Positions 1 to 64,000 of a stretch of 64,000 nucleotides of DNA are shown here, piece after piece. Numbering within the stretch: position 1 is the first letter of the stretch; every line of letters begins with the position of its first letter. The stretch spans positions 310,001-374,000 of the forward strand of contig NZ_CP037858.1 in assembly GCF_006974125.1 (NCBI RefSeq), given 5' to 3'. A program made the position numbers and the translations under genes. The stretch comes from Stenotrophomonas maltophilia (GTDB taxonomy: Bacteria; Pseudomonadota; Gammaproteobacteria; Xanthomonadales; Xanthomonadaceae). Under the pieces are notes generated by a model that saw only the letters and a list, made by a program, of their open reading frames with translations, made no database searches and was not told the origin of the DNA.

Positions 1-2
1 GC

Positions 3-566
3 CAGCGCGAGGTGGGTGCCAAGTTCGACTTCGGTCATTTGGCCAGCGCAGTGAGCGTGTACGAGATCGAAAAGCCCAGCGCCTATACCGACCCGGCCAC
101 CAATGTGTTCTCATTCGGCGGCCAGCAGCGCAACCGTGGCGTGGAATGGACCGTGTTCGGCCAGGCCACCGAACGGCTGCGCGTGCTGGGCGGCATCGGC
201 TGGCTGCAGCCGAAGCTGACCCGCACCCAGGGCGGCATCAACGAAGGCCGGCTGGCCACGGCCACCCCGCAATGGCAGGGCAAGCTCGGCGTCGAATGGG
301 ACGTGCCGACCGTGGCCGGCCTCACCCTCACCGGCAACGCGGTCAGCCTGTCCAAGGGCTACATCACTGCTGACAACAGCCAGTGGGTTGCAGGCCGCAC
401 CGTGTTCGATCTCGGTGCCCGCTATGCGACGCAGGCGGCCGGCCATCCGCTGGTACTGCGCGCGACGGTGCAGAACGTGACCAACAAGGCGTACTGGGCG
501 GGCAGCCTCGGCTCCGGGCTGGGCACGCCACGCACCGCCCTGCTGTCGGCCACCGTCGATTTCTGA
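3..566 (+). CDS. TonB-dependent siderophore receptor, C-terminal part (5' end outside window)
   Basis: This is the last 187 codons of an outer-membrane TonB-dependent receptor; the frame is open to the left edge. It holds the final beta-strands of the barrel, including YTDPATNVFSFGGQQRNRGVEW, and ends in ATVDF with the terminal phenylalanine expected for barrel assembly. It is closely similar along its whole visible length to the C-terminus of the receptor at 6648-8843, so the two are paralogues about 6 kb apart. The DUF3649, PepSY and DUF3325 genes follow directly, a common siderophore-uptake neighbourhood. The ligand cannot be read from this fragment; a ferric siderophore is inferred from family and context. 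Confidence 0.9.
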   Translation, partial: QREVGAKFDFGHLASAVSVYEIEKPSAYTDPATNVFSFGGQQRNRGVEWTVFGQATERLRVLGGIGWLQPKLTRTQGGINEGRLATATPQWQGKLGVEWDVPTVAGLTLTGNAVSLSKGYITADNSQWVAGRTVFDLGARYATQAAGHPLVLRATVQNVTNKAYWAGSLGSGLGTPRTALLSATVDF

Positions 567-597
567 TCCTCGTTTCAAGGGCACCACACCATGGTGC

Positions 598-918
598 GTG
601 GTGCCCTGGAGAAGTGCCTTGACCGTTTCCCGAACTGCTTCCGTGCTGGCCTGGCTGCCCCTGGTCTCACGCATCATCGCCGCGTTGTTCGGCGGCTATG
701 TACTGGCCGCACTGTGCAGCATCGCCACACTGGCGCTGCCCATCGATGTCCGCCAGGCCGTGTTCACCGGCATGTTGGCCAGCTTCCTGCTGTATGCCGG
801 CGCCGTGGTCTGGGTGTTCGCGGTGCGCTCGGCGTGGCGCGCATGGATCGGGCTGATCGTGATCGCCCTGCCACTGTGGCTGGTCGCGCGAGCGGTCGGC
901 CAGGGAGCGGGCGCATGA
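598..918 (+). CDS. DUF3649 small inner-membrane protein (iron uptake associated)
   Basis: This is a small inner-membrane protein of about 100 residues with three or four hydrophobic helices, including one starting LVSRIIAALFGGYVLAAL. DUF3649 proteins typically sit between a TonB siderophore receptor and a PepSY-helix protein, exactly as here, but their biochemical role is not established. The start is uncertain: GTG at 598 or 601 is possible, but TTG at 619 has a good ribosome binding site (GGAGAAG at 608-614). The stop overlaps the next start by four bases (ATGA), implying translational coupling. A role in ferric-siderophore handling at the inner membrane is inferred from context. Confidence 0.8.
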   Translation: MVPWRSALTVSRTASVLAWLPLVSRIIAALFGGYVLAALCSIATLALPIDVRQAVFTGMLASFLLYAGAVVWVFAVRSAWRAWIGLIVIALPLWLVARAVGQGAGA

Positions 919-2525
919 GCAAGGGTGATCGCACCGCGAAGCCACGCGGCATCCGCCAGACCATGTCCGACCTGCATATCTGGGTCGGATTGCTCGCGGG
1001 CTGGATCCTGTATGCGATGTTCCTCACCGGCACCGCCAGCTACTTCCGCGACGAGCTCTCGCGCTACACACGCCCCGAAATCGCCACGCCCTCCAGCCTG
1101 CCGGAGGCGGCGGTGGTCGCGCAGCGCACGGTCTCCAACCTCATGGCCGATGCACCGGATGCCAGCCAGATCAACCTGAGCCTGCCAAGTGCGCGCATGC
1201 CGTGGGTGTCGGCGATGTGGGCCAGCCCGGGCGGCCGCGGCCGGCATGGTTTCGATTCGGGCCTGTTCGATGCCAGCACCGGTGCGCCCTTGCAGGCGCG
1301 GGACACCGGCGGTGGCGACTTCTTCTATGCGTTCCACTTCAACCTGCACTACATGCCAGCCATGTGGGGCCGCTGGATCGTGGGCGTCTGCGCGATGTTC
1401 ATGCTGGTGGCCATCGTCAGCGGCGTGATCACCCACAAGAAGATCTTCGCCGACTTCTTCACCTTCCGCTGGGGCAAGGGCCAGCGCTCGTGGCTGGATG
1501 GTCACGCGGCGCTGTCGGTACTCGGCCTGCCCTTCCATTTCATGATCACCTGGAGTGGCCTGGTGATGCTGGCGGTGCTGTACATGCCGTGGGGGCTGGC
1601 CAAACTGCCGGACAAGCGCCAGCAGGCCGAGGTGGTCAGCGAAATGCGGCTGTTCCTGCCGCCGCAGAAGGCCGCAGGGCACACCGCTCCACTTACGGAC
1701 ATCGGCGCACGGGTGCGACAGGCCGAACAGCGCTGGGGAACCGGCGCGGTGGGCAGCGTGCAGGTGCAGAACCCCGGCGATGAGAACGCACGCGTGGCTG
1801 TGGTGCGCGCGCAGTCGAGCCGCGTTTCGACCACGCCGAACTACCTGCTGTTCGATGGCAGCGGTGGGCGGCTGCTGCAGATCAAGGAGCACTCGGGCGT
1901 CGCCGCTGATACCCAGGGCGTGCTGTACGGCCTGCACCTGGGGCGCTTTGCTGACACTGCGTTGCGCTGGCTGTACTTCATCGTCAGCCTGGCCGGCACC
2001 GCCATGGTCGGCACCGGGCTGGTGCTGTGGACGGTCAAGCGCCGTACACAGCTGCCCGACCCGCAGTGCCCCCACTTCGGCTTCCGCCTGGTCGAGAGGC
2101 TCAACATCGCCACGGTGGCTGGGCTGTCGGTGGCGATGGCGGCCTATCTGTGGGCCAACCGCCTGCTGCCCACCGGACTTGATGGGCGTGCCGCGTGGGA
2201 GGTGCACGTATTTTTCCTGGCCTTGGCGGCAATGTTCGTTCATGCCACGCTGCGTGCGCCGAAGCGTGCATGGGTCGAGCAGTTCGTGTTGGGTGCGTTG
2301 ATGCTGGCGTTGCTGCCGGTACTGACGGCAGTGACCACACCGCATCCGCTGTGGCACACGTTGGCCACGGGCGACTGGGCGTTCGCCGGCACCGACCTGA
2401 CCCTGCTGGCCCTGGCCGCCCTGCACGCTCTGCTGGCGTGGCGAACCTGGAAGCATGCGCCAAAGTTGAAGCGTGCACGGCCGTCTGCAGCGTCATGCAA
2501 TGCCGCTGCGGAGGCCAGCGCATGA
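915..2525 (+). CDS. PepSY-associated transmembrane protein (siderophore reductase-like)
   Basis: This 536-residue protein belongs to the PepSY-associated TM helix family, which includes inner-membrane proteins thought to help reduce or release iron from siderophores. It opens with a membrane helix (LHIWVGLLAGWILYAMFLTG), then a periplasmic region, further helices, and a cluster of C-terminal helices. Conserved histidines in or near helices, such as those in FHFNLHYMPAMWGRW, could bind heme. The reading frame stays open upstream to 591, but ATG at 915 overlaps the DUF3649 stop by four bases and gives the family's usual N-terminus. The 3' end overlaps the DUF3325 gene in the same way. Confidence 0.9.
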   Translation: MSKGDRTAKPRGIRQTMSDLHIWVGLLAGWILYAMFLTGTASYFRDELSRYTRPEIATPSSLPEAAVVAQRTVSNLMADAPDASQINLSLPSARMPWVSAMWASPGGRGRHGFDSGLFDASTGAPLQARDTGGGDFFYAFHFNLHYMPAMWGRWIVGVCAMFMLVAIVSGVITHKKIFADFFTFRWGKGQRSWLDGHAALSVLGLPFHFMITWSGLVMLAVLYMPWGLAKLPDKRQQAEVVSEMRLFLPPQKAAGHTAPLTDIGARVRQAEQRWGTGAVGSVQVQNPGDENARVAVVRAQSSRVSTTPNYLLFDGSGGRLLQIKEHSGVAADTQGVLYGLHLGRFADTALRWLYFIVSLAGTAMVGTGLVLWTVKRRTQLPDPQCPHFGFRLVERLNIATVAGLSVAMAAYLWANRLLPTGLDGRAAWEVHVFFLALAAMFVHATLRAPKRAWVEQFVLGALMLALLPVLTAVTTPHPLWHTLATGDWAFAGTDLTLLALAALHALLAWRTWKHAPKLKRARPSAASCNAAAEASA

Positions 2526-2800
2526 TCCACGTCATTCTGTTCGTGTTGTCTCTGGCCGCGTTCATCTGCCTGGCACTGGCAATGGAGCGCCATCAGCGGG
2601 ACGTGCTGCATCGCGTGTTGAGCGTTGCTACGACGCAGCAGCTGCGCGCGGTCGGATGGGCGCTACTGGTGTTCAGCACCGTGTTCGCGATGCGCGGGTT
2701 GGGCCTGGGTCTGGGTCTGGCCGCGCTGTCCGGTCACACCAGCGTCGCCGCTGGCGTGGTCGTGCTGGCGATGGTGGCGCATGGGCGGCTGAATCGGTAG
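2522..2800 (+). CDS. DUF3325 small membrane protein
   Basis: This 92-residue hydrophobic protein has three predicted helices and a basic C-terminus. DUF3325 members are almost always found after PepSY-helix genes in siderophore-receptor operons, and this one is the last gene of such an operon. ATG at 2522 overlaps the stop of the PepSY gene by four bases. The function is unknown; a structural role in an inner-membrane iron-reduction complex is plausible. The TAG stop merges with the GTAG head of the following inverted repeat. Confidence 0.85.
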   Translation: MIHVILFVLSLAAFICLALAMERHQRDVLHRVLSVATTQQLRAVGWALLVFSTVFAMRGLGLGLGLAALSGHTSVAAGVVVLAMVAHGRLNR

Positions 2801-2856
2801 CTGCCCACCTTGGTGGGCACCAACACTGTGCGGTGCCGACCAAGGTTGGCGGCTAC
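2797..2856. repeat. SMAG-like GTAG repeat pair
   Basis: Two hairpins lie head to head. The first is GTAG followed by TGCCCACC-TT-GGTGGGCA (2802-2819); the second is GCCGACC-AA-GGTTGGC closed by CTAC. This matches the Stenotrophomonas GTAG-headed repeat family. It lies between convergent genes and could end transcription from both sides. Confidence 0.75.
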
Positions 2857-3529
2857 CCGGGCAACGTACCGCACGATGCCGGAAACGGCCGGGGGTCCAG
2901 GGTGATCTCGATGCGCTCCACGCCCTTGCCCTGGTTCTTCCGCTTCAGCGAGAGCGTGCCGATCTCCCCGGTACGGCGTGGATGGGTGCCGCCACAGCCC
3001 ATCTGCGCGAAGCCCTCCACCTGCCAGAAGCGGCGGTGGTTGGCCTCGTCGGAGAACGCGGTAATGATCGGCAGGTCGGCAGCGACCAACGCGGCGGACT
3101 GGGCCTGCAGCGCATCAAACAGCACCGAGATGCTGCCTTCCCGCGCGAAATCGATGCGGGCCTTGGCCGGGCCGATATGCGCACCGACCTTGTCGATGCC
3201 CGGCTCCAGCGCATACACCAGCTGCAGGATCATCTCCGCCGCAAAATGGTGGCGCATCAGGCCGTAGCGGCGCAGGCCATCAACCTCGACCATGACCGCA
3301 TCGCCTACCCGCAGACCGTGCCCCTGGGGCAGTCGATAGGCGATGTCCAGTCCATCCCTGCGTGCTTCCAGCACCGGATGGCCACCGATGGACCCGGCGT
3401 CGCTTTCCTGGCCCCGGAGAACGCGAAGAAGATGGTCTCGTCCACCCGGACCTCATCACCCAAGGCAGAGCTGACCCGCGCCTCCTGGCGCAGGCGGTAG
3501 GGATCGTCCCAGAATGCCTTGATCGTCAT
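2853..3529 (-). pseudogene. Alanyl-tRNA editing protein (AlaX-like), frameshifted
   Basis: Intact homologues hydrolyse mischarged tRNA(Ala). The N-terminal part reads MTIKAFWDDPYRLRQEARVS from ATG at 3529, behind a strong ribosome binding site (GGAGGT, 3534-3539). It continues to ETIFFAFSG and then leaves frame. The expected continuation, GQESDAGSIGGHPVLEAR, is present in the next frame and runs to the stop at 2853 with the zinc-binding CGGTH motif intact. The break falls at a GGGGCC run near 3411-3417 and is explained by loss of one base. It could be a real inactivating mutation or a sequencing error. The rest of the protein shows no other damage, which suggests a recent event. Confidence 0.8.
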
Positions 3530-3708
3530 CGTGACCTCCAATCCATGGACGCTAGCACGGCGAAGGCCTGTGAGCGCGCTGGCCCGGGCGCGCATGCCCC
3601 TGCGCGATGATCAACACGACTGGGACGCCATCGGTGGGTGCACCTTCGGTTGCTGCTGGCGTATCCGTTGTTCGCCGGCGCGGGCTCGCGCTCTACGGCC
3701 GTCACAGG

Positions 3709-4503
3709 TCAGTTGCCAACGCTCCATGCAGCCATGCCCGCCAGCTTGGCCGGTTGCAGCAGATGCACCTCGCGGTGCTGCAGCCGGATCAGCCCGGCCT
3801 CGCTCATGCTGCGCAATGCGCGGCTGGCAGTAGCCGGTGCCATGCGCAGATGGTTGGCGATCTCCGAGCGCGCCATCGGCAACCGGAACCGGACCGGCGA
3901 CAGGCCTCGGCGCTGATGCCTTGCCCCCATATCCAGCAGGAACACGGCCAGCCGCTCTTCAACCCGACAGTTGGCGGCAAGCAGCGCGGCCTTGCCGATT
4001 TCCATGCTCAACAGCGAGAACAGGCGCGACTGCAGCGGTGGAAACCGTCGTGCCAGCTCCGCAAGCCCTGCAAACGGCATGCGGCACAAGTAGACGGTGT
4101 CCAGTGCCACCGCGCTGCTGGGATGGCGCGCACCCTGCGCGCCATTCAAGCCAAGCAGCTCGCCCGGCAGCGTGAATCCCAGGATCTGTTCGCCGCCCTC
4201 ACGATCATCGACAACGCTCTTCACCGCGCCGGAGCGCACCTCGCAGACACCGTGAGAGGGATCGCCGATCCGGTGAATGTACTCCCCCGCCCGGAACGGG
4301 CCTACGTGCTCGATCAAGCCGCGCAGTTCGCTGATCAGTGCCGGGTCGGGGGCCGCCTCCGGATCCGCGTCGATGAACGCACACGGGCGTTGCAGACAGC
4401 AGACCGGCTGCAACGCACTCAGCGAGTACCCTGCCCCGCCAGCGCGCCGCACCATCGCATCGGCAGCGACTGCCGTCGCCGCGCCCTGAAAACCGATACC
4501 CAC
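3709..4503 (-). CDS. CRP/FNR family transcriptional regulator, FNR-like
   Basis: This protein aligns along its length with FNR: a cyclic-nucleotide-type beta-barrel (IGDPSHGVCEVRSGAVKS; LPGELLGLNG), a dimer helix, and a C-terminal winged helix (MARSEIANHLRMAPATASRALRSM). From the GTG start at 4503, cysteines fall at 35, 36, 41 and 140. Cys140 (YLCRMPF) matches the distal cluster ligand of FNR, but the N-terminal spacing is tighter than the C-x2-C-x5-C of E. coli FNR. The recognition helix keeps SR but has Ala where FNR has Glu, so the operator may differ. ATG at 4455 is an alternative start giving 248 residues. Oxygen or redox sensing is inferred. Confidence 0.85.
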   Translation of the reverse strand: MGIGFQGAATAVAADAMVRRAGGAGYSLSALQPVCCLQRPCAFIDADPEAAPDPALISELRGLIEHVGPFRAGEYIHRIGDPSHGVCEVRSGAVKSVVDDREGGEQILGFTLPGELLGLNGAQGARHPSSAVALDTVYLCRMPFAGLAELARRFPPLQSRLFSLLSMEIGKAALLAANCRVEERLAVFLLDMGARHQRRGLSPVRFRLPMARSEIANHLRMAPATASRALRSMSEAGLIRLQHREVHLLQPAKLAGMAAWSVGN

Positions 4504-4610
4504 CGCACCACCTGCACGCTGCCAGACTACGTTCGGCAGTGTCGCCAGGGATCGCCCCGTGTTCCATCGTACCTGTACGAGTTGAACCGATGCCGGGCGC
4601 AGGCCCAGTG

Positions 4611-5699
4611 CTAGAGGAATGCGGCCATGCGCTGCAGTTCGTCTTCGAGCGCGCCACGAAATACCTTGTCGCGGGTCAGCGACTTGCCGGCATAACCCAC
4701 GTTCGACACCAACTCACCGTCGCGCACGCTGAGATTGGCCCAGCCCACCACCTGGTCGTGCCACAGCACTGGCAATGCGTAGTAGCCGTACTGGCGCTTC
4801 GGTGCAGGCGTGTAGGCCTCGAACTTGTACACCCATCCCCACAACAGCTCGAAGCGGCGGCGGTCCCACACCACCGGATCGAACGGCGCCAACAGGCGCA
4901 CGTGCTCGTCCGGCGCATGCCGGCGCGAGCGCGGATTCTCGTCCGCCGGCCAGTACCAGGTGGTGCCCTCCAACGTGCAACTGGCCAGCTGCTGCTTGGC
5001 CAGTGACAGTGCCTTGCGGGTCTGCTCGGCCAGATGCGGCGCGCCATAGCCCAGCAGGCGCACCAGATAGGTCAGGCTGGCCGAGGGCAGCGGTGCGTAC
5101 TTGCGCACCACCAGATCGATCAGGGCAGCGGCGCGTTCGATCTGCGCCTGCTCGCTGGCATCCGGTTCGGCGTGCTCGGCCACTGCATAGATGCGGGTGC
5201 CACTGTCACGCCGCTGCACGCGCAGCAGGCCGCGGTAGTGCATGCCGTCCAGCAGGTGCGTGCTCGCGTTGCTGGTGCCGCCCCAATAGTTGGTCACCCG
5301 CCCATGCGCGAACGCCTGGTCGACCTCGCGCGGGTGCACGCTGCCGCGCTCGCGCACGAAGGCCAGCACGTCGGCCGCGCGGCGATGGGTCTCGGCGTCC
5401 CACTCGCGCCTGGAGACGCGCGGGTGCATCAGTGCCAGGTGCTCGCGAGGCAGGAAACCGTAGTTCACCAGGCAATCCTCTTCCACCGGCAGACGCGTGT
5501 AGCGCCGCTCAAGGTCACCGGCGCGGTAGTCCTTCACCCGGTGGCGCAGGGTCAGGTCCTGCGCGCGTGCGGGTGCCCGGATCGGATCGGCCTGCACGAA
5601 GCCCAGCCGTCGTATCGCGGTCAGCAGCGTGGTCGGCTTGAACAGGGTGCGCGCCACCGCGTAGCGGCGAAGATCATCGAGAGTAGGCGTGGCAGGCAT
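4611..5699 (-). CDS. ycaQ: YcaQ/AlkX-type winged-helix DNA glycosylase
   Basis: This 362-residue protein belongs to the HTH_42 family, whose studied members (E. coli YcaQ, Streptomyces AlkZ) unhook interstrand DNA crosslinks and remove bulky N7-alkylpurines. The catalytic Q-x-D motif is visible as QAD at residues 36-38 (GFVQADPIRAPARAQDLTLR), at the position seen in YcaQ. The length and the C-terminal region (PFDPVVWDRRR; GYYALPVLWHDQVVGWANL) are typical. ATG at 5699 is the only strong start. It stands alone between convergent or unrelated genes. Activity on crosslinks is inferred from family, not from anything specific to this copy. Confidence 0.9.
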   Translation of the reverse strand: MPATPTLDDLRRYAVARTLFKPTTLLTAIRRLGFVQADPIRAPARAQDLTLRHRVKDYRAGDLERRYTRLPVEEDCLVNYGFLPREHLALMHPRVSRREWDAETHRRAADVLAFVRERGSVHPREVDQAFAHGRVTNYWGGTSNASTHLLDGMHYRGLLRVQRRDSGTRIYAVAEHAEPDASEQAQIERAAALIDLVVRKYAPLPSASLTYLVRLLGYGAPHLAEQTRKALSLAKQQLASCTLEGTTWYWPADENPRSRRHAPDEHVRLLAPFDPVVWDRRRFELLWGWVYKFEAYTPAPKRQYGYYALPVLWHDQVVGWANLSVRDGELVSNVGYAGKSLTRDKVFRGALEDELQRMAAFL

Positions 5700-5736
5700 G
5701 GCCGCATTGTATTCTCGACACTACGCGATCGGTCCA

Positions 5737-5807
5737 GTAGAGCCAGGCCATGCCTGGCTGGCGTCGTGGTGAACGGCCACGATCATCCACGCAGGGCGTG
5801 CATCTAC
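5737..5807. repeat. SMAG-like repeat pair
   Basis: GTAG at 5737 leads a hairpin AGCCAGGC-CAT-GCCTGGCT; a second inverted unit ends in ATCTAC at 5807. The pair lies between the YcaQ gene and the 3' end of the TetR gene. Confidence 0.65.
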
Positions 5808-6418
5808 CGAAGCCGCGATACTTCCAGCGAACCGATCACCAGCGCCCGCATGCCCTGCTTGAACTCGGTGATCACCTGCCCCTCTTCGTCGTCCGCAATC
5901 GCATAGATCGTGTCGGCGCCGGCGATGCAGTAGAAGGCGATCGTGGCCAGCAGCCAGCGCGCCTTGTCCACCGGCAGGCCGAACACCTCGGCCACGTGCG
6001 CCTGGTGCGAGGCGATCTTTTCCAGCATCGGCGCGGTCGCCACCGTGCGCCGCAGCAGGTATGGCGGCAGCCCGGGATGCGCCTTCACCACCTCGCACAG
6101 TGACTCCACGAACCCCATCAGGTAGGCCTCCAGCCCACCCGGCGCGTCAACCGAGGCGCGCGGAATCTGCCAGCGCTGGAACACCGCCTCCGCCACCAGG
6201 CGCTTCAGCGCCTCCAGGTTCGCCACGCGCTTGTACAGCGCCGCCTGGGTCACCGCCAGTTCGGCGGCCACGTTGGCCATGGTCAGGTTGGGCAGGCCCA
6301 GGCGGATGCCAATGTCGGCCAGGCGCTCCGGGGTGATGGTGAGCGGGCGGCCACGGGTCGGCGCCGTTGGATCGGGGTGCGTGCTCATGCGGTGCCTGCT
6401 CTTACGGTGCGCGTCCAT
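5804..6418 (-). CDS. TetR family transcriptional regulator
   Basis: This is a 204-residue repressor-type protein with an N-terminal helix-turn-helix (TMANVAAELAVTQAALYKRV, about residues 46-65) and a C-terminal ligand-binding domain. Either ATG at 6418 or ATG at 6388 (MSTHPDP) could be the start; neither has a perfect ribosome binding site. It is divergent from the siderophore receptor at 6648. The 22-bp inverted repeat at 6469-6490 between them suggests that it regulates itself and the receptor. The effector is unknown. Confidence 0.88.
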   Translation of the reverse strand: MDAHRKSRHRMSTHPDPTAPTRGRPLTITPERLADIGIRLGLPNLTMANVAAELAVTQAALYKRVANLEALKRLVAEAVFQRWQIPRASVDAPGGLEAYLMGFVESLCEVVKAHPGLPPYLLRRTVATAPMLEKIASHQAHVAEVFGLPVDKARWLLATIAFYCIAGADTIYAIADDEEGQVITEFKQGMRALVIGSLEVSRLR

Positions 6419-6468
6419 ACCCTGCTGAGGGTGCCAGCAAAGGGACCCTCTTGTCCGCTTCGATTGAT

Positions 6469-6490
6469 TTAGTTTAATTTACTCAACTAA
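6469..6490. promoter_or_regulatory. Candidate TetR operator
   Basis: TTAGTT-N10-AACTAA forms an inverted repeat inside the only AT-rich stretch between the TetR gene and the TonB receptor. Its position suits control of both divergent promoters. It does not look like a Fur box. Binding is inferred. Confidence 0.45.
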
Positions 6491-6647
6491 TTCGGAATGC
6501 GTCCAGCACGCTGCCCGTAATCGAGCCCATGGCTCACCTCCCGCCAGGTCCCCACCCAGCCAACAACCCTGCGCTGCGCCCTCTCCCCGTGCTTGCCGTC
6601 GGCAGCGCGCCAGGCGCGCTCGCGCCTGCGATTCACAGGACTCTGGC

Positions 6648-8843
6648 ATGACCGTTTACAACTTCACTTCTGCACAGCATCGTGCCGCCGCCGCATCCTC
6701 CGGCCTGATGCATCCGCCGGGCATGCCCCTGCGCTACCGGATGTCCGCCCTCGCGCTGGGGCTGCTGGTCTCGTTTGCCGCGCTGGCCGACACCGCACCG
6801 TCCACCCTGCCCTCGGTGCAGGTGCAGGAACAGCGGCGGGTCACCGCGGACTATGCAGGCGGGCACGTGGCTGCCGGCAGCCGCGTCGGCCTGCTCGGTG
6901 ACAAGGACTTCATGGACACGCCGTTCAGTACGGTCAGCTACACCGAGTCCTTCATCCGTGATCGCCAGGCCAAGGACCTGACCGACGTCATTGCCGCCAC
7001 CGACCCCACGGTATTCAGCAATGGCGTCACCGGTTCCTGGAGCGAGAACTATGCGATCCGCGGCTTCGCCTCCAGCACCAGCGACACCACCTTCAACGGG
7101 CTCAGCGGCATGGCGCCGTACTACCGCACCTCGCCGGAAATGTTCGAGCGCATCGAAGTGCTGAAAGGCCCCTCCGCGCTGCTCAACGGCATGCCGCCGG
7201 GTGGTTCGGTCGGTGGCAGCGTCAACCTGGTCCCCAAGCGTGCCGGCGATCAACCGCTGCTGCGGGTCAGTGCCAACTTCGCCTCCGATGCGCAGTTCGG
7301 TACCCATGTGGACATGGGCCGTCGCCTGGGCGCCGACAAGCAGTTCGGCATCCGCTTCAACGGCGCCTGGCGTGACGGTGATGGCGCCGTGGGAAAGCAG
7401 CGCAAGAAGGTACAGCTCGGTTCGCTGGCACTGGACTGGCGCGGCGAACGTGCGCGGCTGTCCGCGGATCTATACAGCGCCGATGACCGTGTTGACGGCC
7501 CGGCACGTGGCGTCGGCCTGGCACCGGGCCTGGCCATTCCGCGGCCGCCGCGTGGCGATACGCTGATCAACCCGGACTGGGCCTACGTGGACAGCCAGGA
7601 CAAGGGCGCGATGCTGCGGGGCGAACTGGATATCAACGATAGCCTGATGGCTTACCTGGCTTACGGCACCAGCAAGACCGACTACCGCTACAACGGTTCG
7701 ATCAGCGCGCAGATCCTCAATCCGGCCGGCGACTTCACGACGGTGATCGGCCAGCTCGCCTTCGACATCAAGAAGCAGTCCGGTGATGCCGGCCTGCGCG
7801 GTTCGTTCCGCACCGGCAATGTGGGCCACCAGTGGGCCGCCAACGTGACCCATTACCAGCACACCCAGAACGACTACGGCCGCCGCAGCGTGCCCGGCTG
7901 GGACTGGACCACCAACCTCTACAACCCGGTGTGGGGCCCGGCCGCGCCGTTCGTGGCGCCGCACATCTCGCATACCGAACTGAAGTTGGATAGCCTCGGC
8001 TTCGCCGATACCCTTTCCTTCGCCGATGACCGCGTGCAGCTGACGCTGGGCGTGCGCCGCCAGCAGGTGGTCAGTGAGACCTTCAACGTGGCCACGGGCG
8101 CACGTACTTCGCGGTATGACGAGAGCGCCACTACCCCGGCAGCAGCCTTGCTGGTGAAGGCCACCGACACGATCTCCCTCTACACCAACTACATCGAAGG
8201 CCTCAGCCAGGGCGCTACCGCGCCGATGACTGCTGCCAACGCCGGCGATGTGTTCGCCCCGTTCCGCACCAAGCAGAAGGAGCTGGGCCTGAAGCTGGAC
8301 CTGGGCAGCTTCGCGCACACCTTCAGTGTGTACGAGATCAAGCGACCGAGCAGCTACACCGACCCGGTCACGAATATCTTCTCGTTTGGTGGCGAACAAC
8401 GGAACCGTGGCGTGGAATGGGGCTTCTTCGGGGCACCCATCGACGGCGTGCGCCTGCTCGGTGGCGTGGCCTATGTGCAGCCGAAGCTGACCCGCACGGC
8501 CGGCGGCGTGAATGAGGGGCGCATCGCCACTGCCGTGGCGCAGCGGCAGGCCAAGCTCGGTGTGGAATGGGATGTGCCGACCTTGCAGGGCCTGACCTTG
8601 ACCGGCAATGCCACGGCGATGTCGAAGCAGTACATCAGTGCGGACAATAGCCTGTCGGTGCCGGGACGCACCCTGTTCGACGTGGGCGCGCGCTACAGCA
8701 CGACGCTGGCGGGTCGACCGCTTGCGCTGCGGGCCACCGTCAACAACCTGACCAACAAGGCTTATTGGGGCATGCCGTTGTTGTCGAGCCTGGCGCTGGG
8801 TGCACCGAGGACGGTGCTGGTGTCGGCGACGATGGATTTCTGA
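6648..8843 (+). CDS. TonB-dependent siderophore receptor
   Basis: This 731-residue outer-membrane receptor starts at ATG 6648. It has a signal sequence ending near ALADTAP (residues 42-48), a plug domain (VSYTESFIRDRQAKDLTDVI; EVLKGPSALLNGMPPGGSVGG) and a full beta-barrel ending in SATMDF. Plug wording and length are typical of hydroxamate or ferrichrome-type receptors, so import of a ferric siderophore is likely, but the ligand cannot be read from sequence. The last 185 residues closely match the receptor cut by the left window edge. It stands opposite a TetR gene and has no PepSY partner of its own. Control is more likely by that TetR than by Fur. Confidence 0.93.
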   Translation: MTVYNFTSAQHRAAAASSGLMHPPGMPLRYRMSALALGLLVSFAALADTAPSTLPSVQVQEQRRVTADYAGGHVAAGSRVGLLGDKDFMDTPFSTVSYTESFIRDRQAKDLTDVIAATDPTVFSNGVTGSWSENYAIRGFASSTSDTTFNGLSGMAPYYRTSPEMFERIEVLKGPSALLNGMPPGGSVGGSVNLVPKRAGDQPLLRVSANFASDAQFGTHVDMGRRLGADKQFGIRFNGAWRDGDGAVGKQRKKVQLGSLALDWRGERARLSADLYSADDRVDGPARGVGLAPGLAIPRPPRGDTLINPDWAYVDSQDKGAMLRGELDINDSLMAYLAYGTSKTDYRYNGSISAQILNPAGDFTTVIGQLAFDIKKQSGDAGLRGSFRTGNVGHQWAANVTHYQHTQNDYGRRSVPGWDWTTNLYNPVWGPAAPFVAPHISHTELKLDSLGFADTLSFADDRVQLTLGVRRQQVVSETFNVATGARTSRYDESATTPAAALLVKATDTISLYTNYIEGLSQGATAPMTAANAGDVFAPFRTKQKELGLKLDLGSFAHTFSVYEIKRPSSYTDPVTNIFSFGGEQRNRGVEWGFFGAPIDGVRLLGGVAYVQPKLTRTAGGVNEGRIATAVAQRQAKLGVEWDVPTLQGLTLTGNATAMSKQYISADNSLSVPGRTLFDVGARYSTTLAGRPLALRATVNNLTNKAYWGMPLLSSLALGAPRTVLVSATMDF

Positions 8844-8880
8844 GGCGGCGGCATCCCTGCATCGCTCGGCCCCACTGCAG

Positions 8881-8931
8881 GGCCGAGCCATGCTCGGCCC
8901 CGGTTCGTCCGCGGAGTCGAGCATGGCTCGA
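8881..8931. repeat. Degenerate inverted repeats
   Basis: GGCCGAGC-CAT-GCTCGGCC (8881-8899) is followed by TCGAGC-ATG-GCTCGA (8917-8931). They resemble decayed SMAG units without a clear GTAG head and lie between convergent genes, where they may help end transcription. Confidence 0.5.
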
Positions 8932-8970
8932 CGCTAAAGGGGGGGGCGGCCATCCACGCGCGATGCGGAT

Positions 8971-9087
8971 CTATTCCGGTTGCACGCGAACGATCGCGTA
9001 GTTGGTCAAGGCCAGCTCGGCCAGCTTCATCCCTTCCATCACATGGCCGCCCACGCCACGCATTCCTTGACCGCGCACGCCATCAAG
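8971..9087 (-). pseudogene. Short coding remnant downstream of fimbrial operon
   Basis: A 38-codon open stretch with coding-like composition ends in TAG at 8971 and contains VMEGMKLAELALTNYAIVRV. It is preceded in frame by a stop (TGA at 9088-9090), so no complete gene is present. I do not recognise the protein. It looks like the 3' end of a gene whose front part was lost, possibly during assembly of the fimbrial locus. It could also be chance. Confidence 0.35.
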
Positions 9088-9108
9088 TCAGTCGGCACGC
9101 TATTGGCG

Positions 9109-9840
9109 TCAGCGCAGTACGCGCCGCTCAGCGTGCAAGGCACCATCGTCATCCACCCAGCTGTAGCGCACCGCCGTGGCCGGGCCCTTGAAGCCTGCCG
9201 GGAACGCCAGCGCCTTGGTTTCCCCCGGCGCCACGTAGAAGCTGCCCAGCGCGCCTTCCCCAGCCGCCGACTCCAGCACGGCCTCACCTACATTGAAGTA
9301 GTGGACGGCGGCGTTGTGCACCTGCAGCTGCCCCCCCTCAACATTCACGGTCACCTGTGCATCCGGGTCCTGCGGCGCCCCGACGCCTTCCGGCCGATAC
9401 AGCAGCTTCAGGCGGAAGCGAACCGCAACCTGTATCACGTTGTCGCCCGCCTCTGCCTCGCGCGGCGGCACGTCCACCAGGTTCAACCAGTACAGATGCT
9501 CGCGGTGGTCGGCCGGAACCGCGGTGGCAATGCTGCGTACCCGCACGCTGTGGGATTGCCCCGGGTCGAGCCGGAACACGGGCCGGTCAAGAATGAACGG
9601 TGCACGCGAGGCCTCCGGCGTCTGCTCGATGTCGCCATCAGAGACCCAGGCCTGCACCAGGGATGCGCGCGCGCCCTCGTTCTTCAGCGCGACACTGATT
9701 TCAGGCGCGCCGGCTGGAAATACCGCCCGCGTGCGCATCACGGTCACTTCGGCCAGCGCAGGGCCACACAGCGGCAGCAGCGCGATGGCCAGAATCGTAG
9801 AAGAGAGGCGTGTCCTCACAGCGCGGCGTCCTGGCAGCAT
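9109..9840 (-). CDS. Periplasmic fimbrial chaperone (third of operon)
   Basis: This 243-residue PapD-like chaperone carries pilus subunits through the periplasm by donor-strand complementation. It has a signal peptide (ILAIALLPLCGPALA) and the conserved first Ig-like domain, with VPADHREHLYWLNLVDVPP matching the family signature and a later FRLKLLYRP strand. ATG at 9840 overlaps the stop of the preceding adhesin-like gene by four bases. The frame is open further upstream, but that extension overlaps the adhesin gene and lacks a signal sequence. It is the last gene of the operon and probably serves the adhesin-like subunit encoded just before it. Confidence 0.92.
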   Translation of the reverse strand: MLPGRRAVRTRLSSTILAIALLPLCGPALAEVTVMRTRAVFPAGAPEISVALKNEGARASLVQAWVSDGDIEQTPEASRAPFILDRPVFRLDPGQSHSVRVRSIATAVPADHREHLYWLNLVDVPPREAEAGDNVIQVAVRFRLKLLYRPEGVGAPQDPDAQVTVNVEGGQLQVHNAAVHYFNVGEAVLESAAGEGALGSFYVAPGETKALAFPAGFKGPATAVRYSWVDDDGALHAERRVLR

Positions 9841-10886
9841 CACGGAAAGGTCAGGCTGAACATCAGGCCGGCATTGGCCGGGCCCGGGGTGATGGTGGGC
9901 AATGTCTGCTGGTAGCGCACACCGAAGGTCTTGCGCAGGATCAGCGCGCTGGACGAACCATGGCCGAACAGCTCGGTGCTGTAGAAGCGCATGGGCGAGC
10001 CGTCGCCATTGAGGAACTGGTAGGCCACACCGGCCACACCGCCGCTGGCTTCGGCCAGCCCCTGCTCGCTGTTGATCACGGCGGTGGTGGGCACCACCTG
10101 GTAGTCCACCTGGCCGACGCCGGCCTCGCATTCCAATGCCAGTTCGTACGGGCGCTGGCCGGCATGGCTGCCGACGCCGCCGAATGAACCCAACGAGACC
10201 GTCCCCATCTTCACTTCCCGGGTCTGCATCCGGCAACGGGGCGGGTCGGACACGTTCAGTGTGGTTGGCGAGATGAAGATGTCCCTTCGCAGCGGCTCAC
10301 TGGCCCCGCCCTCATACAGCCGCGTCTGGATGACCATGGTGGAACTGGTGAGATTCCTGCCAGAGCGCACCGTGCCAGTACGGATCAGCTTGGCCCGAAT
10401 GCGCGCACCGACTTTGGCGACGCTCTGCCCGGAATAGAGCTCGATCTCATCGAATCCCAACGCGCTTGGCTTGCCCGGGGCGGCCAATGGCGATTCAACC
10501 AGGAAGGCCATGCCTACCCCCTGCGCGCCGGTGGGATACACCATGAACTGCGCACCACTTTCCACGTATCGATCGGCGACAAAACCGCCGTGACTGATCG
10601 CGCGATAACTGACCCCGACACTGCTCGAACAGTTGAAGTCCTGCGTGACAGCGCCGCCATCGATATCAAGCCAGGGGGTGAGCGCCTGGTTCAGCCCCAC
10701 GTCCTTGGCAGAGAACTCGATGTAGGTAGGAAGGGCCGCGAAAAGGCTGCCATCGCCCCGACAGCTGGCCGCGTGCAAGGGCGATGAAACGATGGCCAAC
10801 AGCAAAAGCACACACCATCCCCCGGCCCTTCGCCGGGCGATGGGCGTGCGAGTGTGCAGAACGGGACGACCGACGCAGGCCAGCAT
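9840..10886 (-). CDS. Fimbrial adhesin-like subunit (two-domain)
   Basis: This 348-residue exported protein has a signal peptide ending at SPLHAAS. A roughly 190-residue N-terminal domain has paired cysteines (ASCRGDG and DFNCSSS). The C-terminal pilin-like domain (CRMQTREVKMGTVSLGSF, ECEAG, and final LMFSLTFP) fits incorporation by donor-strand exchange. This two-domain build is typical of tip adhesins such as MrkD or FimH; the receptor-binding part is too divergent to predict a ligand. It sits between two chaperone genes and is coupled to the last one. AGG lies nine bases before ATG 10886. Confidence 0.8.
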   Translation of the reverse strand: MLACVGRPVLHTRTPIARRRAGGWCVLLLLAIVSSPLHAASCRGDGSLFAALPTYIEFSAKDVGLNQALTPWLDIDGGAVTQDFNCSSSVGVSYRAISHGGFVADRYVESGAQFMVYPTGAQGVGMAFLVESPLAAPGKPSALGFDEIELYSGQSVAKVGARIRAKLIRTGTVRSGRNLTSSTMVIQTRLYEGGASEPLRRDIFISPTTLNVSDPPRCRMQTREVKMGTVSLGSFGGVGSHAGQRPYELALECEAGVGQVDYQVVPTTAVINSEQGLAEASGGVAGVAYQFLNGDGSPMRFYSTELFGHGSSSALILRKTFGVRYQQTLPTITPGPANAGLMFSLTFP

Positions 10887-10979
10887 GACGCCTCATGGGC
10901 AGGGCATGGCCGAGATATACCCCGCTACCCGCGATCGTGCAAGCAGCGCATCGAAGCCGCTTCCCTCTGCAGTGGAGCC

Positions 10980-11708
10980 TCAGTCGATCTGTGCCTCCAG
11001 ATCCTGCGCCTTGCCCGTGTCGTCCAGCCACACCATCTTCAGCGGCGTGCGCCCGGCCCGAAGCGGGCCGGCCATCGGCAGGGACCATTCCGAATAGGGC
11101 CTGATGACGGCGTTGTCCACGGGAAGATCGATGTCCTTCCCGTCCACGCTCATCGACTGCAGGCTGACGTGATAGGGGCTGTCATTGCGTGCCAGCAGGC
11201 GCGTGCCCTCTTCGCCCTCTTGCCGCCGCCATGCCAGCTGCGCCGGCGCGGCTGCCGGCGTGCCCGCCAGGCCCGCCGGGCGATGAAACAGCTTGATGCG
11301 CCAGCGCACGGCGTAGGCGATGTTCAGCCTGTCGGCCGCCTTCTCGCTGGCGGGCAGGTCCAGGATGTTCAGCCAGTACAGCGCCTCGCGGTCGGTCGGC
11401 AGTGCCCGCGCATCCACCAGGCGCACGCTGACATCGCGGTTGAGGCCCGGCTCCAGCTGGAACAGCGGCGGCATAGCAAAGAACGGCAGACCGCGGGCGC
11501 TCGCCGGTTGTTCGCGGTCACCGTCGTCAATCCAGGCCTGGATCAACGATGGCTTGTCACCCTGGTTCCAGATGCGCTGTGACACCATTCGCTCGCTGCC
11601 CTGGTGAACCAGGCGCGTGGTGTGGATGGCGATGTCGGCGCGGCTCGCCAGCGGCAATGCCAAAAGGCTGATGACGATCAGCAGTCGATGAAGCAACATC
11701 AGGCGCAC
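10980..11708 (-). CDS. Periplasmic fimbrial chaperone (second of operon)
   Basis: This 242-residue PapD-like chaperone has a signal peptide ending in LPLASRADI. The first domain carries LPTDREALYWLNILDLPASE and the second WRIKLFHRPAGL, both standard for the family. It lies between the two adhesin-like subunit genes, with a 93-base gap to the next gene, and probably escorts the subunit encoded at 11767-12792. It is clearly diverged from the other two chaperones here, arguing for specialised subunit pairing and not recent duplication. Confidence 0.92.
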   Translation of the reverse strand: MRLMLLHRLLIVISLLALPLASRADIAIHTTRLVHQGSERMVSQRIWNQGDKPSLIQAWIDDGDREQPASARGLPFFAMPPLFQLEPGLNRDVSVRLVDARALPTDREALYWLNILDLPASEKAADRLNIAYAVRWRIKLFHRPAGLAGTPAAAPAQLAWRRQEGEEGTRLLARNDSPYHVSLQSMSVDGKDIDLPVDNAVIRPYSEWSLPMAGPLRAGRTPLKMVWLDDTGKAQDLEAQID

Positions 11709-11766
11709 TCCCTTTCAGATGATTGATCACAGCATGGGACGCGCATCTTCCTGCCCAGAGCCTGGC

Positions 11767-12792
11767 TCAGCGAACATCCAGATGAACGGTAAGGCTGCCA
11801 TTGGCCTCTCCCACCTTCAGCGTGCCGCTTCCGCGTACGTAGCGCACATCCAGGTACTCCACCCCACTTGTACCAAGAAGGAAATTTCTATTGAACTGAA
11901 GGTTCTCCTTCCTGCCCGTGGGGCTGGTGCCACGCCGCACCGCCAGCTCAACGCCTTCGGCGCTTCCGTCGCCCGACTGAATCGCCATGCGCCCCGACGC
12001 CGGATCCGTGGTCGACGTACCCGGCGTGTACGACACGGTCGCCCCGTTTGGCCTGGTGCCGCCACAAGCATAACGCCACGAGAATTCCGTTGCGGAGCCC
12101 TCGCCATTCTTCTCCAGCATTCCCCTCGTAGTGAGCGGCAACTCCACCGCCTTCACCGGGAGGCTCGTGAATGAGCAGTACGGGGTCACATATCTATCGA
12201 AGCTTTGCGAGTTTACAAACTTGTACGAACTCAAATCTGGTTGAGTCTCATTGTCGAAGCCCCAGTTATAGCCGGCGGCAACCAGAGTACTCTGTGACGA
12301 GACATCCTCAATGGCCACATAACGGTACCAAATTCTTGCGCGAAGATACTGGTTACCCGCCGAAAGGGACAACTTCACGCCCGAGCTCGTCACAGGCTCC
12401 GCAGTGTGGACGGAGCCTCCGCCGTCACTTACACGGAACTGCACGCCGACTGTGGAAGTGCTTGGCGTGGAGAGATCGAAAATGGCGCCCCCGCCCGGAG
12501 CACTATCTGACCATACCGCTGTGTTTGCGAAGAGCGTTATCGTGTACGCAGAGCCCGGCGTGCAGTTCCTGTACAGGTATATGTTGGTCTGCGCTGCGGC
12601 TCCGCCAAGCTCCGCCCAGTCTGTCAATGGCTGCCCGACGCCCCGGTAGGTCCAGTCGTTGAATGCATTGGTTCCCAGTCCGTCGCGATCGATATCGCAT
12701 GCCTGTGCGGTCCACGCTGCAATGAGTAGAGCGGCAGCAAACCCGGCTCTCGCATGCCATACCCGCTGCTTGTTTCGAATGCTGCCTTTCAT
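11767..12792 (-). CDS. Fimbrial adhesin-like subunit
   Basis: This 341-residue exported protein has a signal peptide (AALLIAAWTAQA) and mature start CDIDRDGLG. A cysteine-bearing N-terminal domain is followed by a C-terminal pilin-like domain (YCSFTSLPVKAVELPLTTRG, then ACGG) ending SLTVHLDVR. It follows the usher gene, the usual place for a tip subunit. Together with the protein at 9840-10886 it gives the operon two candidate tip or adaptor subunits. The gene is less GC-rich than its neighbours in places, as is common for fast-evolving adhesins. The ligand is unknown. Confidence 0.78.
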   Translation of the reverse strand: MKGSIRNKQRVWHARAGFAAALLIAAWTAQACDIDRDGLGTNAFNDWTYRGVGQPLTDWAELGGAAAQTNIYLYRNCTPGSAYTITLFANTAVWSDSAPGGGAIFDLSTPSTSTVGVQFRVSDGGGSVHTAEPVTSSGVKLSLSAGNQYLRARIWYRYVAIEDVSSQSTLVAAGYNWGFDNETQPDLSSYKFVNSQSFDRYVTPYCSFTSLPVKAVELPLTTRGMLEKNGEGSATEFSWRYACGGTRPNGATVSYTPGTSTTDPASGRMAIQSGDGSAEGVELAVRRGTSPTGRKENLQFNRNFLLGTSGVEYLDVRYVRGSGTLKVGEANGSLTVHLDVR

Positions 12793-12864
12793 AATAATTC
12801 CTGCCTTTTACTGATGATGGTAGAGGGCTGTGATCAGATGGCTCGACGGGAACGCCGAGCCGTT

Positions 12865-15453
12865 TCAGTCGTGCGCACCGGAAAGTACTGAGTGTGCTTC
12901 GCTCGCTGCAGCGCTGGCGGCACCGGGCTGCAGGCAACGGCTGACATGCAGCGCTTCGCTTTCCACCCCTGCCAGGTCGTAGGCAATGGCGCAGCGCTGG
13001 CCGATGTCGTCACCTGTATTGACGAACAGCTGACCGGACTCGTTGACGCCGCGCACCCACAGGCGGCTGCCCTGCCCCACGACGCCCACCACCTCGCCGG
13101 CCTCGTCATACACATCCAGGCCGAACGGCAGCGGCTGGCCCTGTGCATCCATGACCTCGATCAGGGCACTGCGGCCGGTCACGGTGGGAATGACCAGCTT
13201 GACGATGGCGCCGGCGGTGGGCACGGCAGAAACCGAGCCGGCCTTCAGTTCAATATCCATGGGCAATCCCTTCGGATCCACCGACACTTCGTTCAATCGA
13301 TACGGGCTGAGATAGGGCACCACCGCATAGCCACCCTTGTTGGTCTTGACGCCGCGCTGATGGCCCACGGCGGCGTTGGACGCGCCGGGCACATGCAGCA
13401 GGCCCACGGTGTCGCCCAGGCGCTGGGCGAAGGCGATGCCCTGCCCATGCGCCAGCACGCTGCCGCTGGCCGACAGGCCAAGCTGCTGGCCGGCCGAACT
13501 GCGCGTCCACGACGCTCCCAGGCTGGCCATGGGAGTTTGGTATCCAACACCGGCGCCGAAATCATGGCCGCTGCGGTTCTGGCTCATCGAAACGTTGTAG
13601 TTGCCCTGCAGACCACTGCCGAACTGGCCGTCCACGCCGCCGCTGTAGCCGGTGCCGTAACGGTCACTATTGACGGTGACACCCAGGCGCGGCGAGGCCG
13701 GCGCACGGCCCAGCGGCATGTGGATGCTGAGGTAGCCACCGGTGCTGGTGGCCTTGAACCCACCGGACAACGTCGATTCCATGCTGCGGCGCGCACTGAT
13801 GCTGTACGACGCCGGACCCAGCCGGCCATTGTAGCCCAGGCTGAAGTTGGTGGAACGGCGGTTGTCGCTCCAGTAATCGGTGGTGCTGCCCTGCAGATAC
13901 AGCGAGCCCTTCGGCAGGCGCTGATTGATGGTCAGGTCCAGGCGGCTGCGCTGGCGCGAGACCACCGAAGGCGACGACCCGGCATGCAGCGCCGCCTGCA
14001 GGCGCGCGGCATCGCTGAAGTCCAGATAGCCATCGGTGGAATATCGATAGGCTGCCAGCGTGAAGCTGGTCGCCTGGTTGAACGAACGGCTGTAGGCCAG
14101 GCGGTACGACTGGCCCTGCATGCTCCGGCCGAAGCCTTCCATCTGGCCCGGCAGCACAGCGTCGGAGAAGGTCACGTCGCCAGAGAAGGCGCCGATGCGC
14201 GTATTGAGCGCGCCACCAAGCACGATGGCACGATAATCCTCGGCGGCCAGCAGGCCACCATAGCCGGTGAACGCGCTGCTGAGACCGCGACGGACGGTGG
14301 CCTGAACGAAGCGCGGTGCGGTGGCATTACCGTTGCGCAGCTCACCCACGGTGACACTGCTGCGCTGCTGGCCCTGGCGCAGCAGCTTGGGCACCGCTGC
14401 GAAAGGCACCACGAACGACTCGACGCGTCCATCGGCCTCGGCCACCTCCACATCCAGGTCGCCGCCAGTGGCCATGTTGCGCAGGTCATCGATTTCGAAC
14501 GGACCCGGGCTGACGGTGGTCTCGAAGATCACATGACCACGCTGGCGGATGGTTACGCGCGCGTTGGTCTGGGCCACGCCACGCACCACCGGCGCGTAGC
14601 TGTTGAGAGTATCAGGCAGCATGCGCGGATCGGTGCTGACGTTGACGCCGCGATAGCCCACCGCGGTGAACAGATCGCCATCGGTGGACGATTCGCCCAG
14701 GGTGAGCTGCGCGTTCCAGCGGCGGATCTCACGCTGCGCATAGGTATTGCCGGCCGCATAGTTCGGCGCGCTTTCGCTGCTGCGCGAGAAATAGCCGTTG
14801 TGGCGCACGCGCCAGGCGCCCAGGTTCACGCCGGCATCGATGCTGGCACTGCTGTGGTTGCTGTTGCGGCCATCGAACTGATACTGCGAATGGCTGATGC
14901 TGTAGTTCACGAAAGCGGCATTGATGCCCTGGTCCCAACGGTCCGGGCCAACCCAGCCGTGCAGGTTGGAGCGCATGTAGGCCTGCGGGATGCTGACCTC
15001 CAGCATCTGCTCGGCCGCATCCAGGCTGACCGCGGCAGCAGGAATGAAGCGCGCGATGTCTTCGCAGCTCGGCGCGTCGGGGAACGGCAGCAGGTCTGCA
15101 TGCTCACCGCTGGCGCGTGCGGCCTCCAGCTTGGCCTCGTCGAAGCCCAGCATGGCCAGCAGCTCCGGGGTCAGGCAGACCCGGGAGCGCCCGTCGATAT
15201 CGCGCACGTCCACATCGCGGCGGCCCACGCGGGTGCCGTTCACGCTGATGTCAGCGCTGTAGATGCCCGGGGCAAGATCGTCGCGCTCGAAGCGGCTGAC
15301 GTCGATGCCACTGCCGTACAGCAGGTCGGCATTGAACTCCAGTGCCGGCGCCGCCATCGCCGCTGCGGGTAGCAGCGCGACAAGCACGGCGACGGCGAGA
15401 CGATGCTGGCGCGGCGAAGTTGTCGGATGTCGGTTCATGGCGAAGTCCTGCAC
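12865..15453 (-). CDS. Outer-membrane fimbrial usher
   Basis: This 862-residue usher forms the outer-membrane pore that receives chaperone-subunit complexes and extrudes the fimbria. After a signal peptide come the N-terminal chaperone-binding domain (LEFNADLLYGSGIDVSRFER), the barrel with plug (NSYAPVVRGVAQTNARVTIR; PGPFEIDDL) and C-terminal domains (GRSALIEVMDAQGQPLPFG). ATG 15453 or the in-frame ATG 15438 (MNRHPTTS) may be used. It is the third gene after pilin and chaperone, as in most chaperone-usher operons, and is complete. It is the only usher for three chaperones and three subunits. Confidence 0.95.
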   Translation of the reverse strand: MQDFAMNRHPTTSPRQHRLAVAVLVALLPAAAMAAPALEFNADLLYGSGIDVSRFERDDLAPGIYSADISVNGTRVGRRDVDVRDIDGRSRVCLTPELLAMLGFDEAKLEAARASGEHADLLPFPDAPSCEDIARFIPAAAVSLDAAEQMLEVSIPQAYMRSNLHGWVGPDRWDQGINAAFVNYSISHSQYQFDGRNSNHSSASIDAGVNLGAWRVRHNGYFSRSSESAPNYAAGNTYAQREIRRWNAQLTLGESSTDGDLFTAVGYRGVNVSTDPRMLPDTLNSYAPVVRGVAQTNARVTIRQRGHVIFETTVSPGPFEIDDLRNMATGGDLDVEVAEADGRVESFVVPFAAVPKLLRQGQQRSSVTVGELRNGNATAPRFVQATVRRGLSSAFTGYGGLLAAEDYRAIVLGGALNTRIGAFSGDVTFSDAVLPGQMEGFGRSMQGQSYRLAYSRSFNQATSFTLAAYRYSTDGYLDFSDAARLQAALHAGSSPSVVSRQRSRLDLTINQRLPKGSLYLQGSTTDYWSDNRRSTNFSLGYNGRLGPASYSISARRSMESTLSGGFKATSTGGYLSIHMPLGRAPASPRLGVTVNSDRYGTGYSGGVDGQFGSGLQGNYNVSMSQNRSGHDFGAGVGYQTPMASLGASWTRSSAGQQLGLSASGSVLAHGQGIAFAQRLGDTVGLLHVPGASNAAVGHQRGVKTNKGGYAVVPYLSPYRLNEVSVDPKGLPMDIELKAGSVSAVPTAGAIVKLVIPTVTGRSALIEVMDAQGQPLPFGLDVYDEAGEVVGVVGQGSRLWVRGVNESGQLFVNTGDDIGQRCAIAYDLAGVESEALHVSRCLQPGAASAAASEAHSVLSGAHD

Positions 15454-15529
15454 GTAGGCAAAGGGAGTCCTGCGACCCCCTGCGGGGCCCGAAGGCAGAG
15501 ATGAGGCGGGGTGGCTGAAGCGGTTTGAA

Positions 15530-16264
15530 TCAGGGCTGCGTGAGCGGCACTGTTACCGGAATCTTGGCGCCATGGTCACTCACGGTCTCAAAGGTCACAG
15601 CCGATCCGATTGCGTTGAGCTGAGCCTGGCTGAGGGTGTAGCGGGTCGTTGCGAACGGAGCCGCCAGCCCCGCTGCAATTCGTTCGTTGGCCGTGATGAT
15701 CGAATTGATGCTGACGTGATAGGCGGTGGGATTACGCGCCTCCAACACCCAACCGCTACCTGCACGTGATGCGGTCCAGACCAGCTGGGAAGCTGCCTTG
15801 GCCGCGCCCGCTGCGGACAGACCCTTGGGGCGATAGAACACCTTCAGCCTGGAGCGGATAATCAGCTGCAGATGCGCCTGATCAGCTTCAGCCCCCGCTG
15901 CAGGCACCTCAAGTACGTTCAAGTAGTACACGCTCTCGCGATCCTCCGGCATCGGCTGGCCCGTGTGCAGGATGCGCAGCGCCTGCCCGCTGTCCGCGTT
16001 CATGCGGAACACCGGTGGGCGCAGCACAAATGGAACCGCCGTAGCCTGTGCGGGTGTTGAGCGGGCGTCACCGTCGTCAATCCACGATTGGACCAGCACG
16101 GGCTTCTGAGCCGTGTTGGTCAGGCGGAGCGTGACTTCACGCTCCTGTGCTGGAAAGATCACCCGCGTTCCGGTGATCACCACGCCCGCCTCGGCAGGCT
16201 GCGCGGCCAGCATGATGGCGGCCATTGCAGTGGCCAGCGCAAGATTCCTATGAATGCGGAACAT
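15530..16264 (-). CDS. Periplasmic fimbrial chaperone (first of operon)
   Basis: This PapD-like chaperone of 244 residues starts from ATG 16264 (MFRIHRN); ATG 16273 adds three residues. The signal peptide ends near AAQPAEAG. Family motifs include MPEDRESVYYLNVLEVP in the first domain and RSRLKVFYRPKGL before the second. It lies between the major pilin and the usher and is most likely the chaperone for the pilin. It shares signature motifs with the two downstream chaperones but differs strongly outside them. Confidence 0.93.
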   Translation of the reverse strand: MFRIHRNLALATAMAAIMLAAQPAEAGVVITGTRVIFPAQEREVTLRLTNTAQKPVLVQSWIDDGDARSTPAQATAVPFVLRPPVFRMNADSGQALRILHTGQPMPEDRESVYYLNVLEVPAAGAEADQAHLQLIIRSRLKVFYRPKGLSAAGAAKAASQLVWTASRAGSGWVLEARNPTAYHVSINSIITANERIAAGLAAPFATTRYTLSQAQLNAIGSAVTFETVSDHGAKIPVTVPLTQP

Positions 16265-16329
16265 GATGCACACTCCAGAAAGTGGATTGATCCAGGGCCC
16301 GAAGGCCCTGGAACTGAAAAGCGCTCACA

Positions 16330-16857
16330 TCAGTAGTTGACGGAGATCTCCAGCGCGGTGGCGAAATCACCCTCGCCCGCGTTGCCTGCGGCACTCTTCT
16401 CATAGCGGGCAACCAGGGGAATGGTGGTGGAACCGCCACCGGCGGGAATGGTCTTGCTGATGGTTTCGGTCTGCAGGTCCATCACGGTGCTTCCGTTCAG
16501 GATTGCGAGCTGGACATTGTCTGCACCGCTGGCTGCAGTGTTCTTCAGACGACCGTCTTCCACGTTCCTGCCCTGGAAGCTGAAGATGTAGTCACCCGCA
16601 CCACACTCCGTGGAGCCTGCAGTACCCACGTTCAGGGTGAAGGCCTGCTCGCGGGCACCCACGCCGCCGTTGATGACATTGGGCGACACGGTCGGCATGG
16701 TGACGGAGGTGCCGCTGCTGCCCCCAGCGCCAACGGTGATGGTGCAGGTCAGCGCCTTGATCTCGCCGGTGAAGTTGATGGTGGCGTCGGCCGCGTTGGC
16801 CGAAGCGATGGCGCCCAGCGAGAGCGCGGCGGACAGTGCGATTGCAATCTTGTTCAT
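16330..16857 (-). CDS. Major fimbrial subunit (pilin)
   Basis: This 175-residue pilin starts at ATG 16857, behind AGGA in a good ribosome-binding position; the open frame extends upstream but lacks a signal sequence. The signal peptide (ALSLGAIASANAADA) is followed by a mature protein with the expected disulfide pair (KALTCTITV and STECGAG), Gly- and Ser-rich loops, and a C-terminal ALEISVNY with penultimate-region beta-zipper residues. As the first gene of the fimbrial operon it should be the most abundant product. It resembles pilins of Stenotrophomonas fimbriae in general build; I cannot say whether it is the SMF-1 subunit. Confidence 0.93.
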   Translation of the reverse strand: MNKIAIALSAALSLGAIASANAADATINFTGEIKALTCTITVGAGGSSGTSVTMPTVSPNVINGGVGAREQAFTLNVGTAGSTECGAGDYIFSFQGRNVEDGRLKNTAASGADNVQLAILNGSTVMDLQTETISKTIPAGGGSTTIPLVARYEKSAAGNAGEGDFATALEISVNY

Positions 16858-16979
16858 GGGAATGAATTCCTGTTGTGAATGGTTTTGGTGTTCAAGCCGC
16901 GCTGTGCTGGGCTTGAGGGAAGAGGGCGTCCCCTTCGAGATCAAATGCTACGGAGCGGCGGATTCGGCAGGCATAGGAC

Positions 16980-16996
16980 AACGACTAAATGTCGTT
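16980..16996. promoter_or_regulatory. Inverted repeat upstream of pilin gene
   Basis: AACGAC-TAAAT-GTCGTT forms a six-base inverted repeat with an AT-rich centre, 123 bases before the pilin start. It lacks a T-run typical of an intrinsic terminator. It may be an operator for the fimbrial promoter or a weak terminator for the gene at 17026. Confidence 0.35.
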
Positions 16997-17025
16997 TCCA
17001 CCATGCCGGCTGGGCCAGTGGCGCC

Positions 17026-17955
17026 TTACTGCACCTGCTCCCAGGTGTAGACGATCGCGTTGTAGCGGAAGCGGAGTTCGCGCCCATCTTCCAGCGATAC
17101 CGGTGCCGGCAGATTGGTGTTGGCCGTCTCGACGTGGTGGCCAACTGCGCCGGAGTTGTCCACGATCGCGTAGACGTCGCCGTGCACGGCCCATGCCGGC
17201 AGCGTGATGCGGGTTGCCGGATCCAGCGCCGGCTTCGCCACCACGCGCATCACCGTGCGCGACGGGAACGGCAGCTGGGCCTGCGGACCGATCGTGCTGG
17301 TGCCGGTTGCGGCACGCCACCGCTTGGCACCGGTGTCGTAAAGGAAAGTGCAATCCTGCAGGGAGCCACACTCATGCCAATCGCCCTTCAGGGTGCCCGG
17401 AGCAGCATTGATGCGGGTAGACCAGGTGGCGCGGTTGGCCACTGCAAGAATGGCATGCTCCTGCGCCTGCACCGGCAGATGCAGCTCCTTGGCGTGCATG
17501 CCGTCAATCATGGTGTACTGGGTCAGCAGGTGCGGCGATGGCGCGATGTGGTCAACTGCCAGATTCGGGCCGAGCAGTGCGCGGGCCATGGGCCCATCCT
17601 GCACGTCCCAACGGCCGGCGTAGGTGTTCCAGACGAAGTCCAGCAGCACGTCCTTGACGAACGGTGCGCCGGCCGCCGATTCAAAGACGGTACCCGTGAG
17701 ATCGAAACGCGCAATCCAGTGCGCATCGGACATCGCTGCAACGCGATCGCCGTGCGTGGCCGCGGTGGGCAAACGAATGTCGGTGACCCAGTCACCATTG
17801 CTCAGCAGGAAATTCAGCTGACTGTAGCCGGACGGCATGTTGCCGGTGCCGCCATTGGTGTTGGGGGAGAGATTGGCCTCTTCGGCCCATGCGGTTGCGG
17901 AGGGCATGCAGCAGATGGCCAGCAGGGCGGCCAGTACGGTCGGGGTGTTCTTCAT
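17026..17955 (-). CDS. Unknown secreted protein beside fimbrial operon
   Basis: This is a 309-residue exported protein starting at ATG 17955, with the signal peptide VLAALLAICCMPSATAWAE. I do not recognise a family. The mature part is rich in aromatic and beta-type sequence, has one close cysteine pair (HECGSLQDCTF) and no membrane segment after the signal. It is encoded on the same strand as the fimbrial operon, 168 bases before the pilin, and just after the small gene and RcsB-like regulator. It could be a fimbria-associated or periplasmic accessory factor; this rests on position only. Confidence 0.7.
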   Translation of the reverse strand: MKNTPTVLAALLAICCMPSATAWAEEANLSPNTNGGTGNMPSGYSQLNFLLSNGDWVTDIRLPTAATHGDRVAAMSDAHWIARFDLTGTVFESAAGAPFVKDVLLDFVWNTYAGRWDVQDGPMARALLGPNLAVDHIAPSPHLLTQYTMIDGMHAKELHLPVQAQEHAILAVANRATWSTRINAAPGTLKGDWHECGSLQDCTFLYDTGAKRWRAATGTSTIGPQAQLPFPSRTVMRVVAKPALDPATRITLPAWAVHGDVYAIVDNSGAVGHHVETANTNLPAPVSLEDGRELRFRYNAIVYTWEQVQ

Positions 17956-18053
17956 CGCGATACTCGTTGTAAGGGAAGCCGAGGCGTCCATTGCAACGGC
18001 GCATCCTTCGGCACGGCATACGATGCCGGGCCGAATGCGGGGCGACTGTCTGA

Positions 18054-18347
18054 CTAGTTCGAATTTTTCACGCTGTCATCACATGATGCGTCTTCGATGT
18101 CCTTCCACGTGCGACGCAGCTCCCTGCGTTGCGCAGGCGAGGCGTAAAGATAGGCGTTGAGCAGCTCGGTGAATCGACGCTGTGCATGCGGGGTCAGCTG
18201 TGAGAAACGGCACATCAAGGCTGCGATGCGTACATCGAGCGAGCTTGGCACGGCGGCTCCTGGGAAAGGGTCAATGGGCCCTTCCACCGTAGCTGCCATG
18301 AACACGCGATCCATCGGACGATGTCCGATTGCAGATGGATCAGTCAT
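18054..18347 (-). CDS. Small unknown protein coupled to RcsB-like regulator
   Basis: This 97-residue soluble protein starts at ATG 18347, eight bases inside the 3' end of the upstream regulator gene, with AGGA four bases before the start. The C-terminal half is basic and helical (TPHAQRRFTELLNAYLYASPAQRRELRR). No domain is recognised. The overlap suggests co-translation with the regulator and a linked function, perhaps a small partner protein. A perfect inverted repeat (18313-18329) lies inside its first codons. Confidence 0.6.
   Translation of the reverse strand: MTDPSAIGHRPMDRVFMAATVEGPIDPFPGAAVPSSLDVRIAALMCRFSQLTPHAQRRFTELLNAYLYASPAQRRELRRTWKDIEDASCDDSVKNSN
18313..18329. promoter_or_regulatory. 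Perfect inverted repeat ATCGGAC-GAT-GTCCGAT
   Basis: This 7-3-7 perfect inverted repeat lies within the first codons of the small gene. Its 11-base core GGACGATGTCC recurs at 25916-25926, upstream of the second kinase gene in the same regulatory locus. It is a candidate binding site for one of the RcsB-like regulators; its place inside a coding region weakens the case. Confidence 0.35.
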
Positions 18348-19017
18348 CGTTCCTGCCGCCGGGACAATGAGCCCGCATTGCCTGCGAGGCCGAGACCATG
18401 CCGGTTCGCACCGCGTATTCGAAGATCTCCGCCGAACGCTGCAGACCCAGCTTTTTCATGGCCGAGTGCTTCTGCGTGCTGATGGTCTGCCGGCTGCGCT
18501 GCAGCTGCGCAGCGATCTCGGTCTGGGTGAGCCCTTCGGCGATCAGGCGCAGCACCTCGGCTTCGCGCTTGGTCAAGCTGCTCTCATCCGTATCGTCGCG
18601 GCCGTTCAACTGCCGCTGGATCCCGGCGGACAGATAGCCTTGGCCGGCATGGGCGGCACGGATGGCGGTGGTCAGTTCGGCAATGGGATCTGCCTTGGCC
18701 ACGATGCAGGCAACGCCGGCCCTGCGGATGCTGGCCAGTACCTGCCCCCCCCCGACACCGGTCAGCACCACCAGCGGCACTTCGGCGAATCGACGGCGCA
18801 GGAAGCCGATCAACGCCACACCATCGCCGTACCTGCCGCCGGGCATCGAGAAATCGGTGACGGCAACCTCGACCGGGAATTTGCTCAGTACATCAACCAA
18901 TGACGTAGAATCCTCGGCGCCAGCCACCACCGTAATGCCTGGTTCGTGGCCGAGCGCTTCGCGCACGCCGGCCAGGATGACGGGGTGGTCGTCGGCGATG
19001 ACGATACGGATGTTCAT
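18340..19017 (-). CDS. RcsB-like response regulator (LuxR/NarL class)
   Basis: This 225-residue two-domain regulator begins MNIRIVIADDHPVILAGV from ATG 19017. Receiver residues Asp9, Asp10 and the phospho-acceptor Asp55 (VTDFSMPG) are present, and the following GGRYGDGVALI stretch is strikingly close to RcsB (SMPGDKYGDG). The C-terminal LuxR helix-turn-helix (SLTKREAEVLRLIAEGLTQTE; SRQTISTQKHSAMKKLGL) is complete. It is divergent from a second RcsB-like gene with 56 bases between starts and is coupled to the small gene downstream. Control of the neighbouring fimbrial operon is inferred from location and from the cupD/rcsCB precedent in Pseudomonas. Confidence 0.9.
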   Translation of the reverse strand: MNIRIVIADDHPVILAGVREALGHEPGITVVAGAEDSTSLVDVLSKFPVEVAVTDFSMPGGRYGDGVALIGFLRRRFAEVPLVVLTGVGGGQVLASIRRAGVACIVAKADPIAELTTAIRAAHAGQGYLSAGIQRQLNGRDDTDESSLTKREAEVLRLIAEGLTQTEIAAQLQRSRQTISTQKHSAMKKLGLQRSAEIFEYAVRTGMVSASQAMRAHCPGGRNDD

Positions 19018-19073
19018 GCTGCTTTCTCCATTGAGCGGTTCGCACCACTGACCTTGACCGGACACCCGACCCC

Positions 19074-19721
19074 ATGACCCAGTTGTCCATCCGCGTTGCC
19101 GTTGCCGATGATCACCCGGTGATACGCCTGGGCGTGCAGAGCGTGCTGGACGAGGCCCCAGCCATTCATTGCGTGGGTGCGGTGGAAAATTCCACGCAGC
19201 TGGTGGAGCTGCTGCAGCGCGAGGCCTGCGATGTACTGGTGACCGATTACGCGATGCCGGGCGGTGCCCACGGCGATGGCCTGGAAATGCTGGATCACCT
19301 GCGCACGCTGTTTCCCGCGCTGCGGATCGTGGTGATGACCGGGCTGGACCAGCCCGCGCTGCTCAACAGGCTTGACGCCAGCGGCGTGCTGGGCATTGTC
19401 AGCAAGGGCGATGACCTTCAGCAGGTACCGGCGGCGGTGATGGCGGTCTATGCCAACCGCCGTTATCTCTCGCCCAGCGTGAGCGACATTCTCAAGCGAC
19501 GGGAGCGCCGCCGCATCACCGATCTCTCGCCGCGCGAACATGAGGTCGTCGCCCTGTTCATCGCAGGCCTGAGCGTGGCCGAGATCGCACTGAAGCTGGA
19601 CCGCAAGAAGCAGACCGTCAGCACGCAGAAGATCAATGCGATGCGCAAGCTGGGCATCGAGCGCGATGCCGAGCTGCTGACGTTCGCTGCAGAGCTTGGC
19701 CTGAAGGACGTTCAGCGCTGA
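19074..19721 (+). CDS. Second RcsB-like response regulator
   Basis: This 215-residue receiver plus LuxR-type DNA-binding protein has phospho-acceptor Asp58 (LVTDYAMPGG), acidic pocket Asp12-Asp13 and the RcsB-like AHGDGLEML stretch. The helix-turn-helix is intact (LSPREHEVVALFIAGLSVAEIA; KQTVSTQKINAMRKLGI). It is transcribed away from the first regulator and toward the hybrid kinase, ending 27 bases before that gene's stop. Having two different RcsB homologues beside two kinases suggests either heterodimers or two branches of one phosphorelay. The DNA target is unknown. Confidence 0.9.
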   Translation: MTQLSIRVAVADDHPVIRLGVQSVLDEAPAIHCVGAVENSTQLVELLQREACDVLVTDYAMPGGAHGDGLEMLDHLRTLFPALRIVVMTGLDQPALLNRLDASGVLGIVSKGDDLQQVPAAVMAVYANRRYLSPSVSDILKRRERRRITDLSPREHEVVALFIAGLSVAEIALKLDRKKQTVSTQKINAMRKLGIERDAELLTFAAELGLKDVQR

Positions 19722-19747
19722 TGCCTGCGGTGGGCGCATCGAGCTGC

Positions 19748-22700
19748 TCACGCTGATGGCTCCAGGCCGCGACGGTATTCGTCCAGGCGCTCGCGCAGCG
19801 CCGACTGCAAGGCATCCAGTGCTGCGTCGCTGACCGCAGCGTTCTCGCGCAGCGCCAGCTCGACGGCGCCGCACTGCTCGCCCAGCGCCTTCTCGCCCAG
19901 CATCAGCAGCGCGCCCTTGAACGCATGCACACGTTCCAGCAGGTGCGTGGCATTGCCTTGCGCACGCGCCTCGGTGATGGCCTGCAGGTCCTTTTCGCCG
20001 GTATCCACGAACAGCCGGCGGATGGCCACCGAAACGGTCTGCGGTGCGGTTGCGGGTACAGCTGGCCTTGGCGGCCCCTGCAATCGCGCCAAGCCCGCTT
20101 CCAGGCGCACAAGATCGAGGGGCTTGAGCAACAGATCGTCGATGCCTGCCGCCAGGCAACGCTCACGTTCACTGGCCAGCGCGGTCGCAGTGATGGCCAG
20201 GATCGGCAGTGAATGTCCGCGCCGCCGGAGCTCACGTGCCAGCGCATAGCCATCCATCACCGGCATGTTGATGTCGGTCAGTACCGCGCGGTAGAGGTCG
20301 TCCTGCCACAGCGCCAGGGCCGCCTGCCCGTTTTCGGCGGCGTCCACGCTGAAGCCAGGCTCTTCCAGCTGCTGCTGGATCAGCTCGCGGTTCACCGCAT
20401 TGTCTTCAACCAGCAGGACGCGCCCGCGCGTGCCGGCCGGTACGGTTTCCGGCAGCGACGGTGCGGCCTGTTCGCCCGCCTCCGCCGCCAGCGCCTCCAG
20501 CAACGCGTCGCTGGCGTAGCAGCTGACCTCCAGGCGATCGCCGCGGCGCTCGGCGGTCAATGGTCCCTGCGCGTACGAATACACGGAACGCGCGTGCGCC
20601 TGCACCAGGCGGCGCTCCTCCTCCGCGCTCCAGGCCCGATGATCGCCAACAATCAGCAGCGCGTCACCGCCGGCATCATCCTGCGGGCGATCCAGCACCG
20701 TGGCAGTGCCTCCCCACGCCGTCACCAGGCGCTGCATCTCGGCGCGCCATTCCGGCGTGCTCGACAGCACCGTGATGTGCGAGCCCCGCAATGGCTGCGC
20801 GGGCGCGGGCAGCAGCGGCTGCATCTGCACTGGCAGCAGCAGGGTGAAACTGCTGCCGACGCCCTCGGTGCTGTCCACGGATACCTGGCCACCCATGGCC
20901 TGCGCAATCTGCTGGCACAGTGCCAGCCCCAGGCCGCTGCCGCCATAGCGGCGGGACACGCTGGCGTCGGCCTGCTGGAACGGCTGGAACAACTGTGCGA
21001 TCTGCGCCGGGCTCATGCCAATGCCGGAGTCGATGACCTGTACCCGCAGCAGCGAGCCCTGGCCTGGCGCGGTTTGCACTTCTGCACGCAGCAGGATGCG
21101 GCCTGACTCGGTGAACTTCACCGCGTTGCCGACCAGGTTGGTCAGGATCTGGCGGATGCGGTGCGCGTCGCCGATGCAGGCCTGCGCAGCGGGCGCTTCC
21201 ACGGTGAAGTACAGGCGCACGCTCTTGCGCAGCGCGTCGGGCGCGAACAGCAGCGCCACGCCCTCGATCAGCGGCCGCAGCGCGAACGGCGCGGGCTCTA
21301 CATCCAGCTGGCCTGCTTCGATCTTGGAGAAATCCAGTACGTCGCTGATGATCCGCATCAGCGCGTCTGCGGAGAAGCGGATGCGGTCCAGCCGTTCGCG
21401 CTGGCCCGCCTGCAGTGGAGAACGCGCCAGCAGTTCCAGGTGGCCAAGCACCCCGTTCAGGGGCGTGCGGATTTCGTGGCTCATGGTGGCCACGAACGCG
21501 GACTTGGCACGGTTGGCGGCTTCGGCGGACTGGCGCGCAACCTCCGAGTCCTCGCGTGCGCGGCGCAGATTGTCTTCCAGCTCGACCTGGGCGGTGACAT
21601 CACGCAGTGCGCAGACCCAGACCGGCTGTTCGTAGTAGGTGGCCTGCGCCATGCTGATCTGCAGCTGGGTGGCGGTGCCCGACTCTGCCGGTGACCACTG
21701 CAGTTCCAGCACTTCGCCGATGCCGGCGCTGCGCCCGAGCTCTGCAAGGCGTGCATACAGCGGCGGCAGCGTGATGTCTTCGCCGGCGTGGTGCACGGAC
21801 TCGACCAGCTCGCGTGCCGTGTGGTTCTGCAGGAGCGGTTCGCCGCTGCTGCGGGCCAGCAGGGCCAGCCCGATCGGCGCGGTGCCGATGATGACCCGGC
21901 TCAGCGCTTCGCTTTCGTACACCCGCGTCGCGTCGGCCAGTGCCGGGGTAAACACCCGCCGGTCGATGCGCAGCAGCAGCCACCACAGCAGGCCGATGAT
22001 CAGCAGTGCACTGAGCGAGCGGGCCAGCAGGTAGGGCCCCTGGCTGCGCCAGATATCGGACCAGTCATAGACGTGGCCGAGCGCCCAGTCTACGCCCGGA
22101 AGCCGGCTTGCCACGACGAACCGTCCCTGGCTGTAACGACGCACCGGCTGCGCGGCCACCTGCCCTGCCCCAGCCGACGGGAGCGTCATCAGCAGCTCCT
22201 GTTCCCTGCTGGACAGACCCCCGGTACTGAGCACCACCTGGCGGTCGGCGGTGGTGACCAGATAGCGCCCCTGCTCGCGGGCCTCGAGCTGGGACTTGAT
22301 GTTGCCGATCGATTCAAACACCACGCGGCGGAAGTACGGCGTGCTGCCCTCGGCCAAGGTGACCATGCCCACCAGCGACGGCTGCCCGGTGAACGGATTG
22401 GTGCCATAGCGCGACAGCAGGCGTCCTTCGCGTGCCGCTTCCCGGATCGGGCCGGGCCGCGCTGGCACCTGGCGGATCTGCGCCTCTTCCTGCAGCAGCC
22501 GCGCAAACGCCTGCTGGCGGGTGGCCACGCCCAGCGTCTGCAGCAACTGGGCTTCGTCGCGGATGTTGGAAACCGCCAGCAGCCGCCCTTGAGGCTCGTA
22601 GGCATAGACCAGCAGCGGCCCGGACGCATTCTGCGAGGTGATCGAATCGGCGGTGTAGGCCGAGTAGATGTCCACCATGCCCAGGTACGCGTCCAGCTCC

Positions 22701-23128
22701 TGCGCAGGCAATGGATTGTTCTTCAGCCCCAGCACCAGCCACGGCACGGCGGTGCGTCCTTCGGCACGCACCAGCACTTCCTCGCCCTGCGCGTGGAACC
22801 GCGCGGCCAGGGTGGCCCCGCTGGCGATCAACCCGGCGCGCTGGTCGCGCCACAGCACATCGTTGCCATTGATGGACGTGGCATAGGCGCGATCACGTTG
22901 CAGCAGGTAGTACTCGACGGCGGCGCGTGCCTCGTTGAATGAATGCCGCTCGCGCGCATGGAACTCTTCAACATCGGCAATGGAGCTGACGATGGCGGTC
23001 AGCAGCACCAGTACGGTGATCAGCGCGCCGCCGCCGAACAGCAGCCGGCGGCGCAGCTGGCGCAGGTCGTCCAGCCGCGTGGCGGCAGCGTGCCTGCCAG
23101 GGCCATGCACTGCGTCTGAGCCTGCCAT
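19748..23128 (-). CDS. RcsC-like hybrid sensor kinase with receiver and Hpt domains
   Basis: This inner-membrane sensor has about 1126 residues. Helices at roughly 27-50 and 371-388 enclose a 320-residue periplasmic sensor. A PAS-like segment, the His-kinase domain (phospho-His 551 in ATMSHEIRTPLNG), ATPase motifs (DSGIGM, GGSGLGLALC) and an RcsC-type linker domain follow. Then come a receiver (Asp952 in LTDINMPVMDG) and a C-terminal Hpt domain (His1068 in ERVHAFKGALLMLG). All relay residues are intact. ATG 23128 has a good ribosome binding site (AGGA); ATG 23155 adds nine residues. It follows the second kinase gene closely, so the two are probably one transcript. The likely phosphate acceptors are the RcsB-like proteins. 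Confidence 0.93.
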   Translation of the reverse strand: MAGSDAVHGPGRHAAATRLDDLRQLRRRLLFGGGALITVLVLLTAIVSSIADVEEFHARERHSFNEARAAVEYYLLQRDRAYATSINGNDVLWRDQRAGLIASGATLAARFHAQGEEVLVRAEGRTAVPWLVLGLKNNPLPAQELDAYLGMVDIYSAYTADSITSQNASGPLLVYAYEPQGRLLAVSNIRDEAQLLQTLGVATRQQAFARLLQEEAQIRQVPARPGPIREAAREGRLLSRYGTNPFTGQPSLVGMVTLAEGSTPYFRRVVFESIGNIKSQLEAREQGRYLVTTADRQVVLSTGGLSSREQELLMTLPSAGAGQVAAQPVRRYSQGRFVVASRLPGVDWALGHVYDWSDIWRSQGPYLLARSLSALLIIGLLWWLLLRIDRRVFTPALADATRVYESEALSRVIIGTAPIGLALLARSSGEPLLQNHTARELVESVHHAGEDITLPPLYARLAELGRSAGIGEVLELQWSPAESGTATQLQISMAQATYYEQPVWVCALRDVTAQVELEDNLRRAREDSEVARQSAEAANRAKSAFVATMSHEIRTPLNGVLGHLELLARSPLQAGQRERLDRIRFSADALMRIISDVLDFSKIEAGQLDVEPAPFALRPLIEGVALLFAPDALRKSVRLYFTVEAPAAQACIGDAHRIRQILTNLVGNAVKFTESGRILLRAEVQTAPGQGSLLRVQVIDSGIGMSPAQIAQLFQPFQQADASVSRRYGGSGLGLALCQQIAQAMGGQVSVDSTEGVGSSFTLLLPVQMQPLLPAPAQPLRGSHITVLSSTPEWRAEMQRLVTAWGGTATVLDRPQDDAGGDALLIVGDHRAWSAEEERRLVQAHARSVYSYAQGPLTAERRGDRLEVSCYASDALLEALAAEAGEQAAPSLPETVPAGTRGRVLLVEDNAVNRELIQQQLEEPGFSVDAAENGQAALALWQDDLYRAVLTDINMPVMDGYALARELRRRGHSLPILAITATALASERERCLAAGIDDLLLKPLDLVRLEAGLARLQGPPRPAVPATAPQTVSVAIRRLFVDTGEKDLQAITEARAQGNATHLLERVHAFKGALLMLGEKALGEQCGAVELALRENAAVSDAALDALQSALRERLDEYRRGLEPSA

Positions 23129-23160
23129 GACCGTGATCCTGAGGTGAGTGCCCATGCAAT

Positions 23161-25842
23161 CTATCCGATTGCTACGTGGGCTGTCAGGTCGGGCCCTGGC
23201 ACCGGCAGGGCCTGCTGCAGCGCCTGGTACAGCGCGTTGCTGCTGTAACAGGAGACCACGGCAACCTGCCCGTCCCAGCGCACACGCACCGGTCCATCGC
23301 GGCTGACCTGCACGCAGGGGATGCCATGCGCTGCGATTCGCGGCAGCGGGTCCTGCAAGGGCTCGAACACCACGATGGCGGCGAGGTCGACCAGGGCCGG
23401 CGTGCCATGCTCCGACGGGCCCAGGAACTGCACCTGGGCGCCCCAGTCCTGCAGGCGGCGGCCCAACTCATCGCGCCACGGGCCAGCCGAGGCCAGCAGG
23501 CCGATCAAGCTGCACTTCAGCGGCACAGCGGGTCGGATGCTGGGGATGCCCTGCAGTGGCGCCTCGGCGATGAAGCGGCTGCCGACCCCCTGCGTGCTTT
23601 CCACCCAGATGCGCCCGCCCATGCGCTCGCACAGCTGCTGGCACAGGGCCAGGCCCAGCCCGGAGCCACCGAAGCGCTGCAGGATGCTGGCATCGGCCTG
23701 CACGAACGGCTGGAACAGGCGCGCGCACTCCTCGGCGCTGAGCCCGATACCCGAGTCGGTCACTTCCAGGCGCAGGTAGCTGCCGTTCTCGCCACGCAGG
23801 CACGACACGCGCAGTTGCACCCGCCCCGAGGCGGTGAACTTCAGCGCATTGCTGGCCAGGTTGCGCAGTACACGCTCGATCGTGCCCATCGGCGCGACCA
23901 CGGCGGCCGGAACGCCCGGGTCCACCACGCAATCCAGCTGCAACCCCTTTGCCTGCGCCACCGGGGCATACAGCATGGCCACCCGCTCGAGCATCACCAC
24001 TGGCGAAAAACGCTCGGGGTTCAGCGTCCACTGCCCCGATTCGATGCGCGACAGGTCCAGCACATCGGTGATCACATCCATGAGCGAGTCGGCCGACTGG
24101 CGCAGGCGCAGCACGCGCTCGCCGGCCTCCGCCAGCAATGGTGCCCGGCCCAGCAGCTCCAGATGGCCGATGATGCCGTGCAGCGGCGTGCGCAGCTCGT
24201 GACTCATGGCCGCCACGAAATTCGACTTGGCATGGCTGCCGGCCTCGGCCTCTGCCCAGCGCATCTGCTCGTGCTGTACCGCATGCACGTGTTCGCTGAT
24301 GTCCTCCACGATCAACAGCACACTGCCTGGCCAGCATTCACTGCTGCAATGCAGGTGCGTGCGGTGGTGGAGGCGCTGGCCGCGATCAAGCACCCGCGGC
24401 AGATCATCACTGACGGTGACCGGCCCGCTGCCCAGATCGACGCTCATGGCCACTTCACGCAGCTGCCGGATCAGTCGCGTCCCCGTTACCCGGTCCATCT
24501 CCCGCAGCGGGCCGTTCCAGTGCTGTATGTCGCCCGTGGCCGCGTCCATCAGCGCTATGCCCACCGGGACGTGTTCCAGCAACAGGCCCAGGCGTCGATC
24601 GCGGGCATAGATCGCCTTGACCTGGCGCAATGCCGGCACGTACATGCGGCGATGCAGCCATAGCAGCAGCCCCCACAGCAGCACCAGCCCAACAAGCAGC
24701 ATCGCGGCGCTGCCGAGCAGCATCGGCGTGATGCCACGCAGGATGTCCTGCCAGCAATATGTCTCCACCAGCGTCCACGGCGTTCCGTCCACCGCCAACG
24801 CAAGCGTGAAGCGACCGTTGTGATAGCGCGCACGGGTGGCATCGCCCAGCAGCACCCAGTCACGATCCATGGCGGGGCCACCGCGTGCGGCCATCGGCTG
24901 ATTGGCGCTCAACAGGCGCAGGCCGTCACGATCAAACAGCGAAAGATAGCCCTGGCTGTTGCGGGCAAGCAGGGACTGCAGGCCGGATATGGGTTCGTAG
25001 GCAACAAAGGTGGCGAACGGGCGCCCGGCTTCGCTGGCCTGGAACACCGATACCAGCGACGCTTCGCCGCTGATGGGGTGGAGCCCGAACGTGCGCCGCG
25101 GCAGGTTGCTGCTGGCGACGCTCTCCAGCAGTGGCACCTGGTCGACGCTGGATGCGGGCGCCAGCAGGTGCGCGGGGGAGCGCAGATGCTCGAACACCTC
25201 GGCGCGTGAATTCACCGCCAGGGATTCCCTCAGGCTGCGCTCGGTCAGGCCCTTGTCCAGCGACAGGTATTGGCCGCTCGGGTCGAAAAAATAGGAAACA
25301 GCAGCCGGCTCGCCATCATTCGGCGTGGTGATGAGCCGCTGGATGAGCGAGACTGCCGCGCTCAGCTCGAGGTAACGCTCCAGCTGCGACGTTGCCCAGT
25401 CTGCAGTGGACAGGCCCAGCGCCATCTGCGGCTTGCTGCCCTCATCGGCCACCACCACCAGGCGTTGGTCACCCGCCAGATACGCCTTGCGCAGGGCTTG
25501 GGGGCTGTACCGGCCAAGCTGGATGCCACGGCCCCATGCGTACTCGGCCATGTTGGCCAGCCGCGCGTAGCTGGCGTCCTGCCGGCCCAGCTGGATCTGC
25601 AGTGCGTTGTGCGCACGGCGGAATTCAGCAATGCGGCGCGCCTCATAGGCATTGACCTGCACCACGATGAGCGTGACCAGCACGCTGACCGACAGCAGGC
25701 CGAGCACTGCGGCAAAGGACAGCATCAAGCGCCGCGGGTAGCGCTTCAGCGCCAACAGCTCGCCCGCAGCGGCCGCGCCCATCTTCGTACGGGTACGCAG
25801 GCGGCGCAGGGTCTCTGCAATGGAAGGGGCGGCGGAAGTCAT
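23161..25842 (-). CDS. Sensor kinase paralogue lacking receiver and Hpt
   Basis: This 893-residue inner-membrane kinase is built like the hybrid kinase downstream: N-terminal helix (residues 39-62), a long periplasmic sensor, a second helix (372-396), a PAS-like region, the kinase core with His548 (AAMSHELRTPLHG), ATPase motifs (DSGIGL, GGSGLGLALC) and an RcsC-type linker domain. It then stops without receiver or Hpt, so phosphate must leave through another protein, most simply the neighbouring hybrid kinase. The open frame continues far upstream, but ATG 25842 (MTSAAPS) gives the natural N-terminus. It is divergent from the gene at 26040. Confidence 0.9.
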   Translation of the reverse strand: MTSAAPSIAETLRRLRTRTKMGAAAAGELLALKRYPRRLMLSFAAVLGLLSVSVLVTLIVVQVNAYEARRIAEFRRAHNALQIQLGRQDASYARLANMAEYAWGRGIQLGRYSPQALRKAYLAGDQRLVVVADEGSKPQMALGLSTADWATSQLERYLELSAAVSLIQRLITTPNDGEPAAVSYFFDPSGQYLSLDKGLTERSLRESLAVNSRAEVFEHLRSPAHLLAPASSVDQVPLLESVASSNLPRRTFGLHPISGEASLVSVFQASEAGRPFATFVAYEPISGLQSLLARNSQGYLSLFDRDGLRLLSANQPMAARGGPAMDRDWVLLGDATRARYHNGRFTLALAVDGTPWTLVETYCWQDILRGITPMLLGSAAMLLVGLVLLWGLLLWLHRRMYVPALRQVKAIYARDRRLGLLLEHVPVGIALMDAATGDIQHWNGPLREMDRVTGTRLIRQLREVAMSVDLGSGPVTVSDDLPRVLDRGQRLHHRTHLHCSSECWPGSVLLIVEDISEHVHAVQHEQMRWAEAEAGSHAKSNFVAAMSHELRTPLHGIIGHLELLGRAPLLAEAGERVLRLRQSADSLMDVITDVLDLSRIESGQWTLNPERFSPVVMLERVAMLYAPVAQAKGLQLDCVVDPGVPAAVVAPMGTIERVLRNLASNALKFTASGRVQLRVSCLRGENGSYLRLEVTDSGIGLSAEECARLFQPFVQADASILQRFGGSGLGLALCQQLCERMGGRIWVESTQGVGSRFIAEAPLQGIPSIRPAVPLKCSLIGLLASAGPWRDELGRRLQDWGAQVQFLGPSEHGTPALVDLAAIVVFEPLQDPLPRIAAHGIPCVQVSRDGPVRVRWDGQVAVVSCYSSNALYQALQQALPVPGPDLTAHVAIG

Positions 25843-25915
25843 GACGGGTGCACCCGTGTGACGCCTTGTGTGGGCTGGGCGAACAGCATGGAAGCCGCGG
25901 CCCACCGCCGATGTA

Positions 25916-25926
25916 GGACGATGTCC
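25916..25926. promoter_or_regulatory. GGACGATGTCC element upstream of kinase operon
   Basis: GGAC-GAT-GTCC lies in the 197-base gap between the divergent kinase operon and the gene at 26040. The same 11 bases form the core of the perfect palindrome at 18313-18329. It is a candidate regulator site controlling the kinase genes. Confidence 0.35.
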
Positions 25927-26039
25927 AATAATGGGGCTGTGAGTGACGCATTCGACTGCCTGCGATATTTCGAACTTGTCAGCTATGTGCACGGTTCCCG
26001 CTGCGCGACGCTGCGTCCGAACGCAGCGGGAGCGCAGCA

Positions 26040-26903
26040 ATGCACGGACGGAGGATGGGCGAGCGGGTGTGGGCGCTGAAGCTGATGCTGGGCCATGCCT
26101 GTGGGCGTGCCAGCCTGCAGCTTGGCGCCCGGCTATCAGGACTGTTTCCCGGCACCTTGCAGCAATGCATTGCCGAGCGGGTCTTCGCCGGCTTGGGCCC
26201 GACGCTGCAGGCCCGGCGCTTCGATCGCATGCGTACCCTGCTGCGCGCCTCCGGGTGTACCCCGATGGAGGCGACCCGGTGGACAGCACGCACGCTGGCA
26301 CGCGACTGGTTGCGGCAGGTTCACCGGCAACGCCTGCAGCGGCTTCCGTTTGCCGAGCTCCAGCGCCACCTGCGATCCATGGCCTGGCACGACCCCTTCC
26401 ATCTCTGGCCCGCTGCCGCCGGCCGGCGCTGCGTGGTGTGCCTGCTGCCGAGCGGCGACGCGGAACTGGGATTGGCCGCAGCACTGGATCGCCCCGGTGC
26501 GCCCGCGCACTTCTTCGTGCAGTGCCCACATCGCGAACAGTCACACCAGTATCGCACGCTGCAGGCATTGCAACGCGGGGGGCACCGGCTGGATGTGGAT
26601 CGCAGCGGAAGGCACGGGTCGGCGTGGCGCCAGCTTCAGCGAGGTGCCACGGTTTTCACTGTGCTGACCGCGGAGGCTCTTGCCAGCGGCGGCCGCTTGC
26701 CCGGCCCGCTGCGCCTTGCCCGCCGCGCAGGCGTGCCAGTGCTGCTGCTGGGGCACCGCAGCGACGTACCGGATGCCGGTACGCTGCACGTGCTGGGCGA
26801 GTACGCGGGAACGGCGCTGGAAGGCGGGGCGCCACGCCTGCTTGACTCAGCCCGGCGCTTCCTTCAGGCCGGTGCTGTTGACTGCAGCGCTGCCGTTCGC
26901 TGA
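26040..26903 (+). CDS. Unknown protein, weakly acyltransferase-like
   Basis: This 287-residue, Arg- and Leu-rich, mostly soluble protein starts at ATG 26040 (ATG 26055 is possible). I do not recognise it with confidence. The order of segments, with an N-terminal helical part, RCVVCLLPSGDAELGL, LQALQRGGHRLDVDRSG and LRLARRAGVPVLLLGHRSD, loosely recalls LpxL-type lipid A acyltransferases. However, the catalytic H-x4-D/E motif is absent, so it would be inactive or unrelated. It is divergent from the kinase operon and shares its upstream region, so it may be under the same control. Confidence 0.6.
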   Translation: MHGRRMGERVWALKLMLGHACGRASLQLGARLSGLFPGTLQQCIAERVFAGLGPTLQARRFDRMRTLLRASGCTPMEATRWTARTLARDWLRQVHRQRLQRLPFAELQRHLRSMAWHDPFHLWPAAAGRRCVVCLLPSGDAELGLAAALDRPGAPAHFFVQCPHREQSHQYRTLQALQRGGHRLDVDRSGRHGSAWRQLQRGATVFTVLTAEALASGGRLPGPLRLARRAGVPVLLLGHRSDVPDAGTLHVLGEYAGTALEGGAPRLLDSARRFLQAGAVDCSAAVR

Positions 26904-26919
26904 GAACCAGCAGCCGCGA

Positions 26920-27588
26920 TCAGGCCTGCAACCACGCATATCCGGCCAGCACCGCCAGATGGCCCACGTAGTAGCCATAAAAGGCCCAGCGCCAACGTGG
27001 CAACTGCCACTGCACGCGCGCAGTCAGCAGCACTACAGGAATGGACAGCAGCGACCAGCCGTTCTGATTGACCCAGCACACCGCCGCCAAGGCAATCAGC
27101 AGCGGCCACCACGCGCAACGCCGGAACGCGATCCAGGCCAGCAGCACGCTGCCAACCCCGGCCCACTGGTAGTCCACGAACATCGGCAACACGCCTGCAG
27201 CCAGCAACAGCTGCACCGGTCGATTGTTTGCCAGCGCATGCACGGCGACTGCCGCCAGGGCAAAGGTCAGCAGGATGTTGAGCGGCAGCCAGGAACCGAA
27301 CGCGAGTGCGTGCAATGGCTGCGCGATCAGCCCCCATAGGGCCAGCCGACGCATCGACTTGCGCAGGTCGGCCCCCGGCTGGGCCAGGTTGCAGGCCATC
27401 ACCAGCGCGAACAGCGGGAAGGCGATGCGCCCCAGCTCACTGACCACCGGCACGTAGCCACCGAACACCACCTTGGCCACGTGATCGCCGGTCATGGCCA
27501 GTAACGCGATCCACTTCAGCAGCTCGCGCGCGCCGCTGCTGAGGCCGGGATCGAAGGTGAACATCCGTGTCGTGGTCGCTTGCATCAT
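26920..27588 (-). CDS. TraX family membrane protein
   Basis: This 222-residue protein has about eight membrane helices. The TraX family is named for the acetylase of F pilin, but most chromosomal members have no known substrate. The family opening is clear: ELLKWIALLAMTGDHVAKV followed by LGRIAFPLFALVMACNLAQ, with the conserved Asp-His in the first helix. Either of two adjacent ATG codons at 27588 or 27585 may be the start. It converges on the unknown gene at 26040 and is divergent from pip. No conjugation genes are nearby, so a pilin role is unlikely. Confidence 0.87.
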   Translation of the reverse strand: MMQATTTRMFTFDPGLSSGARELLKWIALLAMTGDHVAKVVFGGYVPVVSELGRIAFPLFALVMACNLAQPGADLRKSMRRLALWGLIAQPLHALAFGSWLPLNILLTFALAAVAVHALANNRPVQLLLAAGVLPMFVDYQWAGVGSVLLAWIAFRRCAWWPLLIALAAVCWVNQNGWSLLSIPVVLLTARVQWQLPRWRWAFYGYYVGHLAVLAGYAWLQA

Positions 27589-27699
27589 CGAAGCTTATGC
27601 GCATCGGCAAGCGCAATTCCATCACCGGGCAGGCAACCAGCGCTGCCGGGTGCCACGGGCGGGGGTATGCTGGCCGCCCCTGCTTGTGAGGCCCCTGCC

Positions 27700-28647
27700 A
27701 TGCGCACCCTGTACCCCGCCATCGAGCCCTATCGCGAGTTCACCCTGAAGGTGAGCGATCTGCACACGCTTCACATCGAAGAGTGCGGCACGCCGGAGGG
27801 CATTCCAGTGGTGTACCTGCACGGTGGCCCGGGCGCCGGCATCTCGCCGACCCATCGCCGCTTCTTCGACCCGGCGCGCTACCGCATCGTGCTGATCGAC
27901 CAGCGCGGCAGCGGCCGCTCCACGCCGTTCGGCGAACTGCGCGACAACACCACGCAGGATCTGGTGGCCGACATCGAGAAGGTGCGCGAGCATCTGGGTA
28001 TCGAGCGCTGGCTGGTCTATGGCGGCTCCTGGGGCTCGACGCTGTCGCTGGCCTACGCACAGGCGCATCCGCAGCGTGCTACCGGCCTGATCGTGCGCGG
28101 CGTGTTCCTCGGCCGCGAGATCGAGAACCGCTGGTTCGCCGAGGCCAACGGCGGTGCACGCTGGATTTTCCCGGAGCGCTGGGACCGCTACGAGGCCTAC
28201 ATCCCGGAAGCTGAGCGTGGCGACATGATCGCGGCCTATTGGACGCGCATGGATGGTCCGGATGAGGCGACCCGCATCGAAGCCGCACAGGCCTGGCTGG
28301 GCTGGGAAGACAACGCCGCCACCCTGCAGCACGACGTGGATGCCGAATCCACCGATGATCCGCTGGCTACGCTGGCGAAGGCCCGCATCGAGGCGCACTA
28401 CTTCCGCAACGGCATCTTCCTGGAGCCGGACCAACTGTTGCGTGATGTCGATCGTATCCGTCATCTCCCGGGCGTGATCGTACAGGGCCGCTACGACATC
28501 ATCTGCCCGCCGCGCAGCGCCTGGGATCTGGCCAAGGCCTGGCCGGAAGCCCGGCTGGAGATGGTGACCTCCGGGCACAGCGCCAACGAGCCGGCCACGG
28601 TGGATGCGCTGGTGCGCGCGACAGATGCCTTTGCCGACCGCGTCTGA
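27700..28647 (+). CDS. pip: Proline iminopeptidase
   Basis: This 315-residue alpha/beta-hydrolase of peptidase family S33 removes N-terminal proline from peptides in the cytoplasm. It shows the oxyanion HGGPGAG motif, the nucleophile elbow GGSWGSTLSL and the cap-domain features ARWIFPERWDRYEAYIPEAE typical of Pip. The acid Asp lies in VIVQGRYDIICPP and the catalytic His in TSGHSANEP. ATG 27700 (MRTLYPAIEPY) gives the usual start; the open frame upstream is not conserved. A SMAG-type hairpin follows directly. Confidence 0.95.
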   Translation: MRTLYPAIEPYREFTLKVSDLHTLHIEECGTPEGIPVVYLHGGPGAGISPTHRRFFDPARYRIVLIDQRGSGRSTPFGELRDNTTQDLVADIEKVREHLGIERWLVYGGSWGSTLSLAYAQAHPQRATGLIVRGVFLGREIENRWFAEANGGARWIFPERWDRYEAYIPEAERGDMIAAYWTRMDGPDEATRIEAAQAWLGWEDNAATLQHDVDAESTDDPLATLAKARIEAHYFRNGIFLEPDQLLRDVDRIRHLPGVIVQGRYDIICPPRSAWDLAKAWPEARLEMVTSGHSANEPATVDALVRATDAFADRV

Positions 28648-28655
28648 GCAGATGG

Positions 28656-28678
28656 GTAGTGCCGGCCGCTGGCCGGCA
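28656..28678 (+). repeat. SMAG repeat
   Basis: GTAG followed by TGCCGGCC-GCT-GGCCGGCA, the commonest repeat form in this window (also at 33362, 56168 and 63838). It lies just after the pip stop. Confidence 0.8.
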
Positions 28679-28881
28679 TTCCACCGTTCAAGGGTAGAGT
28701 CGTCTCCGTCCAACGGCCTCCCCGGGCATCTCTGCGCAATCGCCGCTACGCGGCCCGGTGAATGGCGGCCCACCGACACATGTCCACCCGGTCGGTTCTT
28801 CGCAGCCCGCTTACAGCCCCGCGCAGAAGATCCGGCCGTGGCCACCGCACCGGTGGTTCGCCCTTTCCCCAGGAGCACGCC

Positions 28882-29181
28882 ATGACCGGTTTTCGCCGCC
28901 TCCCCCTCGCCCTCGCGCTCTGTGCAGGCCTGCTGCTCGGCGCGTGCTCCAAGACCCAGGAGGCCAGCAAGGCAACGGCCGCCGAGGACGTGACCGAAGT
29001 AAGGCTCATCCCTGCCTACGAATCGTTGGACAAGGACAAGGACGGCATCGTCACGCTGGCCGAGGTGGATGCCGTCGCACCGGACTGGGCCGAACGCCTG
29101 CATGCCTGCGATACCGACCGTGACAAGACGTTGACCCGTGGCGAGTACGACGTGTGCAAGCAGACCAGCGCTTCGCATTGA
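28882..29181 (+). CDS. EF-hand domain lipoprotein
   Basis: This 99-residue lipoprotein starts at ATG 28882. The signal ends in a lipobox (LLLGACSK), so it is anchored in the cell envelope. The mature part carries two EF-hand loops, DKDKDGIVTLAE and DTDRDKTLTRGE, the first a good calcium-binding match and the second with Lys in place of Gly at the usual turn. Such small proteins are common in Xanthomonadaceae; their role is unknown, possibly calcium sensing or buffering. The magnesium locus follows on the same strand. Confidence 0.85.
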   Translation: MTGFRRLPLALALCAGLLLGACSKTQEASKATAAEDVTEVRLIPAYESLDKDKDGIVTLAEVDAVAPDWAERLHACDTDRDKTLTRGEYDVCKQTSASH

Positions 29182-29215
29182 TCCATCACTGAACCCTCGA
29201 TTGGCGCTACCGGTA

Positions 29216-29241
29216 CCCGGCTATACCAAGGTATAGCCGGG
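29216..29241. terminator. Strong hairpin between lipoprotein gene and magnesium locus
   Basis: CCCGGCTATACC-AA-GGTATAGCCGGG is a perfect 12-bp stem with a two-base loop, 34 bases after the lipoprotein stop. No T-run follows, so it may be a factor-dependent terminator or a symmetric protein site upstream of the magnesium leader. Confidence 0.5.
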
Positions 29242-29340
29242 CTAACCCACGGGCCTCTAGGACTGCCCCATTCAGGGGCGGACAATAGCGCCACTGGCCA
29301 GGGCAATCCTGGCCGGCACCCTCCCCTCATGGAGACGCAG

Positions 29341-29430
29341 ATGGACCCCGACCCTGCCGGGCGCACCGCGCCCCGGATGCCCGCGTGTTGCCTGTTCCTG
29401 GCGCCTGCCCGCCGGTCCCTGCCTGCCTGA
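29341..29430 (+). CDS. Candidate MgtL-like leader peptide
   Basis: This 29-codon open frame starts at ATG 29341 behind GGAG (29331-29334). It begins MDPDP, the same first five residues as the Salmonella MgtL leader, and is rich in proline throughout. In enterobacteria, Asp/Pro codons at the start of MgtL destabilise ribosomes when magnesium is low, and the aborted translation lets mgtA be transcribed. Position upstream of mgtA, length and sequence all fit such a sensor. After the first residues the peptide differs from MgtL. It is followed within six bases by a hairpin that covers the next ribosome binding site. Confidence 0.6.
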   Translation: MDPDPAGRTAPRMPACCLFLAPARRSLPA

Positions 29431-29435
29431 GTGAC

Positions 29436-29472
29436 GGGGGACCGCCAGGTGCCGCCTGCCTGGAGATCCCCC
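29436..29472 (+). promoter_or_regulatory. Leader hairpin covering the next ribosome binding site
   Basis: GGGGGA (29436-29441) can pair with TCCCCC (29467-29472), with an inner CCAGG/CCTGG stem (29445-29449 and 29459-29463). The GGAG ribosome binding site of the 29474 gene falls in the folded region. It starts six bases after the leader-peptide stop, so ribosomes on the leader would melt or permit it. Confidence 0.5.
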
Positions 29473-29473
29473 C

Positions 29474-29773
29474 ATGTCCTACAAGATCCTCTACATCACC
29501 CTGCGCCGCCTGATCGGCGAGCGCGATGTTGCCGCGCTGCGCAGCCAGCTGCTGCAGCACGGCCCGGTCACGTTTGCCCGTTCGCTGTCGCTCGGTTCGC
29601 CACGCGTGGTGGCCGACGCGCTGTCGCTGCTGCCGATCAGCGAGCGCATCAATGTGCTGCGCCACCTGCCCTATCCCCTGCGCGATGCGATGAAGCCGCT
29701 GTGCATCGGTGGCAGCCAGCGGCTGCACATGCAGCCGTGGTCACCGGCGGTGCTTGCGATGCGCCACGCCTGA
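29474..29773 (+). CDS. Unknown 99-residue protein in magnesium operon
   Basis: This small basic soluble protein starts at ATG 29474. The stretch VVADALSLLPISERINVLRHLPYPLRDAM resembles the helical repeats of the MgtE N-terminal (magnesium-sensing) domain, in which pairs of helices carry L-x-x-L-P-x-x-x-R patterns. The match is by eye and short. It lies between the leader and mgtA, 63 bases before the mgtA start, and its translation should be limited by the hairpin at 29436-29472. It could be a small regulator of MgtA or MgtC, comparable in position, though not in sequence, to small proteins of enterobacterial mgt operons. Confidence 0.65.
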   Translation: MSYKILYITLRRLIGERDVAALRSQLLQHGPVTFARSLSLGSPRVVADALSLLPISERINVLRHLPYPLRDAMKPLCIGGSQRLHMQPWSPAVLAMRHA

Positions 29774-29836
29774 CCTGTTCCAACTATTCCGTTCGTGTTC
29801 CGGCCGCGGCCGGCTCTGACATTCGAGGAGAGTCCC

Positions 29837-32596
29837 ATGAGCCTGCTCAACGCCTGGTTCAATGCCTTCCTGCGCAGCCGTCGCGCAGGCAACCTGTTCC
29901 GCCGCCGTGCGATGCCCGAAGCCGGCTTTGGCCCGGGCAGCGCCGAAGCGGCGCCGTTCGCGCTCACCACCGGCCTGGTCACCCTTGCCCAGCAGGAGGA
30001 AGCCGAACTGCTGGCCACGCTGGAGTCGCATGCCGATGGCCTCAGCCCGCATGAGGCCGGGGAGCGGCTGGCCACGCTCGGCCCCAACGAGGTGGATCAC
30101 GAAAAGCCGCTGCCGTGGTGGCGGCACCTGTGGCAGTGCTACCGCAATCCGTTCAACCTGCTGCTGACCGTGCTTGCGGCGGTTTCCTGGCTGACCGAGG
30201 ACATCAAGGCCACCGTGGTGATCGGTGCAATGGTGCTGCTGTCCACGCTGATCCGCTTCGTTCAGGAGGGTCGTTCGAACCGTGCGGCCGAGCGGCTGAA
30301 GGCACTGGTCGGCAACACCGCACGCGTGCTGCGCCGCAATCCCGGTACCGAGGCCGCCGACGTGGCCGACCAGTACTTCGGCGCGCACCTGCACAGCCGT
30401 CGCCCGGCACGCCTGCTCGACCTGCCGATCCGCGAGCTGGTGCCCGGTGACCATATCGTGCTGTCGGCCGGCGACATGATTCCGGCCGACTGCCGCGTGC
30501 TGACCGCCAAGGACCTGTTCGTGGCGCAGGCCGCGATGACCGGCGAGTCGCTGCCGGTAGAGAAGTTCGCGCACCCCGGCGACGGCCTGGCCGGCCTGCT
30601 GGAACAGCACAACCTGCTGTTCATGGGTACCAATGTGGTGTCCGGCACGGCCACCGCCGTGGTGCTGGCCACCGGCAACCGCACCTACTTCGGCACGTTG
30701 GCCCAGCGCAGCACCGCCACCGACCGTGCGCCGACCGCATTCCAGGCCGGCGTCAACAGTGTCAGCTGGCTGCTGATCCGCTTCGCGCTGGTGATGGTGC
30801 CATTCGTGCTGCTGATCAACGGCTGGACCAAGGGTGACTGGACCGAGGCATTCCTGTTCGCGCTGTCGGTGGCGGTGGGCCTGACGCCGGAGATGCTGCC
30901 GATGATCGTCACCTCCACCCTGGCCAAGGGTGCGGTGCTGCTGTCGCGGCGCAAGGTGATCGTCAAGCGCCTGGATGCGATCCAGAACTTCGGCGCCATG
31001 GAAGTGCTGTGCACCGACAAGACCGGCACGCTCACCCAGGACAAGATCGCGCTGGAGCGGCACACCGATGTGTTCGGTCACGATTCGGAAGACGTGCTGA
31101 CGTTCGCTTACCTCAACAGCCACTTCCAGACCGGGCTGATCAACCTGCTGGACCGCGCGGTGCTGGAGCACGTGGAGCTGCAGAGCTCGCTGCGGCTGTC
31201 GCAGGACTACCACAAGGTGGATGAGATCCCGTTCGATTTCGAGCGCCGCCGCATGTCGGTGGTGGTGTCCGAGCGCGAGGATCACCACGAGCTGATCTGC
31301 AAGGGCGCGGTCGAAGAAATGCTGGCAGTCTGCAGCACCGTGCGCGAGAACGGCCACGACATGCCACTGGACGAGCACCGCCTGGCCCGCGTGCGGCAGA
31401 CCACCGAGGAACTGAACGAACAGGGCCTGCGCGTGGTGGCGGTGGCGATGAAGGAGACCGCCGCCAGCCAGACCACCTATTCGCAGGCCGACGAGTGCGG
31501 CCTGACCCTGGTCGGCTACGTGGCCTTCCTGGACCCGCCGAAGGAATCGGCTGCGCAGGCGTTGCAGGCGCTGGCTGCACATGGCGTGGAGGTGAAGGTG
31601 TTCACCGGTGACAACGAACTGGTGACCGCCCGTGTCTGCGCGCAGGTCGGACTGGACGCCGACACCATCCTGACCGGCCCGCAGATCGAGCGCATGGATG
31701 ACGGCGCGCTGTCGCGTGCGCTGCACCACCATCGCGTGTTCGCCCGCCTGACGCCGCTGCACAAGGAACGCCTGGTGCGTGAGCTGCGCGCACAGGGCAA
31801 GGTGGTCGGTTTCCTTGGTGATGGCATCAACGATGCCCCGGCACTGCGTGCGGCCGACATCGGCATCAGCGTGGACAGCGCCGTGGACATCGCCAAGGAG
31901 GCCGCCGACATCATCCTGCTGGAAAAGAACCTGATGGTGCTGGAAGAAGGCGTCATCCAGGGCCGGCGCACGTTCAACAACATGCTGAAGTACATCCGCA
32001 TGACCGCCAGTTCCAACTTCGGCAATGTGTTCTCGGTACTGGTGGCCTCGGCCTTCCTGCCGTTCCTGCCGATGCTTCCTCTGCAGCTGCTGGTGCAGAA
32101 CCTGCTGTACGACATCTCGCAGATCGCCATTCCGTTCGACAACGTGGACGAGGAACTGGTGCGCAAGCCGTTGAAGTGGAACCCGGCGGACATCGGACGC
32201 TTCATGGTGTTCTTCGGGCCGATCAGCTCGATCTTCGACCTGACCTGTTTCGCGTTGATGTGGTACGTGTTCGATGCGCGCACCGCCACCGACCAGAGCC
32301 TGTTCCAGTCCGGCTGGTTCGTGGTCGGCCTGCTGACCCAGACCCTGATCGTGCACATGATCCGTACGCCGAAGGTACCGTTCCTGCAGAGCATCGCGGC
32401 GCCGCCACTGCTGCTGATGACCGGCCTGATCATGGCCATCGGCGTGGCCCTGCCGATGAGCCCGTTGGCCGGCTACTTCAAGCTGCAGGCCCTGCCGGCC
32501 GGCTACTGGCCGTTCCTGGTGGCGATCCTGTTCGGCTATGCGGTGCTGACCACTGCGCTGAAGCGGTTCTACATCCGTCGTTACGGCTGGCAGTAA
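29837..32596 (+). CDS. mgtA: Magnesium-translocating P-type ATPase
   Basis: This 919-residue inner-membrane P3B-type ATPase imports magnesium. The phosphorylation site is Asp394 in CTDKTGTLTQD; the dephosphorylation motif TGES, the hinge GDGINDAPALRAADIGI and the N-terminal cation-ATPase region are complete, with about ten membrane helices. ATG 29837 has a strong ribosome binding site (GAGGAGA); the upstream extension is not conserved. It is the central gene of an operon with the unknown 99-residue protein before it and MgtC after it. Expression is probably set by the leader at 29341-29472 in response to magnesium. Confidence 0.96.
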   Translation: MSLLNAWFNAFLRSRRAGNLFRRRAMPEAGFGPGSAEAAPFALTTGLVTLAQQEEAELLATLESHADGLSPHEAGERLATLGPNEVDHEKPLPWWRHLWQCYRNPFNLLLTVLAAVSWLTEDIKATVVIGAMVLLSTLIRFVQEGRSNRAAERLKALVGNTARVLRRNPGTEAADVADQYFGAHLHSRRPARLLDLPIRELVPGDHIVLSAGDMIPADCRVLTAKDLFVAQAAMTGESLPVEKFAHPGDGLAGLLEQHNLLFMGTNVVSGTATAVVLATGNRTYFGTLAQRSTATDRAPTAFQAGVNSVSWLLIRFALVMVPFVLLINGWTKGDWTEAFLFALSVAVGLTPEMLPMIVTSTLAKGAVLLSRRKVIVKRLDAIQNFGAMEVLCTDKTGTLTQDKIALERHTDVFGHDSEDVLTFAYLNSHFQTGLINLLDRAVLEHVELQSSLRLSQDYHKVDEIPFDFERRRMSVVVSEREDHHELICKGAVEEMLAVCSTVRENGHDMPLDEHRLARVRQTTEELNEQGLRVVAVAMKETAASQTTYSQADECGLTLVGYVAFLDPPKESAAQALQALAAHGVEVKVFTGDNELVTARVCAQVGLDADTILTGPQIERMDDGALSRALHHHRVFARLTPLHKERLVRELRAQGKVVGFLGDGINDAPALRAADIGISVDSAVDIAKEAADIILLEKNLMVLEEGVIQGRRTFNNMLKYIRMTASSNFGNVFSVLVASAFLPFLPMLPLQLLVQNLLYDISQIAIPFDNVDEELVRKPLKWNPADIGRFMVFFGPISSIFDLTCFALMWYVFDARTATDQSLFQSGWFVVGLLTQTLIVHMIRTPKVPFLQSIAAPPLLLMTGLIMAIGVALPMSPLAGYFKLQALPAGYWPFLVAILFGYAVLTTALKRFYIRRYGWQ

Positions 32597-32627
32597 ACGT
32601 CCGCCGCTTTGTCCAGGGAGAAACACA

Positions 32628-33365
32628 ATGGACATCAATCCCAACCTGCCGGCGTTCAACGCCGGCGCCACGCTCAGCTCGCTGATCAGCCTGTCGGTGG
32701 CGTTCGTGCTGGGCACGGTCATCGGCCTGGAGCGGCAGCTGCGCCAGCGCACCGCCGGCCTGCGCACCAATACGCTGGTGGCCGTGGGAGCGGCGGTGTT
32801 TGTCGACCTCGCGGTGCGCTTCCATGACCTGTACGGTGGCCCGCCATCGCCGCTGCACGTGGTGGCCTATGTGATCTCCGGCGTCGGCTTTCTCGGCGCC
32901 GGCGCGATCATGAAGGACGGGGCCCAGGTATCCGGCTTGAACACGGCGGCCACTCTGTGGGGATCGGCGGCGGTGGGTGCATGTGCCGGTATCAAGCTGC
33001 TGCCGGAAGCGGTGCTGGCCGCCATCTTCGTGCTGGCAGCCAACACCCTGCTGCGGCCGGTGGTGAACCGCATCCAGCGGCAACCGCTGCCGGAGGCGTT
33101 CAGCGAGGCGACCTATGCGATCAACGTGGTCTGCCAGCGCGAGCAGCAGGCCGAGGTGCTGGACCAGTTGTTGCTGCTGCTTGAGCAGGCACAGTACCCG
33201 GTGCGCGCGGTGGACCAGCGCCCGTTCGGCGAACGCGATGTGGAGATCGAAGCCGTGTTGTATGCCACCACGGTGGATGCCGGTGAACTGGATGCGGTAC
33301 TGGCGACGCTGGCGACCACACCCGGCGTACTGCAGGGGTTCTGGAACGCCAGCCTGGAGGAGTAG
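32628..33365 (+). CDS. mgtC: MgtC/SapB family protein
   Basis: This 245-residue inner-membrane protein has the family's conserved helices (SVAFVLGTVIGLERQLRQRTAGLRTNTLVAVG and VISGVGFLGAGAIMKDG) and a C-terminal ACT-like domain. MgtC in Salmonella restrains the F1Fo ATPase and supports survival in low magnesium and inside macrophages. ATG 32628 lies 31 bases after mgtA, with GGGAG before it. Its place after mgtA mirrors the mgtCB pairing of enterobacteria in reverse order. The stop is embedded in a SMAG repeat. Confidence 0.92.
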   Translation: MDINPNLPAFNAGATLSSLISLSVAFVLGTVIGLERQLRQRTAGLRTNTLVAVGAAVFVDLAVRFHDLYGGPPSPLHVVAYVISGVGFLGAGAIMKDGAQVSGLNTAATLWGSAAVGACAGIKLLPEAVLAAIFVLAANTLLRPVVNRIQRQPLPEAFSEATYAINVVCQREQQAEVLDQLLLLLEQAQYPVRAVDQRPFGERDVEIEAVLYATTVDAGELDAVLATLATTPGVLQGFWNASLEE

Positions 33366-33437
33366 TGCCGGCCGCTGGCCGGCAACCTCATGAATTCCGG
33401 CAACACCACGCATTTGCCGGCAAGCGGCCGGCACTAC
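33362..33437. repeat. SMAG repeat pair
   Basis: GTAG-TGCCGGCC-GCT-GGCCGGCA (33362-33384) faces an inverted unit TGCCGGC...GGCCGGCACTAC (33415-33437). The mgtC stop codon is part of the first GTAG. The pair may stabilise the 3' end of the magnesium transcript. Confidence 0.8.
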
Positions 33438-33455
33438 CAGGCATCGTTCTGGCTT

Positions 33456-33516
33456 GTGCCGACCAACGGTCGGCACCCACCCCACGAGAGCACGCCGACC
33501 AAGGTCGGCATCTACC
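33456..33516. repeat. SMAG-like repeat pair, second subtype
   Basis: GTGCCGACC-AAC-GGTCGGCAC (33456-33476) and GCCGACC-AA-GGTCGGC ending ATCTAC (33494-33515) form two hairpins of the GCCGACC subtype also seen at 2797-2856. Confidence 0.7.
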
Positions 33517-33563
33517 GATGATGGCTTTGCTATCCTTTCCCCCCACGCCAGGGAGCTGTCCCG

Positions 33564-34619
33564 ATGCCATCGCTGTCGCCTCGCCGCCCGCTGGTGCTGC
33601 TGGCCCTGATCGTCGTGATGGCGGCGATCTTCCTGATCGATACCGTCACCGACTACGCGGTCGCGGCAGCCTGCTTCTACGCCGCGGTCATCCTCGCCGC
33701 AGCGCGCGTGCTCAGCGCGCGCGGGTTGATCACGCTTGCCCTGGCCTGCATCGCGCTGACCGGGCTGAGCTTCTTCCTCACCCACTTCGGCACCTACCGC
33801 ATCGGCCTGGTCAACTCGGTGATCGGCATGCTGGTGATCGGCATCACCACCTACCTTGCCCTGAACATGGAAGCGGCCAAGGCCGCCGTGCAGGAGGCAC
33901 AGGGCCGCCTGCTGCGGGTGGCGCGCGCTTCCACCGTGGGCGAGCTCACCACCTCCATCGCGCATGAAGTGAATCAGCCGCTGGCGGCCATCGCCAGCAG
34001 CGCGGAGGCCTGCCAACGCTGGTTGGCCCAGGACCCACCGAACGTGGACAAGGCCCGCCAGACCGTGGCCCGCATCCTGGCCGACGCGCACCGCGCCGGT
34101 GACGTGATCGCCCGCATCCGCGGCCTGACCCAGGGCGCGGCACCAGAACGACGGGCCTTCGACCTGAACCAGGCGGTGGAGGAAATGCTGGCGCTGTCGC
34201 GCAGCGAGCTGGACCAGCATGGCGTGGCCGTGGCGCTGCTGCTGGACGCCGACCTGCCGCCGGTGCAGGCCGACCGCGTGCAGGTTCAGCAGGTGATCGG
34301 CAATCTGATCCTCAATGCGGTGGACGCAATGGAAGCCGTGCCGCCAGCCGACCGGCGCCTTTCGCTGCTGACCCGGCGTGACGGCCAGCGGGTCAGTCTC
34401 AGCGTGCGCGACCGGGGCGTGGGCCTGCCCGCCGATCATCCCGAGCGAGTATTCGATGCCTTCTGGACCACCAAGTCACACGGGCTGGGACTGGGCCTCA
34501 GCCTGAGCCGTTCGATGATCGAGGCCAACGACGGCCAGATCCGCGCCGAACGACCGGCAGGCGGCGGCGCCTGCTTCGTCTTCGACCTGCCCATCGCCAC
34601 GGACGTTCAACATGCGTAA
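33564..34619 (+). CDS. Membrane sensor histidine kinase (FixL/DctB-like core)
   Basis: This 351-residue kinase has four to five N-terminal membrane helices and no large periplasmic domain, so it probably senses a signal in or through the membrane. The phospho-His is in TTSIAHEVNQPLAAIASSAEA, the class seen in FixL and related kinases. ATPase motifs include NLILNAVDAM, RDRGVGL and SHGLGLGLSLS. The 3' end overlaps the response-regulator gene by eight bases, so they are a coupled pair. No target operon is adjacent and the signal is unknown. Confidence 0.92.
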   Translation: MPSLSPRRPLVLLALIVVMAAIFLIDTVTDYAVAAACFYAAVILAAARVLSARGLITLALACIALTGLSFFLTHFGTYRIGLVNSVIGMLVIGITTYLALNMEAAKAAVQEAQGRLLRVARASTVGELTTSIAHEVNQPLAAIASSAEACQRWLAQDPPNVDKARQTVARILADAHRAGDVIARIRGLTQGAAPERRAFDLNQAVEEMLALSRSELDQHGVAVALLLDADLPPVQADRVQVQQVIGNLILNAVDAMEAVPPADRRLSLLTRRDGQRVSLSVRDRGVGLPADHPERVFDAFWTTKSHGLGLGLSLSRSMIEANDGQIRAERPAGGGACFVFDLPIATDVQHA

Positions 34620-35253
34620 GCCCCCTGCCCCTGCCATCGATCCAGCACCCATCGTCTACGTGATCGACGACGACCCGTCGGTGCGCGCCGCGCTGGAGGA
34701 CCTGCTGGCCTCGATGGGCCTGCAGGTGCGCGCCTTCGCTTCCACCCAGGCGTTCCTCGAACACGAACTGGAAGATGCACCGGCCTGCCTGGTGCTGGAC
34801 GTGCGCATGCCAGGCCAGAGCGGCCTCGAGTTCCATCGCACGATGGGCAGCCACGGCCTGCAGCTGCCGGTGGTGTTCATCACCGGCCACGGTGACATCG
34901 CCATGGGCGTCAACGCGATCAAGGACGGCGCCATCGAGTTCCTGACCAAGCCCTTCCGCGACCAGGAACTGCTGGATGCCATCCACAAGGGCATCGAGAT
35001 CGACCGCCAGCGCCGCCGCGACGGCGAGGCACTCGGCGCGCTGCAGCTGCGTTGGGACACCCTCAACGCCGGCGAACGCGAGGTGGTCGACGGCGTGGTA
35101 CGCGGCCGCCTCAACAAGCAGATCGCCGGCGACCTCGGGGTGAGCGAGATCACGGTGAAGGTGCGCCGCGCGCAGGTGATGCGCAAGATGGGCGCGCGCA
35201 CCCTGGTCGACCTGGTGCGGATGTATGACCGCCTGCAGGCGGGCAGCGCTTGA
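34612..35253 (+). CDS. FixJ-family response regulator
   Basis: This 213-residue regulator has an N-terminal receiver (YVIDDDPSVRAALEDLL; phospho-Asp in CLVLDVRMPGQSGLE; FITGHGDIAMGVNAIKDGA with the conserved FLTKPF) and a LuxR-type C-terminal helix-turn-helix (LNAGEREVVDGVVRGRLNKQIA). The FixJ-type phrase GDIAMGVNAIK is very typical. ATG 34612 lies inside the 3' end of the kinase gene. It is likely activated only by that kinase. No DNA target can be inferred from the window. Confidence 0.93.
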   Translation: MRKPPAPAIDPAPIVYVIDDDPSVRAALEDLLASMGLQVRAFASTQAFLEHELEDAPACLVLDVRMPGQSGLEFHRTMGSHGLQLPVVFITGHGDIAMGVNAIKDGAIEFLTKPFRDQELLDAIHKGIEIDRQRRRDGEALGALQLRWDTLNAGEREVVDGVVRGRLNKQIAGDLGVSEITVKVRRAQVMRKMGARTLVDLVRMYDRLQAGSA

Positions 35254-35266
35254 ACCCGCAAGCAGC

Positions 35267-35659
35267 CTATTCCGGCTCCGGCAGCGCGTAGACCAACCGG
35301 TAATCGTGGCGGCCTTCACTGATGGAGATCTCCAGTGTGCCACTTAAGCCGAGCAGTCCTTCACTGCCCGAATCGGGCACCACCACCACGCTCAGCTCCG
35401 GCGTCCCCCGGGTCATCAGACCGTTGTGCTGCAAGGTGAAAGCACCCTGACGCCCAGCCAGCGTGGCCGTTACCCGTTCCATCGCCACATAGCCCGCCGA
35501 GCCCTGCACCGGGCTGCGGAATGCCAGCATCTGGCCGACACTGCTGCCCTGCAGGTCACCATGGAAGACCTTGTCGATCGACATCACCCCGATCGGGCCA
35601 TCGTTGCCACCGATCGGCAGCAGGTTCACTTCAAAGGTACCGCGCGCTTCGCCCTGCAT
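35267..35659 (-). CDS. DUF3224 domain protein
   Basis: This 130-residue soluble protein matches the DUF3224 family (allene oxide cyclase-like barrel) along its full length: ARGTFEVNLLP, SIDKVFHGDLQGSSVGQML, SAGYVAMERVTATLAGR and VVPDSGSEGLLGLSGTLEI. Family members are small single-barrel proteins with no established function. ATG 35659 is the start. It is convergent with the FixJ-like gene and follows an EamA-type transporter gene on the same strand, 33 bases away, suggesting a two-gene transcript. Confidence 0.88.
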   Translation of the reverse strand: MQGEARGTFEVNLLPIGGNDGPIGVMSIDKVFHGDLQGSSVGQMLAFRSPVQGSAGYVAMERVTATLAGRQGAFTLQHNGLMTRGTPELSVVVVPDSGSEGLLGLSGTLEISISEGRHDYRLVYALPEPE

Positions 35660-35692
35660 CCTGCTCTCCCTCGTCGATGGGTTTGAACGCTG

Positions 35693-36127
35693 CTACTTCT
35701 TCGTCGCCAGTACGATCACCCCGGCCACCACCAGGCCGATGCCGCTCCACTCCCGCAGGGTCGGACGTTCGCCAAGCAGCAGGTAGGCCAGCACGATCAC
35801 CAGCACCACACTGAATTTGTCGACCACTGCGACCTTGGCCAGCTCACCACTCTGCAGCGCGCGGAAATAGAACAGCCATGAAGCGCCGGTAGCCAGTGCC
35901 GACAGCACCAGGAACAGCTGGGTGCGGCCCGGCAGCAGCAACGGATTGGACCATTTGCCGGTGACCACCACCAGCGGCAGGATCACCGCGGCCACCACCA
36001 GGGTGCGGATCGCCATGGCCAGGTCCGAGTCGACGCCCTTGACGCCAACCTTGGCGAACAGCGCGGTCAACGCTGCGAACACGGCAGACAGTCCGGCCCA
36101 CAACAACCATTGCGGCAGGTTCTGCAT
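35693..36127 (-). CDS. EamA-type half-size transporter
   Basis: This is a 144-residue membrane protein with five helices forming a single EamA repeat, whereas most drug/metabolite transporters have two. Such half-size members are thought to work as dimers. Features include WLLWAGLSAVFAALTALFAKVG and the C-terminal ERPTLREWSGIGLVVAGVIVL. ATG 36127 gives a clean N-terminus; ATG 36148 would add seven residues. The substrate is unknown. The DUF3224 gene follows closely. Confidence 0.87.
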   Translation of the reverse strand: MQNLPQWLLWAGLSAVFAALTALFAKVGVKGVDSDLAMAIRTLVVAAVILPLVVVTGKWSNPLLLPGRTQLFLVLSALATGASWLFYFRALQSGELAKVAVVDKFSVVLVIVLAYLLLGERPTLREWSGIGLVVAGVIVLATKK

Positions 36128-36213
36128 GAAGTGCTGCTCCCGGTTCAAAGGGGGGTGCCGACAACGCTACTCCCATTGCCCGCCCGCGCAAGTACGGCAA
36201 CGGCACGTGCAGA

Positions 36214-37386
36214 TCATGCGCGCTGCAGGCGACGCTTCAACTGTGTATCCATCAGGCCCACCGCCAGCAGCACCGCGCTGGTCAGCCAGCCAGCGGCCAG
36301 CAGATGGGTGTGCGGCAAGACTACGCCCAACACCACCAACGCCGTGGCGCCGATCAGATGCGAATACGGTGCGCGCCCGTACACAATGCGCTTGTACAAG
36401 GCGCTGCCCAGCAGATAGATCAACGGCCCGGCAACCAGCACCGTGGCGTAGACCGGGGTCACCGCTGCGCCAGGATGGTCCATGACCAGGTCATTGCCCA
36501 CCGCGGTGGCGATGATGCCGGCGATCAGCAACGCATGCACGTAGTGGAAGTTGGCGCCCATCCGGCCGGGGTCCTCGGAATGGGTGATCGCCGCAGTGGC
36601 GTCGCGGCTGGAGATGCCGAAATACAGCCACCACATGGCGATGGTGCCTGCGAAGGTGGCCAGCACCGCCGAGACCACATCGCCGCTCCAGTGCTCGACC
36701 TCGCTGAGCACGCCGCCAGTGGCCAGCAGCGTCTCACCCAAGGCGACGATGACGAACAACTGGCAACGCTCGGCCAGGTGCCCGCCTTCGATGGTCCACT
36801 CGCGGGTGTGTGAGCGGCCCAACCCAGGAAACGCGAAACCGAACATCGGCGAGATGTACTCGCAGGCCACCGCCACCGCCCACAATGCCAGGCGCAGGTT
36901 GCCCTCGGCGGCAGCGCCCGCCAGCCAGAAGCAGGCCGACACGCTCACCCACGCCAGCATGCGGCGGAAATTGGGCGCCAGCGGGTGGCGACGCCCGACC
37001 TCCAGCAGCACGAACACCGTGCGCCCGACCTGCATGGTGGCGTAGGCCCCCGCGAAGACCCAGGCGCGATCAGCGAAGGCCTCGGGAATGGACGAGGACA
37101 TCAGCAGCGCCAGCAGCATGGTGACGAACAGCAGGCTGCGGATGCGTGGCGCCTCCGGATCGAACCAGTTGCTGACCCAGCAGGCGTACTGCCAGCCCAG
37201 CCAGACTGCGAACCACAGCACCAGCGTCTGCATCACGCCGACCAGGTCCAGGTGATGCAGCAGATGATGGCTTAGCTGGGTAACCGCAAATACGTAGACG
37301 AGGTCGAAGAACAGCTCTTCGTAGGTGACGCGGGCGTGGTGGCCATCGCGCTGGCGCAGGGCGGGCAGTCGCAGTCGTGTGCTCAT
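36214..37386 (-). CDS. LtrA family membrane protein
   Basis: This 390-residue protein has about ten membrane helices and belongs to the bacterial low temperature requirement A family. The N-terminal family motif is clear (VTYEELFFDLVYVFAVTQLSHHLL), as are the mid-protein ERCQLFVIVALGETLLATGG and later MWWLYFG. The name comes from a Listeria mutant, and the molecular function is unknown. ATG 37386 is well supported. A small membrane-protein gene lies nine bases upstream on the same strand, so the two are probably one operon. Confidence 0.92.
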   Translation of the reverse strand: MSTRLRLPALRQRDGHHARVTYEELFFDLVYVFAVTQLSHHLLHHLDLVGVMQTLVLWFAVWLGWQYACWVSNWFDPEAPRIRSLLFVTMLLALLMSSSIPEAFADRAWVFAGAYATMQVGRTVFVLLEVGRRHPLAPNFRRMLAWVSVSACFWLAGAAAEGNLRLALWAVAVACEYISPMFGFAFPGLGRSHTREWTIEGGHLAERCQLFVIVALGETLLATGGVLSEVEHWSGDVVSAVLATFAGTIAMWWLYFGISSRDATAAITHSEDPGRMGANFHYVHALLIAGIIATAVGNDLVMDHPGAAVTPVYATVLVAGPLIYLLGSALYKRIVYGRAPYSHLIGATALVVLGVVLPHTHLLAAGWLTSAVLLAVGLMDTQLKRRLQRA

Positions 37387-37395
37387 GGCCGTCCT

Positions 37396-37662
37396 TCAGC
37401 GCGCCAGGCGCCAGTACAGCAGACCGGCCAGCAAGGCCGGCACGGCGAACACCAGCAGCAGGATCGGCAGCTCCTCGCGGACGGCGTAGCCTGCCTTGCT
37501 CACGCCCACCCACATGTTGGCCACCGTCACCAGCAGCCAGGTGGCGGTGAACGCAATCAGGGCCGCGGGCAGCTGTGACTGGCCTACGCTCCACAGCCGC
37601 CCGAACAGCAGGAATACCCCCAACAGCAGAACCCCACCCACCATCACCAGAAGCACGTGCAT
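37396..37662 (-). CDS. Small membrane protein upstream of ltrA-like gene
   Basis: This 88-residue protein has three membrane helices (VLLVMVGGVLLLGVFLLFG; ALIAFTATWLLVTVANMW; LPILLLVFAVPALLAGLLYW). ATG 37662 is chosen because AAGGAGA sits just before it; the longer open frame to 37776 has no ribosome binding site and unlikely composition. I do not recognise a family. It is the first gene of a likely pair with the LtrA protein and may be its partner. Confidence 0.8.
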   Translation of the reverse strand: MHVLLVMVGGVLLLGVFLLFGRLWSVGQSQLPAALIAFTATWLLVTVANMWVGVSKAGYAVREELPILLLVFAVPALLAGLLYWRLAR

Positions 37663-37780
37663 GGTCCATCTCCTTGAGCCTGCTGGCAGGCTAGCCGCGG
37701 CCGATTCTGCGCTCCAGCCGATGATCGTGGTTTCACCTTCCAGCCCCGACGAACAATCCGGGCCTGCGTGCCGCATGGCA

Positions 37781-37799
37781 AACGAGAACAGTTCCCATT
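37781..37799 (+). promoter_or_regulatory. Candidate Fur box before fecI-like gene
   Basis: AACGAGAACAGTTCCCATT matches the 19-base Fur consensus of this group (AATGAGAATNATTCTCATT) at 14 of 18 defined positions and keeps its symmetry. It lies 66 bases before the sigma-factor start, as expected for an iron-repressed fecI gene. Confidence 0.55.
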
Positions 37800-37864
37800 A
37801 GTATTGCGTCATCGCGCAGGGATGCCCTCCCTGTGCCCGCCCTTTACCCCCACTGCCGTTCCGG

Positions 37865-38389
37865 ATGTCCCGCCTGCCCTCTCCCTGCCCGCCTGCGCCG
37901 CCGCTGATGTCCTCGCTGGTGCGCCATTACGAGGAACTGGTGGAATATCTCCGCCGCCGTTTCCGCTCGCCGGGACTGGCCCGTGAGGTGGTGCACGATG
38001 TCTGCGTGCGCCTGCTGGAGCGCCCGGTCGCGCACGACGCACGCCAACCGGTCGCGCTGCTGCGGCGGATCGCACACGATGCCGCGGTGGACCGCTGCCG
38101 CGCCGAGGATCTGCGAAGGCACTGGGTGGAGGCACGTGCCGAGCTGCCCGATGACACCTGCCCGCGCCCCGGGCCGGAGCAGCAGGCGCAGGGACAGCAG
38201 GCAATGCAGCGACTGGGCGCGACCATTGAGCGCATGCCCTGCCGCCGCCAGCAGGTCTTCGTCCTGCACAAGATCCATGAACTGCCGCAGGCCGAGGTTG
38301 CCCGCCGCATGGGCATCGGCCTCAAGGCGGTGGAGCGCCACCTGCGCCTGGCCATGGCCGATTGCCAACTGTCGGCTGGCCTGCGATGA
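37865..38389 (+). CDS. fecI: FecI-like ECF sigma factor
   Basis: This is a group IV sigma factor of 174 residues from ATG 37865, or 160 from ATG 37907 (MSSLVRHYEE), which may be the true start. Region 2 (VRHYEELVEYLRRRFRSPGLAREVVHDVCVRLLE) and region 4 (MPCRRQQVFVLHKIHELPQAEVARRMGIG) are complete. It is followed by an overlapping anti-sigma gene and a receptor with a signalling domain, the standard iron-starvation cell-surface signalling set. It should drive the fecA-like gene when the receptor binds its ferric ligand. A candidate Fur box lies upstream. Confidence 0.92.
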   Translation: MSRLPSPCPPAPPLMSSLVRHYEELVEYLRRRFRSPGLAREVVHDVCVRLLERPVAHDARQPVALLRRIAHDAAVDRCRAEDLRRHWVEARAELPDDTCPRPGPEQQAQGQQAMQRLGATIERMPCRRQQVFVLHKIHELPQAEVARRMGIGLKAVERHLRLAMADCQLSAGLR

Positions 38390-39234
38390 GTGCACAGCCG
38401 CCGCCGACACCGCAACCGCCGGTCCAACCCGCCACCACCGACCAGGTGCTGGACCAGCATCGGGATGCCCTGAAGGAACGCTTCCCCATGCCCAGCGCGG
38501 AGGCCCTGCAGCGTCGTCGCGGTGGGCGTGCGGCGAAGATCGTCCTGCCGCTGCTGCTGATCGCGGCCACTGGCGTGTTCATTGCCGACCCGGCATGGCA
38601 GGCGCATGACTATCGGACTGCGGTAGGCGAACGCCGCGACATCCGACTGCCCGATGGCAGCCATCTGCTGCTCGACGCCGGCACCCATCTGCAGGTCCGC
38701 AGGCACATTCGCTCGCGGCAGGTGTTGCTGGTGCAGGGCCAGGCCCGTTTCCAGGTGCAGCACTCGACCTGGCGCCCGTTCGAGGTCGAGGCCGGGCCGG
38801 TGCATGTGCGCAACTACGGCACGGTGTTCGACGTTGACCGGCAGGGCAACCTCAGCGAGGTAACCCTGTGGCGCGGCGAGGTGGGCGTGCGTGTGGATGG
38901 CGGGGGTACCGAGCAGCGCCTGAAGCCAGGGCAGCGTGTGCTGGCCCAGCCGGGATCGTTGTCGCCACCCGAGCCGGTCAGCCCGGATCGGGCCGACTGG
39001 ACCCGTGGTCGCCTGCAGTTCGATCGCCTGCCGCTGGCCGAAGTGCTGCGCATCCTGCAGCGTTATCACGACCGCCCCATCGTGCTGGATGACCCGCAGC
39101 TGGGACCGCTGCAGGTCTCGGGCGTGTTCGATGCCGATCACGCCGAGACCGCCGTTGCGCTGCTGCCGGAGATCCTGCCGGTGCAGGTGCATACCGGCGC
39201 TGATGGCAGCCTGCATCTGCGCGCCCGCGATTGA
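38386..39234 (+). CDS. fecR: FecR-like anti-sigma factor
   Basis: This 282-residue inner-membrane regulator starts at ATG 38386, overlapping the sigma gene by four bases. A short cytoplasmic segment is followed by one membrane helix (AAKIVLPLLLIAATGVFIA). The periplasmic FecR domain (RRDIRLPDGSHLLLDAGTHLQV; VEAGPVHVRNYGTVFDVDR; LWRGEVGVR) precedes a C-terminal STN-contacting region (LAEVLRILQRYHDRPIVLDD). It passes the signal from the receptor to the sigma factor. The N-terminal cytoplasmic part is short and lacks the usual tryptophan-rich DUF4880 motif, so sigma binding may differ in detail. Confidence 0.92.
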   Translation: MSAQPPPTPQPPVQPATTDQVLDQHRDALKERFPMPSAEALQRRRGGRAAKIVLPLLLIAATGVFIADPAWQAHDYRTAVGERRDIRLPDGSHLLLDAGTHLQVRRHIRSRQVLLVQGQARFQVQHSTWRPFEVEAGPVHVRNYGTVFDVDRQGNLSEVTLWRGEVGVRVDGGGTEQRLKPGQRVLAQPGSLSPPEPVSPDRADWTRGRLQFDRLPLAEVLRILQRYHDRPIVLDDPQLGPLQVSGVFDADHAETAVALLPEILPVQVHTGADGSLHLRARD

Positions 39235-39305
39235 TTGCTCCCGCGAGGGTGGGTTGCGCGCCGTCCCATCCGGCAGGTGCTTGAACCCTTCCGAAGGACC
39301 CTTGC

Positions 39306-41732
39306 ATGACCCGCCCTGTTCCGCCTGCCGCCCTGCGTCGGTTGGCCCCTGCCCTGCTCGCCGCCTGCCTGTGCGCGGCCCTGCCCGCCATGGCGCAGAG
39401 CGCTGCATCCGCGCCCGTCGAGCTTCACCTGCCCGCCGGCCCGCTGCATGCGTCGCTCAATGCGCTGGCGCGCCAGAGTGGCATCCAGCTGTTGTTCGCC
39501 GCCGACAGTGTGAGTGGCCGCAGCGCACCGGCAGTTGATGGCCGCTACACCCCGCGTGAGGCCCTGCAGCGGCTGCTGGCCGGGCAAGGCCTGGCGATGC
39601 AGGAACGTTCGCCGGGTGTGTTCGTGGTGAATGCCGCGCCAGCGCCGGCGAAGCCGCGCACTCCGGCCCGGGCTGCATCATCGGCGCCGTCATCCGCCAC
39701 GACGACGTCGCTGGCCCGCGTCACTGTGTCGGCCTCGACCGCACGCATGCCGCAGGGCGAGACCGCCATGCCCAACACCATCACGGTGCTGACCCGCGAG
39801 GACATCGCCCAGCAGCTGGCGCTGGGTTCGGATGTGTCGCGGGTGCTGTCGTCACAGATCCCGGCGTTCGCCCCGGCGCGCGAGAAGATGTCGAACTATG
39901 GCGAAACCATGCGCGGCCGCGGCATCCTGTACATGGTCGACGGCGTGCCGCAGTCGACGCCGCTGCGCGATGGCTCGCGTGATTCGCACACCATCGACCC
40001 GGCGATGATCGAACGCATCGAGGTCATCCACGGCGCCAACGCGCTGCAGGGCATCGGCGGTACCGGCGGCATCGTCAACATCATCACCCGCAATGCACCC
40101 AGCGAGCCGGGCGCGTTCCTGCTCGATACCAATGTCAGCTACAGCGCTGCCCTGCCCAGCCGCCACGATGACAACGGCCAGCGCGGCTCCGCCCTGGTGG
40201 GCGTGCGCGGCGAGCAGTTCGACCTGGTCGCCGGCCTGGCCTATGAGAAGCAGGGCCTGTACCACGACGGCGAGGGCCGATCGATCGGCACCAATGCGCA
40301 GGGCGAGCTGATGGACTCGACCTCATCGAACGTGTTCGCCAAGCTGGGCTGGAACATTGCCGAGGGCCACCGCCTGCAGGTGATGGCCAACCGCTACGAA
40401 CTGCGCGGGCTGGACAACTACCTGGCCATCAATGGTGACTACCGGACCGGTCGCCCGACCATTTCGGTCCCCGGCGATACGCCGCTCGATCCGCCGATGA
40501 ACCGCTCGCGTTCGCTGACCGTGGACTACAGCGCCGACCTGCTCGGCGGCCGTTTCCAGGCGCAGGCCTTCGCGGTGGATTTCGAAGGACGCTACGGTGC
40601 CAGCCAGTGGGACCCGTGGGGCAACACCGGCGCCAATGCCGCCTGGGACCAGACCCAGAACGAATCGGACAAGCGCGGCTTCAAGCTGACCCAGAGCTGG
40701 GCCCGCATCGCCGATACCACGCTGGACGTGACCCTGGGCCTGGACGGCCTGCGCGACCGCACCCACCAGGTGCTGCTGGCCAGTGGCATGAACTGGGTGC
40801 CGCAGACCACCTACCAGAGCCTGTCACCGCTGCTGCAGCTGCACTGGTGGCCGACCGATCACCTGATGCTGTCCGGCGGCCTGCGTTACGAAAAGGGCGA
40901 GCTGGAAGTGGGTGACTACACCACCCTGCCCCGTTACGGCGCACGCAAGGTGGCCGGTGGCAAACCGACGATGAGCGAGACCCTGCCCAACTTCGGCGCG
41001 GTCTGGTACATCAACGATCGCCTGAACGCCTATGCCTCGTACTCGGAAGGCTACACCGTGGCCGACGTCGGCCGCGTGCTGCGTGCGATCAACCGCGACG
41101 GACAACGCGTGGACAGCCTCATCGACCTGTCACCGGTGGTGTCGGACAACCGCGAGATCGGCCTGGAGTACGACGATGGCCGCTTCAGCGGTGACATTGC
41201 CTACTACACCTCCGAATCCAAGCTCGGCTCGGTACTGATCTACGATCCAGGCATCGATGCCTATGCGGTGCAGCGCCAGGCCACCCGTGTGGAAGGCTTT
41301 GAAAGCAACCTGCGCCTGCGGTTGGGCGACAGCCGCCTCGGCCTGGGCTATGCACGCGCCAATGGCCGCTACGACGCCGACGTCGACGGTCGCCTCGACA
41401 GCGACCTGGCTGGTGTGAACATCGCACCGAACCGGCTGACCGCGTTCTGGGAACAGAGCTGGACGCCACAGCTGAGCACCCGCCTGCAGGCCAGCCATGC
41501 GTTCGACCGCGACTTCGACCTGCGTGGCGTGCAGGTGGCCGAGTTCAAGGGTTACACCACCGTGGATCTGGTCGCGCGCTACACGCTGGACAAGCATGCC
41601 TTCACGCTGGGCGTGCAGAACCTGGCAGACAAGCAGTACATCAGCTACTACTCGCAGACCACGCCGTCGAACCCGAGCTATTTCTCCGGCCGCGGCCGGG
41701 TGCTGACGCTGGGGTGGCAGTACCGGTACTGA
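39306..41732 (+). CDS. FecA-like TonB-dependent receptor with signalling domain
   Basis: This 808-residue outer-membrane receptor has a signal peptide (LAACLCAALPAMAQS) and an N-terminal STN signalling domain (LHASLNALARQSGIQLLFAAD; YTPREALQRLLAGQGL). The TonB box region and plug (NTITVLTREDIAQQL; IERIEVIHGANALQGIGGTGGIVN) precede a 22-strand barrel ending in LGWQYRY. The STN domain contacts FecR when a ferric ligand binds outside, switching on the sigma factor. The ligand is unknown; this plug type is common for ferric siderophores. The gene ends 95 bases before blaL1. Confidence 0.94.
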   Translation: MTRPVPPAALRRLAPALLAACLCAALPAMAQSAASAPVELHLPAGPLHASLNALARQSGIQLLFAADSVSGRSAPAVDGRYTPREALQRLLAGQGLAMQERSPGVFVVNAAPAPAKPRTPARAASSAPSSATTTSLARVTVSASTARMPQGETAMPNTITVLTREDIAQQLALGSDVSRVLSSQIPAFAPAREKMSNYGETMRGRGILYMVDGVPQSTPLRDGSRDSHTIDPAMIERIEVIHGANALQGIGGTGGIVNIITRNAPSEPGAFLLDTNVSYSAALPSRHDDNGQRGSALVGVRGEQFDLVAGLAYEKQGLYHDGEGRSIGTNAQGELMDSTSSNVFAKLGWNIAEGHRLQVMANRYELRGLDNYLAINGDYRTGRPTISVPGDTPLDPPMNRSRSLTVDYSADLLGGRFQAQAFAVDFEGRYGASQWDPWGNTGANAAWDQTQNESDKRGFKLTQSWARIADTTLDVTLGLDGLRDRTHQVLLASGMNWVPQTTYQSLSPLLQLHWWPTDHLMLSGGLRYEKGELEVGDYTTLPRYGARKVAGGKPTMSETLPNFGAVWYINDRLNAYASYSEGYTVADVGRVLRAINRDGQRVDSLIDLSPVVSDNREIGLEYDDGRFSGDIAYYTSESKLGSVLIYDPGIDAYAVQRQATRVEGFESNLRLRLGDSRLGLGYARANGRYDADVDGRLDSDLAGVNIAPNRLTAFWEQSWTPQLSTRLQASHAFDRDFDLRGVQVAEFKGYTTVDLVARYTLDKHAFTLGVQNLADKQYISYYSQTTPSNPSYFSGRGRVLTLGWQYRY

Positions 41733-41746
41733 TCCATGGCGTCCTT

Positions 41747-41824
41747 ATGGGAGCCATGAAATCTATGCGAGACGCGATGAAGGAGGCCCATGCTAGTTTC
41801 TGGGCCTCCTTCAAGCGGACGTGA
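41747..41824 (+). CDS. Candidate leader peptide before blaL1
   Basis: This open frame of 25 codons runs from ATG 41747, or 22 from ATG 41756 behind GGGAG. It contains MKSMRDAMKEAHASFWASF, which would form an amphipathic helix, and ends in TGA three bases before the blaL1 start. Four in-frame ATG codons lie in its first 11 positions. The same bases form the 12-bp hairpin at 41779-41812, so translation of the peptide would open the hairpin. It is not known to me from the literature and may be chance coding over a structured RNA. Confidence 0.4.
   Translation: MGAMKSMRDAMKEAHASFWASFKRT
41779..41812 (+). promoter_or_regulatory. 12-bp hairpin in the blaL1 leader
   Basis: GAAGGAGGCCCA and TGGGCCTCCTTC form a perfect 12-bp stem with a ten-base loop, ending 15 bases before the blaL1 ATG. 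No T-run follows, so it is more likely an RNA control element or a factor-dependent stop for the fecA-like transcript than an intrinsic terminator. Confidence 0.55.
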
Positions 41825-42700
<876 letters not shown>

Positions 42701-42733
42701 TTCTCTACAAAGAGCAAGTCGGCCGCGTGGAAA

Positions 42734-42758
42734 GGTGCCGGTCAGACCGACCGGCACC
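42734..42758. terminator. Hairpin between convergent blaL1 and DUF411 genes
   Basis: GGTGCCGGTC-AGACC-GACCGGCACC is a perfect 10-bp stem with a five-base loop in the 67-base gap between convergent stops. It probably ends transcription from both sides; there is no T-run. Confidence 0.55.
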
Positions 42759-42767
42759 CACCGCCTA

Positions 42768-43304
42768 TCAGCCACCCTGCCCGTGCTGGGCAAACGGCTC
42801 GGTGCTGCCGTCGGTGCGCACCAGCTCGACGGTATACGGCTGCACGTAGCCGTCAGGCATTTCCATTCCCGGCGAACCGGCCGGCATGCCGGGCAGCACC
42901 AGCCCGCGCGCCGCCGGTCGTTCGGCCAGCAGGCGCTTGATGTCCTCAGCCGGAATATGGCCCTCGACCACATAACCGCCGATCTCGGCGGTATGGCAGG
43001 ACGCCTTGCCGACCGGTACACCCAGGCGGACCTTGATCGGGTTCATGTCATCGGTGTCGCGCACATCGACCTGGAAGCCGGCGGCCTTCAGGTGGTCGAC
43101 CCAGATGCCGCAGCAACCGCAGCTGGCGGTCTTGTGCACGATGGCCACCGGCAAGGCCGGGTCGACCTTGGCCGGGCTGGCCTGGGCCTGGGCCGGTGCC
43201 TCGCTGGCGACCGGCGCCGCAGAGGATTCTTCGGCGGCACGAGCGCAGGCGGTGGTGGCCAGCACGGTGCCCAGCAGCAGGCCGAGGGAGAGAGTACGGT
43301 TCAT
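42768..43304 (-). CDS. DUF411 metal-binding lipoprotein
   Basis: This is a 178-residue envelope lipoprotein (lipobox LATTACARA). DUF411 proteins bind metals, mainly copper, and are found in copper- and silver-resistance clusters. The family core is clear: KTASCGCCGIWVDHLKAAGF with the C-x-C-C motif, then VGKASCHTAEIGGYVVEGHIPAEDI. An Ala/Pro/Ser-rich linker joins the lipid anchor to the domain. The CopL-like gene lies 115 bases upstream on the same strand, consistent with copper control. Confidence 0.92.
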   Translation of the reverse strand: MNRTLSLGLLLGTVLATTACARAAEESSAAPVASEAPAQAQASPAKVDPALPVAIVHKTASCGCCGIWVDHLKAAGFQVDVRDTDDMNPIKVRLGVPVGKASCHTAEIGGYVVEGHIPAEDIKRLLAERPAARGLVLPGMPAGSPGMEMPDGYVQPYTVELVRTDGSTEPFAQHGQGG

Positions 43305-43419
43305 TGAGTGATTCCTTTGCAGAGGCGGGGAACGTAGCCCGCCGCCCGCGCATCGAAGGCGCGGGCAGAGTCGAGAAGAAGGCGAGCAGCTACGGCAGGC
43401 GCGTGAGGCCTGCAGGAAA

Positions 43420-43761
43420 TCACACGATCGGGGGCCGCATCGGGTCCGGCATCGGCGGCGGAGCGCGTTGCTGGGTACTGGCCGGAACGGGCGCCTCGCG
43501 CCATGGCGAGGCCGGCATTCCGTTCAATGTCGCCAGCATGCCCAGGCAGGCCGGTGGGCATTCGCACTCACCGCTCTGGCAGGCTGCCGGGACCGCATCA
43601 TCGCAGCAGCCCGCCACAGCCATCGCGGCCGAGTGCGGCGCAGCGCAATGGTCCTGGCTGGCTGGACCGCTGTACGAAGACGCCGCGAGTGCCAGCGCTG
43701 GTGCATTCAGCACCAGGGCGACAAGCAACATCCATCGCAGCAGCAGGCCAGGCAGGTTCAC
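43420..43761 (-). CDS. copL: CopL-like metal-binding regulatory protein
   Basis: This exported protein of about 113 residues starts from GTG 43761 (the frame is open to ATG 43812, overlapping the next gene). After a hydrophobic signal (LLLRWMLLVALVLNAPALALA) comes a Cys/His-rich segment (SQDHCAAPHSAAMAVAGCCDD; CQSGECECPPACLGML), then a Pro- and Met-rich tail. This matches CopL, which in Xanthomonas and Stenotrophomonas is needed for copper-induced expression of copAB. No copAB is adjacent here; the DUF411 gene follows. The start is uncertain. Confidence 0.75.
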   Translation of the reverse strand: MNLPGLLLRWMLLVALVLNAPALALAASSYSGPASQDHCAAPHSAAMAVAGCCDDAVPAACQSGECECPPACLGMLATLNGMPASPWREAPVPASTQQRAPPPMPDPMRPPIV

Positions 43762-43786
43762 CCGCCGATGATAGCCGATGCGCGCG

Positions 43787-46072
43787 TCACGCAGTCGCCG
43801 TCGCCATCGCACTCATCCGCACCGGGATCGACTTGGCGGCGGGCGTGCCGCTGATGCGGTCGTAATAGTCCAGCGGCAGCAACGGGTTCAGTTCGGGGTA
43901 GTAGCCGGCCAGCGCGCCGCGCGGCATCGGGTAGTCCAGCACGGTCAGGCCTTCGATGCGCCGCTGCACGCCATCGCCGCTGATCGTCTCCAGGCTGACC
44001 AGCGCTTCCTTGTCCAGCCCGCGCGCCAGCCGGTCCTCGATGTTCATGAACAGCACCATGCGATCGTTGTACACGCCGCGATAGCGGTCGTTGTAGCTGT
44101 AAATGGTGGTGTTGTACTGGTCATGCGAGCGCACCGTGGCCAACCGCAGCATGTCCGGATCATGCACGGGATCGTCCACGTCCAGGCCAGGCATCACCAG
44201 GATGTTGGCCTTGCCGTTTGGTGTGGGCCAGACGCGGCGGCGCGGCGGGATGTCCAGATGAAAACCATGCGGCTGCTGGATGCGCTCGTTGAAACCGGTG
44301 TAGATCTCCGGGTACACGGCCGCGATCAGTTCACGGATGGGTGCGTAGTCGTGCATGCAGCCTGCCCAGTCGACCTTGCTGCGTGGCAACGCGGCCATCG
44401 CCATGCGGCAGACGATCTCGACCTCGGGCAACACATCGGCACTGACCGGCTCGAGCACGCCGCGTGAGGCGGTCACATTGGACATCGCGTCTTCGATGGT
44501 GACGAACTGCTCGCCGGCCGGCGTAATGATGCGCTCCGAGCGCGCCACCACCGGCAGGATCAGCGCATCGCGGCCATGAACCAGATGACCGCGGTTGAGC
44601 TTGGTGGCGATGCCCACGGTCAGGTCCAGACCACGCATTGCCTCGTACGCGCGCGGCGTATCGGGCACCGCATGGATGAAGTTGCCGCCCAGGCCGATGA
44701 ACACCTTGGCGCTGCCGTCCAGCATCGCCTCGATCGACTCGACCACGTGATGGCCGTGCTCGCGCGGCGGATCGAAACCGAACACCTGCTGCACGCGGTC
44801 CAGGTAGGCCGGCTTGGGCTTCTCGTCGATGCCGACGGTGCGGTCACCCTGCACATTGGAATGGCCACGGATCGGCCCGATGCCAGCACCGGGCTTGCCG
44901 AAGTTGCCACGGAGCAACAGCAGGTTGGCGACCTGCTGCAGCAGGCGTGAGCCGTACTGATGCTGGGTCAGCCCCATGCCGTAGCAGATCACGGTGGCAT
45001 TGGAGCGGAGGTAGATCTCCGCACAGCGACGGATCTGCACCTGCGAAATGCCGGACACCTGCACGATCTGTTCCCAGTCCTGCGCCATCACGTCGTCGCG
45101 CAGCGCCTCCAGGCCCACCGTGTGTTCTGACAGGAACGCATGGTCGAGCACGCGCTCACCCTGCGCCTCGCGCTCGAACATCACCTTCATCATGCCCTTG
45201 ATCAGGGCCAGGTCGCCGCCGATACGGATGTGCACGAACTCACTGGTGATTTCGGTCGAACCAAACGTGGCCATCTGCACCATGTCCTGCGGTTCGGCAA
45301 AGCGGATCAGCGCACGCTCGGGCATCGGATTGACGGCCACGATGGGAATGCCGCGTTTACGCGCCTCGACCAGGTTGCTCATCATCCGTGGCGAGTTGGT
45401 GCCGGTGTTCTGGCCGATCACGAAGATCGCCTCGGCGTGCTCGAAATCCTGCAGCACGATGGTGCCCTTGCCCACCCCGATGGCCGGTGGCAGGCCACGA
45501 CTGGTCGGCTCATGGCACATGTTCGAGCAGTCCGGGAAGTTGTTGGTGCCGAACTCGCGCACGAAGATCGAATACAGGAACGCGGCTTCGTTGGGCGTGC
45601 GGCCGGACGTGTAGAACTCGGCCCGGTGCGGGCTGTCCAGCGCCTGCAGATGGCGGCCGATCAGCGCGAAGGCATCGTCCCAGCTGCACGGCACATAGTG
45701 GTCAGTCGCCGCGTCGTAGCGCATCGGCTCGGTCAGCCGGCCCTGCATCTCCAGCCAGTAATCGGTCTGCGCCATCAGTTCGGTCACGGTGTGCTGGGCG
45801 AACAGCTCACGACCGGCACGGAACTGCGTGGCTTCCCAGGCCAGTGCCTTCGCGCCGTTCTCGCAGAACTCCAGCTTCCTGCGTTCGTCGGCGTCGGGGA
45901 ACGCGCAGCTGGGGCACTTGAAGCCGCCGGGCTGGTTCATCGCCAGCAATGCCTTCGACCCCTTGCCGATCACGCTCTGCTGCAGCAGCACCCTGGCCGT
46001 GGCGCCGGCGGCACCCCAGCCACCGGCGGGCTGGTTGTAGGGCTTGTAACGCGGCGGCTTCTGCTCGGACAT
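43787..46072 (-). CDS. FdhF/YdeP family molybdopterin oxidoreductase
   Basis: This 761-residue molybdenum enzyme is of the YdeP type, related to formate dehydrogenase H. It has the N-terminal cysteines KCPSCAFPDADERRKLEFCENGAKA, cofactor-binding stretches (FYTSGRTPNEAAFLYSIFVREFGTNN; ADIFVIGQNTGTN-like EAIFVIGQNTGTNSPRM; RGHSNVQGDRTVGID) and a C-terminal cofactor domain. No twin-arginine signal is seen, so it is cytoplasmic. YdeP is linked to acid resistance in E. coli; its substrate is unproven. ATG 46072 (MSEQKPP) is chosen over an upstream extension. It is divergent from fdhD, whose product would sulfurate its cofactor. Confidence 0.92.
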   Translation of the reverse strand: MSEQKPPRYKPYNQPAGGWGAAGATARVLLQQSVIGKGSKALLAMNQPGGFKCPSCAFPDADERRKLEFCENGAKALAWEATQFRAGRELFAQHTVTELMAQTDYWLEMQGRLTEPMRYDAATDHYVPCSWDDAFALIGRHLQALDSPHRAEFYTSGRTPNEAAFLYSIFVREFGTNNFPDCSNMCHEPTSRGLPPAIGVGKGTIVLQDFEHAEAIFVIGQNTGTNSPRMMSNLVEARKRGIPIVAVNPMPERALIRFAEPQDMVQMATFGSTEITSEFVHIRIGGDLALIKGMMKVMFEREAQGERVLDHAFLSEHTVGLEALRDDVMAQDWEQIVQVSGISQVQIRRCAEIYLRSNATVICYGMGLTQHQYGSRLLQQVANLLLLRGNFGKPGAGIGPIRGHSNVQGDRTVGIDEKPKPAYLDRVQQVFGFDPPREHGHHVVESIEAMLDGSAKVFIGLGGNFIHAVPDTPRAYEAMRGLDLTVGIATKLNRGHLVHGRDALILPVVARSERIITPAGEQFVTIEDAMSNVTASRGVLEPVSADVLPEVEIVCRMAMAALPRSKVDWAGCMHDYAPIRELIAAVYPEIYTGFNERIQQPHGFHLDIPPRRRVWPTPNGKANILVMPGLDVDDPVHDPDMLRLATVRSHDQYNTTIYSYNDRYRGVYNDRMVLFMNIEDRLARGLDKEALVSLETISGDGVQRRIEGLTVLDYPMPRGALAGYYPELNPLLPLDYYDRISGTPAAKSIPVRMSAMATATA

Positions 46073-46316
46073 GTTCGGGAACCTGGCGGGAGGAACGCGG
46101 CAACAATGGGCACAACGCGGTCCGGCGGCGCTTTCAATCGCACGGCCAGCCCCACAGTCAAACACGGCCTGCGTGGCTTCGCCAGTGGGTGCACGCTGTT
46201 TTCAGCGCAGCCTGCCATGACAACGGTTACACCTGCGTCAGCGCATGGCCACTGCGCTATTCTCGATGCCGTGGGTGGTCCACCACCTGCGTATCTCTCT
46301 TGTCCGGACGCGCTGC

Positions 46317-47156
46317 ATGCCTGATTCGACCCCACCGCACACCCCGCCTGCCGGCACGGCCCAGCGCCCGTTGCAGCGCTGGCGCAGCGAGGGGCAACAG
46401 CCGCAGGTCGACGTGGTGGCCGAGGAAGTGCCGGTGGCGCTGCGCTACAACGGCGCCGCCTTCGCAGTGATGATGGCCACGCCCTGCGACCTGGAGGACT
46501 TTGCGCTGGGCTTTTCACTCAGCGAGGGACTGATCGCTACGCCCTCGCAGTTGCTGTCGATCGACATCCGCCCGCAGCTGGAGGGCATCGAACTGCAGAT
46601 GACGGTGACCGACGACGCGCCCGGCGCCGACCTGGATCCGGCCAATGGGCGCCTGCTGCCCGGCCGCGGTGGCTGCGGCCTGTGTGGCACGCGGCAGCTG
46701 GAGGAAGTACTGCGACCGCTGCCCGAGGTGCGCGAACGGCGGACCTATCCGCCGGCGGCGCTGCAACGGGCGCTGGCCACGCTGGCGCAGCATCAGCCGA
46801 TGAACGCGGTGAGTGGTTCGACCCATGCCGCGGCCTGGGCCGACGCCAGCGGTCGCATCGGCTGGGTGCGCGAAGACGTCGGCCGCCACAACGCGCTGGA
46901 CAAGCTGATCGGCGCCCTGCATCACAATGAACACACGATCGAGGGTGGGCTACTGGTGATTTCCAGCCGCGCCAGCTACGAAATGGTCAGCAAGGCCGTG
47001 CGGGCCGGGGTCAGCGTGCTGGCTGCTGTCTCGGCACCGACCGCGCTGGCTATCGACCTGGCCCGCAGTGCAGGCCTGTGCCTGGTCGGGTTCGCGCGGG
47101 AGAGCGGGTTCAATGTGTATACCCATCCCGAGCGGCTGCAGGCGGACGACACGTAG
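46317..47156 (+). CDS. fdhD: FdhD sulfurtransferase for formate dehydrogenase-type enzymes
   Basis: This is a 279-residue cytoplasmic protein that transfers sulfur from IscS to the molybdenum cofactor of formate dehydrogenase-like enzymes. The conserved pair of cysteines is in GRGGCGLCGTRQLE. Other family motifs are VAEEVPVALRYNG, ATPCDLEDFALGFSLSEGLI, GWVREDVGRHNALDKLIGA and ISSRASYEMVSKAVRAGV. ATG 46317 (MPDSTPPH) is preferred over ATG 46245, whose extra residues are not conserved. Its only clear client in the window is the divergent YdeP-type enzyme. The stop overlaps a GTAG repeat. Confidence 0.95.
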   Translation: MPDSTPPHTPPAGTAQRPLQRWRSEGQQPQVDVVAEEVPVALRYNGAAFAVMMATPCDLEDFALGFSLSEGLIATPSQLLSIDIRPQLEGIELQMTVTDDAPGADLDPANGRLLPGRGGCGLCGTRQLEEVLRPLPEVRERRTYPPAALQRALATLAQHQPMNAVSGSTHAAAWADASGRIGWVREDVGRHNALDKLIGALHHNEHTIEGGLLVISSRASYEMVSKAVRAGVSVLAAVSAPTALAIDLARSAGLCLVGFARESGFNVYTHPERLQADDT

Positions 47157-47240
47157 AGTCGACTGTCAGTCGACTGCTCTTCGTTCAGCCCCCCGAGAAC
47201 CCCACGCTGCGCGCGATGGATGACTGACAGTCGAGTCTAC
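47153..47240. repeat. SMAG-like repeat pair
   Basis: GTAG-AGTCGACT-GTC-AGTCGACT (47153-47175) and an inverted unit GACTGACAGTC ending CTAC (about 47222-47240) lie between convergent genes; the fdhD stop is inside the first GTAG. Confidence 0.7.
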
Positions 47241-47299
47241 CCGGTCGGCTCCATTCAGACCGGCCCGGGCGGCCACTGCCACCCGGGCCAGGCCGCATC

Positions 47300-47836
47300 T
47301 CAGCGCAGCGCGACCTTCGGGAAGTCCACCGGCACGTCAAACGCTACGTTGACGTAGTTGGTGAACAGGTTGAGCGCCACGTGGGCGAGGATCTCGACGA
47401 TCTGCTCATCATCGAAGCCGGCCGCACGCAGCGCTTGCACATCGCCGTCGGCGACCTGCGCACGCTGTTCGACCACCTTCAGCGCGAAGTCCAATGCCGC
47501 CGAGGTGGCCGGATCGCTGGACTGGCCGATCTGCGCGGCAGCCATCTGCTCGCTGCTGGCACCGGCCTTGCGGCCCAACGCGGTGTGCGCGGCCAGGCAG
47601 TATTCGCAGGCATTGCGGTTGGCGATGGCCACGGCGATCTGCTCGCCCAGCAGCGGCGACAGGCGACCGCCGCCCAGCGCGCCGAACGAACCCCACATGC
47701 TCTGCAGGGCGGCCGGCGAGTTGGCCACGGCACGGAACATGGCGGGGGTGGCGCCAAAGGCGGCGTGGACCTGGCCCAGCAGAGCCTGGCGGTCGGCGGT
47801 GGTGTTGGTGGCATCGATCAGGGGGACACGGGACAT
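47300..47836 (-). CDS. Carboxymuconolactone decarboxylase family (AhpD-like) protein
   Basis: This 178-residue helical protein has the AhpD-type active site C-x2-C-x3-H in NACEYCLAAHTALGRK, so it may act as an alkylhydroperoxidase or in thiol redox. It also has the typical entry (FRAVANSPAALQSMWGSFGAL) and C-terminal NLFTNYVNVAFDVPVDFP. ATG 47836 lies 112 bases from a divergent AraC-family gene. This arrangement (AraC regulator opposite an uncharacterised CMD-family protein) is common and implies that the AraC protein activates it. The substrate is unknown. Confidence 0.92.
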   Translation of the reverse strand: MSRVPLIDATNTTADRQALLGQVHAAFGATPAMFRAVANSPAALQSMWGSFGALGGGRLSPLLGEQIAVAIANRNACEYCLAAHTALGRKAGASSEQMAAAQIGQSSDPATSAALDFALKVVEQRAQVADGDVQALRAAGFDDEQIVEILAHVALNLFTNYVNVAFDVPVDFPKVALR

Positions 47837-47948
47837 GGTGGATCTCCTTGGGAAAGCGCCCGGGATTGGACGACCCGCTCATCCTAGGTAGACTCTCCGG
47901 ACGCATCACACGCAATCAGCCGAACATATTGTCCATTCGTCCACGAAC

Positions 47949-48824
47949 ATGCCCGCCGACACCTCCGCACCCGACCGCCTCTCCTCCCTGCTGGAACGCT
48001 TCCGGGTGCAGGCCGCGCTGTTTCACAGCGGTCCGCTGTGCGGGCGCCACGTCTTCGAACCGCAGCCCGGTCGTGCGTTCCTGCACATCCTGCGCCAGGG
48101 TGAAATGGAGGTCCGTCATCCCGGGGGTGATATTGCGCTGCCCCGGTTGAAGATCGACACACCCAGCCTGCTGCTGTATCCGCAGCCGCTGCACCATGTG
48201 TTCTTCAACGCACCGCTGGATGGCCCGGATTTCACCTGCGCCACGCTGGACTTCGATGGCGGCGCGCGCAATCCGATCGTGCAGTCGCTGCCGCCAGTGA
48301 TGGTGGTGCCGCTGGCAGCGATCGGCGAACTGGATGACACCCTGCACCTGCTGTTTGCCGAGGCCGATCGCCAGCGCTGCGGGTCACGGCTGCTGACCAA
48401 CCGGCTGTTCGAGGTGGCGCTGATCCAGATCCTGCGCTGGGTGGTCGATCACCCGGATGCGGCCGGCGTCAGCCATGGGTTGATGCGGGGGCTGTCCGAT
48501 GCGCGGCTGGCCCGTACGCTGGTGGCGATGCACCAGGCGCCACAGGACGAATGGACGCTGCCGCGCATGGCTGCGACTGCCGGCATGTCGCGCAGCGCGT
48601 TCGCGGCAGTGTTCAAGGAGGTGATGCAGGCGACGCCGGCCGCTTATCTGCTGGACTGGCGGCTGAGCCTGGCCTGCGCGCAGCTGCGGGCCGGCGTGGC
48701 GGTCAAGCAGGTGGCGATCGAGGTGGGGTTTGCCGATACCGCCTCGCTGTCGAAGGCGTTCCGCAAGCGGTTGGGGGCATCGCCGAGGGCGTGGTTGGCC
48801 GCGAGCGCAGCGCAGGCTGGGTAA
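47949..48824 (+). CDS. AraC family transcriptional regulator
   Basis: This 291-residue regulator has a cupin-type N-terminal sensing domain (PLCGRHVFEPQPGRAFLHILRQGEMEV) and a C-terminal pair of AraC helix-turn-helix motifs (WTLPRMAATAGMSRSAFAAVFKEVMQATPAAYLLDWRL; VAIEVGFADTASLSKAFRKRLGASP). ATG 47949 is the start. It is divergent from the AhpD-like gene and is its probable activator. The effector is unknown; related proteins often answer to organic peroxide or electrophile stress, but nothing in this sequence shows it. Confidence 0.93.
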   Translation: MPADTSAPDRLSSLLERFRVQAALFHSGPLCGRHVFEPQPGRAFLHILRQGEMEVRHPGGDIALPRLKIDTPSLLLYPQPLHHVFFNAPLDGPDFTCATLDFDGGARNPIVQSLPPVMVVPLAAIGELDDTLHLLFAEADRQRCGSRLLTNRLFEVALIQILRWVVDHPDAAGVSHGLMRGLSDARLARTLVAMHQAPQDEWTLPRMAATAGMSRSAFAAVFKEVMQATPAAYLLDWRLSLACAQLRAGVAVKQVAIEVGFADTASLSKAFRKRLGASPRAWLAASAAQAG

Positions 48825-48835
48825 ATAGGTGAGGG

Positions 48836-48922
48836 GTAGAGTCGACCGCTGGTCGACTATCGCGCGAAGCGCGGGGGTTTCGTTGTCTGACCGAAGGGCA
48901 GCCGACCAGCGGTCGGCTCTAC
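48836..48922. repeat. SMAG repeat pair
   Basis: GTAG-AGTCGACC-GCT-GGTCGACT (48836-48858) faces AGCCGACC-AGC-GGTCGGCT ending CTAC (48900-48922), between the convergent AraC and TetR genes. Confidence 0.78.
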
Positions 48923-48953
48923 CACGGCCGATGTCTGCGCGCCGGCTGGCCGC

Positions 48954-49514
48954 TCAACTGGACGTTCCGTCAGGCTTCGCCAACAACCCGGCGATGCGCT
49001 CGGCCACACGGGCGCGCACGCCTTCATCCAGCTGGCCTTCGTACATCGCTTCGTAGATCCACAGGCCATCGGCGGCCAGCCGCGCCACGAAATTGTCGAG
49101 CGCGGCGCTGTCTTCCGCTGCACCCGCCTCCGGCGGCAGCGGTGCCCAGCGACGTACGGCCGGCCCCCACGGGCGCTCATCGGCGTCCGGGTCGGCCGAC
49201 TCGAGCATGAACATCAGCTCGGCACGGGTGGCACTCTGCGCCGAGACACGCACGAAGGTCTGGTAGCGCTCCAGTGCCGTCGCTTCGTCCGCGCGCTTGC
49301 CCAGCAGCGTTTCCATCGACGTTTCCCAGGCCTGCACCAGGTGCTCGTCGATGCCGCGCAGCAGCGCTTCGCGCGACGGAAAGTGGTACAGCAGGCCGCC
49401 GCGGGTCAGCTTGGCCTCGGCCGCCACCGACTCGAAGGTCACCGCACGCACGCCGTCACGATTGATCACGTTGACGGCGGCGTCGAGGATGCGGTCGCGC
49501 TTGCTGGTTCTCAT
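48954..49514 (-). CDS. TetR family regulator of the adjacent MFS pump
   Basis: This 186-residue repressor-type protein has an N-terminal helix-turn-helix (TFESVAAEAKLTRGGLLYHF, about residues 25-44) and a C-terminal TetR domain. ATG 49514 lies four bases after the MFS stop, so the two genes are one operon. The perfect palindrome before the MFS gene is the obvious operator, giving an autoregulated pump-repressor unit in which the repressor gene is second, a less common order than divergence. The inducer is unknown, probably a pump substrate. Confidence 0.92.
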   Translation of the reverse strand: MRTSKRDRILDAAVNVINRDGVRAVTFESVAAEAKLTRGGLLYHFPSREALLRGIDEHLVQAWETSMETLLGKRADEATALERYQTFVRVSAQSATRAELMFMLESADPDADERPWGPAVRRWAPLPPEAGAAEDSAALDNFVARLAADGLWIYEAMYEGQLDEGVRARVAERIAGLLAKPDGTSS

Positions 49515-49518
49515 CGCT

Positions 49519-51051
49519 TCATGTTACGCGATCGGCCGCGCCCTCGCGGCTGCCAACGCGGCCACGCAGCAGGCGCGCCAGGATCGTCGCGCCCATCGCC
49601 AGCACTGCGGTGATCACCAGCAGCACGATCTGGTAGCCACGGTCATACGCGGCCGCGGCCAGTGCGAACCACTCACCCTGCCCGCTCTCGCGCGCGGCAT
49701 GCAGCGCCTGGGTGAAACCCTCGCGGGCAAGCGCGGGCATGTCGGCCGAGACCGGCAGGAACGCGCTGTACATCGCGGCGCTCAGGCTGCCCAGCATCGC
49801 CACCGCCAGCAGGCCGCCGAACTCATAGGACACTTCTTCCACCGACGAGGCCATGCCCGCACGGTGCGCCGGCACGTTGTTGAGGATGGCAGTGGACGCC
49901 ACCGAGATGGCCGAACCCATGCCGAAGCCGGTGATGGCCATGCCGGCGACCACCCAGCCCAGGCCGTGCGGGAAGCCGAACGCCACCACGCCGACACCCA
50001 GCGCGCCTGCGGCCAGGCCACCGCAGATCAGCGGGCGCAGGCCCACCCGGTGCAGGATGCTGCCGCCCAGCAGCGCGCTGGGCAGGCTGCTCAGTGCCGC
50101 CACCGAGACCAGCAGGCCCGCCTGCAGCGGCGTGAAACCTGCCACCAGCTGGAAGCGCTGGGTGGTGACCAGCTGCAGGCCGGCCATCGCGAACAGGGTG
50201 AATACTGCCGACAGCGTGCCGGCCAGGAACGCCGGATTGCGGAAGATCGCGAAATCCAGCAGCGGGTACGGCAGCTGCTGCTGGCGGCGTGCGAACGCCG
50301 CACCGCTGACGACGGCCAGCAGCAGCGCGCCTGCGCCCAGCGCATACGACGGCGGCGTAGCGATCAACGACTTGATCGCCAGCACCAGGCCGGACAGTGC
50401 AGCCAATGCCAGAACTGAAGACACCAGGTCCCACGGCCGCGAGGTGTCGCGCTGGCCTTCCGGCGCCAGCAGCAGCGTGGCCACGAAGGCGACCACCACC
50501 ACCGGCACGTTGATCAGGAACACCGAGCCCCACCAGAAGTGCTGCAGCAGCCAGCCGCCAATGATCGGGCCGAGCGCCGCACCGACGATGGCCACCGAAC
50601 CCCAGATCGCGATGGCGATGTTGCGTTCGCGCTCTTCGTGGAAGCTCAGGCCGATCAGCGCCAGCGTGGCCGGCATCATCGCTGCGGCACCGATCGCCAG
50701 GAACGCGCGTGCGGCAATCAGCTGCGCTGCGGTGTCGGCGAACGCCGCTGCCAGCGAGGCGACGCCGAACACCACCAGGCCGATCAGGAACATGCGGCGG
50801 TGGCCGATGCGGTCGCCCAGCGTGCCCGCACCCAGCAGCAGGCCGGCCATCACCAGCGGATACGCGTTGATGATCCACAGCGCCTGGCCGGCACTGGCCG
50901 AGAGTTCCTCGGTCAGGGTGGGCAGTGCGGTGTAGAGCACGGAGTTGTCGAGCGTGACCAGCAGCAGGCCAGCGGCGACGGTGAACAACAGTGCCCAGCG
51001 ACGGGCACGCGACAGGGCCGGAGCACCGGCCAAGGGCTGGGACAAAGCCAT
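49519..51051 (-). CDS. MFS drug efflux pump, DHA2 (14-helix) type
   Basis: This 510-residue inner-membrane antiporter of the SmvA/QacA group is likely to export cationic antiseptics or drugs. It has motif A-like GAGTLGDRIGHRRMFLIGLV between helices 2 and 3, LDNSVLYTALPTL in helix 1 (motif D1) and motif C-like GSVAIVGAALGPIIGGWLL. ATG 51051 (MALSQPL) is the likely start; ATG 51084 lies inside the operator palindrome. The TetR gene follows directly. Substrate identity is inference from family. Confidence 0.92.
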   Translation of the reverse strand: MALSQPLAGAPALSRARRWALLFTVAAGLLLVTLDNSVLYTALPTLTEELSASAGQALWIINAYPLVMAGLLLGAGTLGDRIGHRRMFLIGLVVFGVASLAAAFADTAAQLIAARAFLAIGAAAMMPATLALIGLSFHEERERNIAIAIWGSVAIVGAALGPIIGGWLLQHFWWGSVFLINVPVVVVAFVATLLLAPEGQRDTSRPWDLVSSVLALAALSGLVLAIKSLIATPPSYALGAGALLLAVVSGAAFARRQQQLPYPLLDFAIFRNPAFLAGTLSAVFTLFAMAGLQLVTTQRFQLVAGFTPLQAGLLVSVAALSSLPSALLGGSILHRVGLRPLICGGLAAGALGVGVVAFGFPHGLGWVVAGMAITGFGMGSAISVASTAILNNVPAHRAGMASSVEEVSYEFGGLLAVAMLGSLSAAMYSAFLPVSADMPALAREGFTQALHAARESGQGEWFALAAAAYDRGYQIVLLVITAVLAMGATILARLLRGRVGSREGAADRVT

Positions 51052-51077
51052 GGGAGAACCTGATGGGGGATGGAGTA

Positions 51078-51117
51078 CGGCCATAACTATACAGGATGTC
51101 CTGTATAGTTATGGCCG
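51078..51117. promoter_or_regulatory. 40-bp perfect palindrome, TetR operator of MFS operon
   Basis: Two 19-base arms separated by TG form a perfect inverted repeat; the inner core is TATACAGGATGTCCTGTATA. It lies 27 bases before the MFS start and contains promoter-like AT sequence. It is by far the longest perfect palindrome here that is not a SMAG unit, and the natural site for the TetR protein encoded in the same operon. Confidence 0.75.
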
Positions 51118-51141
51118 TCGGAGCCAGCCGGTTCAGCTTTT

Positions 51142-51194
51142 GTAGAGGCTGCCTTGCTCGGCTGAACCGCCAGCCAGGCATGGCCTGGCTCTAC
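51142..51194. repeat. SMAG-like repeat
   Basis: GTAG at 51142 is followed by an imperfect hairpin, then AGCCAGGC-AT-GGCCTGGCT ending CTAC at 51194. It lies between the MFS promoter and the 3' end of the zinc operon. Confidence 0.65.
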
Positions 51195-51204
51195 TGTTGA
51201 ACGC

Positions 51205-51951
51205 CTACCGGCAGTCTTCCGGCAGCGCGGCAATCGCCGACACCACCGCCGCCTGCATGCCCTGCCCCACGGCCATGTCCAGCTCCCCGCCCGTTGCCCC
51301 ATGCTGGCGCCGCAGTTCGTCCTCGCACAGGCCGCGCACCCGCGCCCGGGCGTTCGCGCGCAGGCTGCTGCACCGCCAATCGGTGCCGCCCAACGGCAGC
51401 ACCGAATACACCACGCTGTTGCAGGCGTTGCCGGCGCGCTGCTGCAACGACAGTCCGCCGAAATCCCGCGGTTCACTGCTGCGTTGCGGGTCGAAATAGC
51501 TGTCGGGGAAGGTGCGCGCGTACTGCTCGATGTCCACCGCCATGCTGCCTCCACCGGCCAACGGCATCTGCAGCGGCTGCCCGCACGACGTCGCATCGGC
51601 GCGGTGCTGGATGTACTGATAGATCGGCCGGTCCAGCGAAGGATCCTGCTGGGTCACCGCGCTGACCGCCGCCAGCACCGGCAGCGACGCACGATTGGCC
51701 ATGCGCGCCAGCAGTCCCGCCTGCGCCGGCTGGCAACGGTCGCGCAATGTTGCTGCGAGCAGGAGCAGCACATCGTTGCGGAACGCGTGGTCGTCACCCA
51801 GGCGCTGTTCGATACGCTGGCTGGCATCGGACGCCGGTGCCGGAAACGCGACCGCCGGCGGCGCGATCGGTGCGCGCTGCCGCTGCCACCACACCAGCAG
51901 TACCACCGCGCCCAGCAGCACGCCGGCAGCCATGATCCATCGCCTGCGCAT
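51205..51951 (-). CDS. Unknown membrane-anchored protein, last gene of zinc operon
   Basis: This 248-residue protein has one N-terminal membrane anchor (RRRWIMAAGVLLGAVVLLVWW) and a periplasmic, mainly helical domain with six cysteines (DRCQPAQ, TSCGQP, NACNSV, WRCSSL, GLCEDE, EDCR), suggesting disulfides. I do not recognise a family. ATG 51951 overlaps the upstream DUF3299 stop by four bases, so it belongs to the same transcript. A role in assembly or quality control of the zinc transporter is possible from context only. Confidence 0.7.
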   Translation of the reverse strand: MRRRWIMAAGVLLGAVVLLVWWQRQRAPIAPPAVAFPAPASDASQRIEQRLGDDHAFRNDVLLLLAATLRDRCQPAQAGLLARMANRASLPVLAAVSAVTQQDPSLDRPIYQYIQHRADATSCGQPLQMPLAGGGSMAVDIEQYARTFPDSYFDPQRSSEPRDFGGLSLQQRAGNACNSVVYSVLPLGGTDWRCSSLRANARARVRGLCEDELRRQHGATGGELDMAVGQGMQAAVVSAIAALPEDCR

Positions 51952-52571
51952 CAGTTGCGGATCGCCGTCAGCGTGGCTGCCGCGGCATCGTAGGACGCGC
52001 TGGCGATATCTGCATCGAAGCGTTTCACCTGCAGACGGCCGGCAAGCCGGTACGGATCCCACAGATCGCCCAGCGCGATCGGCGTGGCCAGGGTCACGTG
52101 GATGATCTGGTTTGGCGGCGGTGGTGGCACATGGATGCAGGCGCCGTAGAACGGCACGAACAGCAGTTCATCCACCAATCCTGCATCGTTGGTACCGAGC
52201 GGCACCACGTAGCCATCCAGATCCACCGCGCGACCATCGACAGCATCGACCACGCGCGAAGAGCCGAACTGCTTGGCGCGGTCCGGGCTGGAATGGTCGA
52301 TCTCCAACCCCGGTGGCGTGCCCGAGCCGGTGTCGTCGATCAGGCCACCCACGCCGTCCATGCCATTGCGTGACAACCCGATCTGCGGAGGTGGACGCTG
52401 GTAGGTCACTTCGTCCGGCCGCAAGGCGTCCCAGCGATCAATGGCGGCTTCGGCCGTGGCAGAGGACGCCGGTTTGTCCTGCGGCGTTACCACCACCGCA
52501 TCGCCGCCCGGCGCCGTACAGCCCGCCAACCACAGGCATCCCAACGCCAGTAACAGGTGACTACGGTTCAT
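51951..52571 (-). CDS. DUF3299 lipoprotein (second copy)
   Basis: This 206-residue lipoprotein has lipobox LWLAGCTAP. DUF3299 core: DLDGYVVPLGTNDAGLVDELLFVPFYGACIHVPPPPPNQIIHV, with the conserved Cys-x-His pair followed by a run of prolines, a plausible metal site. The family is found with ABC transporters of the MacB/LolCDE type and DUF2796/ZrgA proteins. It is a paralogue of the next gene upstream, with which it overlaps by 11 bases. A role in periplasmic zinc delivery is inferred from the operon. Confidence 0.87.
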   Translation of the reverse strand: MNRSHLLLALGCLWLAGCTAPGGDAVVVTPQDKPASSATAEAAIDRWDALRPDEVTYQRPPPQIGLSRNGMDGVGGLIDDTGSGTPPGLEIDHSSPDRAKQFGSSRVVDAVDGRAVDLDGYVVPLGTNDAGLVDELLFVPFYGACIHVPPPPPNQIIHVTLATPIALGDLWDPYRLAGRLQVKRFDADIASASYDAAAATLTAIRN

Positions 52572-53112
52572 AGGGCCTCAGCTGTGCGTCACGCATGGTG
52601 TAGGCCGAACCGGCCAGATCGTCGTCCAAGCGTTCGGCCCGCAGGGTGCCGGCCAGGAAGAACGGCGAATACATGTCCGGCATCTCGATCGGGCGCGGCA
52701 GCACCACGTGCACGATCTGGTTCGGCGGCGGTGGTGGCACGTGGATGCAGGCGCCGTAGTACGGCACGAACAGGAACTCGGTCAACCGCCCGTCCTGCGC
52801 GTTGGCCAGTGGTACCACGTAGCCCGGCAGGCGCACCGGCCGCTGCAGTACCGTGTCCACGGTGCGGAAGGTGCCGAACTGCGGCATGCGCCGGTTGCCG
52901 TTGTGCTCGACTTCCGGGCCCTCGCCCCGCTCCAGCGCGGCCAGCTCGTCCCTCGGCATCATCTGCAGCCAATCCAGCTCCTGCTCCGCAGCAATTGCCG
53001 GGTCATCACGGTCGACCACCGGCGCGGGCGGCAAGGCCTGCACGCCGGTGTCCACCGGCCGCTCGCAGGCAACCAGGGCAAGCACCATCGGCAGCGACAG
53101 CATCCAGCGCAT
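52561..53112 (-). CDS. DUF3299 lipoprotein (first copy)
   Basis: This 183-residue lipoprotein (LALVACERP) starts at ATG 53112; the open frame continues upstream, but only inside the permease gene. It carries the same core as the next gene: LPGYVVPLANAQ and FLFVPYYGACIHVPPPPPNQI. It starts two bases after the permease stop. Presence of two copies in one operon suggests a heterodimer or separate partners. Function is not established. Confidence 0.87.
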   Translation of the reverse strand: MRWMLSLPMVLALVACERPVDTGVQALPPAPVVDRDDPAIAAEQELDWLQMMPRDELAALERGEGPEVEHNGNRRMPQFGTFRTVDTVLQRPVRLPGYVVPLANAQDGRLTEFLFVPYYGACIHVPPPPPNQIVHVVLPRPIEMPDMYSPFFLAGTLRAERLDDDLAGSAYTMRDAQLRPYEP

Positions 53113-53114
53113 GC

Positions 53115-54368
53115 TCAGCCTCCGGGCGACAGGCCATCGGCCAGCGTTCGCCGGTAGGCCAGCCATGCCGGCACCAGCCCGGCCACGGCGCTGATCAGCA
53201 GCACGCCTGCCACCCACGCCAGCTCGCGGCCATCCGGCCAGACATGGGTGATCGACAGCCCGAAGGTGGCCAGCACCCAGCCGCGCCCGGCAATGCTGGC
53301 GACCACCAGCAGCGACAGGGCCAACACGCAGGCCACGGCACTGGTCGCCACCGCCTCCACCACCAGCAGGCCAGCGATGTAACCCGGTCGCGCGCCGGTG
53401 GCACGCAGGATGGCCATCTCGCGCCGCCGCTCCTGCAGGGTCGAGACCAGCAACGCCACCAGCGACACCATGCCCAGCAGCACCACCATCGCGCTGATCA
53501 GCTGCAGGGCGTGCTCGGCGGTGCCCAGCGACTGCCACAGTTGCTGCAGGGTCACGCCGGGCAGGATCGCCAGCATCGCCTCGTCCGGATACTCGTTGAT
53601 CCTGCGCTGTACCGAGAACGTGGCGATGCGCGAGTTCAGGCCGAGCATGAAGGCGGTGATGCTGGTCGGGGTCAGGTCCAGGTGGCGCGCCTGCTCGGCG
53701 CTGACGCTCTGGCTGCGCAGCTGCACGCCCGATCGCCAGTCGACATGGATCGCCTCGATGGCTGGCAGCGAGACCAGCAGCGACGAATCCACCGGCGTGC
53801 CGGTGCGCTGCAGGATGCCGGCAACACGGAACGGCTTGTCGGCATGCGTGGCCAGGGTGACCGCGCCGGTGCCGTGCGCCAGCACGATCTCATCGCCGAG
53901 GCCGACCTTCTGCGCGCGCGCTACCTCCGCGCCGATTACCGCGTCGTACAGATCATCAAAGGGCCGCCCCTGTGCAAAGGCCAGCTCGTGGCCGGAACCA
54001 TAGCGATAGTGTTCAAAGTAGCCGCCCGTGGTACCCACTACACGGTAGCCGCGCCAGGAATCGCCCAGCGACAGTGGCACCGACCACTTCACCTGCGGCA
54101 ATGCGGACAGCTCCTGGTAGGACTGCCAGGACACGTTGTTGGTCGGGTCGCCGATATGGAACACCGAGTACAGCAGCAGGTTCACCGGCCCCGAGCGCGC
54201 GCCGACGATCAGGTCGGTGCCCGATACGGTGCTGGCGAACCCCTCGTGGGCCTGCGTGCGTACACGCTCGACGCCCAGCAGCAGCACCACGCTGAGAGTG
54301 ATGACCAGCACGGTCAGGCCGACACTCAACGCACGGCTGCGCAGGCTGGCCCAGGCAAGCTCAAGCAT
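53115..54368 (-). CDS. MacB/FtsX-type ABC transporter permease
   Basis: This 417-residue inner-membrane permease has the FtsX-family plan: one N-terminal helix (RALSVGLTVLVITLSVVLLLGVE), a periplasmic domain of about 200 residues and three C-terminal helices (MVVLLGMVSLVALLVSTLQERRREMAILRATGARPGYI). Such transporters usually work on periplasmic substrates and do not carry solutes across the membrane. ATG 54368 overlaps the ATPase gene by eight bases. With the ATPase and ZrgA-like protein it matches the Vibrio Zrg zinc-uptake layout, though the mechanism there is unclear. Confidence 0.9.
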   Translation of the reverse strand: MLELAWASLRSRALSVGLTVLVITLSVVLLLGVERVRTQAHEGFASTVSGTDLIVGARSGPVNLLLYSVFHIGDPTNNVSWQSYQELSALPQVKWSVPLSLGDSWRGYRVVGTTGGYFEHYRYGSGHELAFAQGRPFDDLYDAVIGAEVARAQKVGLGDEIVLAHGTGAVTLATHADKPFRVAGILQRTGTPVDSSLLVSLPAIEAIHVDWRSGVQLRSQSVSAEQARHLDLTPTSITAFMLGLNSRIATFSVQRRINEYPDEAMLAILPGVTLQQLWQSLGTAEHALQLISAMVVLLGMVSLVALLVSTLQERRREMAILRATGARPGYIAGLLVVEAVATSAVACVLALSLLVVASIAGRGWVLATFGLSITHVWPDGRELAWVAGVLLISAVAGLVPAWLAYRRTLADGLSPGG

Positions 54369-55056
54369 GGCCGGCACCTGCCTGGTTGATCTCGGACAGT
54401 GAAATGGTGCGGTCGAACAAGGGCTGCAGGCTGTCGTCATGGCTGACCACCAGCACCGTGGTGCCGGCCGCCTCGCACTGCGCGGACATCAGCTTCAGGA
54501 AGGCGGTTGCCGCTTCGCGGTCGAGCGCGGAGGTGGGCTCATCGGCCAGCAGCAATGCCGGACGACCGATCAGGGCGCGTGCTGCAGCCACGCGTTGTTG
54601 CTGGCCAACACTGAGCGCACCCGCGGGCCGCTGCATAAGCTCAGGGTTGAGCTGCAGGGCCTGCAGCAGGCGGGCGATCTCGGCATCCAACGGCCCACTG
54701 ATGCGCGCGCTGCGCAGGCGCGAGAAGCGCAGGCCCAGCGCAATGTTGTCGCGCACGCTGAGGAACGGCAGCAGATTGAACTGCTGGAAAATCACGCCCA
54801 GCTGGTCGGCACGGAAACGATCCCGCGCCGCGCCTCCCATGTCCTGCAGCGCCTGGCCGGCCACCTCGACACGGCCCTTGCCGGGCAGCAGTACGCCCGC
54901 CAGCAGGCCCAGCAAGGTACTTTTGCCGCCACCACTGATTCCGCGCAGCAGCACGCTGCTGCCCTGCTCGATCCACAACCGCGGGATGTCCAGCACCAGC
55001 TGCATGCCGTAGCCGAACTGCACGTCTTCCAGGGCGATCACCGGTGCCGCGCTCAC
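54361..55056 (-). CDS. ABC transporter ATP-binding protein (LolD/MacB type)
   Basis: This 231-residue ATPase has Walker A in GISGGGKSTLLG, Q-loop in IFQQFNLLPFLSV, signature LSVGQQQRVAAARALI and Walker B with the following loop (ALLLADEPTSALDR). All key residues are intact. ATG 55056 overlaps the ZrgA-like gene by four bases and its 3' end overlaps the permease gene, so the three are translationally coupled. It is of the LolD/MacB class that drives periplasmic mechanical work. Confidence 0.93.
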   Translation of the reverse strand: MSAAPVIALEDVQFGYGMQLVLDIPRLWIEQGSSVLLRGISGGGKSTLLGLLAGVLLPGKGRVEVAGQALQDMGGAARDRFRADQLGVIFQQFNLLPFLSVRDNIALGLRFSRLRSARISGPLDAEIARLLQALQLNPELMQRPAGALSVGQQQRVAAARALIGRPALLLADEPTSALDREAATAFLKLMSAQCEAAGTTVLVVSHDDSLQPLFDRTISLSEINQAGAGHA

Positions 55057-55586
55057 GGTGCCAGCACCACGCGCAGGTTGTCGGGCGTCAGCACACTGCG
55101 GTTCTGGCCATTGGCGGTTGCACTGTTGACGATGACTTCGTGCAGGCCCGGGAACAGCACGGGCAGGCGTACGACAATGGCGCGCAGCTCGACCGGTTTG
55201 GCACAGTGGTACTGCAGCGTTGCGCTGAAACCTGCGTGCCGGTGCTGTCCCGGCGGCGGCGCGGCGGCTGTGGCGTCGAAGCCCTCTGCATCGGCTTTAC
55301 TGATGGCCAGACGGCAGTCTGCAGCGGTGGGCAAGGTGACCCAGCTGCCGCCCTTCAGCACTGTGGTAGCCCGTGCCAGCGCGGCCTGCTCGGCTGCATT
55401 GGCCGGCGGTCGCTCGTAATCGAGGATGCCGATGCCGGGGGCCTGAAGGGCGAATTCCAGCGTTTGCTGGTCAAGCGCAACATCGACGGTCGCCTGGCCG
55501 TGCACGTGCGGTGCGTGCTGGCGGATGTCATGGGCCTGCGCGGCGCTGGCAGCCAGCAGCAGGAAAAGAGCAGCAGAAAGCTTCAT
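55053..55586 (-). CDS. zrgA: ZrgA-like zinc uptake protein (DUF2796)
   Basis: This 177-residue periplasmic protein has a signal peptide (LFLLLAASAAQA) and a His-rich mature start (HDIRQHAPHVHGQ), then GQHRHAGF further on, typical zinc-binding composition. DUF2796 was named ZrgA after the Vibrio cholerae zinc-regulated ZrgABCDE uptake system. The gene is first in an operon with an ABC transporter and sits directly behind the Zur box at 55602-55616, both supporting zinc uptake. GGAG precedes ATG 55586. Confidence 0.9.
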   Translation of the reverse strand: MKLSAALFLLLAASAAQAHDIRQHAPHVHGQATVDVALDQQTLEFALQAPGIGILDYERPPANAAEQAALARATTVLKGGSWVTLPTAADCRLAISKADAEGFDATAAAPPPGQHRHAGFSATLQYHCAKPVELRAIVVRLPVLFPGLHEVIVNSATANGQNRSVLTPDNLRVVLAP

Positions 55587-55601
55587 GGGGGAGGCTCCAA
55601 T

Positions 55602-55616
55602 TGTTACTATGTAACA
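55602..55616. promoter_or_regulatory. Zur box between zrgA-like operon and merC-like gene
   Basis: TGTTAC-TAT-GTAACA is a perfect inverted repeat differing at two positions from the Zur consensus core TGTTATAWTATAACA. It lies 16 bases before the zrgA start and two bases before the merC-like start, so Zur would repress both directions when zinc is ample. Confidence 0.75.
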
Positions 55617-55618
55617 TT

Positions 55619-56092
55619 ATGGACCACATCCCCACGACGCCCGCAAGGGCCCTGGCCCAGCCGCCAACTTCGGCACGCTGGCACCCCCGCTTCGATCTTG
55701 CCGGTGCCTGGCTGTCCCTCGCCTGCGCCGTCCATTGCATCGCCCTGCCCCTGCTGCTGGCCTTCGTGCCGGCAGCGATGATGGCGCTGCGCTCGTTCCA
55801 GCACCCCGGCCATGGCGCGATGACGGTGCTGCTGATGATGTCGCGCTGGGAGTGGCTGTTCGCGCTGCTGGCCTCGTCGCTGGCCCTGGCGAGTACCTCG
55901 GCCGGGGTGCACCGGCATGGGCGCTGGCGGCCTGTGCAGCTGGCCTGCGCCGGCGCCATCCTGCTGCTGTCGGCCTCGCTGTATCTGCCGCTGAAGGAAT
56001 CGCTGCTCTGGCATGGCGTGGCGACAGCCAGTGGTGGCGTGCTGCTGGCATGCGCGCACATCGGCAACCGGCGCGCGCTGCGCACCCGGTAA
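55619..56092 (+). CDS. MerC-domain membrane protein
   Basis: This is a 157-residue protein with four membrane helices. The MerC hallmark is AGAWLSLACAVHCIALPLLLAF, where a Cys-x-x-His and flanking residues can bind soft metals; MerC proper carries mercury across the membrane. Here the divergent Zur-controlled zinc operon suggests zinc. ATG 55619 lies only two bases after the Zur box, leaving no room for a ribosome binding site, so translation may be leaderless. No later in-frame start keeps the MerC motif. Confidence 0.8.
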   Translation: MDHIPTTPARALAQPPTSARWHPRFDLAGAWLSLACAVHCIALPLLLAFVPAAMMALRSFQHPGHGAMTVLLMMSRWEWLFALLASSLALASTSAGVHRHGRWRPVQLACAGAILLLSASLYLPLKESLLWHGVATASGGVLLACAHIGNRRALRTR

Positions 56093-56121
56093 CACCTGCC
56101 GCGGGGCGGTTGGCACGCGCC

Positions 56122-56144
56122 ATCCACGCATGGCGTGGATCTAC
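56122..56144. repeat. Short inverted repeat of SMAG type
   Basis: ATCCACGC-ATG-GCGTGGAT followed by CTAC, the same unit as one half of the repeat at 5737-5807. Confidence 0.6.
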
Positions 56145-56167
56145 TGAAACGTTCAACGCAGCCAGTG

Positions 56168-56239
56168 GTAGTGCCGGCCGCTGGCCGGCAGCTCCGGTGA
56201 TCCCGCAGATGGGCAAAGCCGGCCATCGGCCGGCTCTAC
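56168..56239. repeat. SMAG repeat pair
   Basis: GTAG-TGCCGGCC-GCT-GGCCGGCA (56168-56190) faces AGCCGGCC-AT-CGGCCGGCT ending CTAC (to 56239), between the convergent merC-like and lysR genes. Confidence 0.8.
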
Positions 56240-56245
56240 CGATCT

Positions 56246-57148
56246 CTATTCGTCGAACGGTCGCTGCCCCAGCGTCTGCGTCACGTGGTCGACGAAACAG
56301 GTGATGCGCGCGGCCAGCGCGGTGTTGCGGTAGTACACCGCGTTGATCGGCTGCCGCACCTCCTGCGTCTGCCTGGCGAACAGCTGCACCAGATGGCCGT
56401 CACGCCGGTCCTGGCGGGTCAGGAAATCAGACAGGCAGGCGATGCCCAGCCCGGCCACCGCCATCTGCCGCAGTGTCTCGCCACTGGATGAAGCGATGGC
56501 CGGCTCGATCACGAAAGGCCCGCCATCGGTATCGTGCAGCGGCCATTCGTTCAACGAACTGGGCTGGGTGAAGCCCAGCAGGTCATGCTCGCGCAGCTGC
56601 TCCACCCGAGTCGGCGTGCCATGCCGGCGCAGATACTCGGGGCTGGCTACCACGCGGATACGGCTGTGGCCGATCGGTCGCGCATGCAGGGTCGAATCGC
56701 GCAGCACACCGATGCGGAATGCTACGTCGGTGCGCTTCTCGATCAGGTCGGTGATGCCTTCATTGGAATTCAGCTCCAGCTCCACCTGCGGGTAGCGCTC
56801 ACGGAACCCCTCAAGCAGCGGCACGATCACGTGCAGCATGAATGGCGTGGCCGCATCCACGCGCAGGCGCCCGACCGGCTGCAGCCGCCGCGCGGCCATC
56901 TGTTCTTCGGCCTCGTCCACCGTGGCCAGGATCGTGCGCGCGTACTCCAGGAACGCCGCGCCTTCCTCGGTCAGCTCCAGCCGCCGCGTGGTCCGCCGCA
57001 GCAGCGTGGTCTGCAGCTTGTCCTCCAGCCGCGCCAGGGTGCGGCTGGTGGCCGAGATGGTCAGATCCAGCGCCTCGGCCGCCGCCGTGATCGAACCACT
57101 GTCGACCACGGCCACGAAGGCCTTCAGCTCATCCAGGGTGGTTTTCAT
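56246..57148 (-). CDS. LysR family transcriptional regulator
   Basis: This is a 300-residue activator-type regulator. The N-terminal winged helix-turn-helix is typical (FVAVVDSGSITAAAEALDLTISATSRTLARLEDKL), followed by a substrate-binding domain (GRLRVDAATPFMLHVIVPLLEGFRERYPQVELEL). It is divergent from the aldo/keto reductase operon with 118 bases between starts, so it very probably controls that operon and itself. The inducer is unknown. ATG 57148 is well supported. Confidence 0.94.
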   Translation of the reverse strand: MKTTLDELKAFVAVVDSGSITAAAEALDLTISATSRTLARLEDKLQTTLLRRTTRRLELTEEGAAFLEYARTILATVDEAEEQMAARRLQPVGRLRVDAATPFMLHVIVPLLEGFRERYPQVELELNSNEGITDLIEKRTDVAFRIGVLRDSTLHARPIGHSRIRVVASPEYLRRHGTPTRVEQLREHDLLGFTQPSSLNEWPLHDTDGGPFVIEPAIASSSGETLRQMAVAGLGIACLSDFLTRQDRRDGHLVQLFARQTQEVRQPINAVYYRNTALAARITCFVDHVTQTLGQRPFDE

Positions 57149-57266
57149 TTTTTACCTCGGCGCAAAAGCGTTTCCCGTATACACGGCTTAATCAACAAAT
57201 GTAAAGCGCCCACACTTCGCCCTGTCCCGAGCCCACCGGCTCTCAACGAAGTCCCTGGAGTCCATC

Positions 57267-58070
57267 ATGAGCGTTCCTTCCTTTGGCGTCGGCACCTTCC
57301 GCCTGACCGGCCAGACCGTCATCGACTCGGTGCGCAACGCCCTCGAGGTTGGCTACCGTGCAGTCGATACCGCGCAGATCTATGGCAACGAAGCCGAAGT
57401 CGGCCAGGCCATCGCCGAATCCGGCGTCCCGCGCGACCAGCTGTTCCTGACCACCAAGATCTGGGTGGACAACTACGCTGCCGACAAACTGATCCCGAGC
57501 CTGCGCGACAGCCTGGCCAAACTGCGCACCGACTACGTCGACCTGCTGCTGATCCACTGGCCGGCGCCGGGCAATGGCATTGAACTGCGCGAGTACATGA
57601 CCGCGCTGGCCGAAGCCAAGACGCTGGGCCTGACCCGCCAGATCGGTGTGTCCAACTTCAACATCGAGCTGACCCGGCAGGCCATGGAGGTGGTCGGCGC
57701 CGGCGAGATCGTCACCAACCAGATCGAACTGAGCCCCTACCTGCAGAACCCGGCACTGACCGCCTTCCTGCAGGACCAGGGCATCACCGTCACCTCCTAC
57801 ATGACCCTGGCCTACGGCAAGGTGCTGAAGGATCCGGTGCTGGCCGCCATCGCCGACAAGCACCAGGCCACCGTGGCCCAGGTCGCGCTGGCGTGGGCAC
57901 TGCAACTGGGTTACTCGGTCATCCCGTCCTCGACCAAGCGCGAGAACCTGGCCAGCAACCTGCTCGCCCAGGACCTGCACCTGGATGCCGATGACATGGC
58001 CGCGATCGCTGCGCTTGACCGCAACGGCCGCGAAGTCGATCCGCCGGGCCTGGCCCCGGCCTGGGACTGA
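57267..58070 (+). CDS. Aldo/keto reductase (2,5-diketo-D-gluconate reductase B-like)
   Basis: This 267-residue NADPH-dependent reductase is of the DkgB group. The catalytic tetrad is visible: Asp in [13 protein letters not shown] with Tyr, Lys in TTKIWVDNY and His in LLLIHWPAP. The C-terminal NADPH-binding stretch [16 protein letters not shown] is complete. ATG 57267 follows a GGAG. It is first in an operon with a flavin oxidoreductase, a cyclase-like protein and a MoaF-like protein. It may reduce methylglyoxal or other small aldehydes, but the natural substrate is not evident. Confidence 0.94.
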
Positions 58071-58081
58071 GGAGCCTCGCC

Positions 58082-59056
58082 ATGGGCAATGCGTTGGCGC
58101 GGCTGCACGCCGGTGGTTTCAGCATCGGCATCGAAGCACCGCTGGACAATGACTGGACGCCGCTGGGCGAACAGGCACCACGCGCCGCGCGACGCCTGCC
58201 CGGCGAACCGGACCTGCAGCGCCATGCAGAACTGGCACGGTTGGCCGACCGCCTCGGCTTCCGTGCGCTGTGGGTACGCGACGTGCCGGTGTACGACCCG
58301 GCCTTCGGCGATGCGGCGCAGGTGTTCGAGGTATTCAGTTACCTCGGCTACCTGGCCGGCATCACCGAGGACATCCTGCTGGGCACCGGTGCGGTGGTGC
58401 TGCCGATCCGTGAGCCGTTGCTGACGCTGAAGTCGGCGCGCAGCGTGCAGCACCTCAGCGGCGACCGCCTGTTGCTGGGCGTAGCCAGTGGCGACCGCCC
58501 GGTGGAATACCCGCTGTTCGGCCGCGACTTCGACAGCCGTGGCAGCCGTTTCCGCGAGCAGATCGCATTGCTGCGCGAAGGCGCCACCGCGCACCTGCCG
58601 CAGGGGTTGGACGTGCTGCCCGCGGATGGCCCGGCCTTGCCGCTGTTCGTGGCCGGCCTGGCCCAGCAGCAACCGGCATGGATCGGCCAGCACATGGATG
58701 GCTGCCTGGCCTACCCGGGCACGCCGCAGGACCATGTACAACGCGTGGCGGCCTGGCGCGCCGTGGCCGGCAACAAGCCGTATGCCAGCTTCATCCACCT
58801 GGACCTGGTGGCCGATGCCGATGCCCCCCTGCAGCGCTGGCGCTTCGGCCTGCGCGGCGGCCGCAACGCCCTGCTCGCCGAGCTGCACGCCATGCAGGCG
58901 GCCGGTGTCGACCACATCGGCCTGCAGTTCCGCCGCAACGAACGGTCGCTGGCCGAAACCTTCCACGAAATCGCCGAGTACGTGCTGCCGCACTTCCCGG
59001 CCCATGCCGGCGCCGCCGCGTCGCATGCCCCGATTGCCGCCCCCGCGACGGCCTGA
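58082..59056 (+). CDS. LLM-class flavin-dependent oxidoreductase
   Basis: This 324-residue luciferase-like monooxygenase family protein uses FMN. Family stretches include LARLADRLGFRALWVRDVPVYDPAFGDAAQ, GTGAVVLPIREPLLTLKSARSVQHLSGDRLLLGVASGDRP and RFREQIALLREG. ATG 58082 lies 11 bases after the aldo/keto reductase stop, in the same operon. Likely reactions are oxidation of small organic compounds, but the substrate is unknown. The protein is complete. Confidence 0.92.
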   Translation: MGNALARLHAGGFSIGIEAPLDNDWTPLGEQAPRAARRLPGEPDLQRHAELARLADRLGFRALWVRDVPVYDPAFGDAAQVFEVFSYLGYLAGITEDILLGTGAVVLPIREPLLTLKSARSVQHLSGDRLLLGVASGDRPVEYPLFGRDFDSRGSRFREQIALLREGATAHLPQGLDVLPADGPALPLFVAGLAQQQPAWIGQHMDGCLAYPGTPQDHVQRVAAWRAVAGNKPYASFIHLDLVADADAPLQRWRFGLRGGRNALLAELHAMQAAGVDHIGLQFRRNERSLAETFHEIAEYVLPHFPAHAGAAASHAPIAAPATA

Positions 59057-59075
59057 CAGTTACCGGAGCTTTGCC

Positions 59076-60014
59076 ATGAAAATGAAGACCCTGGCCGCGC
59101 TTGCGCTGGCCACCCTGCCGCTGTCCTTCCAGGCCACCGCCGAGGACTGGTATCCCGCTGCCTACGGTGCCAACGACGAGATCGGCGCGGCCAACCTGCT
59201 CACCGCGGACGTGGTCAAGCACGCGGTATCGCTGGTCAGGACCGGCAAGACCTATCCGCTGGCGGTGCCGGTGGACAAGAACCTGCCCGCGTTCCGTCAC
59301 CGCAGCTTCCGCCTGTACAACGTGCAGGTCGGCCAGCAGGCCGGCAAGTCGCTGGGCCCCAACACGTTCACCTTCAACGATGAACTGGTGAACGCCTGGA
59401 CCGGCGTTGGCACCCAGCTCAACGGCATCGGCCATATCGGCATCGACAACGTCTACTACAACGGCAACAAGGCCGCCGACTTCGTCACCGTGGACGGCGT
59501 ACGCAAGCTCGGCGTCGAGAAGGTGCCGCCGATGGTTACCCGCGGCGTCGTGCTGGACATGACCGCGTACTACGGCAAGGCGATCGTGCCCGGCGGCACC
59601 GAGTTCACCGTGGCCGACATCCAGGCCGTGCTGAAGAAGCAGGGCCTGAGCCTGCGCAAGGGCGACGTGGTGCTGTTCAACACCGGTTGGCTGGAACTGA
59701 TCGGCAAGGACAACACGCAGTTCTTGGAAGTGGAGCCGGGTATCGGCATGGAGGCCGCGAAGTGGCTGGCCGACCAGGGCATCGTCGCCTTCGGTGGCGA
59801 CACCTGGGCCTCGGAGGTCTACCCGAATCCGAACGGTGCCGAGGAGTTCCCGATCAACCAGTACATGCTGGCCAAGCGCGGCATCTACAACCTGGAGCTG
59901 ATCGACAGCCGTGCCCTGGTGCGCGACAAGGCCTGGGAATTCCTGTTCGTGCTCGGCCAGCCGCTGTACGTCGGCTCGACCCAGGTCAACATCAACCCGG
60001 TGGCGATCCGATGA
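59076..60014 (+). CDS. Exported cyclase-family hydrolase
   Basis: This is a 312-residue protein of the kynurenine-formamidase/cyclase family with an N-terminal signal peptide (LAALALATLPLSFQATAE), so it is probably periplasmic. The family's metal site region is present as GVGTQLNGIGHIGID, where a Gln-Leu-Asn variant stands in for the usual Thr-His-x-Asp, so metal binding may be changed. Later stretches (KGDVVLFNTGWLE; GIVAFGGDTWASEVYP) are typical. ATG 59076 (MKMKTL) is preceded by CCGGAG. It overlaps the next gene by four bases. Confidence 0.88.
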   Translation: MKMKTLAALALATLPLSFQATAEDWYPAAYGANDEIGAANLLTADVVKHAVSLVRTGKTYPLAVPVDKNLPAFRHRSFRLYNVQVGQQAGKSLGPNTFTFNDELVNAWTGVGTQLNGIGHIGIDNVYYNGNKAADFVTVDGVRKLGVEKVPPMVTRGVVLDMTAYYGKAIVPGGTEFTVADIQAVLKKQGLSLRKGDVVLFNTGWLELIGKDNTQFLEVEPGIGMEAAKWLADQGIVAFGGDTWASEVYPNPNGAEEFPINQYMLAKRGIYNLELIDSRALVRDKAWEFLFVLGQPLYVGSTQVNINPVAIR

Positions 60015-60334
60015 ACACTGCCCCCGCCTTGCCGTTGTTCGCTGGCCGCCGCTTCCGCGTCAGCTATGACGACCTGGCCGCCGACAACGTCTACAGCGCC
60101 GATGGCCGCCATGTGCAGTACGCCATCGTCTCCGGCGCCTATGCCGGTGCGCAGGGCGAAGCCGCCTGCGAGTGGCAGCAGATCAGCGAAGGGGTCTATG
60201 CCATTTCGTGGCAGGAAGCCGATGGCGCAACGGTCGTGCATGTCGATGACTTCGTCGGCGGGCGTTCGCTGGCCTGGTTCACCGCCACCGATGGCAGTTT
60301 CCATCGCATGCAGGGGCCGTTGGCAGCACTGTGA
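60011..60334 (+). CDS. MoaF-like small barrel protein
   Basis: This 107-residue cytoplasmic protein resembles MoaF domains: FAGRRFRVSYDDLAADNVYSADG followed by ISEGVYAISWQEADGATVVHVDDF and a C-terminal FHRMQGPL. MoaF domains are small lipocalin-like barrels that may bind small ligands; the name derives from a molybdenum-linked operon and does not prove such a role. ATG 60011 overlaps the cyclase gene by four bases and it is the last gene of the LysR-controlled operon. Confidence 0.82.
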   Translation: MNTAPALPLFAGRRFRVSYDDLAADNVYSADGRHVQYAIVSGAYAGAQGEAACEWQQISEGVYAISWQEADGATVVHVDDFVGGRSLAWFTATDGSFHRMQGPLAAL

Positions 60335-60353
60335 TGCCGGCCAGCGGCCGGCA
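60335..60353 (+). repeat. SMAG-type hairpin
   Basis: TGCCGGCC-AGC-GGCCGGCA directly after the MoaF-like stop (TGA), without a GTAG head. Confidence 0.7.
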
Positions 60354-60370
60354 CCACCGGTGAGTGGACG

Positions 60371-60394
60371 GAACATTACAGATCGGTAATGTTC
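60371..60394. promoter_or_regulatory. Candidate CopR operator before copC
   Basis: GAACATTAC-AGATCG-GTAATGTTC is a perfect nine-base inverted repeat 67 bases before copC. Its symmetry and AT-rich arms resemble sites of metal-responsive OmpR-type regulators; the copR gene is in the same operon. Confidence 0.55.
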
Positions 60395-60460
60395 GGGTCA
60401 GGGCAGCGAAAGGCGCTGCCCTCCACCCTGTGGGCCACGTCTTCTACAGGTGTCCCGCGC

Positions 60461-60838
60461 ATGACCCGTTCCCTGCTCCGCTCCGCTTCCCTTGCTCTTC
60501 TCCTGTCCGGCCTCGCGGTTGCGCCGCTGGCCCTGGCCCATCCCAGCCTGGTGCGTTCGACGCCGGCCGCCGACGCCACCATAGCTCCGGCGACCGAGAT
60601 CACGCTGCAGTTCAGTGAGAAGGTGATGCCGCGCGCCACCCGTATCGAACTGAGCATGGACCATGGCCGCATGAAGATGGCCGTGCCCACCGCCGCGCAG
60701 GACCTCTCCGAAGATGGTCACACGCTGCGTGCGCGCTTCGCCAAGCCGCTGCCCGCCGGCAGTTACGCACTGCAATGGCGCGCGGTCGGCCAGGACAGTC
60801 ATCCGATGACCGGCAACTACCGCTTCACCGTGAAGTAA
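60461..60838 (+). CDS. copC: Periplasmic copper-binding protein CopC
   Basis: This 125-residue periplasmic beta-barrel protein has a signal peptide ending ALAHPSLV; mature His1 is the expected N-terminal copper(II) ligand. The family stretches STPAADATIAPATEITLQFSEKV and SSDSHPMTGNYRF-like GQDSHPMTGNYRFTVK carry the further His ligand. The methionine-rich copper(I) site of long CopC forms is reduced. ATG 60461 is chosen because it gives a proper signal peptide. copD follows after ten bases. Confidence 0.93.
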   Translation: MTRSLLRSASLALLLSGLAVAPLALAHPSLVRSTPAADATIAPATEITLQFSEKVMPRATRIELSMDHGRMKMAVPTAAQDLSEDGHTLRARFAKPLPAGSYALQWRAVGQDSHPMTGNYRFTVK

Positions 60839-60848
60839 GGCCGCCGCC

Positions 60849-61733
60849 ATGGCCGAGCTCTCGCCGTATGCGTCGCGGCTGGCGCTGTACCTGGTGCTGA
60901 TGCTGCTGTTCGGGCGGCTGCTGTTCGTCCGCCCCGGACTGCCACGCAGCATCTCGCTGACGCTCGCCGTGGTTGCGCTCATCCTGATCGTCATCGATGC
61001 CGTGAACCGGTTGTCCGGCGTGCTTGGCATCCCGGCAGCCGACATCGACCCAGCAACGGCGCACTGGTTCCTCACCGGCACGCCGGTGGGTAAGGCCGGC
61101 CTGCTGCGCACCGTGGCGGTGCTGGCAATGCTGCCCCTGCTGGCATCCGTTACGCCGCTGCGGGGCCTGCGCCGCCTGGCGCTGCTCGCGTTGTCCGCCA
61201 TCGCCCTGGCCAGCCTGTCCTGGAACGGCCATGCCGCCGCCGGGGATGGCTTCGGTGGCACCTTGCGGCTGGTGGCCGGCATCGTGCACCTGCTGGCCGC
61301 CGGCGCCTGGGTCGGCGCGATCGCCGCCATCCTGCAGTTGGCGGCGCGACCGCAGGGCCTGCGCCTGCGCGAGCGCACCCACGAGCTGTGGCAGGCCGCC
61401 CACGGCTTCGCCCTGCCCGGCACGATCATCGTCGCCACCCTGACGATGACCGGGACCTACACCTATGTCGATCTTGGCGGTTCCGTGCAGACCCTCATCG
61501 GCACCGCGCACGGACGCTGGCTGCTGCTCAAACTCGCCCTGGTCGGTGGCATGCTGGGGCTGGCCGCCCTGCATCGCTGGCGGCTGGTACCGGCGCTGGC
61601 CAGCTCCATCCGCGGCGGCTGGCAACCACGGCCGCTGCGCTCACTGCGCCACAGCCTGGCCTTCGAATCGGTACTGGCCGTGCTGGTGCTGGCCTGCGTG
61701 GCCGTGCTCGGTACGCTGGATCCGCTGACATGA
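60849..61733 (+). CDS. copD: Copper-transport membrane protein CopD
   Basis: This 294-residue inner-membrane protein of the CopD family has about eight helices, and with CopC is thought to move copper into the cytoplasm or inner membrane. Family regions include WNGHAAAGDGFGGTLRLVAGIVHLLAAGAWVGAIAAI, with conserved His residues, and TGTYTYVDLGGSVQTLIGTAHGRWLLLKLALVG. ATG 60849 is ten bases from the copC stop. copR follows after 45 bases, so all four genes are likely one transcript. Confidence 0.93.
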   Translation: MAELSPYASRLALYLVLMLLFGRLLFVRPGLPRSISLTLAVVALILIVIDAVNRLSGVLGIPAADIDPATAHWFLTGTPVGKAGLLRTVAVLAMLPLLASVTPLRGLRRLALLALSAIALASLSWNGHAAAGDGFGGTLRLVAGIVHLLAAGAWVGAIAAILQLAARPQGLRLRERTHELWQAAHGFALPGTIIVATLTMTGTYTYVDLGGSVQTLIGTAHGRWLLLKLALVGGMLGLAALHRWRLVPALASSIRGGWQPRPLRSLRHSLAFESVLAVLVLACVAVLGTLDPLT

Positions 61734-61778
61734 GCCTGCGCAGCCGGCCCACGCGCAAGCTGCGATGATGGGTGCATC

Positions 61779-62477
61779 ATGAAACTGCTGATCGTCGAAG
61801 ACGAACCCAAGACCGGCAACTACCTGCGCCAGGGCCTGATCGAGGCCGGCTACGTGGTCGATCTCGCCTGCAACGGTGTCGACGGGCTGCACCTGGCCGG
61901 CAGCGGCGAGTACCAGCTGGTCATCCTCGACGTGATGCTGCCCGGCCTGGATGGCTGGAACGTGCTGTCGCGGCTGCGCGAGGCCGGCTGGCAGGTGCCG
62001 GTGCTGTTCCTGACCGCGCGCAGCAGCATCGCCGACCGCGTGCAGGGCCTTGAGCTGGGTGCCGACGACTACCTGGCCAAGCCGTTCGCCTTCGCCGAGC
62101 TGCTGGCGCGCGTGCGCACCCTGCTGCGTCGCGGCCAGGCGCTGCCACAGACCGAGCGCATCGTCATCGCCGACCTGGTGGTGGACACTCTGCGCCGCCG
62201 GGTCGAACGCGGCGGCCAGCGCATCCCCCTCAGCCAGAAGGAATACACCCTGCTGGAACTGCTGGCGCGCCGTCGCGGCGAAGTGCTGCCGCGCTCGTTG
62301 ATCGCCTCGCAGGTGTGGGACATGAACTTCGACAGCGACACCAATGTGATCGACGTGGCGATCCGCCGCCTGCGCGCCAAGATCGACGACGACTTCGATG
62401 CCAAGCTGATCGTCACCGTGCGCGGCATGGGCTATGTACTGGAGGCGCCGGACGACGGTGCAGCGCACAGCGGATGA
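61779..62477 (+). CDS. copR: CopR/CusR-type heavy-metal response regulator
   Basis: This 232-residue OmpR-class regulator has receiver residues ([25 protein letters not shown]) and the phospho-acceptor Asp51 in [17 protein letters not shown]. The winged-helix output domain is complete ([53 protein letters not shown]), the typical wording of copper- and zinc-responsive members. The stop overlaps copS by four bases. It probably activates copCDRS at the inverted repeat 60371-60394. Confidence 0.94.
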
Positions 62478-63841
62478 GCCTGCGTCGTTCCATCGCGGTA
62501 CGGCTGACGCTGCTGTTCGCCATCGTGGCCACGCTGGTGCTGGCCGCGTTGGGCGTAGCGATCTATGTCAGTGCCCGCCACGACCTTGTCGCCCAGGACT
62601 TCGTCGAACTGGAGAACAAGGTCGCGTTGATCCGTGACCTGGCCGATAACGGACCTGCGTCCGCACGCGGGCAGCGGTTGGCAGAGGCGCTGGGCCATCA
62701 TCCGGATATCGCCTTCCACATTGTTGAAGGGCGTGGCGCGGTGCTGTTCTCGACCGCACCGGCACTGCTGCGCGAGCATGCACGCAGCCAGCCCATCGAC
62801 GACGCGCCACGGCGACACGACTGGATCCTCGCCGATGGCCGCTGCATGCATGCCCTGCACCTGCGCCAGACCCTGGCCGACGGCAGCCACCTGGTCATCC
62901 TGCTGGCCATCGATGACGACCGCCATGCCGATTTCCTGCAGCGCTTCCGCCACCTGCTGGCGATCGCCATCATCGGCGCCGCCGTGGCCAGCAGCCTGCT
63001 CGGCGGCTATGTGGTGCGGCGCACGCTGCGGCCGCTGCGCACGCTGGCCGATGAGGCCCGGCAGATCACCGCCGGTCGGTTGCAGCGACGTCTGAGCGCG
63101 CGTGCTGCACCGGCCGAACTGGAGCAGCTGGCGCAGACGCTCAACGGCATGCTGGCGCGCCTGCAGCAGGATTTCGCGCGACTGACCGAGTTCTCCGGTG
63201 ACCTTGCCCACGAGCTGCGCACCCCGATCACCAACATGCTGACCCAGGTGCAGGTGGTGCTGGCGCACCCGCGCAGCAACGAGGCCTACCGCGAGACGCT
63301 GGCGTCGTGTGCCGAGGAACTGCAGCAGCTGGCGCAGACCGTGGGCGACCTGCTGTACCTGGCGCAGGCCGAGTCGCCGGGCGCGCTGCCATCGCGCGAG
63401 CCGGTGGCGCTGGAGGGAGTGGTGGATTCGCTGCTCGAGTTCTACGACCTGCTGGCCGAGGACCGGCAGTTGACCCTGCGCCGCGAAGGCACCGCACGCG
63501 TCGAGGGCAACCGCTTGATGCTGCATCGGGCGATCGCCAACCTGCTGTCCAACGCGTTGAAGCACGCCACTGCCGGTAGCGAGGTGCGGGTGCGGCTGGC
63601 CGAGGCCGATGGCGTGTGCAGGGTCAGCGTGCACAACCTTGGCACGCCGATTGCCGCCGAAGCGCTGCCGCGCCTGTTCGATCGCTTCTACCGCGGCGAA
63701 CGTGGCCGCCTCGAAGGTGCCGGGCTGGGCCTGGCGATTGCCCGCGCGATTGCACAGGCGCATGGCGGCAGCGTGAGTGTTGTGTCGGATGACACCGGCA
63801 CCGTGTTCGAGCTGGTGCTGCCGGGCTCAGCCGCCCGGTAG
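62474..63841 (+). CDS. copS: CopS/CusS-type heavy-metal sensor kinase
   Basis: This is a 455-residue membrane kinase with two helices ([23 protein letters not shown] and [21 protein letters not shown]) around a 130-residue periplasmic sensor, then a HAMP domain and a kinase core with phospho-His in [17 protein letters not shown]. The ATPase motifs [18 protein letters not shown] are intact. ATG 62474 overlaps the copR stop by four bases. The periplasmic part is expected to bind copper. Its last 15 bases overlap the end of a convergent lysR gene. Confidence 0.94.
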
Positions 63842-64000
63842 TGCCGGCCGCTGGCCGGCAACCCCGGTCTGGTCGAACACCCCGGCCACCCAGTCGATGA
63901 ACACCCGCAACCGCGGCGACGGCGTGCGGTTGCGAGGGTAGACCAGGCTCAACGGGCTCGGCGTCGGCGGCGCCTCAGGCAACAGCTCGACCAGCTGCCC
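63827..64000 (-). CDS. LysR family regulator, C-terminal end (partial)
   Basis: The frame is open from the right window edge to a TGA at 63827. It encodes LVELLPEAPPTPSPLSLVYPRNRTPSPRLRVFIDWVAGVFDQTG, the typical C-terminal end of a LysR substrate-binding domain of the subgroup ending in FIDWVAGVF. The last codons run through a SMAG repeat, which has added about ten residues, and overlap the 3' end of copS by 15 bases. The N-terminus and target are outside the window. Confidence 0.85.
   Translation of the reverse strand, partial: GQLVELLPEAPPTPSPLSLVYPRNRTPSPRLRVFIDWVAGVFDQTGVAGQRPALPGG
63838..63860 (+). repeat. SMAG repeat inside two gene ends
   Basis: GTAG-TGCCGGCC-GCT-GGCCGGCA. The copS stop (TAG) is part of the GTAG, and the repeat is translated as the tail of the convergent LysR protein. 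Confidence 0.78.

Follow-up and report, generated by a model that had tools for sequence, protein, structure and literature searches.

A 29-codon open reading frame (ORF) upstream of mgtA in Stenotrophomonas maltophilia is under selection as protein over its first five codons, Met-Asp-Pro-Asp-Pro (MDPDP). It is probably an Mg2+-sensitive leader resembling MgtL, working by intrinsic ribosome destabilization (IRD) in a different RNA setting and raising expression at low Mg2+. This reading is based on sequence comparison and on analogy with the enterobacterial system. Between leader and mgtA lies a small gene whose ribosome-binding site is predicted to be covered by a hairpin.

Results

Leader, operon and upstream elements

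The leader occupies positions 29341 to 29430 of the forward strand of the window, that is, the whole stretch of 64,000 nucleotides analyzed here. It was read directly as 29 codons and a stop, with the translation MDPDPAGRTAPRMPACCLFLAPARRSLPA, and its start is conserved in relatives; the sequence-only reading had placed an MDPDP frame of this length at the same position. The ribosome-binding site of its own claimed in that reading was found as GGAG at 29331 to 29334 on the same strand, likewise read directly and ending 6 nt 5′ of the ATG. GGAG is present in most aligned relatives and weak in L074, L075 and L078. Locus L075 comes from a record titled Bacillus subtilis SK7B5 that carries a Stenotrophomonas-type mgtA locus and is probably mislabelled or contaminated. 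An alternative in-frame ATG at 29329, four codons 5′ of 29341, is absent in relatives such as L025 and L028, so that 29341 is the likelier leader start. As in MgtL, therefore, a short upstream ORF (uORF) with its own ribosome-binding site lies in the mgtA leader. The mgtA start at 29837 is 496 bases 3′ of the leader, a distance put earlier at about 500.

Following the leader and the small gene, the forward strand carries mgtA, encoding a Mg2+-translocating P-type ATPase (29837 to 32596; TIGR01524, 1337.1 bits, cut-off 610.75), and 3′ of it an mgtC-family gene (32628 to 33365; PF02308, E 4.5e-35). A histidine kinase gene and a LuxR-type response regulator gene (HisKA/HATPase_c; Response_reg/GerE) follow mgtC at 33564 to 35253 and look syntenic, by eye, in g34, the sister genus.

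Upstream of the leader, the palindrome TATACCAAGGTATA at 29222 to 29235 is a putative operator and fits TATACCNANGTATA in 30 aligned loci of the genus Stenotrophomonas. As raw match counts, the best matches upstream of the leader reach 10 to 13 of 14 positions in Pseudoxanthomonas, g34 and L087, and just 7 to 9 of 14 in L082, L091, L093, L095 and L100. Two exact sites occur in the whole genome, against 0 for the reversed control; the other exact TATACCNANGTATA (G000:C1:2208115-2208128, L198) stands upstream of a frame that by eye resembles a TonB-dependent receptor. That the histidine kinase/LuxR-type regulator pair binds the palindrome TATACCNNGGTATA would be a guess. GACAAT at 29281 to 29286 (forward strand), of which ACAAT is kept across 30 aligned loci, may be a −10 element; a sigma-70 consensus scan recognized no promoter. 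An Rfam scan of the window gave no family at gathering score; two low-scoring matches (E ≤ 1) were unrelated elements.

Selection on Met-Asp-Pro-Asp-Pro

Conservation was assessed by a DNA search of 101 genomes (the genome itself, 60 of the same genus and 40 others of the order). A long DNA match was found in 33 of the 61 genus genomes, and all 33 leaders were read (30 aligned and 3 more). Of these, 32 begin MDPDP, and L024 begins MNPDP; an additional in-frame Asp-Pro turns the start into MDPDPDP in two of the 32 (L194, L195). After codon 8 the leader varies, and in L004 and L017 the loss of one base shifts the frame late in the peptide.

A set of 51 leaders yielded 44 distinct starts. None of these departs from Pro 3, Asp 4 or Pro 5, and at residue 2 they carry Asp (42) or Asn (2); silent variation occurs at all four codons 2-5. 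Changes were then counted by parsimony on the small-gene tree with 53 leaders, namely the 51 together with L082 and L087; near-copies were included, but parsimony counts changes rather than sequences. Third-position changes predominate in the MDPDP codons (29341 to 29355, forward strand): 19 third-position versus 4 first- or second-position changes were counted in codons 2-5, versus 12 and 46, respectively, in codons 6-9 (Fisher p 3.6e-7). To judge from these substitutions, only the MDPxP part of the leader is under selection, which acts at the level of translation. The conservation of ATG, Asp-Pro codons and frame over silent changes, which the sequence-only reading had named as its check, is thus borne out across relatives by the 19 versus 4 changes. 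For the Asp-Pro codons it holds in full only for the prolines: Pro 3 and Pro 5 are never replaced, while Asp 2 is replaced in two leaders (both Asn) and Asp 4 in two (one Gly, one Ala). The absence of a strict need for Asp 2 and Asp 4 counts against the MgtL-like reading.

The small gene between leader and mgtA

The sequence-only reading took no account of the gene that separates the leader from mgtA, nor of the hairpin over its ribosome-binding site. This gene (29474 to 29773, forward strand) encodes 99 amino acids and is related by profile A1 to MgtE_N-like small proteins. Profile A1 was made from 11 small proteins of leader-bearing loci, and the association of leader and small gene was therefore not found blind. 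When 247 family genomes were searched with it, 20 passed E ≤ 0.001. Of these, 18 were strong matches (E ≤ 2e-27) and the remaining two stood at about 4e-4; all 18 strong genomes carry the leader (17 MDPDP, 1 MNPDP). Similarly, in 98 mgtA loci, 80 from named records and 18 from the MgtA search, the small gene stands upstream in 29, each time with an MDPxP leader (27 MDPDP, 1 MDPGP, 1 MDPAP).

Two of five small proteins tested matched the MgtE N domain (PF03448; E 6.6e-5 and 0.0058). Neither reached the curated cut-off of 25.9 bits: the best of the five scored 23.8 bits, and three gave no match to this domain. The likeness to MgtE is thus weak and confined to two members, and the small proteins are without the transporter part. 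The 99-residue protein of the window gave no Pfam match at E ≤ 0.001; those of L091 and L095 also match FliG_M (E 0.0011) and DUF5086 (E 0.0015), respectively. These small proteins, encoded beside mgtA and mgtC, belong to an undescribed family.

Predicted hairpin at the small-gene start

A hairpin directly after the leader had been noted before, and in the predicted fold it begins 5 nt past the stop codon. It extends from 29436 to 29472 (forward strand) and would cover the ribosome-binding site of the small gene. Such a hairpin is predicted before the small gene in Stenotrophomonas, Pseudoxanthomonas, g34 and Delftia/Comamonas, whose sequences share little here, and also in L082 and L087. Compared with shuffled sequences, the median z was −2.22 and 39 of 43 distinct segments fell below −1. 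For 50 of the 51 leaders the model puts the cost of opening the small gene's site at 3 kcal/mol or more. Covariation is slight: in two alignments, just 2 pairs out of 6 and 2 out of 14, respectively, have changed on both sides. The existence of a hairpin over this ribosome-binding site is well supported by prediction.

The effect of ribosome position on the hairpin was modelled as well. When the leader tail is freed, as after drop-off at DPDP, 25 of 51 leaders show a drop in opening cost of 1 kcal/mol or more, the window leader among them (from 7.7 to 5.5 kcal/mol); this anti-sequestor gives no help in 20 of the 51, raises the cost by at least 1 kcal/mol in 6, and helps 2 of 12 in g34. With a ribosome placed at the leader stop, a drop of 1 kcal/mol or more is obtained for 34 of the 51, and the cost rises in 3. 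One universal switch was rejected, because for each of the two ribosome positions, DPDP and stop, there are lineages in which the hairpin is not opened.

Within the leader itself, fold prediction gave a possible hairpin GGGCGC-ACC-GCGCCC in codons 7-11 (29359 to 29373, forward strand). A fold of codons 6-13 of −5 kcal/mol or better was obtained for 42 of 44 distinct leaders, and since its median z against shuffles is only −1.06, this hairpin is weak.

Occurrence in other lineages

Of 369 genomes across the class, 5 contained the pattern GGAG-N(5-9)-ATG-GAY-CCN-GAY-CCN, and two of the 5 belong to this genus. This is more than expected by chance, the reversed control matching in 2 of 369. Of the three matches outside the genus, L169 and L170 do not stand ahead of Mg2+ genes as judged by eye. 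At about position 1512 of L169 a seven-codon uORF, MDPDPTI, precedes a frame resembling class I fructose-bisphosphate aldolase (by eye). In the family, 26 of 297 genomes matched (9 of this genus, 2 of g29, 11 of g34, 1 of g52 and 3 of g44), with 9 matches for the reversed control. Those in g44 look like chance. The g52 match (L148, also L203) is a uORF MDPDPGRLRL two genes before mgtE; it occurs in just one of 8 g52 genomes and could be a chance match.

Three Pseudoxanthomonas loci have leaders beginning MDPDPDGR or MDPDPHGR. The g34 leaders begin MDPDPH or MDPDPY and are followed by the small gene. Leader and small gene occur in 12 of 17 g34 genomes, the other 5 giving no match to the leader pattern or the small-gene profile. 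The long frame after the small gene is mgtC in the two loci tested (PF02308), and frames of equal length stand at equal offset in seven further loci. The MgtA matches at E ≤ 1e-100 included none from g34. The placement upstream of mgtA given by the sequence-only reading thus holds in the window, but the leader is not bound to mgtA, as it precedes mgtC in g34 where no mgtA was found at that threshold. In G304 and G562 of g34 the place of mgtC behind the small gene is taken by an HlyD-type gene (the one tested being in L158 of G562) and, by eye, further RND-type frames. In two g34 species with small genomes (L199, L200), leader and small gene are followed immediately by an HlyD/RND/outer-membrane-factor set, of which HlyD was recognized by Pfam and the other members by eye.

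Delftia and Comamonas carry an MDPDP leader before mgtA, and the leaders of Variovorax YR216 (L082) and a Comamonas MAG (L087) read MDPGP and MDPAP. Upstream of mgtA, 36 of the 98 loci have a leader-type uORF; the opposite strand has one in none of the 98. The 36 comprise 27 MDPDP leaders, 7 enterobacterial ones (5 Serratia, Klebsiella, Raoultella) and 2 weak ones (L105, L121). These last two are Pro-rich uORFs without the small gene, MPDPEHPPPA at −91 from mgtA in Pigmentiphaga (L105) and MNPDPQPRKPPS at −139 in Castellaniella (L121). Among the same 98 loci no leader uORF was found upstream of mgtA in 5 Yersinia, Janthinobacterium, Cupriavidus and many others. One genome of this genus (G012, L045) has an mgtA that is 71% identical, in a different neighborhood and without the leader. 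Such leaderless mgtA copies (G012/L045 and the 5 Yersinia loci) count against the MgtL-like reading.

Comparison with MgtL and related leaders

The leader was compared with MgtL and related systems, with the literature cited from excerpts. The sequence-only reading was mistaken in taking the first five residues to be those of Salmonella MgtL. In the excerpt of PMC10117744, MgtL of Salmonella SL1344 is MDPEPTPLPRWRIFLFR, starting MDPEP; E. coli K-12 MgtL (17 residues) begins MEPDP. MDPDP was read in the mgtA leaders of 5 Serratia, 1 Klebsiella and 1 Raoultella (variants MDPDPT). The likeness to MgtL consists in a short ORF in the 5′ leader of mgtA with acidic-Pro-acidic-Pro straight after the start Met, kept as protein here. 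The remainder of the peptide and the RNA had been said to differ, and this was confirmed. MgtL continues TPLPR..., whereas the Stenotrophomonas leader continues AGRTAP..., a tail that is unrelated and variable even within the genus. The enterobacterial Mg2+ leader RNA (RF01056) gave no match in the window. It matches the mgtA leaders of E. coli (125.8 bits) and Klebsiella (117.5), and no match was obtained for the Serratia L127, Delftia, Pseudoxanthomonas or g34 loci submitted. Because tail and RNA element both differ, the leader is not MgtL proper. A further difference is that the small gene and the hairpin over its ribosome-binding site intervene here before mgtA, and that in g34 the leader precedes mgtC where mgtA was not found.

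In E. coli MgtL, ribosomes drop off at the EPDP motif when Mg2+ is low, and an mgtA reporter lost its expression once Glu 2 and Asp 4 were replaced (excerpt of PMC11282234). The selected acidic and Pro residues of the present leader match in kind and position those causing IRD there (PMC11282234, same excerpt). According to the part of PMC11552253 used, inefficient elongation of mgtL at low Mg2+ raises mgtA; Rho is involved at Salmonella mgtA, and that part reports no evidence of Rho for E. coli mgtA. It also describes CorL, the corA leader of Salmonella and E. coli, which is likewise a uORF before a Mg2+ transporter but has a single conserved Pro and belongs to another gene. MgtL has been given a proline-detector role as well (excerpt of PMC10117744). 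A literature search, with preprints and most subscription papers outside its scope, found no earlier report of such a leader outside Enterobacteria.

Discussion

Proposed mechanism and alternatives

In the mechanism proposed here, the early Asp and Pro codons would slow or destabilize the ribosome, more so at low Mg2+, and the progress of the ribosome in the leader would set the downstream RNA fold and hence the expression of the small MgtE_N-like gene, mgtA and mgtC. The likeliest local switch would be the hairpin hiding the ribosome-binding site of the small gene. Drop-off at DPDP would free the leader tail CGGTCCC (about 29415-29421), which could pair with the 5′ arm of the hairpin, GGGGACCG; this pairing would expose the ribosome-binding site and turn the operon on. 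Dependence on Mg2+ is suggested by analogy with E. coli MgtL. We also infer the low-Mg2+-on direction, the alternative pairing, and the route to mgtA, which would be either translation of the small gene or Rho.

One alternative is translational coupling of the opposite sign. Ribosomes finishing the leader would melt the hairpin and allow the small gene to be translated, and drop-off at low Mg2+ would shut this gene, whose product may restrain MgtA. The distance from leader stop to small-gene start is short, 36-62 nt in most lineages, and in the model a ribosome at the stop makes the site cheaper to open, by 1 kcal/mol or more, for 34 of the 51 leaders, a larger number than for the freed tail (25 of 51), which would favor this sign. 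In g34, however, the stop is 37-68 nt upstream of the start and a ribosome there helps just 2 of 12, and the known MgtL has the low-Mg2+-on sign in the excerpts of PMC11282234 and PMC11552253; we consider the opposite sign unlikely. Slightly less likely still is a Rho-type attenuator as at Salmonella mgtA, where leader translation would expose or hide a Rho site controlling transcription into mgtA. Such control is published for Salmonella (PMC11552253, in the part used), the leader tail has more C than G in 52 of 53 leaders, and a consensus search gave no intrinsic terminator; RF01056, however, was not found in the window, and the small gene also has more C than G on average (0.391 versus 0.305), so that the C bias of the tail is not special.

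The strict conservation of the prolines bears on an attenuator in which invariant Pro codons would sense the supply of prolyl-tRNA instead of Mg2+. Pro 3 and Pro 5 are kept more strictly than Asp 2 and Asp 4, and the proline-detector role mentioned for MgtL (excerpt of PMC10117744) would fit. Yet the selected part has just two Pro codons, its Asp codons are nearly always kept, and the genes downstream are Mg2+ genes, making such sensing improbable. Least probable is conservation of DNA or RNA sequence instead of the peptide, or a frame that is open by chance. Within Stenotrophomonas the leader is largely alike at the DNA level, but it recurs in other families with different flanks, and an RNA-only cause of the conserved codons 2-5 was rejected on the 19 third-position against 4 first- or second-position changes.

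Origin and significance

In an MgtA tree of 63 rows, of which L100 and L134 are partial, Stenotrophomonas and Pseudoxanthomonas form one clade (support 100); next to it stand L087, the Comamonas MAG, and L086, an Acidovorax MAG without leader match (support 99). The Enterobacteria and the Delftia/Comamonas group branch elsewhere. The leader requires 4 gains or losses on this tree, with labels predating the reading of L082 (MDPGP) and L087 (MDPAP). Common descent of the Comamonadaceae and Xanthomonadaceae leaders, or transfer between the two families, is favored by the shared small gene and by the palindrome of L087 (13 of 14).

A broader and more tentative idea, which we hold to be possible though doubtful, is that of a modular Asp-Pro cassette in Xanthomonadaceae and Comamonadaceae. 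Operator, MDPxP leader and hairpin over the start of the small MgtE_N-like gene would have been kept through changes of cargo, the cargo being mgtA-mgtC, mgtC alone or RND-type pump genes. Mg2+ would be sensed by ribosome destabilization, acting mainly via translation of the small gene, whose product would be a soluble Mg2+-sensing transporter partner. Such a design would be distinct from the Rho-type enterobacterial leader and either independent of it or an early split.

If the MgtL-like reading is confirmed, Mg2+ sensing by ribosome destabilization would be recurrent in several proteobacterial families rather than an enterobacterial speciality, with a different downstream RNA logic. The natural variants MNPDP, MDPGP, MDPAP and MDPDPDP would make the residue requirement testable, Pro being invariant and Asp replaceable. 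An undescribed small protein family would also be placed beside MgtA and MgtC.
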